From Pigoraptor vietnamica (lineage: Eukaryota; Opisthokonta; Filasterea), in assembly GCA_943704525.1 (NCBI GenBank), contig CALSCQ010002514.1, positions 1 through 49,799 on the forward strand: a stretch of 49,799 nucleotides of DNA, read 5' to 3'. The notes under the pieces were generated by a model. The model ran no database searches, was not told the origin of the DNA, and worked only from the letters and a program-made list of their open reading frames with translations. This document shows, in pieces, positions 1-49,799 of the stretch; position 1 is the first letter of the stretch, and each line of letters begins with the position of its first letter. Position numbers and translations under genes: made by a program.

Positions 1-53
<53 letters not shown>
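1..53. repeat. (AG)26 microsatellite in transporter intron
   Basis: The window opens with 26 uninterrupted AG units. It lies in intron 7 of the minus-strand ABCH gene, so the transcript reads (CU)n. That would be a pyrimidine tract if the next acceptor lies just outside the window. Confidence 0.95.
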
Positions 54-56
<3 letters not shown>

Positions 57-2612
57 CTGATGAACAAGGATGACGAACACAGCTGCACCGTTATAAGGAG
101 CACTTACCAGCGCCCCACATCCTGTCCAGAAGTCCGTCCTTGCGCTCAAGGACGAATGCGAGAGCCGTAAGGCCAATCGAGAGCCCAAAGCTGATAGAGA
201 CAATCATGCCCGGCGCGATGAAATCCGTGAACGACGGATTGCGACTCCCGTACACAGGGTCGAGAATCACGACGGGGAGACTGCCGAGCGTAGGGTCCAT
301 GCCGAGATCTTGAAGTGTGCTAGCAACAAGGATCTGCGTGAGCAGAGGCACCCAAGTAAGGCGAAATGGAATGAAAATAAGAATAAGACAAGTGAAAGAA
401 CGAACCTCAAACGCCTGCGACACTTTCTGTTCGATTGAGATGGCAATTTGCTGATCAGTCGCATCAAGCGTAACATTGAGCGAGCTGCCGTAGATGACGG
501 AGAGATCGGTCACCGCATGCGTTGCACGGATAAAAAGGTCCACGCTGTAGTTGGCGCCGAACTCGAGCATGCCCCAGCAATCGCCGCGCCGAATCCTATC
601 GCGACCATCGATGGGACTGAACACGGGCACTTGGTGAATGACGTTGTGGTCGAGAATCGCCAGATAGCGCCCGGACATGGTGAAATTGAAGCCAGAGTCC
701 GCGGGGAAGCCTACAAACGAATTGATCAGAAGTTGATAAGCACGAGTAATAAATAGTGCTCACCACCACCGAGTGTACCCCAGTCAACAGCAGAACTCAC
801 CCTGGTCGGCGTTGTAAATGGCAACTCGGAGGCCCTTTGGGTCCGCGCCAATCGCGAGACAAAAGAGGATGATCTGAAGGCTGGGGGCGGAGATAAGGAA
901 AGGGTGAGCCGGCCGACCAGACTGGTGAGTCATTACCAGCGCAGAGTGACGTCCGCGAGACGCACCATGGTAGCAAAAACTGGAACGCAAGGAAGCCGTA
1001 GTTGCGTCGCATGCGCGTGATATTCTTGTACACCACCGTCTTGGTGTTGCTGACGCTGCGCGCGACTCGGTCCCGAAACCCAACTGCCGCGTGAGCTCGC
1101 CCCCCGTCGGCGATTGAGAAGCTTGTCTGTCGTGGGCGCCGCGGGCTGCCCTGCGCATCCTGCGGAATCGGATTGGGATTGCGGCTAATGCCCGCCGCGC
1201 TGGAGCGCCGCGCATCGGTTCCCGCCTCGACGCCGTCCGACGAAGCAGTTTCTTGGCCCTTTGCCTCGTCGCCCTCAACGGCAGGAGCAGGCATGCCAAC
1301 GTCGAGCGCCGCGCCTGTCTCCTTCACGCACAGGGTGAGGAAGACATCCTCCAGGGTGTTGGCGGAATACCGCGCCAGGAGCTCCCCGGGCGCATCTTCG
1401 GCGAGCAGGCGCCCGTTGTGCATAAACGCAACTACCGCCGACTGTCGCGCCTCCTCGATGTAGTGCGTGGTGACAATGATCGTCGTGGGATTGGGGCCCG
1501 AGGCGAGTTCGGCCAGGTGCTGCCAAATCCTGCGGTACGCGGAGAATGCATCAGTCGAATACGCCAGAGAGCGGCGAAAGTGTGCCACTGCATGCAAAGA
1601 ACATCAGAAGAGTAACGCAGCGCAGCGCACCTCGCGCGCAGAATGGACTGCACCCCGACGGTGGGCTCGTCGAGGATGAGCAGGCGCGGCATGTGAAGCA
1701 GCGCGACGGCAAACGAGAGGCGCCGCTGCTGTCCCCCGCTCATCTGGCGAACGAGACGCTCGGGCGGGGGGAGCTCGAGAAATTCGACAAGAAACTTCAC
1801 GCGACTCTCAATGTCCTCGGGGTCCATGCGGTAGACGCGCCCAAAAAAGACGAGCGTCTCGCGAATGGTGAACTCAAAGAACAGCGCCGTCTCCTACGCA
1901 ATCGCATGGCGTTACAGCAGAGAAGACAAGGGCAAGGAGAGTCCAGACGCACACGGGAAACAATGGTGAACTCAAAGAACAGCGCCGTCTCCTACGCAAT
2001 CGCACCGCGTTACGCTGAGAAGACAAGGGCAGTCGAGACGCACGGAAACAATGCTGCACCCCAGCCGCGATGCCAAAGGCACAACAGCCGCGTTATCGCT
2101 GGCATTTGAGTGAACTGAACAGGGAGAGGGCGAGACATCCAATACAAACAGCCAACAAGCGCAGCAGCGCCCGTGGCACCGTACCTGCGGCATGTACCCA
2201 ATGTCCGTCCCCGGCACATTGTGTCCGGGCGCGCCGGGGGCGTCGCCGAGCACCGACAGGTATCCGCCGTGAATGGAGAGGCGGCCCATGAGGCACTTGA
2301 GCAGCGTCGTCTTGCCGCACCCCGAGGGCCCCAGGAGGGAGTAGCTGCGGCGCCATTCACGCTGGCATCAGTTGACAAGACACGACGGGAGAGGGAACGA
2401 CTGCAAACTGCGTGTCGTTTTTGCGCATCAGAGAAGAACACGCACATCTTTCCCCTGGGGACGGCCATGTCGAGCCCCTCGAGAATGCGCGTCTTTCCAT
2501 AGTTCCTGCACAGCGAGCGCGCAACCACGGCGTACTGCTCGTCCTCCTCTGCGTTGAGCGAGCACGCCGTGTCGGCAAGCACCGTGTCCCCGAGGCGTCG
2601 GTACCGCGCCAT
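1..2612 (-). CDS. ABCH-type half ABC transporter, 3' end beyond window
   Basis: An N-terminal ATP-binding domain is followed by an ABC2-type membrane domain, a half-transporter layout. Exons on the minus strand: 2612-2446, 2344-2185, 1893-1631, 1529-966, 880-801, 710-406, 333-108. The last donor at 107 leads into an intron reaching the window edge, so the C-terminus is missing (588 residues seen). Visible motifs are Walker A GPSGCGKTT, Q-loop GYMPQE, signature MSGGQQRR, Walker B LLILDEPT and H-loop TTH. The tract IGYMPQ-ETALFFEFTIRETL and the THYIEEARQS segment resemble the ABCH subfamily more than ABCG. Membrane segments lie near the exon 4/5 junction and in exon 7 (GMIVSISFGLSIGLTALAF), with an extracellular loop between them. 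The substrate cannot be told. The D-loop reads VGVQS where VGVDP is usual. The start is the first ATG before the domain. The promoter gap is shared with the TMEM267 gene. Confidence 0.88.
1864..2059 (-). repeat. 98-bp tandem duplication carrying a second 3' splice site
   Basis: Positions 1864-1961 are repeated at 1962 to about 2050, slightly diverged, with an offset of 98. The unit holds the 3' splice site and first codons of ABCH exon 3. On the minus strand an identical acceptor plus exon start therefore occurs at 1991 and again at 1893. Only the downstream acceptor (1893) keeps frame, because 98 is not a multiple of three. Confidence 0.9.
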
Positions 2613-3170
2613 CGTCTGTCGTTGGCAGTGAGCCCGCCGTCGAGATCACTGCGATGGGTTGCGCCACAGCAGGCGCAGAGTGGAGGAAGGGCGCCGATGC
2701 GAAGAAGGAAGATGCAAGAAACTGCGATTTCAAGTTTACGTGGGCTCGCACTTTGCGATTAGGAATCTACTATTAGATAACGATGAACGGTTTGAGAGTA
2801 CCGAGTCAGGTACAGTGCGAGACTACTAACGAATGTCTGCCTTAAGTATACACGTGACAAGCGCACACTCGACCAAAAGCGATCCGCAAGTTGCTGGTCC
2901 AAACTTGAACAAGGCTCTCTAACATTCACGCACACACAAACCGCGTTCGTGCGGAAACTTAGCCGACGCCCTTCAGTCGCAGATTACGTCGCGTGCTGTC
3001 TTGCGGGCTTGTCGACTGCGGTGGACTCGTCGGTCCACGACCCGTTGGTCGGTGTTGGCGCAATAGGGGACCGTGCATGCTTGCGCTCACGGAAGAGCGG
3101 GGTCCGCGCCCTATGCGGCGTGTGCCTGTTGGCCACGTCCGCAGCCCGCTCTGCTGAGTTCGCGCAGTAG
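2613..3170. promoter_or_regulatory. Divergent promoter gap, ABCH / TMEM267
   Basis: A 558-bp gap lies between two start codons facing away from each other. It includes a relatively AT-rich stretch around 2740-2850 and a CACGTG at about 2850. I see no TATA box, CCAAT box or open reading frame with recognisable content. Confidence 0.5.
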
Positions 3171-3911
3171 ATGCAGCCGCGGACACTGCCGGCCGCAACA
3201 GAACGCGAAATGGCAAAGGTGCGCACCCTCCTTCTGGGGCACGTGGGTCTCGCGGCGCTGTGCGTCTGCGCCGACTGGCTCGTCGAGAACCGGCCGCGCC
3301 TTCCACCCCGTCTGTGGGCGCCTTTCGACACGCTGGTGCATGGGGCAGTGGCCGCGGCCGTGTGGCTGCTCGGGCACTGCGCCGCGGCGGAGCGACGCTC
3401 CCTCCGCGCGCACGTCGCCACGTGCTTCTTTGCCGCGTGCTTGATGGACCTCGACCATTTCATTGCCGCAAGATCCCTCAGCCTAGAGGTTAGCGAATTT
3501 GATGCGTGTGTGTGACTCTGCCTGTCCCATCCATTGCGCATTGTAATCACCCCTTCGATTCTACGTGCGCAGGACGCCCTCGCGCTCGAATCGCGCCCCT
3601 TTGGGCACTCCCTTGCATTCGCAGTGCTCGTCGCAGCACCGTTTTACATTGTCGGTCGTTTTCGGGACGCCCCGTGGCGGTTGACGCTTCCCCTCGCCGT
3701 GTTCGTGTCGCTCTTCTCTCACCAGCTGCGCGATGCGTGGCGGCGGGGCCTGTGGCTCGGGTGGTCGGTGACGCTGCCCGTGCCGTACTGGGCGTACGTG
3801 GCCGGCATCACACTGCTCCCGCTCGCCGTGCGGTGGGTGCTCAACCGAATCTACGCCGCCCAGGCTCCCAAGGGCTTCTACAAGGGGGGGATATTCGTGC
3901 AGGTCGCCTGA
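3171..3911 (+). CDS. TMEM267: TMEM267-like multi-pass membrane protein
   Basis: Two exons, 3171-3488 and 3573-3911, encode 218 residues, close to the roughly 215 of animal TMEM267. Matching blocks are MDLDHFIAARSLSLEDAL (animal IDVDHFFLAGSMSLKAAL), RPFGHS, SHQLRDAWRRGLWL and LPVPYWAYV. Hydrophobic segments span roughly residues 20-35, 55-70, 120-135, 145-160 and 175-195, so this is an integral membrane protein. The conserved Asp-His in DLDHF and His-Arg-Asp in SHQLRD recall metal-ligand patterns of YdjM/LexA-binding-like membrane hydrolases, but no activity is established for the family. The in-frame ATG at 3210 is an alternative start. It converges with centrin. Confidence 0.85.
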
Positions 3912-4244
3912 GGGCGGTCTCGCGTGCGAGTGGGATTGCAAAATGCAGAGCGCGCTGGTGTGACGCCCTGTTACAAGGGTCGGCTGAGGGATACATCGAG
4001 TGCGCCGCGGGCGGAAGCTCAGGATTGGCGTCGTCGCCGCGTGTCTGCGCAACTACGCCCGATTTGAAATGCACGCGTTCGCGTTGTTGACCGAGTGGTG
4101 CGCACGTGCACTCGCACCCCCGAACTTCGTGAGCGGGGAAATATTACAACTTTTAAAACGGCTTCACAAGCACGCACGCGACGCCGCAATACGCAAAGCG
4201 AAGAGGCGAATGGCGAAGGCAGAGGCAAGAGTACACAGCCAGAA
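3912..4244. other. Convergent 3' gap, TMEM267 / centrin
   Basis: These 333 bp lie between the two stop codons. They should hold both 3' UTRs. I see no further gene or repeat. Confidence 0.5.
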
Positions 4245-5375
4245 TTAGTAATCGGCCGTCATGATCCCAAGGAAGTCCTCGAGGTTAACTGCAGCAAATC
4301 GAGAGATTAGAGCGATAAGGACAGGCGCACGCTGGCACACACGCGCACACTCGAGCAAGAGAAACACACACCCACACGCACAGACACAGATACATACAAA
4401 CACGGGCGCGTGACACAAACAGATACACGCACATGCGCGTCACAAACTCTAACATGCACACACACGCACGCACGCGCTGCACTCACTTTCCCCATCGCCG
4501 TCCGTGTCAAACTCCTCGAGCCACTGCTGCAATTCCTCGTCCGACACAGCCTCGCCCAGCTCCTTTGCCACGCGACGCAACTTACGGAGGTTGATGCGGC
4601 CGGTGTCGTCGTCGTCAAACAGCCTGAATGCCCGAATGAGCTCGTCGCGGGGGTTGCGCGCGAGGACTTTGTCGGCCACTGCATGCCACCCAGAGGGCCA
4701 ATCAGCTCAAATCGAGATGCCTCACAACGCCACTGCCGCAGAGAAAGAGTGAAGAAGGCGCAGTGGGAGCAGTCAAAAGGGAAGGAAAGAGGGAAGGGAG
4801 CGAGACAGGCTAAGCGCAGTTGGGGGGGGGGATGGGGATGGGTGTGCACCCACCGACGTCGAAGAAGTCGTCAAAGGCGATGCGCCCCGTGCCGTCCTTG
4901 TCGTGGTCGCTCATTATTTTCTGCACATCGCTCTTCTTGTCCTCAAAACCAAGCGCACGCAAGGACACCTGCGGCGGCATGACGTCAAAACAAGCATGAC
5001 GACGAGAGGGCGCGAACGTGACCACACAAGGCACGTACAGAAATTACGCCACATCCACAACGCAATGACGAACATGAGGACCGCACAATACAAAACGCCT
5101 CAGAGAAAGAAAAAAAAGCATTTCACCACCCGACCCGCGCAACCGCCACACCTGACCTCGCACGCAGACGGAACGCACGCAACGGGCGGAATGCCGCGCG
5201 CCGCCGCACACACCTTGCACTCGTAGTAGTCGAGAAAGCCGTCCTTGTTCGTGTCAAACAGCTCAAACGCCTCCTTGATTTCCTGCTTCTGCTCCGCGGT
5301 GAGCTCGGGCCGCGCGCGTCGCTTCTTTGCGGCCGCAGCGCCCAGCTGCTCCACCTTCCGCGCAACGGCCGCCAT
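4245..5375 (-). CDS. CETN: Centrin
   Basis: Calcium-binding centriole/basal-body protein of 170 residues (human centrins about 172). Exons: 5375-5214, 4968-4854, 4678-4487, 4288-4245. Four EF-hands in order: [12 protein letters not shown] (exon 1), [12 protein letters not shown] (exon 2), [12 protein letters not shown] (exon 3) and DTDGDGEINLED (exon 3/4). EF1, EF2 and EF4 have canonical ligand spacing; EF3 ends in Lys at position 12, as in several centrins that bind there weakly. The basic N-terminus ([14 protein letters not shown]) and the family phrase [13 protein letters not shown] fix the identity. The start ATG at 5375 is the first in frame. It is divergent from ABCE1 across a 353-bp gap. 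It supports a flagellated or centriole-bearing cell. Confidence 0.97.
4317..4480 (-). repeat. GT-rich tract in centrin intron 3
   Basis: On the transcript strand the intron is a degenerate GTGTGT/GCGTGC tract that starts just after the 5' splice site at 4486 and fills most of the intron. Confidence 0.75.
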
Positions 5376-5728
5376 AGCAACAGGAAACGTGACACGGACA
5401 ACAACACACAAAAAAAAACAGGGCTGCCGCGTTCCGTGTGATCTTCACTGTGTGGCGGCTTTCAAACTGTCCCGCCGGAATACGTTAGCGAGAACTCGCT
5501 TTTGCTTCTTATTGGCCAGTTTCTGTATGACCAAATTTGAGAAGTCAAAGTCTCTTTGTCCTAAAAAGGGCCTTGCAAACGGCCCATGTGCCAATGTCCA
5601 CGTGCCAACAGAGGGGGGATCTTGCGAAACGAGAGCAATTGTCCTCAAAGTCGTGGCGGTGTGCCTCTACTTGTGAGCGGTAGGCTGCGTGTCCGTGCGG
5701 GCGGTGCGTGCGATCGCAGTGTCCGAAA
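5376..5728. promoter_or_regulatory. Bidirectional promoter gap, centrin / ABCE1
   Basis: These 353 bp lie between divergent ATGs. An inverted CCAAT element, ATTGGCCAG, lies at 5511-5519. The remainder has no reading frame that resembles a known protein. Confidence 0.55.
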
Positions 5729-9395
<3,667 letters not shown>

Positions 9396-9624
9396 GCATC
9401 CCCGTGGCGTAGCGGGGCGTAACGGGACTGGCACCCGTCGCGCTCTGCGTCTGAATGCGATCCCTTGTGCTGTCTTGTTTGCAGTTGGTTGAGGCGAAAT
9501 GTGGGACCTGCGTGTGCGCGTGCGTGGTGCGGCAAGACTGCGCTGTTGCGTTGCGTGCGTGAGGCAAAATGCACTGTCATTCGTCAAGGTACACATTTTT
9601 AGCTTCTGACACATCAGCGATGTA

Positions 9625-10230
9625 TTATTTGACCCGATATAATGGCCGCAAGTGGTACGCGTTGCTAACCATTCGCACGAGCACGGCGACCGCGGCCAAG
9701 CAGAGAACGACCAGGAGCGCAAGGGCGATGGACGTGAAAACGATGCGGACGATCGTGATGGCTCTGGCGCCCGACCTCGCGAAGGCGTCCATGCTCTTCC
9801 ACATGTCGTCCTCGTCGTCACACGAACCGAGAATCACGCTCGCCTGGTATTGGAAAAAGCTGTCGCCGCTCGTGTTTGTCGCCTCTGTCGCCGGGGACGC
9901 GTCGAAGCAGTTCGGATTGCTCCGCTCAAAGCACGACGTAACCGGAATCGGACCGCTTGGTGTCGGGATGGTCACGTTGGCTTGGGCTCCCAATGCCCGT
10001 ATGCCGCGGACCACGGCCATGCTGAGGCAACCCGTGCACGCCGAGCCGCTGCAGCAGAGGTACTGGGTGAGGCAGTCGCAGGTCGCCTTGACGCGCGGGT
10101 TCGCCTGAAGCGGCGGATAAGTAGAGCCCGTTGCGCTGCTGACGAGCCCAACGGCGATTAACACGGCGAATGCAGTCGCAACCGCAGTTGCGCTGTTCCG
10201 CGCTCGCGATGCCGAGCCCGGGGGCGACAT
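9625..10230 (-). CDS. Nine-cysteine single-exon membrane protein A (unknown family)
   Basis: One exon, 201 residues, not a family I recognise. The start is the ATG at 10230; upstream in-frame codons lack an ATG. A hydrophobic signal or anchor spans residues 14-34. The ectodomain has cysteines at 51, 53, 59, 60, 65, 68, 100, 108 and 137, with N-glycosylation sequons at NVT (85) and NTS (119). A strong membrane helix lies at about 158-186, and a short basic tail ends in YRVK. The nine-cysteine pattern CxC-CC-C-C-SC-C-C, the IPxxxGxIPVxSC block and the F-[FW]-x-Y block recur in the divergent neighbour at 10638-11537, so the two are paralogues. A TATA-like CATAAAAGG lies on the minus strand about 100 bp upstream. 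Likely a surface or secretory-pathway protein; function unknown. Intronless, unlike nearly every neighbour. Confidence 0.8.
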   Translation of the reverse strand: MSPPGSASRARNSATAVATAFAVLIAVGLVSSATGSTYPPLQANPRVKATCDCLTQYLCCSGSACTGCLSMAVVRGIRALGAQANVTIPTPSGPIPVTSCFERSNPNCFDASPATEATNTSGDSFFQYQASVILGSCDDEDDMWKSMDAFARSGARAITIVRIVFTSIALALLVVLCLAAVAVLVRMVSNAYHLRPLYRVK

Positions 10231-10637
10231 GTCAAATCTGATCAGTACGGCGGACAGTGCCTGAACGACGAGCAAAATTACGAGAGCGGCAGCGGCTTCG
10301 ACTGAAGTGCGGTCGTGTGCAACACGCGACGCCTTTTATGCGTACAGAAGTCCGTCCACGAAATGGAAGGTGTCGTGTCGCCGGGCACTAAGAGTCGGGA
10401 CGTGCCCGGTTCAAAAAGGAGAAAGGCGACACGTCTGGGCAAAAGCGTCCCAAAATGGGCCGCCCATTAACAAGCAGGGTAACATTCTCGGCTGCCGATT
10501 GGCCAGTCAAATTTTCGTGGGATACTCCCATACAATGAAGCCGCCACAGCGAACACAGCCCGGCGGCGATGCGCCGTTACGTATTTATACACGATGCTTC
10601 TCAAACCCATCGCATGCATTTTTGAAGAGGTGTTGAG
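10231..10637. promoter_or_regulatory. Bidirectional promoter of the nine-cysteine gene pair
   Basis: This 407-bp divergent gap has one TATA-like box for each gene. CATAAAAGG lies on the minus strand at 10332-10340, and TATTTATA on the plus strand at 10582-10589, about 50 bp before the plus-strand ATG. An inverted CCAAT element ATTGGCCAG lies at 10498-10506. A short inverted repeat AATGGGC/GCCCATT is at about 10454-10468. Confidence 0.6.
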
Positions 10638-11537
10638 ATGGTGTCCACCCGCGACTTAAACGCGAGCGCCTACTGTGCGTCGCTGGCGGCCACGTGCCGA
10701 CATCAGCAGCGCATGTCACTGCATGCACGCCAAGCGGCGTGGCTGCTCACAGCTGCCGTTTTCTGCTTCTCCGTTACGCATGGCGGCGCGCAGAGCACCA
10801 GCGTGGAGGCGACTGCGACCCGGCCGAGCCCAACGCCTGACAAGCCCGTCTACCACCGACCCCCCGCTTTCGTCGAGCCCGAACTTCGTCCGATCAAGAC
10901 GTGCCCGTGCGGCTATGTCCTGTGCTGCAACGACCACGGCTGCTCAGAGTGCGTCATGGAGTCTGCGATTTTCACGGACGTCGCCGACATGGACTACATT
11001 CGCGCATTCAACATTCAAATTCCGTACAACGGAACAATGATCCCTATTGCGTCGTGCGCCGTCGGCTCGGACTGCGGGTACCCCGACGTCGTCAACGGGG
11101 TGCGCACACCGTTTTGGAACTACTCTGCGGGCGAGGCGGCGCTGGTGAAGCCGACGGCGTACGTGCCTGAGTGTCCCAAGCAGGAGAGCGACAACGACAA
11201 GCTCATACGCCGCTTCAACCACGCGGCCGTCATCATCTCGGCAACGGCGGGCTGCCTGCCTGTTTTCATGGCGATCGTGCTGGTCGCCGTCGTCATTTGG
11301 CAGAGCTCTCGGTACGGCTTTCCGACGGTCGTCGCCGGGCAAGTGCAAGTCATGGGCGGCAGCCATGTCACGCGAACGACGTCGAACGCAGGGGCCACCG
11401 CGTTCGTCCTCGAGCCCGCAACAAACACGCTCGTGGCGGCATCCGGCGACGGCAAGGAGTATCCCATGACCCACGTGCAGTACGCGACGGGGCACATTCT
11501 CGTGCAAGTCCCCATGGATCCGCGATACGTGCCATAG
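10638..11537 (+). CDS. Nine-cysteine single-exon membrane protein B (unknown family)
   Basis: One exon, 299 residues from the ATG at 10638. The ATG at 10713 (residue 26) puts the hydrophobic signal AAWLLTAAVFCFSV at a typical distance from the N-terminus and may be the real start. A Pro/Thr-rich spacer follows, then an ectodomain with cysteines at 89, 91, 96, 97, 102, 105, 140, 146 and 179. Sequons NGT (131) and NYS (161) are present. A membrane helix spans about 197-222, then a 75-residue tail. All nine ectodomain cysteines align with the divergent neighbour at 9625-10230, as do IPYNGTMIPIASC and FWNYS. The tail is longer and less charged than that of the partner. Type I topology is inferred. 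The function is not known. Confidence 0.82.
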   Translation: MVSTRDLNASAYCASLAATCRHQQRMSLHARQAAWLLTAAVFCFSVTHGGAQSTSVEATATRPSPTPDKPVYHRPPAFVEPELRPIKTCPCGYVLCCNDHGCSECVMESAIFTDVADMDYIRAFNIQIPYNGTMIPIASCAVGSDCGYPDVVNGVRTPFWNYSAGEAALVKPTAYVPECPKQESDNDKLIRRFNHAAVIISATAGCLPVFMAIVLVAVVIWQSSRYGFPTVVAGQVQVMGGSHVTRTTSNAGATAFVLEPATNTLVAASGDGKEYPMTHVQYATGHILVQVPMDPRYVP

Positions 11538-11719
11538 CGCCCATTTGGGCAGGTGCTGGGAAGCGCAAGATTCGAACGCGGAGCAGTTCACAATCGCAAT
11601 ATAAGCACGTTTACATCAATTTACCAATTAGCAAGATCGAAATGCACAAACGCGATAGACGACAAAAACAGAGGCAGCAATCTCAGCGCGAGGGGCGCAA
11701 CACTCGCCACACGCACTCC

Positions 11720-14700
11720 TCAGACGGGCGCAGGGCCGGCGGGCGCACCCGCGGGCGCCACACCAAAGAGCATCTTGATGTCGTCGAGGCCGAGCTTCTG
11801 CTGCTGGGCCGACTTGTCCGCGCCGAGCGTCTCCGCGACGAGGCGCCGCTTGCGCTCCTGGAGCTCAAGGATGCGCTCCTCCACGGTGCCCTGCAATTAT
11901 GCGCACGAAAGCCATCAGACAACAGCGCACGTGCAATAACACACACAACCGCCTGTCTGGACGTTGTGAGCACACACGGAGACATGTGCACGCGAGAGGG
12001 AATACCTTGACGATGAAGCGGAAGACAAACACGGGGCGCGTCTGCCCAAGGCGGTACACTCGGTCGATGGCCTGGTCCTCGGTGCTCGGGTTCCACCTGC
12101 GGTGTGCGGATATCGAAGCAAATGTTTGAGCGACAGACTACTGGCGCCAAGGGCATGCCACAAACAAAAGACACGGCCACCGACCATGGGTCGAGCATGA
12201 AGACCTGCGACGCCGCGACGAGGTTAAGGCCGACGCCGCCGCACTTGAGCGAGACGAGGAAGACCGTGACGTTGGGCGACGTGTTGAACGCCTCGATCGC
12301 CGCCTCTCGCTTCTCGCGGCGCATGCGACCGTCCAGCCGCACAAAGCTGAACCCCGCGCGCTCGAGCGGCTTTTCAAGCAGCGTCAGCATGGACGTCCAC
12401 TGCGAGAACACGACGCTCTTCACCGTCGGATCCTTCGCGCGGGTCGCCGTGAGGTACTGAATGAGCGCCTCAATCTTCGTCGACGATTTGACGGGCGCCT
12501 CCTCCTCTTCCTCCTTCTTGCTCTCGTCGTCGGCAGCGTCGGCTTCCGGGGGCGCTGCGATGAGCTCTGCTGCAGTGACGGGCCCGCGGCAGAACGGGCA
12601 CGACTTGTTGTTGTCCAGCGTGCGCTTGATGCACTCGCGGTCGAACACGTGGCCGCAGGGCGTGATCACGGGGTCCTTGAAGTCGTCGAGACAGATGGGG
12701 CAGCTCTCCTCATCGTTGTTGCGCAGGAGTTCCACGAGACGCCGCACGTTCTCGTCGTTGTAGTCAATGCCCATCGCGCGCGCTTGCGCAATCTCGGCTT
12801 CGGTGAGCGCGCGCGTCGCACAGAGGCACGGGTGATCGCACGCCTGCCGCAGACGCATGACGAGCTCGAGCACGTGCGCGTAGTTGGACAGCTGCACAGT
12901 GTCGATGGTTAGGGAGTAAGAGAACATCGAATCTTATAGGCACACGAGGCAGCCATATTGACAGCGCACTGCGACGCACCGCCGTGTTGTTCCGGATGTA
13001 CGAGTTGAGGATCAGTCGGCCCTTCTGCTCCATCTCGTCGTAGATGGCCTGCTCCTCGTCGCTGAAGCTGAGGCTGCTGACGTACACGTGCTTCTCGGGC
13101 AGTACGATGAGCGGCTGGCCGTTGATTTTCGTCCCCTTCGTGCGGCGCAGACACAGCTGGCCCAGCAGCTCCTGCAAAGTTCCAATCCAACGGGCGTGCG
13201 TATGAGCATCGCATGCGCACGCCACACAAGACGTTCCCGCGCGCAACGAATGCGCACCTTAATGTGCCCGACCACGGTGGCATCCCCGTTGCGCATGGGC
13301 CGCTGGATAAACTTGTTGAAGAACCCAAAATCATTGACCGTCTCCACGCGGAGAAAGCGCAGCAGCGCATAGAGGTCTTCCACCTGCGACAGCGAGAATG
13401 GCGCGTCAACAACAGGGCAAGCACTTTCCACGCGGCGTAATACAGCACACAAGTCCCCTGCCTGCGACGGCAAAATGAACCATGCGCAATGAAGCGGGCC
13501 CATAGGACCGACAACGCGACACATGGACAAATAATTGGGCTGGGGTGGGGGGTTACCTTGTTTTGGATGGGCGTTCCCGTGATGAGCCAGCGGCGCTCGG
13601 CGTCGAGGCTGCTCGCGGCGAGCGACTGCTTCGCATTGCGCCCCTTAATCGAGTGCGCCTCGTCCAGCACAACACTGCATTGACGGACGATAAGTGCCGT
13701 CCGCAAAAAAAAAAAAAAAAAAAACACCCGCAGGATGCACAACTGCACTTGCATTAAGCACTCGCGATGGACAGAGATGGCCGCGCACACGGCATGTCAC
13801 GTGAGACGGCCTAACATGAGCCTTATTGTTATTCGTGCAATCCAACTCACCGCAGCCACTTTCCAGCGAACAGGGGACTGGACTGCGCCCGCTTGAACTC
13901 GGTGGCAAGCACCTGGTACGTCGTGATGACGACGTCGTGCGAGCGCATTTCCGCCGCAGAAATGCCGCGGTTGGCGCCGTGGTACACGAGCACAGAGAGT
14001 CGGCCGGGAACCACATGCGCCTTCATACCGTTTCGGAGATTGGGGAGAAATCACGAGGTCAGCATGAGTGAGGATGCGGCAGAGCTCCGGGTTCAGCACG
14101 CATAATGAGAGGGTTGGGCGCGCATAATGAGAGGGTTCAGCAACCGCAATGAGAGAGTTGCGCACGCATAATAAGAGGGTCTGGGGGCGCACACACCTTG
14201 ATCTGCGTCTCCCAATTGCCGACGACCGACAGCGGCGCGACAATCAGCGTCGATTTGCCGTACGCTGGGTCGTGCGCCAGGCGGTTGCTCGCAAAGGCGC
14301 CGCCGTGCGGGGCACGAGCAACATCGCAAGGACCTGCAGCGTCTTGCCAAGGCCCATGTCGTCCGCCAGCAGGCCGCCGCGCACGGGCACGGGCACCCGC
14401 CGCGTGGCCATGCCGACCACGCTGTTAACGTACAGCTGCGACTTCTGCGAGAACTCCCAGAAGAGCACGCGGCGGCCCACGGCGGCCGGCAGCGGGTGCT
14501 CCTGGTCGACAAGCCACGCAACGCCCTGGCGCTGGTAAGGGAGCAGGGGCGTGACGAGGCCCTCGGGGGCGCCGGCGTCGCGCATCTCCGCAAAGTTGCG
14601 CTCGGTAGCCGTGCGCATGAAGACGGAATCGAATGCCGTCTGCGTCTGCCCGACGGCCGTCCCGTTGCCCACAAGCCGCATCCACTCGGCCGCGTCGCGC

Positions 14701-16036
14701 CGGTCCTGCGCAGCAGCAGGCCGCCGCGACGTCTCGCTCCGCGCGCGTTCCTGCGGGTTGCGGAACGTCGTCGTCTGCTCGTACGGCAACCGGCGGAGGC
14801 GCGCCATCACCGCGGCGCTGTTCGCGGGGAGGCAGAACACCTGAATGGCAAGGGGATGCGAGAACTTGTTGTTCTGGCCGCCCGTAATGTGACCCTCGAG
14901 TCGCACGAGGCCGCGGTCGCATAGGGGGGCGAGCTCGCGCGCGTTCGTCGCCGGAATGTGGCCCACTTGCTCCCCGTGCACGTTGATCACCTGGATGGCG
15001 TTGGGGTCGTAGCGGTTGTGCGGCTCGCGGCGCAACACCACGCCCTCGCCCTTTGACACGACGCCCGTGTAGTACTGCACGCCTACCACCTTCGTCGCAA
15101 ACTCAATGAGCTCAATGTCGTCATCCGCTGCACCGCAGTGATGTCCGGCTCCTCCTCCTCCTCGACGTCCACGTTCGGCGGCGCAAAGGCCTCGGGGGCG
15201 CGCGCAAATCCCTTCGAAGGCTGCACCTTGGGCGCTGCGACGGCATTTGCGGTCGGTGGTCGGGACGCGGGAACAAGGGCAGGGGCGGCGGCTGCCATGC
15301 GCGGCGGCTGGGCCGGTGCAGCCACGCCTGCCGTCGCGGTCGGGCCCTGCTTTAGCTGCTCCGTAAGTTTCCCGAGGACGCTGGCGAGTGACTCGCCGGG
15401 AAACAGCCGCGCAGCCTCCGCAAACAGGCGCCCGGCAGCACCCACGACGTCGCTGGGCAAGGCGTCCATCTGCATGGGCAGGGGCATCGCGCTGGCCTGC
15501 GCTGCCGGGGGTGCGGCGGGGACTGCGGGTACGGCAGCAGCGACAGGGACCACGGGCACGGCAGCAGCGACAGGGACCACGGGCACGGCAGCAGCGACAG
15601 GGACCACGGGCACGGCAGCAGCGACAGGGACCACAGGCACGGCAGCAGCGACAGGGACGGGGGCTGCGGCAGCGGCAAAGGTGGGCGGCGTGGGAATCCA
15701 CGCGGACGGGGCAGTAACAGGGTGAGCGGGTGCTGTAACGGGCGGTGCGGGCGTGCTCGCAACAGCCGCAGCATTTCGAGGCGCGTTCTTGGAACCCTTC
15801 GGCCGACCGCGGCGCTTCGGCGCAGGGGCATCGTCCCCGCGCATCCTGTTAACGGCCTCCAACAGAGCGTCCGTGGGAAAGCTCACAGATGGAGGCGCGG
15901 AGACCGCAGGGGCGCTGTCCACGCGGGGCTTCTTGGCATCCGCGGCAGCCGCAGGGCCCGCCGCGCTTGGCGCACCGCGCTTACGCCCGCGGGACGCCGC
16001 GCCTGCGTCGTCCGTGAGATCAATGACGCCCTCCAT
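11720..16036 (-). CDS. HLTF/Rad5-like HIRAN-SNF2-RING helicase, two apparent frame breaks
   Basis: Chromatin/DNA-damage-tolerance translocase with ubiquitin-ligase RING. Exons: 16036-14197, 14020-13851, 13674-13557, 13383-13258, 13171-12980, 12891-12185, 12096-12006, 11890-11720; about 1,138 residues if the two breaks are bridged. Order: N-terminus [10 protein letters not shown], an AT-hook-like KRRGRPKGS, an Ala/Pro/Val repeat, an acidic run, a HIRAN domain (from about residue 315; [20 protein letters not shown]), helicase motifs [15 protein letters not shown] and [21 protein letters not shown]...CPFCRG (about 880-918) and SNF2 C-motifs GGVGLNL and [12 protein letters not shown]. Near 15132 and 14298 the reading frame slips by one base; exon 1 is 1,840 nt, two short of a whole number of codons. 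No GT-AG intron fits either place. The pattern is consistent with single-base losses, real or from sequencing. Confidence 0.9.
13705..13724 (-). repeat. T20 tract before an acceptor (transcript sense)
   Basis: Twenty A on the plus strand is T20 on the HLTF transcript strand. It ends 30 bases upstream of the 3' splice site at 13675 and so serves as a polypyrimidine tract. Confidence 0.85.
14096..14182 (-). repeat. ~28-bp minisatellite in HLTF intron 1
   Basis: About four diverged copies of a unit containing GCACGCATAATGAGAGGGTT lie within the intron 14021-14196, close to its 5' splice site. Confidence 0.8.
15530..15665 (-). repeat. 27-bp coding minisatellite, AAAVPVVPV repeats
   Basis: About five copies of a 27-bp unit encode nine-residue AAAVPVVPV repeats in the disordered N-terminal part of the HLTF-like protein. 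The copies are nearly identical at DNA level, so the array is recent or homogenised. The unit is a multiple of three and keeps frame. Confidence 0.92.
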
Positions 16037-16558
16037 CGCAGCGGCGCCACCTATACGCACGAGAAATGCAGTGTGAGAAGGCATGGCGCATCCCCGCAAT
16101 TCTTTGCGAGAAACAAATAGTTCAAATGCATACACGGTTGAAGCTTCGCGCGATTGCTCAGAGTACGCCCCCGTTTTGCGACTCACCGCCACTGTTTGTT
16201 CCGAGCATTCTGGTGTCGAGGCGCCTAGTTCGCCGCGACAGACGCGCTTTCATACAGCGCGAGTGTGTGTGCACGTATTGTCCGAAGGGAGGGGCCGCTT
16301 TGAGTGTGTGGCGCGCGTGCTTGTGTCGCACCGGCAGTGCACACAACCCGCTGTTACTGCACACGCCGACTGGCGCCAATTACTGACCCACAATCGAATT
16401 TTTTTTGCGCGCCAAAAATGGACGTAAATCACGTGATATCGCGGTAACCTGGCCCATGGTTACGGACTCGAGAGCTTATCCGCCGCACACGTTGCACTTG
16501 AGGATCACTCGCACTCCCGCGCCGCTCGCACTCCCGCGCCGCGCGCCGTCTTCCCGCA
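16037..16558. promoter_or_regulatory. Bidirectional promoter gap, HLTF-like / lipase
   Basis: A 522-bp divergent gap. The palindrome ATCACGTGAT lies at 16428-16437, an inverted pair GTAACC/GGTTAC (8-bp spacer) at about 16444-16463, and a CCAAT at about 16376. No further coding content was recognised. A 5' UTR intron of the HLTF-like gene may lie here. Confidence 0.5.
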
Positions 16559-18517
16559 ATGGCTGCAAAGGTGGCCCCCGCCCCGCACGTGGCTGCGGTC
16601 GCGTCGTATGTGAACCCGATCGCCGCCGGTGGGGCGCCCATTCTCATGCCCACGCCCCTCCCCGACACGCTCGAGTACGCCACGACGCACTTTGTCAACG
16701 CACAGGGACTGCGGCTGCACATGCACAAGTGGAAGCCGCGCGGGACGCCACCGAAGGCGGTCGTCGTGGCCTTGCATGGCCTCAACACGCACATCGGCTA
16801 CACATATGCGGCGGTGGGGTACACGTACGCCGGGTCGTTCGTCGAGGCGCTTGTGACGGCGGGATATGCCGTCGTTGGCATCGACCACCAGTCAATGGGC
16901 CTGAGCGACGGCTGGATGGGACGCAAGGGCAACGTGCGCCGCTTCAAGGACATCGTGCGGGACATCAGCGACGTCGCTTGGGCCGCACGGGACGAGCACG
17001 CGGGCGCGCGCGTGTTCCTCTGCGGCGTCTCCTTTGGCGGTGTGTGTCTGCTCAACGGAGCTGAAGGGGTTGTCCAGTGCGTTCGTCGTTAGTGTGATCC
17101 ACGCGTCTTGTCGGTCCTATATGGCGAGGGTGTGTCGCGCACCTAGCCAGTTCTGAGACCATTGCGCCATTTCAACGCCGATCAATCTTCCCCCAGGCAT
17201 GATGGCGCTGCGAACGGCGCTTGTTGCCAAGCCGGGACTCTTCGACGGCCTCATTCTGTGTGCGCCGGCGGTGCATCTCACGCCAGCCTCCACACCATCC
17301 CCAGTTGTGCGCATGGGAGTGACCGCACTTGCCGCCGTTCTTCCCGCGCTTAAGGTGTGCGCGCGCACATGCATGTGCAGTGTGTGCACGGGTGCGGGCT
17401 GTCATCGCGTCCGACTGTTCTGCTGAAGTCTATCGTTGGGCAGAGTGTAATCTCGCATTGTTTGCGCAGGTCGTCTCTGAGCCTGGCGATCCGAATGACT
17501 TTTGGCAAAAGCGGTGGGCGCGTGCGACGCCTAAGTGCAGTGCAACCCCCAAAGCTCACACGGCTGTTACTGCAGATACCTCACGGATCCGTTTTGCTAC
17601 ACGGGCGGCATGCGGGCGCGTTTCTGCGCGGAGCTGCTGCGCTCGTACGCCGTTTTGGATCGGACAATGGCGTCGCTCACTATGCCGTTTTTGCTATTTC
17701 AAGGTGTGCCTGTCGCCGACAGAGAAATCATCGGCCTGCCTGTTCCATTTGAGGCAAAGTTCCGCTGGGCCCGGCTTGATATGGCGCTGTGCTGTACGCC
17801 TGCAGGGGAGAGGGATGACTTTGCGGACCCATCGGGCGCAAAGGCCGTCTTCGCCAAGGCATCGAGCACAGACAAGACGGTCATCTACCTCTCCAACATG
17901 GGACACGCGCTCACTGGCGACCCCGGATGCCACGTACGTACCTCGAGCACGTTCTTGCTTGGTCCCCGTCTCTGCTTTCCCATTAACCCTGCCTTTCGTT
18001 TTTCCCATTCTCTGCTTTGCCGTTTGTTTGTGTTGTGAACGGCCACTCTCTGCCAACTGACAATACGCCTGACGTATGTTTGTGTTGATCACTGCCGACT
18101 GACAATCGCCTGTTCTCTCAGTCGATTTTCCGACGCACCGTAAAGTGGCTTGACGAGCATGTGGCCGCGCAGACGCCAATTGTACAGGTGAGGGGGAAGG
18201 AATGGCAGCCTGCGTCACACAGACTTGCAATGTTTTTGCATAAGGGAGATCAACGCGCGACTGCTGCAGTACCGTCGTGCGATGACTCACTCTCTTCCCC
18301 CCCCCCCCCCCCCCCCCCCCCCTCGTTCTTTTAGGCCATTGAAAAGACTGTGACAGTGTATGAGGGCGACGAGGAACCGGAATCGGGGTCGGCGACGCCC
18401 ACGCGGCACCGAGCTTCCGCGGCGCAGCTCTTCCGCGGCGCCGTCCGCGCCATTGTGTTCCAAAATCGCCTCGAAAAGGTCGGGTGGCGGGCAAAACTGG
18501 GCGCGGCGCTTCGGTGA
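16559..18517 (+). CDS. Monoglyceride-lipase-like serine hydrolase (alpha/beta fold)
   Basis: Probable acylglycerol or lysophospholipid hydrolase of the serine aminopeptidase S33 / MAGL family; 395 residues in seven exons: 16559-17039, 17197-17354, 17470-17513, 17576-17703, 17806-17933, 18122-18187, 18335-18517. The oxyanion element is LHGLNTH. The nucleophile elbow GVSFGG is split by intron 1. The acidic residue is probably in GERDDFADPSGA, and the catalytic His is in NMGHALTGD. The family phrase DPFCYTGGMRARFCAELL matches the cap-side region of monoglyceride lipases. A short internal duplication, GYTYAAVGYTYAG, follows the oxyanion loop. The C-terminal 60 residues encoded by exon 7 are an Arg/Ala-rich extension beyond the usual domain. 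No signal peptide is seen. Substrate specificity is inferred from family only. Confidence 0.88.
18297..18322 (+). repeat. C26 homopolymer before an acceptor
   Basis: Twenty-six consecutive C end 12 bases before the 3' splice site (AG at 18333-18334) of lipase intron 6. It takes the place of the polypyrimidine tract. Confidence 0.9.
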
Positions 18518-19059
18518 GAAATCGGCCCAACGAATGCCAGTGCGACATTGATTGCTGGCGGGCTGCCTTGGCACGGCTCACGCCGAGTCGGTGGACGATG
18601 ACCTCGGTGCAAACCGAGTGGTACGCCCAGCCTCACGTATCCCCCCATATCCACGGGCGGCCTGTGACGCGTCGTATGAGTGCGTCTCTCGATACCGAAA
18701 TGTGACGTCGTGATCACAATAGCATTTAAGTGCCATCATGACACTGAACCGTTGACTGAATGAAATATCGAGTCGCTGCCCGCTTGCGCCAGAGTACTTG
18801 GGCCTGAACTGGACTCTGTCGCCGGAGACGGAAATTGAGTGTGGCGCAGACTGAGGCGATGACGCCGTCACTGTGCCTTTCCACGTTCAGTTGTGTTACG
18901 GTATCAGCAGCGGCTGGCATCTCGTCAATGTCTGCAGCGGTGGTCCCGAACGCCGGAGAGACGGCACACAATGACGTGCACCACAGTGGAAATGTTTCAC
19001 ACCCCATTATGCGTGGGGAATGGCAGCCATTTAAGTGTAGTTCATGTACTGAGCACCCG
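18518..19059. other. Convergent 3' gap, lipase / PH-RUN
   Basis: These 542 bp lie between two stop codons. No coding similarity, RNA gene or long repeat was recognised. Presumed 3' UTRs. Confidence 0.5.
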
Positions 19060-22000
19060 CTACCGCCCTGTCCCCACGCCAGCGCCCGTGTCAAACAGCA
19101 CAATGTCGTCCTCCGATTGCGACGAAGGCGTCCGCTCGTGCTGCGCAGCCACACGCGCGACGGCGGGCGGCACAGCGTGCGTGGGCGTGGTCGGCGCAGA
19201 GAGTGGCCCATGCGACGACGACGTCGACGCAAGACTCCCCGTCGACTGCGTGGAAATCACCGACGCGCTGCGGCTCGCCGGCCGCGAGTCTCCGCCGCCG
19301 GCGGAGAGGCGCGCCTCAAACTCCATGGACAGGCGAAACGGGTGGCGCGCGAGCGGGCGGACGGCGTCGGCCAAGAGAGCGGTCGCCCGGCGCGATGCAA
19401 GGCACGCCGTGGGCTCGTAGTGCCTACTGAGCACCTCCGTGTCGCTCGCGATCGACTCGAGCCACTGCGCCATGAATTTGCGGCTGCGACAAGCGATTGG
19501 AACCAAATTGTGAGCGAACGAACGAGGGACAGACGCTTATGCTATTCACTCCTGCTGCCAATAACAACAACGGTTGAAGCAACCACACTGCGCAAGGCAC
19601 GCGCGCGGCAGCCACCCACTTGAGCGCCTCGCACACAAACGAGCGGTACTTCTTGTGTGGGTCGCCGTTGTAGAGGTCGTCGCCGCGCAGATAACACATC
19701 GCGCGGTACGCCTCGTTCACTTGCGGCATGCGCGAATTGCCTGCAGGCGTCGGATTGAGTACACATAAAGACAAACTCCTTTGATGCGCTGTGGATCACC
19801 CCCACACAACAACCCGCGATGCACATGAGGTGCAAACGCCCACACAAAAACCCGCGATGCACGTGAGACGCAAACGCCCACCTTGCCCGCACGAGGCAAC
19901 CACAATGTCCCAGAGCGTGACGCGCCCGAAAATGCCAAACTTGAACGGTCGCAGTCCGTCGGTAAGAATTGCGGCGACGGCGCTGCACAGCCGCCCGCGA
20001 ACCATTTTGCCAATGGCCGTGTTCATGCTGTCGTCGGCCGGGTCAATCTGACGAACAGAGAAGGGAGAGAGGCACGTGAGCATCACTCGCTTGCAGCTGC
20101 TGGTGCAAATGCGCGATTCAGCAGACTGCGGGGACCCACATCCTCCGCGCGCGATTCGAGGTGCGCGCAAATGTCCCGCACGGCCGTGTTCAGGCCGTTG
20201 AGAAGGGCTGCAGCGGAGGGTGGCGAGGAGGGCACAATAGGGTAGGAGTCAGTACAACACTACCGACAGTCCAAAATTGCCCCTAATGAAAGTCCAGCAC
20301 CAACACCACAACATACCCGTGTGTGCGGGGCTGAGTCCGACGTTGCCCGTACTCGCGCTACCCGCCGTCGCCGACACGCTGTTCTGTCGCTGCACGGTGG
20401 GAACCGGCGCCGGCGCAATCGGCGCGCCAATTTCGACCATGTTGACGGCCGCTGGGGGCGCCTGCGGTTGCGCGTCGGCTGCGTGCGCGCTGGGCCGTCG
20501 GGGCGTCGGATGCTGGTGAGGGGGTACGCTTTGGTGTGCCGCATGGCTGTGCCGTGCCTCCCCGGATGTACCTGCGCGAGCCACGGGGGAGGGCGCGGGG
20601 GACGGCGACTGCTGCGCCTTTGCGGCAAGGATCGACGATGGCGCGGCAGTGGCGTGCGTCGCCGTGCGTGCGGCCGATGCGACATGCAACGGGGACGGCT
20701 GTACGATAGGGCGCTGGTCGACGCGTTCTTTCGACGCGCCGCCGAGAGTGCCGCGCGAGGGATCGACGCCGGCCAGCGCCTGCACAATGGGCGCGGCAAT
20801 GGCCAGTGCGGGCGAAGGCGCGGCCGGCAGCGACGGGTTGGCCGACAGAACGGACAGCGGCGGCAGTAGCGGCGAGTTGAGCACGTCGTCCTCGTCCTCG
20901 AGCGGAGAGCGCCTCGCAAGCGATTCCGCACCGAAGGTGAACACAGGAGCAGCGCCGGGGATTGCGGGCGAGCGGACGGCCGTGCGTTGCGGGCGCAGGG
21001 GGGCGGGGCACTGCTCGGCTGCGACTGTAAACCACACCTTGCGGTCGCGGTGAAAGAGAGCGACAATGTCCCCGGGGATGTCATACACCTCGACCGCACT
21101 CGGCAGCTGGCAGGGGCATGGGCATGCGTTTAAGTCGCATATGGCGCATATTGAAAAAATAGAAATGCGTCAAAAAGGATTGAACCACGACACCTACAAG
21201 CGTGTGCGCGACACAAATAATAGCCCCTCGTTGGCCCGGCCCGAAACGCAAACAATCACCCACCACGTCATCCCCCGGTGGTCGGAATTGCGAGTCCTCG
21301 GCCAGGCGCCAGGCGCGCCCGTCGCACACAAGCACCGCCCCCGACAGCGAGACGGCGGGCAACCGCGACGACGCCCCGCCGCCCTGTTCACTCCCGCGCA
21401 CCTGCAGCAGCACTTTGAGTGCGGCGGGAGACAGGACGGGCAGCGGGCCGCGCGTGCCGTCAATCTTCGGGTTTGACAGGCGCTCCATGACGCGCCTTCG
21501 CTCGCGGAGCACTTCGTCCTCGGCCTGCCGTCGCGCGTCCCTTTCCGCCGCCGCCGCCGATTCGGACACGGAGCGGAGGCCCTGCGATTCCTCCGACCCA
21601 GCGCGACCCTTCGAGTGGCCGGGGAGGGACGCAGACGCTGCAACGGGCTGCGATCCCTTCGCGCCCTCCACGTTCGCCTTGTCGCGAAGTCCCTGCCACC
21701 GCATCTGCTCCTCGATCGAGAGCCGCTTTGGCGGCGACATGGTCGTGAGGAGGCGATCGTCCTCCGCGGAAGACGAGGGCGTCGGCAGCACCGAAGTCCC
21801 CGCCGTGTCCAACAGGCCCGTCGACCCAAACTCAATGCTGCGCGAGTGCGCAAGCGTGCGCCGGGGCGACTGCGACCGAGAGCCCGGCTTCGATCCACCG
21901 CGAGACCCGGGAACCGACGACACGGGACGCGGCGACGTGCGCAGTCGCTCCGTGGCGAGCGGCGGCGGCTCCGTGATGAGCGCACTCGACCGGTGCATGG

Positions 22001-24304
22001 GCGATGCGCGCAGCTGCTCCTGCAGACGCGCCAGCTTCCTGTCCGCCTCGTCCCTATCACGCCGCGACTGCCGCGACCACAGCGAGTCCTCGCTGTCCGA
22101 ATCCACGACAATCGTCGCATCGCCCACAATCGGCGCCACCGCAATGGGCGGTTCGTCGTCGTCAAACGTGTCGCTACTCGTGCTCAGCGGGCGACGCCGG
22201 AAAAATCCGTGACCCGCGTCAGAACGTGCCTCCGCGGCGTGTGCGTTTGCAGAATCCCCACCGTTACTGGGCGCATGCGAGCGCCCGTCCGCCGGCATAG
22301 CCACCGGCTCAGAGAGCACCAGCGGAATACGCGGGAGCGATCCCTGGAGGGCGTCGTCCAACTGGCTCTCGAGGGGGACGTCCGCATCGGGTGAGACGGC
22401 TGCGCCCGGCCGTCCGCCGTCAGAAACATCGGACGCCGTGGACGATGCGCGCGTGTCGCGGCCCTGCGCCGGCGTGCCCTGTGAAATGCCTTCGTGAACA
22501 GGCGGCGACGTTGCCAGGCGCAGCGACGACGCCCCCTCCGGAGACGGCGACGGGATAACGTCAGCGTACGCGTCCTCTCGAATGGTGTTCGACAATATCA
22601 CCTCGGAGCGCGGCCGTGCGCTGCGGGCAAAGTGCCGCGTGAGCGGGTTCTCGCGGGACGGCGATGTCGAGTGCGCCGGCGTCTCTTCCTGCGACGACGA
22701 CGAGCGGGGCCACTTGAAGAACGGCAGCGTCACGAGCGACGCCTTGCGCACGGGCGCCTTGTCCTTGATCACGAGAATGGGCGAGTCCCCCTCCGCCCCG
22801 CGCTCGCCGTCCGCATGCGACGGCAGCACACGAAGGGGCGCATCCCCAGCATTGAACAGCCGGTCCTCGCCGCCGCCGCGCAGATAAAAACCAGGATTGG
22901 ATGTGCTTTCCCACGCAGAGCGCAGCGCCGACAGCGCCACGAGCTCCTCAACGGTCGTGTCCACCGGTGCCGCGGCCAGAATGGAATTGCCGCCGGGCAG
23001 AAACACGGCGAACGCGCGATGGCCCTTGGGAGTGCACATGAGGCGTGCGCCGCGCAGCACGGCCGGCAGGAGCACGTCCGTACCGCCCACCTGCCACGCG
23101 CGCCCGTCCGGTCGCAGCGCCCACAGCCAGCAGTCGGCGCCAATTCCAGGCGCGCGCTCGCGCACAGCCGCACACACGTCGGCCGCCGTGGTCGTCTTCG
23201 TGATGCTCACGGACGTCACGCTGCCGTCGGGAAGGTGCACCGCGCCAATGTCGCTCGGCACCGCCGACGCCCCGGACGTGGACGAGGGGGTCGACGGCGC
23301 ACCCCGAGCTGCGGCCGAGCTGGGCGCGTGCCCCGCCGTCATGGCCGAAGAGCGACCCCGGCGGCCTACCTCGCCGACCGGCACCACGGTGGACGCGGAG
23401 CTCTCGGCGTCCGGGGATATTGCATGCAGTGCGTGCATGGAGGACGAGAGGGCGCTGCCGGCGAGCTCCCGGCCGGGCTCGCCCTCCACCACTTTCAGAT
23501 GGGCATCGGCCGACTTGGACCGCTTGTGCTGCGATCGGGGGGATCCCTTCGCAACGGCAGACGCGGCTGCAGCAGCGATGAACGTGTCGTCGGTGCCGGG
23601 CGACTCCCGGATGGTGGGGAGGGCCTCCGGGCCGCCATGTATGAACACCTCAGACTCGACGAAATCGTCCGAGCTCTCGTCGGCGAGCGAGCGCGTGTCG
23701 TACGAGCCGTGCGATACGACAGAGTTGATGCGCAGCGGCATGGAGAGGTAGTACTGTCGCACGAGCTCAAGCCCCTGCACCCACCGCTGCATGTCCTCGG
23801 GCGTCTGCGCAAAGCACACAACGGCCCCCCGTTCAGCGCACTCGCGATGACATCGACACCGGCACGCGACGACCCGTGATGTACCAATAAAGGCCGTTGC
23901 CTAACACACAAGCTGAATACAGGGCATCACCGCACGCGCACGCACCTCGGACAGGAAATGGTACGTGCGCGCCTCAATTTCGACGTCGAACGCCGTGTTC
24001 ACGTGGTGCTTCTTGGGTACACTGCCCGGAATGACGCTGTGTATGGACGAGGCCTTGGTGACGTCGAGAAACGAGATGGCCTCCGTGTCGTTCGGTGTCT
24101 GCAGGTGTGCGTGAAGAGGAGATGAGTTCCGCATTCTGGCTGTACGAGAGCTCAGGTATTCGCACGGTTGCGTGCAGATGTGTGTGCACGTTGTGTGTAT
24201 GTGTGTGTGTGTGGGTGTGTGTGTGTGGGTGTGTGTGGGTGTGTGGGTGTGTGTGTCTGTGTGTGTGTGTGTGTTGTGTGTGTGTGTGTATGTGTGTGTG
24301 TGTA

Positions 24305-24343
<39 letters not shown>

Positions 24344-24737
24344 ACACGGGTGTATGTGTGTGGTGAGTGTGTGAGGTGTGTGGGTGTGCATGTGTATGTG
24401 TGTGGTGTGGGCGTGGTGTCGTGTGCGGGAGTATGTGTGCGACGTGCCGCGTTTTCTACTTTCGGACTGCGAGCGCATCCGATCGCAACCGCCACCTTAT
24501 AGTACAGCATTTTGTTCTTGATGACGCGAAAGTACCGCTGCCGCCACCGCTTCAGAGGGTCCTTGTCGCCGAGCTTGTGGAGGAAGCCCTCGAGGGCCGG
24601 CGGCTGTCATGCGATCGGCGTTATGGCAAAGGGAAGAATTACGGAGTTCGATTCTTAACAGCGACACTAACACAATTCGCAGGGACGCGGTTCATGGGCA
24701 CACGCGAACATACCACGACAATGTCGGGCTCGGCCAT
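19060..24737 (-). CDS. Large PH and RUN domain protein
   Basis: Predicted membrane-trafficking or small-GTPase effector of 1,464 residues. Exons: 24737-24714, 24603-24496, 24098-23946, 23804-21264, 21106-20317, 20207-20140, 20047-19882, 19740-19620, 19483-19060. The first exon codes only [11 protein letters not shown] domain spans about 10-125 ([19 protein letters not shown], closing helix [11 protein letters not shown]). Two ubiquitin/RA-like stretches follow at about 282-353 ([13 protein letters not shown]) and 358-442. A long Ser/Pro/Arg-rich disordered region runs to about 1200, with a short coiled coil [21 protein letters not shown] domain occupies about 1203-1385 ([34 protein letters not shown]). 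The tail is Ser-rich. RUN domains commonly bind Rab/Rap GTPases and PH domains bind phosphoinositides; the partner here is unknown. PH and RUN calls rest on pattern recognition. Confidence 0.82.
19801..19876 (-). repeat. 38-bp tandem duplication at a PH-RUN 5' splice site
   Basis: Two copies with period 38 start at 19801 and 19839 on the plus strand, and the next unit boundary falls at 19877, inside the exon 7 donor. On the minus strand the donor-like GTGGGCGTTTGC at 19881 is echoed 38 bases further into the intron. Confidence 0.85.
24176..24410 (-). repeat. Long (CA)n tract (transcript sense) in PH-RUN intron 2
   Basis: About 235 bp of nearly pure GT on the plus strand, broken by single substitutions. 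On the transcript strand it is (CA)n, in the 3' half of intron 2 (24099-24495). Reading frames through it give only Val-Cys or Thr-His runs and are not genes. Confidence 0.97.
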
Positions 24738-25610
24738 GGTGCACGGGCGTTGGGCGGCCTCACTCCCCGTGCTTCATCTCCACGCTGGTTCAGAGGCCTG
24801 CGACACGCGCGCGGTTGCACAGCGCTCTCTCTCCACGCACACAATTCAGACGCCGCGCTCGCAGAGAGGGACATAGACACACACAGAGACACACGAACAA
24901 GTCTGCAGCCGAGGTAGTCGACTCAACGAGCACATAAACACACGGGCGCTTGACTTTTTCACTCCACTCGCACTTACGGTGTGTTTAGGATAAGGTGAGG
25001 GCTACGTTTGTTTGATGTACAGTGAGGGATACAATGAACCCTAAAATAGCCTATATTTCCCTTTAAATCCAAATATGTATAATATTGAAACATATATACT
25101 AATATAGTGAACTTGTCCCACCGTCACCGGTCGGTCGCCACAAGCAACGGTTCGGTAAAGTCTACTTGTTGTAGATATTGGTCTATCACTAAGAAATCAC
25201 AACTCTAGTGAACTGTCAGACCAATTGAAATGCACAAATAAGTCGGTGTTCACCCTAAAGTCGAGAATCGGCTGCCAGCGCACTGGGCATTGTGGCTTAT
25301 GTGACATCAACCCCTTTATACTCCCAGCCTTGCATCGCTCGCTCTCGCCGTCGTTTGCGCTGCCATTTGCGCGTCAGAGTGACTCGTGCGGCTTGTGCAT
25401 CCTCCTTCATCATTGCAACACTCACTGCTCTCACTGGGTGTGTGTGTGGGCACAAACGCGACTGTTCGTGGGCGACAAACGGTGCATTGCCGCACGCATC
25501 GCTGCGTCGCGGTGTGCAGCCATGAGTGTGCGGAACTCTCTCTTACCCACGCGATAGAGCGTTTACTACTGTAAGGGGGCGCGTGCCCCCGGGCTGCCGT
25601 GGCCGCAAGC
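24738..25610. promoter_or_regulatory. Divergent promoter gap with AT-rich island, PH-RUN / NEK9-like
   Basis: At 873 bp this is the longest gap in the window. Positions about 24990-25260 are markedly AT-rich against the GC-rich surroundings, with runs such as ATATGTATAATATTG. A CCAAT lies at about 25222 and a TTTATA at about 25315. No gene, tRNA or 5S-like sequence was recognised. Confidence 0.55.
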
Positions 25611-28600
25611 ATGGCGACGCCGCACGCAGACCCCTTTGACGGGGCAGGGGCTGGCGACGAGCCTTCGCACGCGCGCACGCTGCCCTTGCCGCCCATTACG
25701 CCGGGGAATGAGACGGTGGACCCCACGGTGCTGGCGCAGGCGCTGTTTACGCCGCGTCTGCTGCTGATTGGCTCTCGCGTGAAAACGCCCGGCGTGCTCG
25801 TCAACGCGTGTCGTGAGGACGTCGTCTCGCTGCTCTTCCAGTACGAGTCGACGACAGCCGCCGACCTCGTCGCGGCCATTGCCGACAAGCTGGAGGGGCG
25901 GCGCTGCATGAGCATAGGGATAGTGTCGCACTCGGACCCCGGCATCATCTACACGTGCGGGGCTCCGGGGGAAAAGCCGACGTCCCTCGCCAATCTCAAG
26001 GATGTGCGGCAGTACTGGCTGGACGTGTGCGCATTTCTCGACCCCGCGGGCGACCTGCGCGTGGACTTGCTCGCGAGTAACGTGGCGTCGAGTCCGGACG
26101 GCCTGCAGCTGCTGCGGTCGCTCGAGACGCTCACGCGCACGCACTTTACAGCGTCGCAGGACATCTCCGGCGGCGCGATCGAGGCGCCACAGTCCGCGCG
26201 GCGTTACAGCGACTATGTGCAGTCGGCGGAGTCCCCGGGCATTGTCGCTATTGGCGAGCTGTACTTTCGGCCGAACAAGCTCAAGAATTGGTCGCAGCAG
26301 GGCACTGGGCAGCTGATGGACCAGTTTGAGAAGATACGCGTCGTGGGGAAGGGGGCGTACGGCGCGGCCGTGCTCTACCGCAAGCGCGACGACGACTCGC
26401 TCGTCATTCTGAAGGAGATCAACATGCACGATCTCAACGCGAGCGAGCGTCAGATGGCGCTGAACGAGGTCGACGTGCTGTCCATCCTAGACCACCCCAA
26501 CATCATATCGTACTACGACAGCTTTGAGGAGGTGCGCACTCCGCCGTCTGTGCGTCTGTCGAGCGATGTTTTTGTGCATGCATGCAGTGTCTCCATATTA
26601 TGCTTTACGCCAAGTGCGAATGCGCCCGCGCAATTGTTTGTGTGCGCGGGTGAGAGTGCGTGTCCAGACACAACCCCTTCGTTGCCTCACCGGTGCCGCT
26701 GTCCCTCTTCGATAGGACGGCACCCTTATGATTGAGATGGAGTACGCGGACGGCGGCACGCTCGCCCAGTACCTCTCTGCGCAGTCGCAAGAGATCCCCG
26801 AGCGCGAAATTGTCGGCATGTTCCGCCAGATGGTCGAGGGCGTCGCCTACATCCACGCAAACAACATCATGCACCGCGACCTCAAGACGGCCAACATCTT
26901 CCTCACGAGCGAGGGCGTCGTGAAGCTGGGTGATTTTGGCATCGCGAAGGTCATGTCGACGACGCGAAACTCGAACACGGTCCTCGGGACGCCGTACTAC
27001 ATTTCGCCGGAGCTGTGCGAGGGGCGCTCGTATAACCAGAAGAGCGACATATGGGCGCTCGGCTGCATTCTGTATGAGATGGCGTGCCTGCAGCGCACGT
27101 TCGAGGGCAGCAACCTCCCCGCGCTCGTGAACAAGATCATCAAGGGGTCGTTCGCCCCGGTGAAAGACACGTACTCGGAGGAATTCCGGCAACTCGTGAA
27201 CGAGCTCTTGCAGCGCGACCCAGAGCTGCGCCCGTCGGCGGACGAGATTCTCGCCCGTCCCATCATGCACACGGGGACGGGGCAGACAGTGCGGCCGGTG
27301 AGCGCAAGCGCGGACGGCGACCTACCCAAGGCCAGCACGCAGGCGGACGTGTGGATGTGGGGGAACGGGAAGTTGAGGCCACACCAAGTATCGTTCCCGC
27401 CGAGGTAAGGGGGCTGTACCATAAGTGCGTGTGCGTGTGTGTGTGTCTGCTGTTTCGACACATGTGATTTGGACTGTTGTGTTGGATTGGGAGCTGACTG
27501 TCATCGTCTTCTCAGAATTCGCATTCGCTCGGTCGCGATTGGCGCGCGTCACTCGCTTGCGGCGACGTACGACGGGCAGGTGTTCAGCTGGGGCGATGGT
27601 TCGTCGGGACAGCTCGGACACGGCAACACGGAGGCGTACACTATGCCAATGGTGCGTGTAAAAGATCGTATGCTGTGGATCGTGTGCGTGTATCCCGCGC
27701 GTGCACCTTTTCCCCCGCTTCGTGTGCTGTCTGTTTCCTCTGTTCTTTGCGACGACCGCCATTGGGGTTTCACTCAACGTGGGATTCATCGTTAGTTGAA
27801 TTTGACGCCACGTTGTGCAGTTGATCGAGGCGCTAGTCGGCAAGTCGATAACGCACGTGTCGTGCGGCGAGGACTTCAGCGCATTCAGCAGCGAAAACGG
27901 CCTCGTCATGACGTGTGGCTCTGGCTCGCGCGGCGCACTTGGCCACGGCGACTACAACGACCTTCTCCGGCCACGGCTCATCGAGTCGCTTCTTGTCAAG
28001 GAGGTGTGTGGTCGCTGCTATGGGATTTGGGGCAACCTCTTATCCCACTTCCTCCGCCGCCTACCTCGCTCATGGCGCGCGCATTCACTCGCCCACGCTC
28101 TCTGACACACGCACTCCTTGTTCTCTTTCAGATTGCGAGCGTCTCGTGCGGTTCGGCGCACGTGTTTGCGCTGACGGCGGACGGCCTCCTCTACGGCTGG
28201 GGACTGGGGCTCCACGGGCGCCTTGGATTGGGATCGGAGGAGTCGTATCCCTCGCCGCAGCTGGTGCCCGTGCCAATGGGTGGGTTCCGAGTGGTCTGTC
28301 GTACTGCACTGGGGCGCGCATCCCGCCTTTCACCTCTTGTTTCGGCGCGGCGCACCTGTGTGTATGTTGCCGTGTTAACGTTTGCGTGTCTGGCATGCCT
28401 TGCGCAGGCTACACGCCCAAGACGGTCGTGTGCGGCGTGGATGGGACGATGGTGATCACCGACATGGGCCGATTGCTCGCATGCGGAAACAACGAGGACA
28501 ACAAGCTCGCCCTTAACTCGCGCTTCGGGTTCCTCATGCAGCGAAAGCACGTGCTCAACCGCGCCGTCATTGCCACGAAGAGCCTCTCTCCCGTGAAAAT

Positions 28601-31472
28601 CCTCAACAAGCACCGCGTCACGGCCGTCGCGCTCGGCCTTTCCCACAGCGCCGTCCTCTGCGACTCTGGGCGCTGCTACACGTTCGGGTGCAACCGAGAG
28701 GGCCAGCTGGGCGACGGAACGACCAAAGTGCGCGACGTGCCCATCATTGTGAAGGCCCTGAGTGAGAAGAAGCTAAAGGCGCTCGCGTGCGGCACCATGT
28801 TCACCATTGGCGTCACGTTCACGAACGAGGTGTTTGCGTGGGGCCGCGGCGACGACGGGCGGCTGTGCACCGGGAAGGTCACCGACAGCTACCTGCCGGT
28901 GCAAGTGCCGCTGCCGACGGAGGCCGCCACGGGCGTCACGTCCGTCGTGTGCGCGAACGCAGGTGGCTTGCTCGTGCTTGAAGTGGAGGTGCGTTAAGTG
29001 CCGTGTCTGGCATGTGTGCGCCTTTGTGGTTCGCGTGGGTGTCACGTGCTTATCATGAGAGTCATCCGTGCCCCTATCGCTGTCGCAGGCGCCTGAAGTG
29101 ACGCCGCGCAACCAGCGCAAGGACCGCACCGCGAGCGCGCCCACGCGGCGTCCGTCGCGCGCGCGCAGTGCGGGCAATCGCTCGGACGAGGACGGTGCCA
29201 CGAGCGTGCACTCGAGCGGCTACGTGCGGCGCGGGAGCAGCGTGTCGCAAGCGAGCATCGGGGACTTTGACGACCCCGACGTCCCCGACTGGCTCAAATC
29301 GGAGATGGACAATGCGACGGACGCGCCGGCGCTCGACCCTTCGCGCAGCACCACGCAGCTTGCGTCGCAGTCCTTCGGCGGCATGAGCATGTCGGCCAGC
29401 GCCCCTGGTGGTCAAATGCGCTCTGCGTCGCAGCGATCCGTGGGCGCGCGCGACGGCGTGTCCCGAACAGCGTCGCAGGCGTCGGTGGCGCGGTCGCAGT
29501 CGCACGTGCACGTGGGCGACGCGCGCGGAGGAGAGTACACGGCGAGCGGCGTGAGCGCCGAGTCTGATGCAAGCAACGCCGACTCTGAATCGGACGCCAT
29601 CGCCGCGGAAATGGCCGCCATGATGGAGAACGACCTCGACGTCGAGATTGCGCGGGAGCTCGCGAACATGACGCAGTCTGGCGGGCCGACGGCGCTCGGG
29701 GACGCCAAGCGGGACAGCGCGAGCAGCAACTCTGCGTCGAGCGTCCTGTCGTCAAGTGCGCGCGCGCGGCAGCAGATGATGCACATACACTCGCAGATGA
29801 TTCCGAAGGGCTCGGAGCCGGCGCCGGGGGCCGAGGGTGAGTCGGACAGCGAGCGGCGCAACACGAGCCTCAACACGAGCTCCAGCACGCGCAGCAACAC
29901 GTCGACGACGCAGCTGGCAAACATGCCGCCGGCGTCGACCGACCCGCAGTTTGCCGCGCTGTACGCAACGGCCGCGGCGAGTTCGATGGCGATGAACAAG
30001 TCGGCGACGGCCGCGAACATTGCCGCGGCGAAGAACGGCGGTGGCAGCTTTGGCAATCTGACGAGCTCCGGAAACGGCCCGGCCACGAAGAGGGACTACT
30101 CGTCGCCGCCGCCCGAAGCGCAGGGCGATGCGGCGACATCCGGGGCGGAGAACGACGGTCGCGCGCGCTCTGGGAAGGGGTCGCGGAGCAAGGACAGGGG
30201 CCCGAAGAGGGACGGTCAGGTGGGGAGTAGGGTTGGGGTGATGTTTGGGGTGGTTGACGACAGGGGGGCTTGAGTGGCGGAGAGTGTGTGACATGGGTTT
30301 AGTTGCACCGTATGATGACAGCGTGGCAGCGCGAACATGGCACGATCACATCGTTTGATTGGCGCGGAAGACTGCCGTGGCTGACGCGCGATTGCGCGCT
30401 CACGGCAACACTGCAGGCGCCAAAGAAGCGGCGAACGAAGGAGAAGGAGGAAGCGCGCGAAATGCGAAAAAGTGCACGCCGCGAGGAGAGAGCGAAGGTG
30501 CGATTGCCTGAAGTTACTGCGCGTTCCCCCTCTCCTGTGTGCGTGTTGGTCATGGTGTTCTGACGTCATGGCTCCGTCACAGGTCGTGGAGGCGCAGAAG
30601 CAGAACGAGGAGATGCAAAACCGCCTGCGTCTGGAGGTTGAGGAGTTCCGCCGCAAGTATGAGCAGGTGCGTGCATGCCTCGCATCTCATTTGTGTGGTC
30701 GTGTGTGCGACTGTCCCGTGTGCCTTGTGCTCTGGTGCTTACTGCGCACACCTCTCTGCATCCCCCACAACAAATCACGGCACACGCACGCAACAGCAAG
30801 AGCAAGAGCTGCGCGAGTACAAGCTGCGGTCGATGGAACTGCAGCAGCGCCTCGAGGGCGAGTTGCGGGAGGCCGGCATCGCGCGGGTGGGGGTTCGATG
30901 CAGCAAACAGCCGTCGTCCGCTTGATCCCTCCCACACAATTGCTCTTGTCTCACTGTCATGTGCTCGCCGTGTCGTCCATCGCTGACACGCAACCACCCC
31001 GCAGCCACCTCAGCTGCCCCCGGTGCCAACCGATCCGCGCCCGCGCCTCAATTTGGGAGGCGCCGGCGGTCCACCCATGCAACCCTCCGCGTCGATGGGC
31101 CCCATTGTGTCGCCCAACGCCCCCCGCGTGCTGCCGGGGATGCCGGGAAGCCCCTCGATGCAGGACGAAGTGGCGCGCGTGACGGAGACGCGGCTGAAGA
31201 ACGAGATTGCAGACCTCAAGCTGGCACTGGCGCGGGTGGGTAGGGGGCTGTGTGTGGTGGCGTTCTTGTGTGCGGCGCACTGGATGGGTGGTCAGTGCAT
31301 GTGCATTCTGCTGGGCGAGTACGTGCTCACGTGACAGTCGCCGCAGCAAACGGACGCCTTCTCCGAGAACAACGAGATGGTGCGTGCGCTGCAGGACCAG
31401 CTGCGCGCACTCCGCGACAAGCAGGACCGCCAGGAGAACATGATACGCAGCTCGTTCTGCGCCGTGCTCTGA
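25611..31472 (+). CDS. NEK9-like kinase with DUF4347-like N-terminal domain and RCC1 repeats
   Basis: Predicted cell-cycle/cilium Ser/Thr kinase, 1,466 residues. Exons: 25611-26531, 26716-27404, 27516-27651, 27821-28003, 28132-28279, 28408-28988, 29089-30219, 30417-30497, 30583-30666, 30797-30886, 31005-31235, 31347-31472. The start is the ATG at 25611. Residues about 48-190 resemble bacterial DUF4347, with the His motif kept (IVSHSDPG, H107) but Ser (S156) where that family usually has Cys. The kinase spans about 239-490: GKGAYG, K268 (ILKEI), HRDLKTAN, DFG, and GTPYYISPE typical of NEKs. RCC1 blades follow to about 865 (HVSCGEDFSAF, GRLGLGS, TFGCNREGQLGDG). Next comes a 377-residue Ser/Thr/Ala-rich exon, then coiled coils (QEQELREYKLRSMELQQRL) to the end. 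Kinase-RCC1-coiled-coil order is that of NEK9/Nercc1. The N-terminal domain is unexpected. Confidence 0.9.
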
Positions 31473-31608
31473 ATGCGGCCGTCGTCAAAACTCCTCGTGT
31501 ATATGGTGGCTGCGGGCAGTCGTTGCAGCGTCTGCGTGCGGGTGGCGTGCGTGCGTGCGTGCGGCACTGCGCCCCTTATGAATAGACTGGAATTTGTACA
31601 GCAAATTC

Positions 31609-33140
31609 TTACGACGCAGAGAGCATGACACGCCACCCCTTGGGAGTCAGCGGGCCATTCAGGAGATCCCAGTCGCGCCGCAACACCGCGTACACGGCGT
31701 CGCTGAGGACGAGAAAGTTGGCGAGTGCCACGAGCAGCGTCGCCGCGTAGAAGAAGTTGGCGTTTCCCGCCGTCGTGGACAGCCAGAGGTAGAGGAAGGA
31801 GGGGCAGAGCATGCCACCGAACAGCATGATGTTGCAGGCCACGAACAGTGCGCGCGTGTCTGGACGAAACCAAACTTACGTGAGCGCAATGCTTCTCCTG
31901 CTTGCACACACAGAAGGCTACCACAGCGACACTCACACAGGAAGAGGTGGGCGAATATTGGCAACCACGACGCATAGAACGCAATGTCGACGACGGCCGT
32001 GTACGGCTTGAACGTCGCGACAAGCCCAAGCACCACAAAGCACAGGAACAGCGGGTGTTTACTGCGCGACGATATGGGGATACGGTCAGCAGAGTAACGC
32101 ATAGTAACGTACAATATTGGGTACTGTCGCACACACACACCGAAGCGCCGGGGAGAGCAAGGCCGCGTAGATGAGCACGTGGAAGTGGAACACGCCGAGG
32201 AAGAACAAGCGAAAGTGCTCGAACATTTCGACGAAGAAGTACCAAAAGACGCCCACATTGGGCGTGAGATCGTCCACGCGCAGCCTGCGAATCCATGAGA
32301 ATAAGAACACATGTGCACACGGGCACCCACGCCACATATGACAACTTTCTGCACGGGCGGCAGGAGAGCGGCACTCACGCGAAGCCATGCGTTGCATCGA
32401 TGGCATCCCACGTGCCGCCCGCGTACGCAATCGCCGCCCACACAAGCAGCGCCGATGCCCATACAAGGGAGAGCGCAAACATGACGCCACGACGCGACGC
32501 CCCGCTCGCCGGTGGCTCCGTCAGCGGCACAACGGGCCCACACGCGGCAAGAAGACCCACGGGGACGATGAGGGCGGCGAGGTGTGTGCACTCGGACACG
32601 GCGACTGCGCACGCGATGCCCGCCGTGACAATTTGCCCGTGCGACGCGGCGGCGAAGGCAATGGCGACGGCGAGGTTCGCAGCGGCGGCAGCCGACATCG
32701 ACACGCAGGACGCGACCACGAGCGGATTGAAGAGATAGAGGAGCGTGACCGTGTCTTGCAGCGACCGCTTTCCCTCACCCTCGCCAGGGTCCATGAGGGT
32801 GCGCTCAGTGACGTCAGGGTGGTGTCGAGGGCGATCGGTGGCCTGTGCGCGAAGGGCGGCGGAGCGAAACGCGCCCGCAGAAAGAGAGAGACAGGTGGCT
32901 ACGGCCACGTCGCACACGGCGCACGCGACATAGAGACCGAAATCCCCGCCAAAATTGAGAATGGCGCGCGTGGCCTCCAAGACGAGTGGCGACGCATGCA
33001 CGGCACCGCCCGCATAGGGCGAAAGGCCGTGCTCGGCATAGAAAAGGCCCTGTGCCCGGGCGAATCGGGCGAATCAGCACACACTAAAGAAACGTTCAAT
33101 ACTATTACATGCGTACAGCTCAGCACATTGAAAACGCGCG

Positions 33141-33213
<73 letters not shown>

Positions 33214-33378
33214 GCACGCACGCACGCACGCACACAAACGCACCTCGCGCACGCGGCGCGCAGCCGTTGCGGGTGTCGCAAAGTCGAGGCGGTCCTTGAG
33301 AAAGTGGTGCGCTCCGAAAGCGAAGAGGGTCAGCCGCAGCGCAAACGCAGCCACATAGTGGGCCGCGGTGACTGCCAT
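31609..33378 (-). CDS. PIGU: PIG-U subunit of GPI transamidase
   Basis: Multi-pass ER subunit of the complex that attaches GPI anchors to proteins; 441 residues (human PIG-U 435). Exons: 33378-33244, 33049-32379, 32284-32141, 32061-31937, 31859-31609. Diagnostic stretches are GLFYAEHGLSPYAGG, LRVDDLTPNVGVFWYFF, VEMFEHFRLFFLGVF and the closing GNANFFYAATLLVALANF, collinear with human PIG-U. At least eight hydrophobic helices are visible. A charged insert rich in His/Asp/Arg follows the first helices in exon 2. The start ATG at 33378 gives a short hydrophobic N-terminus; the more upstream in-frame codon is GTG. It converges on the NEK9-like gene with only 136 bp between stops. Confidence 0.95.
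33130..33240 (-). repeat. (TG)n/(TGCG)n tract at PIG-U intron 1 donor
   Basis: The plus strand reads (CA)n then (CGCA)n. On the transcript strand GTGCGT repeats run directly on from the exon 1 donor at 33243 and pass into (TG)n. Confidence 0.95.
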
Positions 33379-33896
33379 CGAGTCCGCGTGGCAAGGCACA
33401 GAATGGAAGCGGACGAATACGGCTGTCCAGTGCCTGTGTGTGTGTGTGTATGCTTCTTTGTGGGCGACGTGGTTGTGAGTGAGAGAGTGTGGTGAGAGAG
33501 TGGCTGGTCGGTTTGTATGACGGCCGTGACGTCACGCCAGAATTGGCCCAGCCGACGCCGAGCAGAAATCCCTAAACCCTTTCCGTGCCCTGGTAACGCC
33601 GAGTGCGTCCTGTCGACGATCCATGCGCGTGTTTTTTGTGCGCGTGCATCTGTGTCATGTGTTGTGCGTGCTTGTCTCGTAAATACGCGCGGAATTGTGT
33701 GTGTGTCTATGCTATCGTGCTGCCGTGACAGTATCAGGGCAAACAGGGGCTATTGTGTCTGATTGGGTCTTGATGGCAGGAGGACACACGCGCACTGAAG
33801 GATGCAAGTGCGGCAGACTCACAACCTCACTCCAACTAAAAGAAACGACGGGGCGTAAAGAGCGCAATTGAGACGCGTGCACAAACGGTCGCTTTG
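33379..33896 (-). promoter_or_regulatory. Gap upstream of PIG-U, downstream of lumazine synthase
   Basis: These 518 bp lie between two minus-strand genes. An ATTGGCC (inverted CCAAT) sits at about 33542 and a TGACGTCA palindrome at 33527-33534, some 150 bp before the PIG-U start. The half nearer 33896 should hold the lumazine synthase 3' UTR. No gene seen. Confidence 0.45.
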
Positions 33897-34669
33897 TTAC
33901 TTTGCGTGATACCGCTTGCGCATGTTGGCCATTTCCACGGCGCCCAAGCCCCAGTCTTCGCCGTGGTTGTGGCCGTTCTGCGTGAGGCCGGCGCGCGCCC
34001 TGCAGTGCGATTGAGCGTGGGCAGCATGTTGAATCAGCGCTAATACATCGAACCGTTCCGATAAAGATCGTGACGCAAGACGCAGAGAGACAGGACACAT
34101 TTCTCAAGGCGAAGGGAAGTGAGCGTATGCACGGAGTCTCGGCTATCCAAAAACATCCCTGGGTCAACAGAGAACCAAGGCGCAAGACGGCACGCCATGG
34201 CCTACATCTGCAACAGTGAGGAGACGACGCACGTGCACGCACACGCACATGCACGCACGCGCACATACACGCACACGCACCGTGCCTGGTCCATGGTGAG
34301 GCAGCAGAGGACACCGAACATGACGGGAACGCGCGTGTCCAGGTTGAGGCGCATGATGCCCTGTGTCACTGCCTCGCAGATGTACTCGAAATGCATCGTC
34401 TCACCCTTGATGAGGCACCCCAGCGCAACCACGGCGTCCACGCGCCCCGACGAAATCAGCGCCGAAGCACCGTAGGGGAGTTCATACGATCCTGGTACAT
34501 ACTCAAGCACAATGTCTTCGTCGCGCACGCCGCACGAGTGGAGCGCGCGCACGCAGCCGTCGTGGAGGGCGTCGAGCACCTCTGGGTTCCATCGCGCCTT
34601 CACGATGCCGACGCGAAGACCGGCGCCATTTTGCGTGGGAATGGAGACACCCTTGCCGTGCTCCGCCAT
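33897..34669 (-). CDS. 6,7-dimethyl-8-ribityllumazine synthase
   Basis: Penultimate step of riboflavin synthesis: condenses 5-amino-6-ribitylamino-uracil with dihydroxybutanone phosphate. Two exons, 34669-34281 and 33999-33897, encode 163 residues, the normal family length. Motifs: RWNPEVLDALHDGC (aromatic substrate contact), VPGSYELP, GCLIKGETMHFEYI (the catalytic His follows in the FEYI/HF region), VPVMFGVLCCLTMDQA and NHGEDWG. The ATG at 34669 gives the canonical N-terminus (MAEHGKG). An in-frame upstream ATG at 34774 would add 35 residues rich in Leu, Cys, His and Arg with one acidic residue, which could be an organelle-targeting leader. It is divergent from acetoacetyl-CoA synthetase. 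It indicates the organism makes its own flavin. Confidence 0.96.
34225..34280 (-). repeat. GTGCGT-rich tract at lumazine synthase donor
   Basis: On the transcript strand GTGCGTGTGCGTGTATGTGC-type sequence runs on directly from the 5' splice site at 34280 for about 55 bases. Confidence 0.85.
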
Positions 34670-35401
34670 GGCGAATAGGGTGCGCTCTTGAGTGCGAAGG
34701 TGGCCGTGCGAGAAGCGATGGAGAGAACATAGAAACTGGCAGCTGCAACACCCCGGAAGAATCGACAGTAACATCGTTTGTTACTACATGCACTGTGATT
34801 GGCCGTCTGAGCCTTCGCCAAAAGCCGTTGTCCAATCACACGACGACCTTGAGAAAACGACTAATTACTAGAATTCAAAGGGAATGCATCGCAATGCATC
34901 ACACTCGAATAATGTGAGAAACAAAATCAGACATTTATCGCATTTTGTTTCACCGCACATGCCCTTTCCCCAATTTGAGTCGACAGAGGGTCTTCCACGA
35001 GGACTCTCTCTCTCTCTCTCTCTCCCCTCTCTACATCAACAGCCACCGCACAAAACACACCCCGAGCACTCTCTGCGACTGCGTACTGCCTTGCTCAAAC
35101 ACGCCTCGATCGCAACTGCCCCTCATAACGACCACTCTCGCATCAAATGTGAGTTGCAGTGCCTGACGTCGAATGCGAGTGTAATTGAGCCAGTCCAGTC
35201 CGACACGTGACACCAACCGCAGCCACTGCCTTTTTTTTGCCGCCGATAGTGGATAGTGCTTCGCTGAACCCTTTTGCTATTCAAATCGAAGTTCCGCCAC
35301 CTGTGCTCACTTGTACGGACTTTGCGTGCGTGCGTGCGTGCGTCCGCAGGCCTTCGACGGAGGTGCTCCTTCCCACTGACGCGACGACAGCGACAGACAG
35401 G
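34670..35401. promoter_or_regulatory. Bidirectional promoter gap, lumazine synthase / AACS
   Basis: A 732-bp divergent gap. Two CCAAT elements face opposite ways, GATTGGCC at 34797-34804 and TCCAATCA at 34831-34838, one suited to each gene. A (CT)n run lies at about 35007-35027, and a CGTGCGTGCG run near 35330 before a CCGCAG, which could end a 5' UTR intron of the plus-strand gene. Confidence 0.55.
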
Positions 35402-38400
35402 ATGACCGTGGCCAAGGCGCAGGCGGCGAACGTCAAGTGGACGCCGGCGGCGCCAGAGAAGACAAAGATCTACGAGTTCATGAGGGTCGTCAACGCAAAG
35501 TACGGCCTCAACCTCGGTGAGTGGTCTCGGCGTCGCTGCTCCTTAGACCTGGCGCGCACTGACCACGTGAGCACGTGCGAATGCAGGCGACTACCACGGG
35601 CTGTGGCAGTGGTCCGTCGAGAAGTATGCGGACTTTTGGGCGACGTTCTTCGAGTATGCCGGCATTGTGCACTCGCAGCCCCACGAGGAGGTGTGCGGTT
35701 TGCTTCTCTTTTGAACGGCTTGGTTGACTTCTTGTGTGCGAGTGAAGCGCGTGTGCCTGTGCAAGTTACGCTGCGATGCGTGGCCATCCCTTTTGTTTTG
35801 TGCGATCACGGACGCTTGAGTTCAACGTGCGCAACTGCTGACAAACGAATCGCGCTTGAATGGGTCGCAGGTCGTGGACATGACAAAGCGCATGGACGAA
35901 GTGCCCGAGTGGTTCCGCGGCGCGCGCCTCAACTTTGCCGAGAACCTCCTCCGCTACAACGACGACCGCGTCGCCCTCATCGGGACGGGTGCGTTTGCTC
36001 GATGAATGCGCGGCATCTTTGGTTGTGATGCGTGTTGTGCACTGGTTTTCCCTCTGCGACCGCGTTTGTTCCATGCGGCAATTTTGACTGCATTTGGGTT
36101 GTCTGCATTGGCTCACTCGCCTTGCTTTGTGGGCAGGTGAGGCGCGCAAGCCGTTCAAGGTGACGTACCGTGAGCTGCACGCGCGCGTGGCGAGGGCTGC
36201 GTCGGCCATGCGGCAGGCGGGCGTCACGACGGGAGACCGCGTCGTCGGTGCGTGCTGTCTTGTGTGCCTTGTGTGTGTGCGTCTGGAGCGCCTTCACGTG
36301 ACTATTACGTCAGCGTGTTCGCTCATAAGAGGCGGTCTGTGTGCGTCGGCTGAGCCCCTTCGCGTGAACTGCGTGCAGGCTACATCCCCAACAGCGTGGA
36401 GGCTGTTGAGCTCATGCTGGCGGCGACGAGCATTGGTGCCATCTGGAGCTCCACTTCGCCCGACTTTGGCATCACGGTGGGTGTGCGTGCACCACGCGTC
36501 CCGGATTATCCCGAGTATTGGCAATGATTCTGCATGTTTTGTGCCAGTTGGCGCGGTGCCCACCTGTGTTAATGGCGATTGTGTCTGTCGCAGGGCGTGC
36601 TTGAGCGCTTCAGCCAGATCAACCCCAAGATGATTTTCTCTGTGAACGCCGTGCACTACAACGGCAAGGTGCACGACCACATGGGCAAGCTGCTCAAGGT
36701 CGTCGAGGGTGCGTGTCGCGCGTGTGCATGCTTGAGCCCGTGTCTTGTGTGCAAGTGAGCGTGCGTGTGTCACTGGCCACTTTCATCGCATTGCGATCGT
36801 CTTACGTGCGTGGCATTTGTCCTCCGGCTGTGTGCGTGCGTCTCTCACTCGCCCGTTCTCTGTAGGCCTTGGCGACCTGGAGCGCGTCGTCATTTTCCCC
36901 TTTGTCGAGTCGGCGCCCCTTGACCTCGCCATGATTCCGAAGGCGTACGTACTGCGACTTCTCAGCCATGCCTGTGATTTCGATGCCCCGTGCTTTCGCT
37001 GCTCACTCACTGTGATGCCGTTGTTCTCGCGTTTCCACTGCGAGTGTGCGTGCGTGAAATTCCACTCACGCGATGTGCGTTCGCAGCGAGCTGTACGAGT
37101 CGTTCCTGTCGCTCGCCGAGCCGAACCCCGTGCTCAAGTTTGAGCAGCTGCCATTCAACCACCCGCTCTACATTATGTTCTCGTCGGGCACCACGGGCGT
37201 GCCCAAGTGCATGGTCCACAGCGCAGGCGTGAGTGTTGTATATGTCACGACTGCAGGCAGTTGTCCATATGTGTTGGCGAATAGCCGTTGCGTTATATGC
37301 CATATGACTCTGGGATCTACCACGACGGATGTAATGCCGATTGAATTGTAGCTGATTGCCGTGCGGCCCAGGGCACACTTATTCAGCACATGAAGGAGCA
37401 CAAGCTGCACGCCGACCTCACCCGCGACGACGTGCTCTTCTATTACACCACGGTATGCATGCACACAGCCGTCCCACTCTGCGACTCTGCGTAACGTTAC
37501 TCACTCGCATCTTGCGCTGTGCAGACGGGATGGATGATGTGGAACTGGCTCGTCAGTGGCCTTGCGACCGGCTGCACCGTTGTTCTCTACGACGGCTCTC
37601 CGTTCATCCCCACACCTGTCACGCTGTGGGACCTCGCCGACGAGATTGGGTGGGTTGTCGCCGGCTACTTATCTCTGGGCATGAAGGGTGCTTCTGTCTT
37701 GAAGGGGGTGCTCACAAGCGCGTGGCTGCAGCATCACTGTGTTTGGCACCGGCGCAAAGTGGCTTGCGGCGCTCGAGGACAAGAACATCCGACCGAGTGA
37801 GTGTGGTGCAGCAGTGGTACTGAGGAGTGTAGTGGTACGAGTGTGATGCGGCGAACTGCATGCACACCATCCGCGTTGGAATATCGTTGTTCCACAAATC
37901 GCTGACCATGTGTGCGCGTGTGTGTGTGTCGCAGTTGAGACGCACAAGCTGGACACTGTGCGTGCGATTCTCTCGACGGGCTCTCCCCTCAAGCCCGAGA
38001 GCTTTGACTACGTGTACACGAGCATCAAGAAGGACGTCCTCCTCGGCTCGATTACGGGTGCGTTGCAGCTCACGTGGCCATGGATGCCTGTGTGTCTCAG
38101 TGACACTGGGACAGTGCTCTCGTGAGCTGCGTGTGTTGCTGACGGTGCGCCATGGCGAAATGCAGGCGGCACTGACATCATCTCGTGCTTCGCGGGTTCG
38201 AATCCCGCCCTTCCCGTCATCCGGGGTGAGATCCAGGCGCGCAACCTCGGCATGAAGATGGAGAGCTGGGACGAAGGTGCGGCACGTGATGTCAATGGGC
38301 GCTGCGCTCGTGTCGGTTACTGCGCTGCACTCTTTCCTACGCTACCCGTACTCCTTATCGTCGTCTCCGCTGTTCTCTTATTTTCTTTTGTGCCTCGACA

Positions 38401-39485
38401 GGCGGCCACCCCGTGTTTGACGAGAGCGGTGAGCTTGTGTGCACGGTGCCCTTCCCCTCGATGCCCGTCTCGTTCTGGAACGACCCCGACGGCTCCAAGT
38501 ACCGCGGCGCGTACTTCGGCAAGTACGACGGTGGGTATCGATTGACATCTGTGCATTGCCTACTCCATCGAGTCACCAAAATTTCTGCACACGCGCGCAT
38601 ACATCCCCACGCGTGCACGCACTCATGCATTACGCATGGACGCATACGCACTCGCTGCACGGGCTAACAAGTCCTACTGCTTTGCAGGAGTGTGGGCGCA
38701 CGGCGACTTTGTGCAGATTACAGCGGCGACTGGCGGCATCTGGATGCTTGGGCGCAGGTGCGTTTTGTGTGTGCTCGTTGAGGCAGGCGGTGTATGCGTT
38801 CGTAAACACACATTCATGCGTTTGTTCCAGTACTGCTGTCGCTGTGTGACGTTGAAGCAGATGTGGTGGCCTTGGTGTGTTTGTTGCCTTGGTGTGTTTG
38901 TTGCGTTGGGGCGGGCACTTCCTCTGAGCGGCGCTTGTCTCCCCGCAGCGACGGCACGCTGAACCCCGCTGGCGTCCGCTTTGGCAGCGCCGAGATTTAC
39001 AACGTCGGTGAGTTCAAACGCAGGCGTCCTCCGCGTTGTTGCCGTTGTTGTCTCTCCTTCACTCGCCTGTGTCATGGTCTCTCATGGTCTCCGTTGGCGT
39101 CCGTGCGCCACTCACACTGACTCTTCCTTCGATGCCCGCAGTGGAGCCCTTCCCCGAGATCGCCGACAGCCTGTGCGTGGCACAGAAGATGGGCGCCGAC
39201 GAGCGCGTGATTCTGTTCCTCATGATGGCACCCGGCTACGAGTTCAACGACGACATTGTCAAGCGCGTCGCCGCCGCCATTCGCGAGCAGCTGTCGGCGC
39301 GTCACGTGCCCGCCGTCATCCTCCCGACGCCCGCGATCCCTTACACGATCAACGGCAAGAAGGTCGAGGTCGCCGTGAAGAAGATTATCGGCGGACAGCC
39401 CGTGCACCACCGCGCGTCGCTCTCGAACCCGGACTCGCTCGATCTCTACGCCAACCTGCCCGCACTCCAGCTCCCGCAGTTGTGA
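35402..39485 (+). CDS. AACS: Acetoacetyl-CoA synthetase
   Basis: Cytosolic ANL-family ligase activating acetoacetate to acetoacetyl-CoA; 662 residues (human 672) in 17 exons: 35402-35516, 35587-35690, 35871-35988, 36137-36247, 36379-36476, 36594-36708, 36866-36944, 37087-37228, 37372-37452, 37525-37649, 37732-37796, 37935-38057, 38166-38276, 38402-38530, 38688-38757, 38949-39007, 39142-39485. All phases agree. Motifs are WSSTSPDFG, the P-loop [77 protein letters not shown] and the C-terminal [13 protein letters not shown] with the adenylation Lys. AACS-specific wording ([16 protein letters not shown]) separates it from acetyl-CoA synthetase. Exon 13 by chance contains a perfect tRNA T-arm-like stem, which is coding. 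Confidence 0.97.
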
Positions 39486-39774
39486 GCGTGGGGGCGGTGA
39501 CATGTTACTTGCCCCCTCCAGCCGCTGTCCCTATGGCGAGCGATGTGCGTCGATATTCTTTCGGTTTTCTGAGTTTGTCTGCGGTTGCGCGCGTGCATTC
39601 AAGCTGCGTTGGCGTTGCGGCGCGTTTTCAATACACAGAGGCACTTTTTTCGAATTTGATTTCGCTATTAATACAGGCAGGGACGCACGCGCGACGCACG
39701 AACGCACGCACGCAAACCGCACGCACGCAGCGCACGCAAACCGCACGCAGACAGGACGCGGCGATCTCTCGCCA
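39486..39774. other. Convergent 3' gap with ACGC-rich repeats, AACS / LRR receptor
   Basis: These 289 bp lie between stop codons. Positions about 39680-39760 are short tandem repeats of GCACGCA and ACGCAAACCGC. No gene seen. Confidence 0.6.
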
Positions 39775-42700
39775 CTACACATGCTCGACATAGTCGACGA
39801 CCTCGGCAAACGTGTCGTCGTTGCCGTCGGGCACGTCCGGGACCTGCAGTTTCTTCTGCTGCCCAGACGGAACCTCCATGTGCACCGAATTCCGCTTGGA
39901 CGACGTCGAAGGGGCGTCGAGCCTCAGCGCCGACGCGGCCGCCGACGCCGGTCGCGAGTTGTCCATCCACGCGAGGGATATGCGGCGCATGGGGTCGACG
40001 ACATGCGAGAGGTGGCGCACGAGGGCGGGCTCCTGTCGCCCGCTCGCCGTGCGCAGCGCAATCAAATAAAGCGCGACCTCCACCGGATAGGCCGTCATGA
40101 GGACGCACCCGATCGTGAACGTGATCGCCTGGCACGTGACGACGCTCCCCGCCAACACGTCGGACGAGAAGATGACGCCAGACACGATCGCGAGCAGCTC
40201 GACGTAGCCGGCGACCGTCTCGAGCCTGTTCATGCGCGGGTCGTTGTAAGGGCGGAGGAGCGTCTGGATGCCCAGCGAGGCGGCGAGGACGAGGAACACG
40301 AACACGACGCCCGTGTAGTAGCTGCCAATGTTCGACGCAGAGAGGACGACGAAGAACACCCGCTTCACAAAGTGCACAATCTCGTAATAGCGGCAGCCGG
40401 CGTGGTACGGGTCGGTGACGAAGGACGAGACCGTCACGAGCGTGCGGCGGCGCGCGAACGAAATGCCGGGCGAGAGGGACGCGCGGATGAGCGCGATGAA
40501 GGCGACCGGGATGCCGAGGATGTAGCACACGAGCGACGCAATCGCAATGCCGAGCATCGCGCGGTACGCCGAACCGTCGCACTCGAGCCACGGAAAGTGG
40601 CGCGAGTACTGCTGCCCGGTGAGCGCGTCCGATTCGCAGCTGAAGGCGTTCACAATTCCGAAGAGAATGGGGATGTAACAGAGGTCGAGAATCATCAGGA
40701 AAACGCGCGCCCACCGAGCGCGAAACTCGCTCGCAAGGCGGTCCCGGCCGAGCGCAAGCAGCGTCAACAGAAAGCCCCACGTGCCGCCGCCATACGAACG
40801 CGAGACAATCGGACGCGACCCCCTTCTGTTCGACGAGGGTGGAGGCGCGGCGGCTGCAAGGCGCGAGGGTGTGCTGCTCGTGCCATTGTCCGCGGCACTC
40901 GTCGCGCCGTCAGCGTCCGAGCCGCCCACTGGCCCCAAGCGCACCACGGGCGTCGCGCGGGAATTGCCGGCCTTCCAGCAGATGAGCGACGCGAGGACAT
41001 AGAAGAGGGCGAGGATGACGCCCGCCGCGCACCCAGTAACAAGCGGGAGAAGGACTCGGTACGCGAGCAGGCCCGTCGGGGACACCGACACGAGGCACGT
41101 GATCGACTCTGGGTTGAAGAGCGTCCACGCTATTGCGCGGCTGCTGGCGTAGATGCTATCGGGCCAGTGGAACGCGGTACGTCCGATGATGATCGCGACG
41201 ATCTGCGACGCCAGAAACGCACTCTTCGCCGCCTGTCCGAAGAAGGAATACCCGTCCACGAGCGCCACGCCCACGAACCAAAATATGGCGGCGACGACAA
41301 ACACGCCCACCCAGAAGCGGGAGAGGTCCTTGTCGCACGGCGTGCACACAAAGCCCTCGCGGTAGAAGTCCGTGGAACAGCGCGAGCACAGGCGGTCCTC
41401 GTACCCTGGTGCAGGTGCGTGGGAATGGGTGATGAGTTGCAGTTGAGAGTGGGTGATGCAGTTGAGAGTGGTGAGATGCAGTTGCTCCAAGCACGCCGAC
41501 CAACAAAGAGAGCAACGCGTTACGCTGAAGGACGCTCCGTTACGCACCCTCTGCGCACTCGTACGGATTGACGTTCGTCGGGTTGCACTGCACTTCGCCT
41601 GTGTTGCGCATCCCGTGACATTAGCACAATCCAACAAATTCAGACATTGCGGCGCTCAACGCACAGCGAGAGGAAAAGTACGTACCCCTCGACAGCTTGC
41701 TGCACGGGGCCAGCATCACCCAGTCCTTCGGATTGCGCGAGAAGGGCAGGGGGTACGTGCCGCGCGGTGCCACCCTGAGTGCGTGCATTCCACGTCAGCG
41801 ATACCTCAGAGCATCAGGCGCACATGTGCATGCACACTCACGCGCGCGCACTGCACGCTGCACTCACATGGTCGTGGCGAGCGAGGTGTTTGTCGGTACA
41901 CCGCAGAGTGCGTCGGTTATGCACGGGCGGCAGTCGGGGACGGCACCGTAGTAGCCCGTCTCGCACTTGCAAAGCTGGTACGAGTCGTACTTGTGGTCGA
42001 TGTAGACCTGCATGCACGGGGCGCAAAAATGGGTCGCATCAACAGTCTGCACGCGTGCATTGCGTCCGTGTGTGCATGCTCGAGGGTTGTCCTCTATGGA
42101 TGCAGGCACGCGTGTTGCGATACACGCGATAGGATGATGATAACAATGCAGGGCAGCAAGCGGCAGTGGGCACGGACCTGCAGCTTGTCCGTCGGACCGA
42201 TGAGCGTTGGGCACTCAAAGTACGTCCCCGGCTGCCTGGCGAAGGTGGACGTCGGCTGCACAAACGACGGCAGCGCGGGGGCGGCAAGCCCCGTGTTGTT
42301 CGCAATGCTGAAGAACCGCAGGTTGCTCAGTCGCCCAATCATTTGCGGAATGGCGCCGACGAACTGGTTCGACGACAAGTCGAGGTATTCGAGCTTCTCG
42401 AAGTTCGCGAGGAGCGTCCCATACACGGCGCCCGACAGCCTGTTTTTCGACACGTCAAACACCGAGAGCTTCAGGAACGCCTGCGTTGTAAACTCTATCG
42501 AGCCGAACAGGCGGTTGCTGCTGAGGTCCAGCGACGTCAGCGTTAGCGGCGACGCGCCCACAAGCCCGATGAAGATTGACGAGAAGTCCGCATCGATCAA
42601 GTTGCTCGACATGTCCACTCGCTCGAGAAACCGAAGGTTGAAGAGGCCCGCGGGAAGAGGGGCGGTGAGGCGGTTGCGCGCAGCCACGAGCGCCTTGAGC

Positions 42701-44296
42701 GACAGCGCGCCCGACAGCGAGTCGTGGAGGGGGCCGGAAAACGCGTTCTGGCTCACGTCCAGCTGTTCGATAGCGGGGATGCCCGCGACCGAAAAGAACG
42801 CGCCGGAGAGGTTGTTGATGCCGAGGTCGAGAACCGTCAGCTTCGGACAGAGGACGAAGGTGGTCCCTATGCCCGCGGAATCGATGGTCGAGAAGCGGTT
42901 GTTGCGCAGCGACACTGTCTGCAGCGCCGTGAGGTTCTTAAACTGCGGCACGGACCCAGAGAACAGGTTGTTGCTGATGTCGAGCGTCTGGAGCGAAACA
43001 AGCGTGGAGAAGGCATCGCTTGGAATGGCGCCGTCGAAGCGGTTGCCCTGGAGGGAGAGGAACTTGAGCGAGGGCAGGTTCCACGACGTCGGCATCTGTC
43101 CCGAGAACGCGCACTGCGCAAACGAGAGGTACTGCAGGCGCGGGAGGGCGAGCAGGCCCGCGGGAACGGCGCCCGACACGCGCGTGTCGTCGCCCTTCAA
43201 GTATTTCAGGCGCACAAGCGTCCCCATCGACGCCGGCAGCGAGCCCGACAGGCCCGTGCCCGATATCTCCAGCATACGCATCTCTGGGAACACGCCAAAG
43301 TCAGGCACCGGGCCGACAAGACCCGCGTTGCTACTGATATAGAGCGTCCGCAGCTCCGTGAGCGTCGCGAGGGACGAGGGCAGCGAGCCCACTAAGCCCA
43401 TCTTCGGTATGTTGAGAGCGTGCACGCGGCCGAGCGAGTTGCAACGCACGCCGAACCAACCCCGGCCGACGCACGGGTTCCCGCGCGGGTTGTCGCGCCA
43501 GCCATACGGGTACTGCCACCCCGCGCCGCCGAGCTTGTCGTACAGCTCTGCGAGGACGGCGATGTCTGCGGGCACAGCGGGCGCACTCGCAAAGCTGACG
43601 GTAATGTTTGTCCCGTGGGCGAGGGCGTCGATCAGCCTGTTGCCGTCTGCGCTCGATATCATGGCACCGGGGATGACGTCGAGGGAGACGGGCACGCCGT
43701 AGTTGATAGCCGTCATGATCACGGGGACGGGGGACGCCACGGCCAGCGTCTGCACGATGAGAGCCGCACGCGCACCCACGGCCATCAGGCTGTTGAGCTT
43801 GACCTGGAACGAACACGCGCCGCGCCGCGCAATCGCAATGCTCCCGTTCAGGGCTGCTGCATTCTTGAGAGAGTCCACGCTGCACGCCAGGGGGTCGTCC
43901 GCCGCTGCGTGCGAGCGCCGAGTAAGCAACCCGCCGGCACGTCAATAACAAGCGGGCGCTACACGTACTCAAACAAGCATGTGTGCAAGCGCCGCAAACA
44001 CAAACCACACACATGCACGCAAGCGTATGCACTCTTCACATGTGCACATGGCACGCAAATACACGCGCAATGGACGCCCGGAGGCGTACGGTCCATCAAC
44101 GCGTAAACGCGTAAACGTGCCGGCATCACTCACCGACAAGCGGCGCCGTTATCGTTCCCGAGGGCGACTGGCCAAAATCGCCATGAAGCACATCCATGCG
44201 AGCGTCGTCGAAGAAGCCGGGCGGCGATTCGATGCGCACCTCAAAGGCAAGCGCGCACGTGACGAGATGCAAGAAGAGAACGGCCACTGGTGCCAT
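39775..44296 (-). CDS. PA-LRR-Cys-rich multi-pass receptor-like protein
   Basis: Predicted cell-surface protein, 1,266 residues. Exons: 44296-44134, 43904-42178, 42007-41868, 41774-41686, 41598-41548, 41405-39775. The signal peptide VAVLFLHLVTCALAFEV follows the ATG at 44296. A protease-associated-like domain spans about 20-150 (RRGACSFQVKLNSLMAVGA). A plant-type LRR cap with WFGVRCNSLGRV is followed by about 14 leucine-rich repeats to about 620. A cysteine-rich stretch of paired CxxC motifs (CKCETGYYG, CRPC, CSRCSTDFYREGFVCTPC) leads to about nine membrane helices from about 745 to 1190, then a Ser-rich cytoplasmic tail. Cys-rich modules followed by such TRP-like helix bundles are common in protist surface proteins. 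Ligand and output are unknown. Ion-channel function would be speculation. Confidence 0.85.
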
Positions 44297-45058
44297 GTCG
44301 CGCGTGCGGCACCAACGGCCCGTCAGGCGCCCACTTCGCGCGAAGCCCGGCATTTTCGGTGCGCAGCAGACTGGGCGCTCTTTTGGAAAATGTCTCACCA
44401 GGCGGCTCTCACACACATCCCAAAGGGCGCATCTTCAAAACGCCGCACAAGTGTTGCGAGGCTGAGGTGGCCAAACAACAGTCAACTCCAAAACAACCGC
44501 AGCGAATCACGCGATGCGACGCACTCTAACACACACCAACAGAAGCACGAGAATAAAGTGCTTTCTGCATTGAGATGGCGAGGGGCATGTAGACGAAAAT
44601 CTCCGCGCGCGTGCGTGCGTGCGCCGCGGTGCACGAACCTTGCCGGTGCGTCGGCGAAAGAGGGCGGCGACGGTGTCACCATGTCAGGACAACCGTGAGC
44701 GACGTTCTTTTGAGGCTTACCGTACTCCACCGAAGCGAATATATTGGCAAATTGGGTAATAGCATGCTATTTTTCTGCATGGATACAAATTAACGGCCGA
44801 TCTCGGGGTGCAATGCGGGGATTGGTCGCAGGCGGACTCGTCTAATAATACGGGGTGGGACATCGCACCCGCAGCCACTCGCCGAAGTCGGCATCTCAGA
44901 GAGAAATCAGTTTCACGATTGTCTCGACACACCAAAGTCAGTACCTCTGAGTCTTCCGCCGAACGAGAAGACGTTTCACTCTGTCCCATTGCACTACAGG
45001 GTCCCCTTATTGTGCGTGTGGCAAGCGAATCTAACGCGTCTGAGGGGCTGTGGGCCGC
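44297..45058. promoter_or_regulatory. Divergent promoter gap, LRR receptor / GDPD
   Basis: A 762-bp gap. An ATTGG (inverted CCAAT) lies at about 44821, some 240 bp before the GDPD start. A somewhat AT-rich patch (44725-44800) is present. Open frames here are antisense shadows; no gene was recognised. Confidence 0.5.
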
Positions 45059-46146
45059 ATGTCGCAAATGCCGGCGCACGGTCGGCTTGCGCACGCGGCG
45101 CTTCTGTTAAACCTGTGCATCGCACTCGCCTCGGGCCTGCTCGCTTCGACGCCCACGAAGATTGTCGGTGCGTCTTTGCTGCGTGGAGGCTCTCTTTCTC
45201 TCTCGAAGTCGTTGGTGCGGGTCTCTCTCCTCGGTCGGACATTGGTGTTCTGATTGCGCTTCTGCATTTCCAGGTCACCGCGGCGACCCCTACTACGTGC
45301 CAGGCCACACGCTCGCTTCTTATTCCATTGTGAGTTGTTCCTATAATCACAGTGCCTCACTTCTATGGTGTCTCCTCTCATGTTTGGAATCCGTCTCACT
45401 TGCGTGCGTTCAGTTCGCGTGATGGCTCGTTCGTGACGATGTCCACTCGTATTTTGGAGTTCGTCTTTCTCAGTCGTCTGATTGCACCTTTCGTGCGCAG
45501 GCGATCGCAGAGGGCGTCGATTTCATTGAGCCTGATGTTGTGATGACGAGCGACGGGCAGCTCGTGTGTCGCCATGACCTCGACCTCGAGCAGTCGACCG
45601 ACGTGTCGCTCAAGCCAGAATATGCGGACCGGAAAAGGTGGCGAGATGTGCGTACGTGCACGTGCTCCCTTCTGACAAAAGGTACTCAGAGTGCTAACAC
45701 ACGCGCGCACACACACACTTTCAGGTCGATGTTTCTCGAATCTGTAGGTCGCTCGTTCGAGAGCTGGTGGGTGCAGGATTTCACACTGAGCGAAATCAAG
45801 ACGCTGCGGTCGGTGCAGCGCGTGGCAGACCCCGCACTGCGCGATCCCTTCTTCAATGGCATGTGGGAGGTGGCCACTTTTGAGGAGTCGGTGAGTGTGC
45901 TCGCTCTCACTGCATTTTCACCGTCCACTGGGGTCTCTGACACGTGCGTGTGTTTGTGCGATTGCGGCAGATCTCGTTCGTGTTGCAGAGGTCAAGGGCA
46001 CTCGGACGGCCAATTGGGTGTGTAAGCACTTACACATACGCCCCATCTACCCTCACATATACTCACACGCACTTCACACAAATGCACAATGTACACTCAC
46101 ACTCGCACACATCCACCGACCGCACACGCTTACACACACACACACA

Positions 46147-46182
<36 letters not shown>

Positions 46183-47169
46183 ATCGCTTAATTCGCACTT
46201 CACCTCAGTATTATGCCCGAGCTCAAGAGCCCGTTTCACTACTCGCGCGCGTCACTCGCTGCCGGTCGCAACGAGACGTACTTCGAGGACGAATTCCTCC
46301 GAGTTCTCGGCAAGTACGGCTACCTCGACGACGCTCCTCCCGGCCCTCTCATCGTGCAATGCGCCGAATCGCGCACGCTCAAATACCTGCGGTCCAAATT
46401 TCCGCGGCTGCAGACGATGCAGCTTGTCTTCGGGGACGCCTTCGAGCCTGACACGGGCTTTTCGCACGACGTATACCTCACGCGCCCCGGCATGGACGAC
46501 CTTGTCGCGTACGCGAGCGCACTCGGCCCGTGGAAGGAGTTCCTGGTCGCCGGCAAAGGGCCGCAGTGGTGGTTTTCGAACAGCACTGGCCTCGTGCCGC
46601 CAGAACTGGTCGGCCGCCTTCGTCGCAACGGGACTGTGGCCGCGCCGTATGTCGATCCCGACGATGTTGTGCGCGAACTGCACAAGCGCGGCATTATGGT
46701 CTTTCCCTGGACGTTCCGCAACCCTCAGGAGGACTCCTCGGCGCAGATCGCGGCGGCGCTTTCGGGGGGCGACGTTGCGGCCGAGTTTCGTCGCTTCCTC
46801 GCGCTTGGCGTGGACGGTGTGTTTGTGGAGAAGGCGCTCCCCGCTGTATACGTGCGCGACACGCAGTCTCTCTGCGGCGACAGCTGTCACGCTGGTGGGG
46901 ACGTCGTTATTCCGGTTGACGGCACGTCGTGCGCAAGGGGTGTGTCGACAGTGCTCGCCGTGGCCATTGGCGTCGCCTCCGCCGTCGCCGGGGCAGGCGT
47001 CGCCATTCTCATCCCCATGGTGGTGCGCCGGTTCCGTGCGAAGCGCGCGGAATACCATCGCACGCACTCGAACGCAAGCGGCACGGGGCGATCCACGAGC
47101 CGAAATCACATTCGCCTGGCCATGTTGAGCGGGGACGGCGACGAGAGCGACACGCTGTTCGAAGACTGA
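45059..47169 (+). CDS. Membrane-anchored glycerophosphodiester phosphodiesterase
   Basis: Hydrolyses glycerophosphodiesters to glycerol-3-phosphate and an alcohol; 491 residues. Exons: 45059-45167, 45274-45329, 45501-45637, 45725-45890, 45971-46017, 46209-47169. The signal peptide is about residues 10-30 (AALLLNLCIALASGLLA). GDPD motifs are GHRGDPYYVPGHT, FIEPDVVMTSDG with VCRHD (metal and catalytic residues), WWVQDFTLSEIKTLR and GIMPELKSP with the conserved Glu. The TIM-barrel end is DGVFVEKA. Sequons include NET, NST and NGT. A single helix at about 417-444 (VLAVAIGVASAVAGAGVAIL) is followed by an Arg-rich cytoplasmic tail, so the enzyme faces the lumen or outside. ATG 45059 is chosen over the upstream in-frame GTG. 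Confidence 0.92.
46115..46182 (+). repeat. (CA)n tract before GDPD exon 6 acceptor
   Basis: A CA dinucleotide run with a few ACAG and TACA interruptions, ending about 25 bases before the 3' splice site at 46208. It is CA in transcript sense. Confidence 0.93.
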
Positions 47170-47570
47170 GCGGCCGCGCTGCTTTGTTTTCTTGTCAAGG
47201 ACGACGGTAGAGAGAATCGAAACGCTCGACGTGGAGTGGAGCGAGGTTCTTCGCTGTTGTCCGCAGCGCTTGAGAGAGTAACTGGATGCGTGGGTGTAAC
47301 GGAGTAACACAGTTTTATGGGGGTTTGTATGGAAGCTTCCGCCAGCCAATCATCATGCGCCAGCCTCGCAGTGCCAGCGTGATGTCACACTGCCGGTGTG
47401 TGTGTGTGTGTGCGTGCCTCCCTCCTCCCGCACGTGCGTCCGTCAGCGCCACGCACACACGCACGCAACGCACGCAGCTTTATTGTGAGCAAATTCACAG
47501 TCATCTCCTTCAAAAAAAGCGCAAGCACACCAAACAGCCGTCGCACATCGAGCCTTTCGCACAAGCAGCC
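47170..47570 (+). promoter_or_regulatory. Gap between GDPD and enolase, enolase promoter
   Basis: A 401-bp gap between two plus-strand genes. A GCCAATCA element lies at about 47345-47352, a (TG)n/(CGCA)n stretch at 47395-47475, and CTTTATTG about 90 bp before the ATG. Confidence 0.5.

Positions 47571-49799
<2,229 letters not shown>

Follow-up and report, generated by a model that had tools for sequence, protein, structure and literature searches.

A caspase-fold DUF4347 domain, most likely non-catalytic, precedes a NEK8/NEK9-type kinase in Pigoraptor vietnamica and may serve as its binding module

What does a domain of the DUF4347 family do in front of a NIMA-related kinase? The window, namely the whole 49,799-nucleotide stretch of Pigoraptor vietnamica DNA analysed here (contig CALSCQ010002514.1), bears on its forward strand a predicted gene that we spliced by hand (Table 1). 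The initial annotation read the front of its product as a DUF4347-like, caspase-type module that had probably lost its activity and was fused to a NEK9-like kinase. This interpretation is supported by the profile match, the caspase-type fold, the loss of the cysteine and the exon common with the kinase, while several of its details require revision.

The open frame of exon 1 extends from 25575 to 26735, and the Met at 25611 is the first after the upstream stop. With the residues numbered from this Met, base 25752 is the start of residue 48 and base 26181 that of residue 191, and the motif stretches quoted in the annotation lie in frame where it had placed them (residues about 48 to 190).

Table 1. 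Predicted features of the DUF4347–NEK gene, in positions of the window
Feature	Position	Strand	Remark
NEK8/NEK9-type gene, 1280 aa	25611..30273	+	hand-spliced, six GT..AG introns, open to final stop; predicted
Seven exons of the gene	25611-26531, 26716-27404, 27516-27651, 27821-28003, 28132-28279, 28408-28988, 29089-30273	+	last exon with stop
ECT2L homology, residues 46-228	25746..26294	+	phmmer E 4e-8 against PDB 11xu_A1 residues 286-458
DUF4347 (PF14252) match	25758..26177	+	44.7 bits; profile positions 1-131 of 164; no internal stop
His107	25929..25931	+	presumed catalytic His of the family, by alignment with bacterial rows
Ser156	26076..26078	+	at the column that is Cys in bacterial rows; profile alignment
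Met236, internal, directly before the kinase	26316..26318	+	possible alternative start
NEK-type protein kinase domain	26325..27264	+	split by intron 26532-26715; Pkinase 39.0 bits in exon 1, 172.6 bits in exon 2
RCC1-repeat region, exons 3-6	27516..28988	+	RCC1 matches in 27806-28003 and 28413-28994; exons 3 and 5 not scanned singly
Low-complexity Ser/Ala-rich tail	29089..30270	+	no Pfam match at E 0.01

Which kinase does the gene encode? The best PDB relatives of the kinase domain are NEK1 (the nearest), NEK7 and NEK2. The glycine loop and the HRD, DFG and activation-segment motifs, which are the marks of an active kinase, are all present, and the kinase is therefore probably active. A NIMA-type kinase is followed by RCC1 repeats, and by this domain order the protein is of the NEK8/NEK9 type, a class within which NEK8 and NEK9 are not told apart, as neither was among the sequences compared. 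The annotated name “NEK9-like” is therefore widened here to NEK8/NEK9-type. A second NEK-RCC1 gene, on contig C121 (1-7000), matches residues 238-387 of the Pigoraptor protein at 51% and starts directly at its kinase. Three stop-masked frames covering about 750 bases upstream of this paralogue gave no DUF4347 match, in a type of scan that can miss domains. The kinase-coding stretch of the paralogue contains a long GT repeat, and its tail bears a VPSWLREELE motif, similar to VPDWLKSEMD at residue 951 of the DUF4347-containing protein.

Next, we examined the domain in front of the kinase. The Pfam profile PF14252 (gathering cut-off 24.6 bits) matched at 44.7 bits in the genome search and at 43.8 bits (E 3.1e-11, residues 50-189) in the scan of exon 1. 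In the whole genome (32.5 Mb, 1395 contigs), the NEK8/NEK9-type gene is the single place with such a match, and 0 of the 14 control genomes has one, in agreement with the DUF4347-like assignment. A profile built from 52 bacterial DUF4347 sequences alone scored the Pigoraptor domain at 31.0 bits (E 1.6e-6 for 177,635 sequences), while 2000 shuffled versions of the domain reached at most 5.6 bits; these bacterial rows consist of 43 sequences picked by eye for diversity from at least 80 bacterial loci, together with 9 of 65 matching plasmid records. The matched profile positions leave a C-terminal remainder that aligns only with ECT2L. The annotated stretch from 25752 to 26181 lies within the region of homology, which in the ECT2L alignment continues beyond the annotated end to residue 228 (base 26294).

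Other searches with the same material yielded little. The NCBIfam scan of exon 1 contained no DUF4347 match, and the Pigoraptor genome returned no further copy when queried with the Pigoraptor domain or with the ECT2L stretch at E up to 10. None of the 27 pattern matches in prokaryotic genome contigs and none of the three in viral contigs was confirmed as a relative of the Pigoraptor domain, and a DUF4347 consensus matched nothing in phages. Two plasmid matches to the Pigoraptor domain were weak (E 0.2 and 6), and the better one was rejected as a relative because its record lacks a PF14252 match; the ORF that holds it presumably belongs to an unrelated family.

Is the domain truly a part of the kinase gene? 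As had been noted, the domain and the N-lobe of the kinase are encoded together in exon 1, and the frame stays open through the ten residues that separate the last position of the ECT2L homology (228) from the first of the kinase (239). With a codon model trained on exons 2-7, the frame of the DUF4347 domain scores 0.324 bits per codon, as compared to −0.793 to 0.053 for the other five frames across it, and its GC3 is 0.84 versus 0.85 in exons 2-7; the codon usage of the domain is thus like that of the remainder of the gene. The open frame and the matching codon usage agree with the annotation in making a gene-model error that joined the two parts unlikely. Bacterial contamination was excluded, because the domain shares an exon with the kinase N-lobe of an intron-bearing gene; the HIRAN/SNF2 and RING/helicase matches borne by the contig also speak against it. 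Opposite exon 1, a minus-strand frame of 306 residues is open (window 25566-26486; codon score −0.333), which is probably a by-product of the high GC content, since no coding signal comparable to that in the sense direction is seen there.

The two parts could still be separate products, with the kinase starting from Met236 and the upstream stretch forming a distinct ORF or remaining untranslated with it. A Met does stand directly before the kinase, where the C121 paralogue also begins, and a downstream start at 26316 may be used. However, the sequence from 25611 to 26531 is free of stops and frame breaks, and the Met at 25611 has the better context (A at −3 and G at +4, as compared to C at −3 for Met236), which makes two separate products very unlikely.

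The surroundings of the gene are as follows. On the minus strand, RING finger and helicase C-terminal matches (window 11686-12933) and HIRAN and SNF2 matches (14247-15848) are probably exons of one gene, which we take to be HLTF/RAD5-like. The start of a PH domain, also on the minus strand (24489-24606), scores 22.8 bits, just under its cut-off of 25.1, and belongs to a gene pointing away from the NEK gene. A long CA/GT repeat at about 24150-24450 is read as His-Thr runs in the open frames. Stop-masked scanning of positions 1-3000 in one frame, and of the sequence next to the NEK gene in all six, gave no matches. These empty results say little, because the sub-cut-off PH match came up once a short segment from that region was run by itself; the same applies to the scan upstream of the C121 paralogue.

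Where does the domain come from? The search of the PDB sequences with the Pigoraptor domain (E up to 10) returned one match, the ECT2L chain A1 of 11xu, which we take to be the human protein, going by its length of 904 residues. Its stretch 286-458 is itself a PF14252 domain with a score of 65 bits, above that of the Pigoraptor domain. The annotation had described DUF4347 as mainly bacterial; bacterial members do abound, but the family is not only bacterial. One relative (L063, 2501-3007) lies in a metagenome-assembled record titled Methanomassiliicoccales archaeon, the sole archaeal title among the 80 loci listed, and may reflect mis-binning.

With the Pigoraptor domain as the query, ECT2L scores 39.7 bits and the best of the 52 bacterial domains 22.3; with ECT2L as the query, the Pigoraptor domain scores 38.8 bits and the best of the bacteria 18.9. 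By these pairwise scores, ECT2L is the closest relative found of the Pigoraptor domain. With the bacterial-only profile, the Pigoraptor domain lies nearer to the bacteria (31.0 bits) than ECT2L does (22.5). A tree of 54 rows, in which these are the only two eukaryotic ones, joined Pigoraptor and ECT2L with support values of 99/96. This clade is only suggestive and exposed to long-branch attraction, because the end branches are very long and the bootstrap had not settled. Alternatively, this lineage alone may have captured a bacterial DUF4347 gene, unrelated to the copy in ECT2L and now decaying or of little use, which would suit both the many bacterial members (at least 541 confirmed stretches) and the single copy in the genome. 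We consider this capture quite unlikely, as ECT2L outscores each of the 52 bacterial domains in both directions, its alignment extends past the core, the tree joins the two despite its long branches, and the codon usage is that of the rest of the gene.

Is the domain still an enzyme? Structure comparison of the predicted fold, with a bacterial control also run, gave a match to clan CD, in line with the caspase-like fold that the annotation had foreseen; PDB 11xu is absent among the fold matches listed. The profile and fold matches together remove the first of the two objections that the annotation had set itself, the lack of any such match. The putative catalytic His is present in 51 of the 52 bacterial rows and the Cys in all 52, a count biased by the Cys-containing motifs used for fetching. 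In the Pigoraptor domain the catalytic His is kept (His107) and the catalytic Cys is replaced (Ser156), exactly as had been claimed. The Asn that the annotation regarded as another departure, replacing Asp, is no departure, since several bacterial rows also have Asn (LYGCNVA). In ECT2L the His is replaced by Asp, and the Cys is absent as well. Because the Cys is missing, the Pigoraptor domain is most likely non-catalytic, and the annotated loss of peptidase-like activity remains the probable reading of the sequence. Ser156 and His107 might instead form a new Ser–His pair in an active hydrolase, as the His is kept and serine is itself a nucleophile. This is extremely unlikely, considering that ECT2L, the closest relative found, lacks both residues and that cysteine peptidases are usually inactivated by a single Cys-to-Ser replacement.

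What, then, could the domain do? We favour, with some reservation, a NEK8/NEK9-type kinase whose caspase-fold pseudo-peptidase acts as a binding module: it would recruit partners or substrates in cis for the kinase or, alternatively, anchor the kinase at the cilium or basal body. Four points suggest such docking or targeting. First, knock-down of zebrafish ect2l affects motile cilia in the ear and in Kupffer's vesicle, and the cilia of the kidney tubule become shorter (PMC4199137). Second, NEK8 acts as a kinase of the cilium, and organisms with cilia have larger NEK families (PMC11974183). Third, the organism probably has motile cilia, as its genome contains a radial-spoke match above the Pfam cut-off. 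Finally, Raptor binds substrates through its inactive N-terminal caspase-like domain, opposite the mTOR cleft (PMC6325617).

The main rival to the binding module is that the domain regulates its own kinase, by autoinhibition or dimerisation, rather than docking others. The roughly ten residues between the ECT2L homology and the kinase would allow direct contact, and caspase folds often dimerise. The copy in ECT2L, however, belongs to a RhoGEF-type protein and not to a kinase, which favours a portable binding role and leaves autoregulation unlikely. Extending the binding-module reading, the ECT2L and NEK pseudo-peptidases might form one old eukaryotic ciliary docking module, attachable to a RhoGEF in animals or to a NEK, with substrates recruited in cis here, much as Raptor recruits them in trans for mTOR; we offer this as a possible but doubtful generalisation.

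Each of the three elements, DUF4347, the NEK-RCC1 kinase and the dead caspase fold, is known, and their combination is apparently new to us, the genome collections searched being prokaryotic; other NEKs with a DUF4347 domain may exist. The literature on DUF4347 is sparse, with no title that combines it with NEK kinases or cilia, and nothing relevant was found on NIMA-related kinases with caspase-like domains, on ECT2L with the axoneme since 2023, or on 11xu with cryo-EM and cilia; the listed titles on ECT2L since 2023 include no structural paper. That the same dead-protease domain occurs both in ECT2L, a cilium gene, and in a kinase of the NEK8/NEK9 type provides a testable hint to the role of the ECT2L domain.

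How does this arrangement compare with the known systems? The DUF4347 domains of large bacterial repeat proteins, which where annotated are repeat or DUF4347 proteins, share the core motifs with the Pigoraptor domain but keep the Cys that is Ser in Pigoraptor. Tce1 (PA0256) of Pseudomonas aeruginosa (PDB 9qpe chain G) is a putative cysteine protease that is secreted and retains both the His and the Cys (PMC13323088). As in NEK8 and NEK9, the kinase is followed by RCC1 repeats (for NEK8, PMC11974183), but the kinase of NEK8 is N-terminal, while DUF4347 precedes that of Pigoraptor, which starts at residue 239 and is hence not N-terminal. The homology with ECT2L continues beyond the bacterial-type core, whereas the ECT2L protein is named as RhoGEF-type and oncogene-like, not as a kinase. 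We presume that ECT2L has a DH (RhoGEF) make-up; the five Pfam-scanned pieces of the Pigoraptor protein (exons 3 and 5 not scanned singly) contain no DH match, and the 39 RhoGEF matches all fall on other contigs. Finally, the arrangement would resemble Raptor presenting substrates to mTOR, but with the module covalently joined to the kinase. Raptor is a separate subunit of mTORC1 serving a different kinase class, and its structural similarity is weak, so the analogy is one of role only; if it holds, the Pigoraptor protein would be the second kinase setting, after Raptor, to keep the caspase fold without its chemistry.
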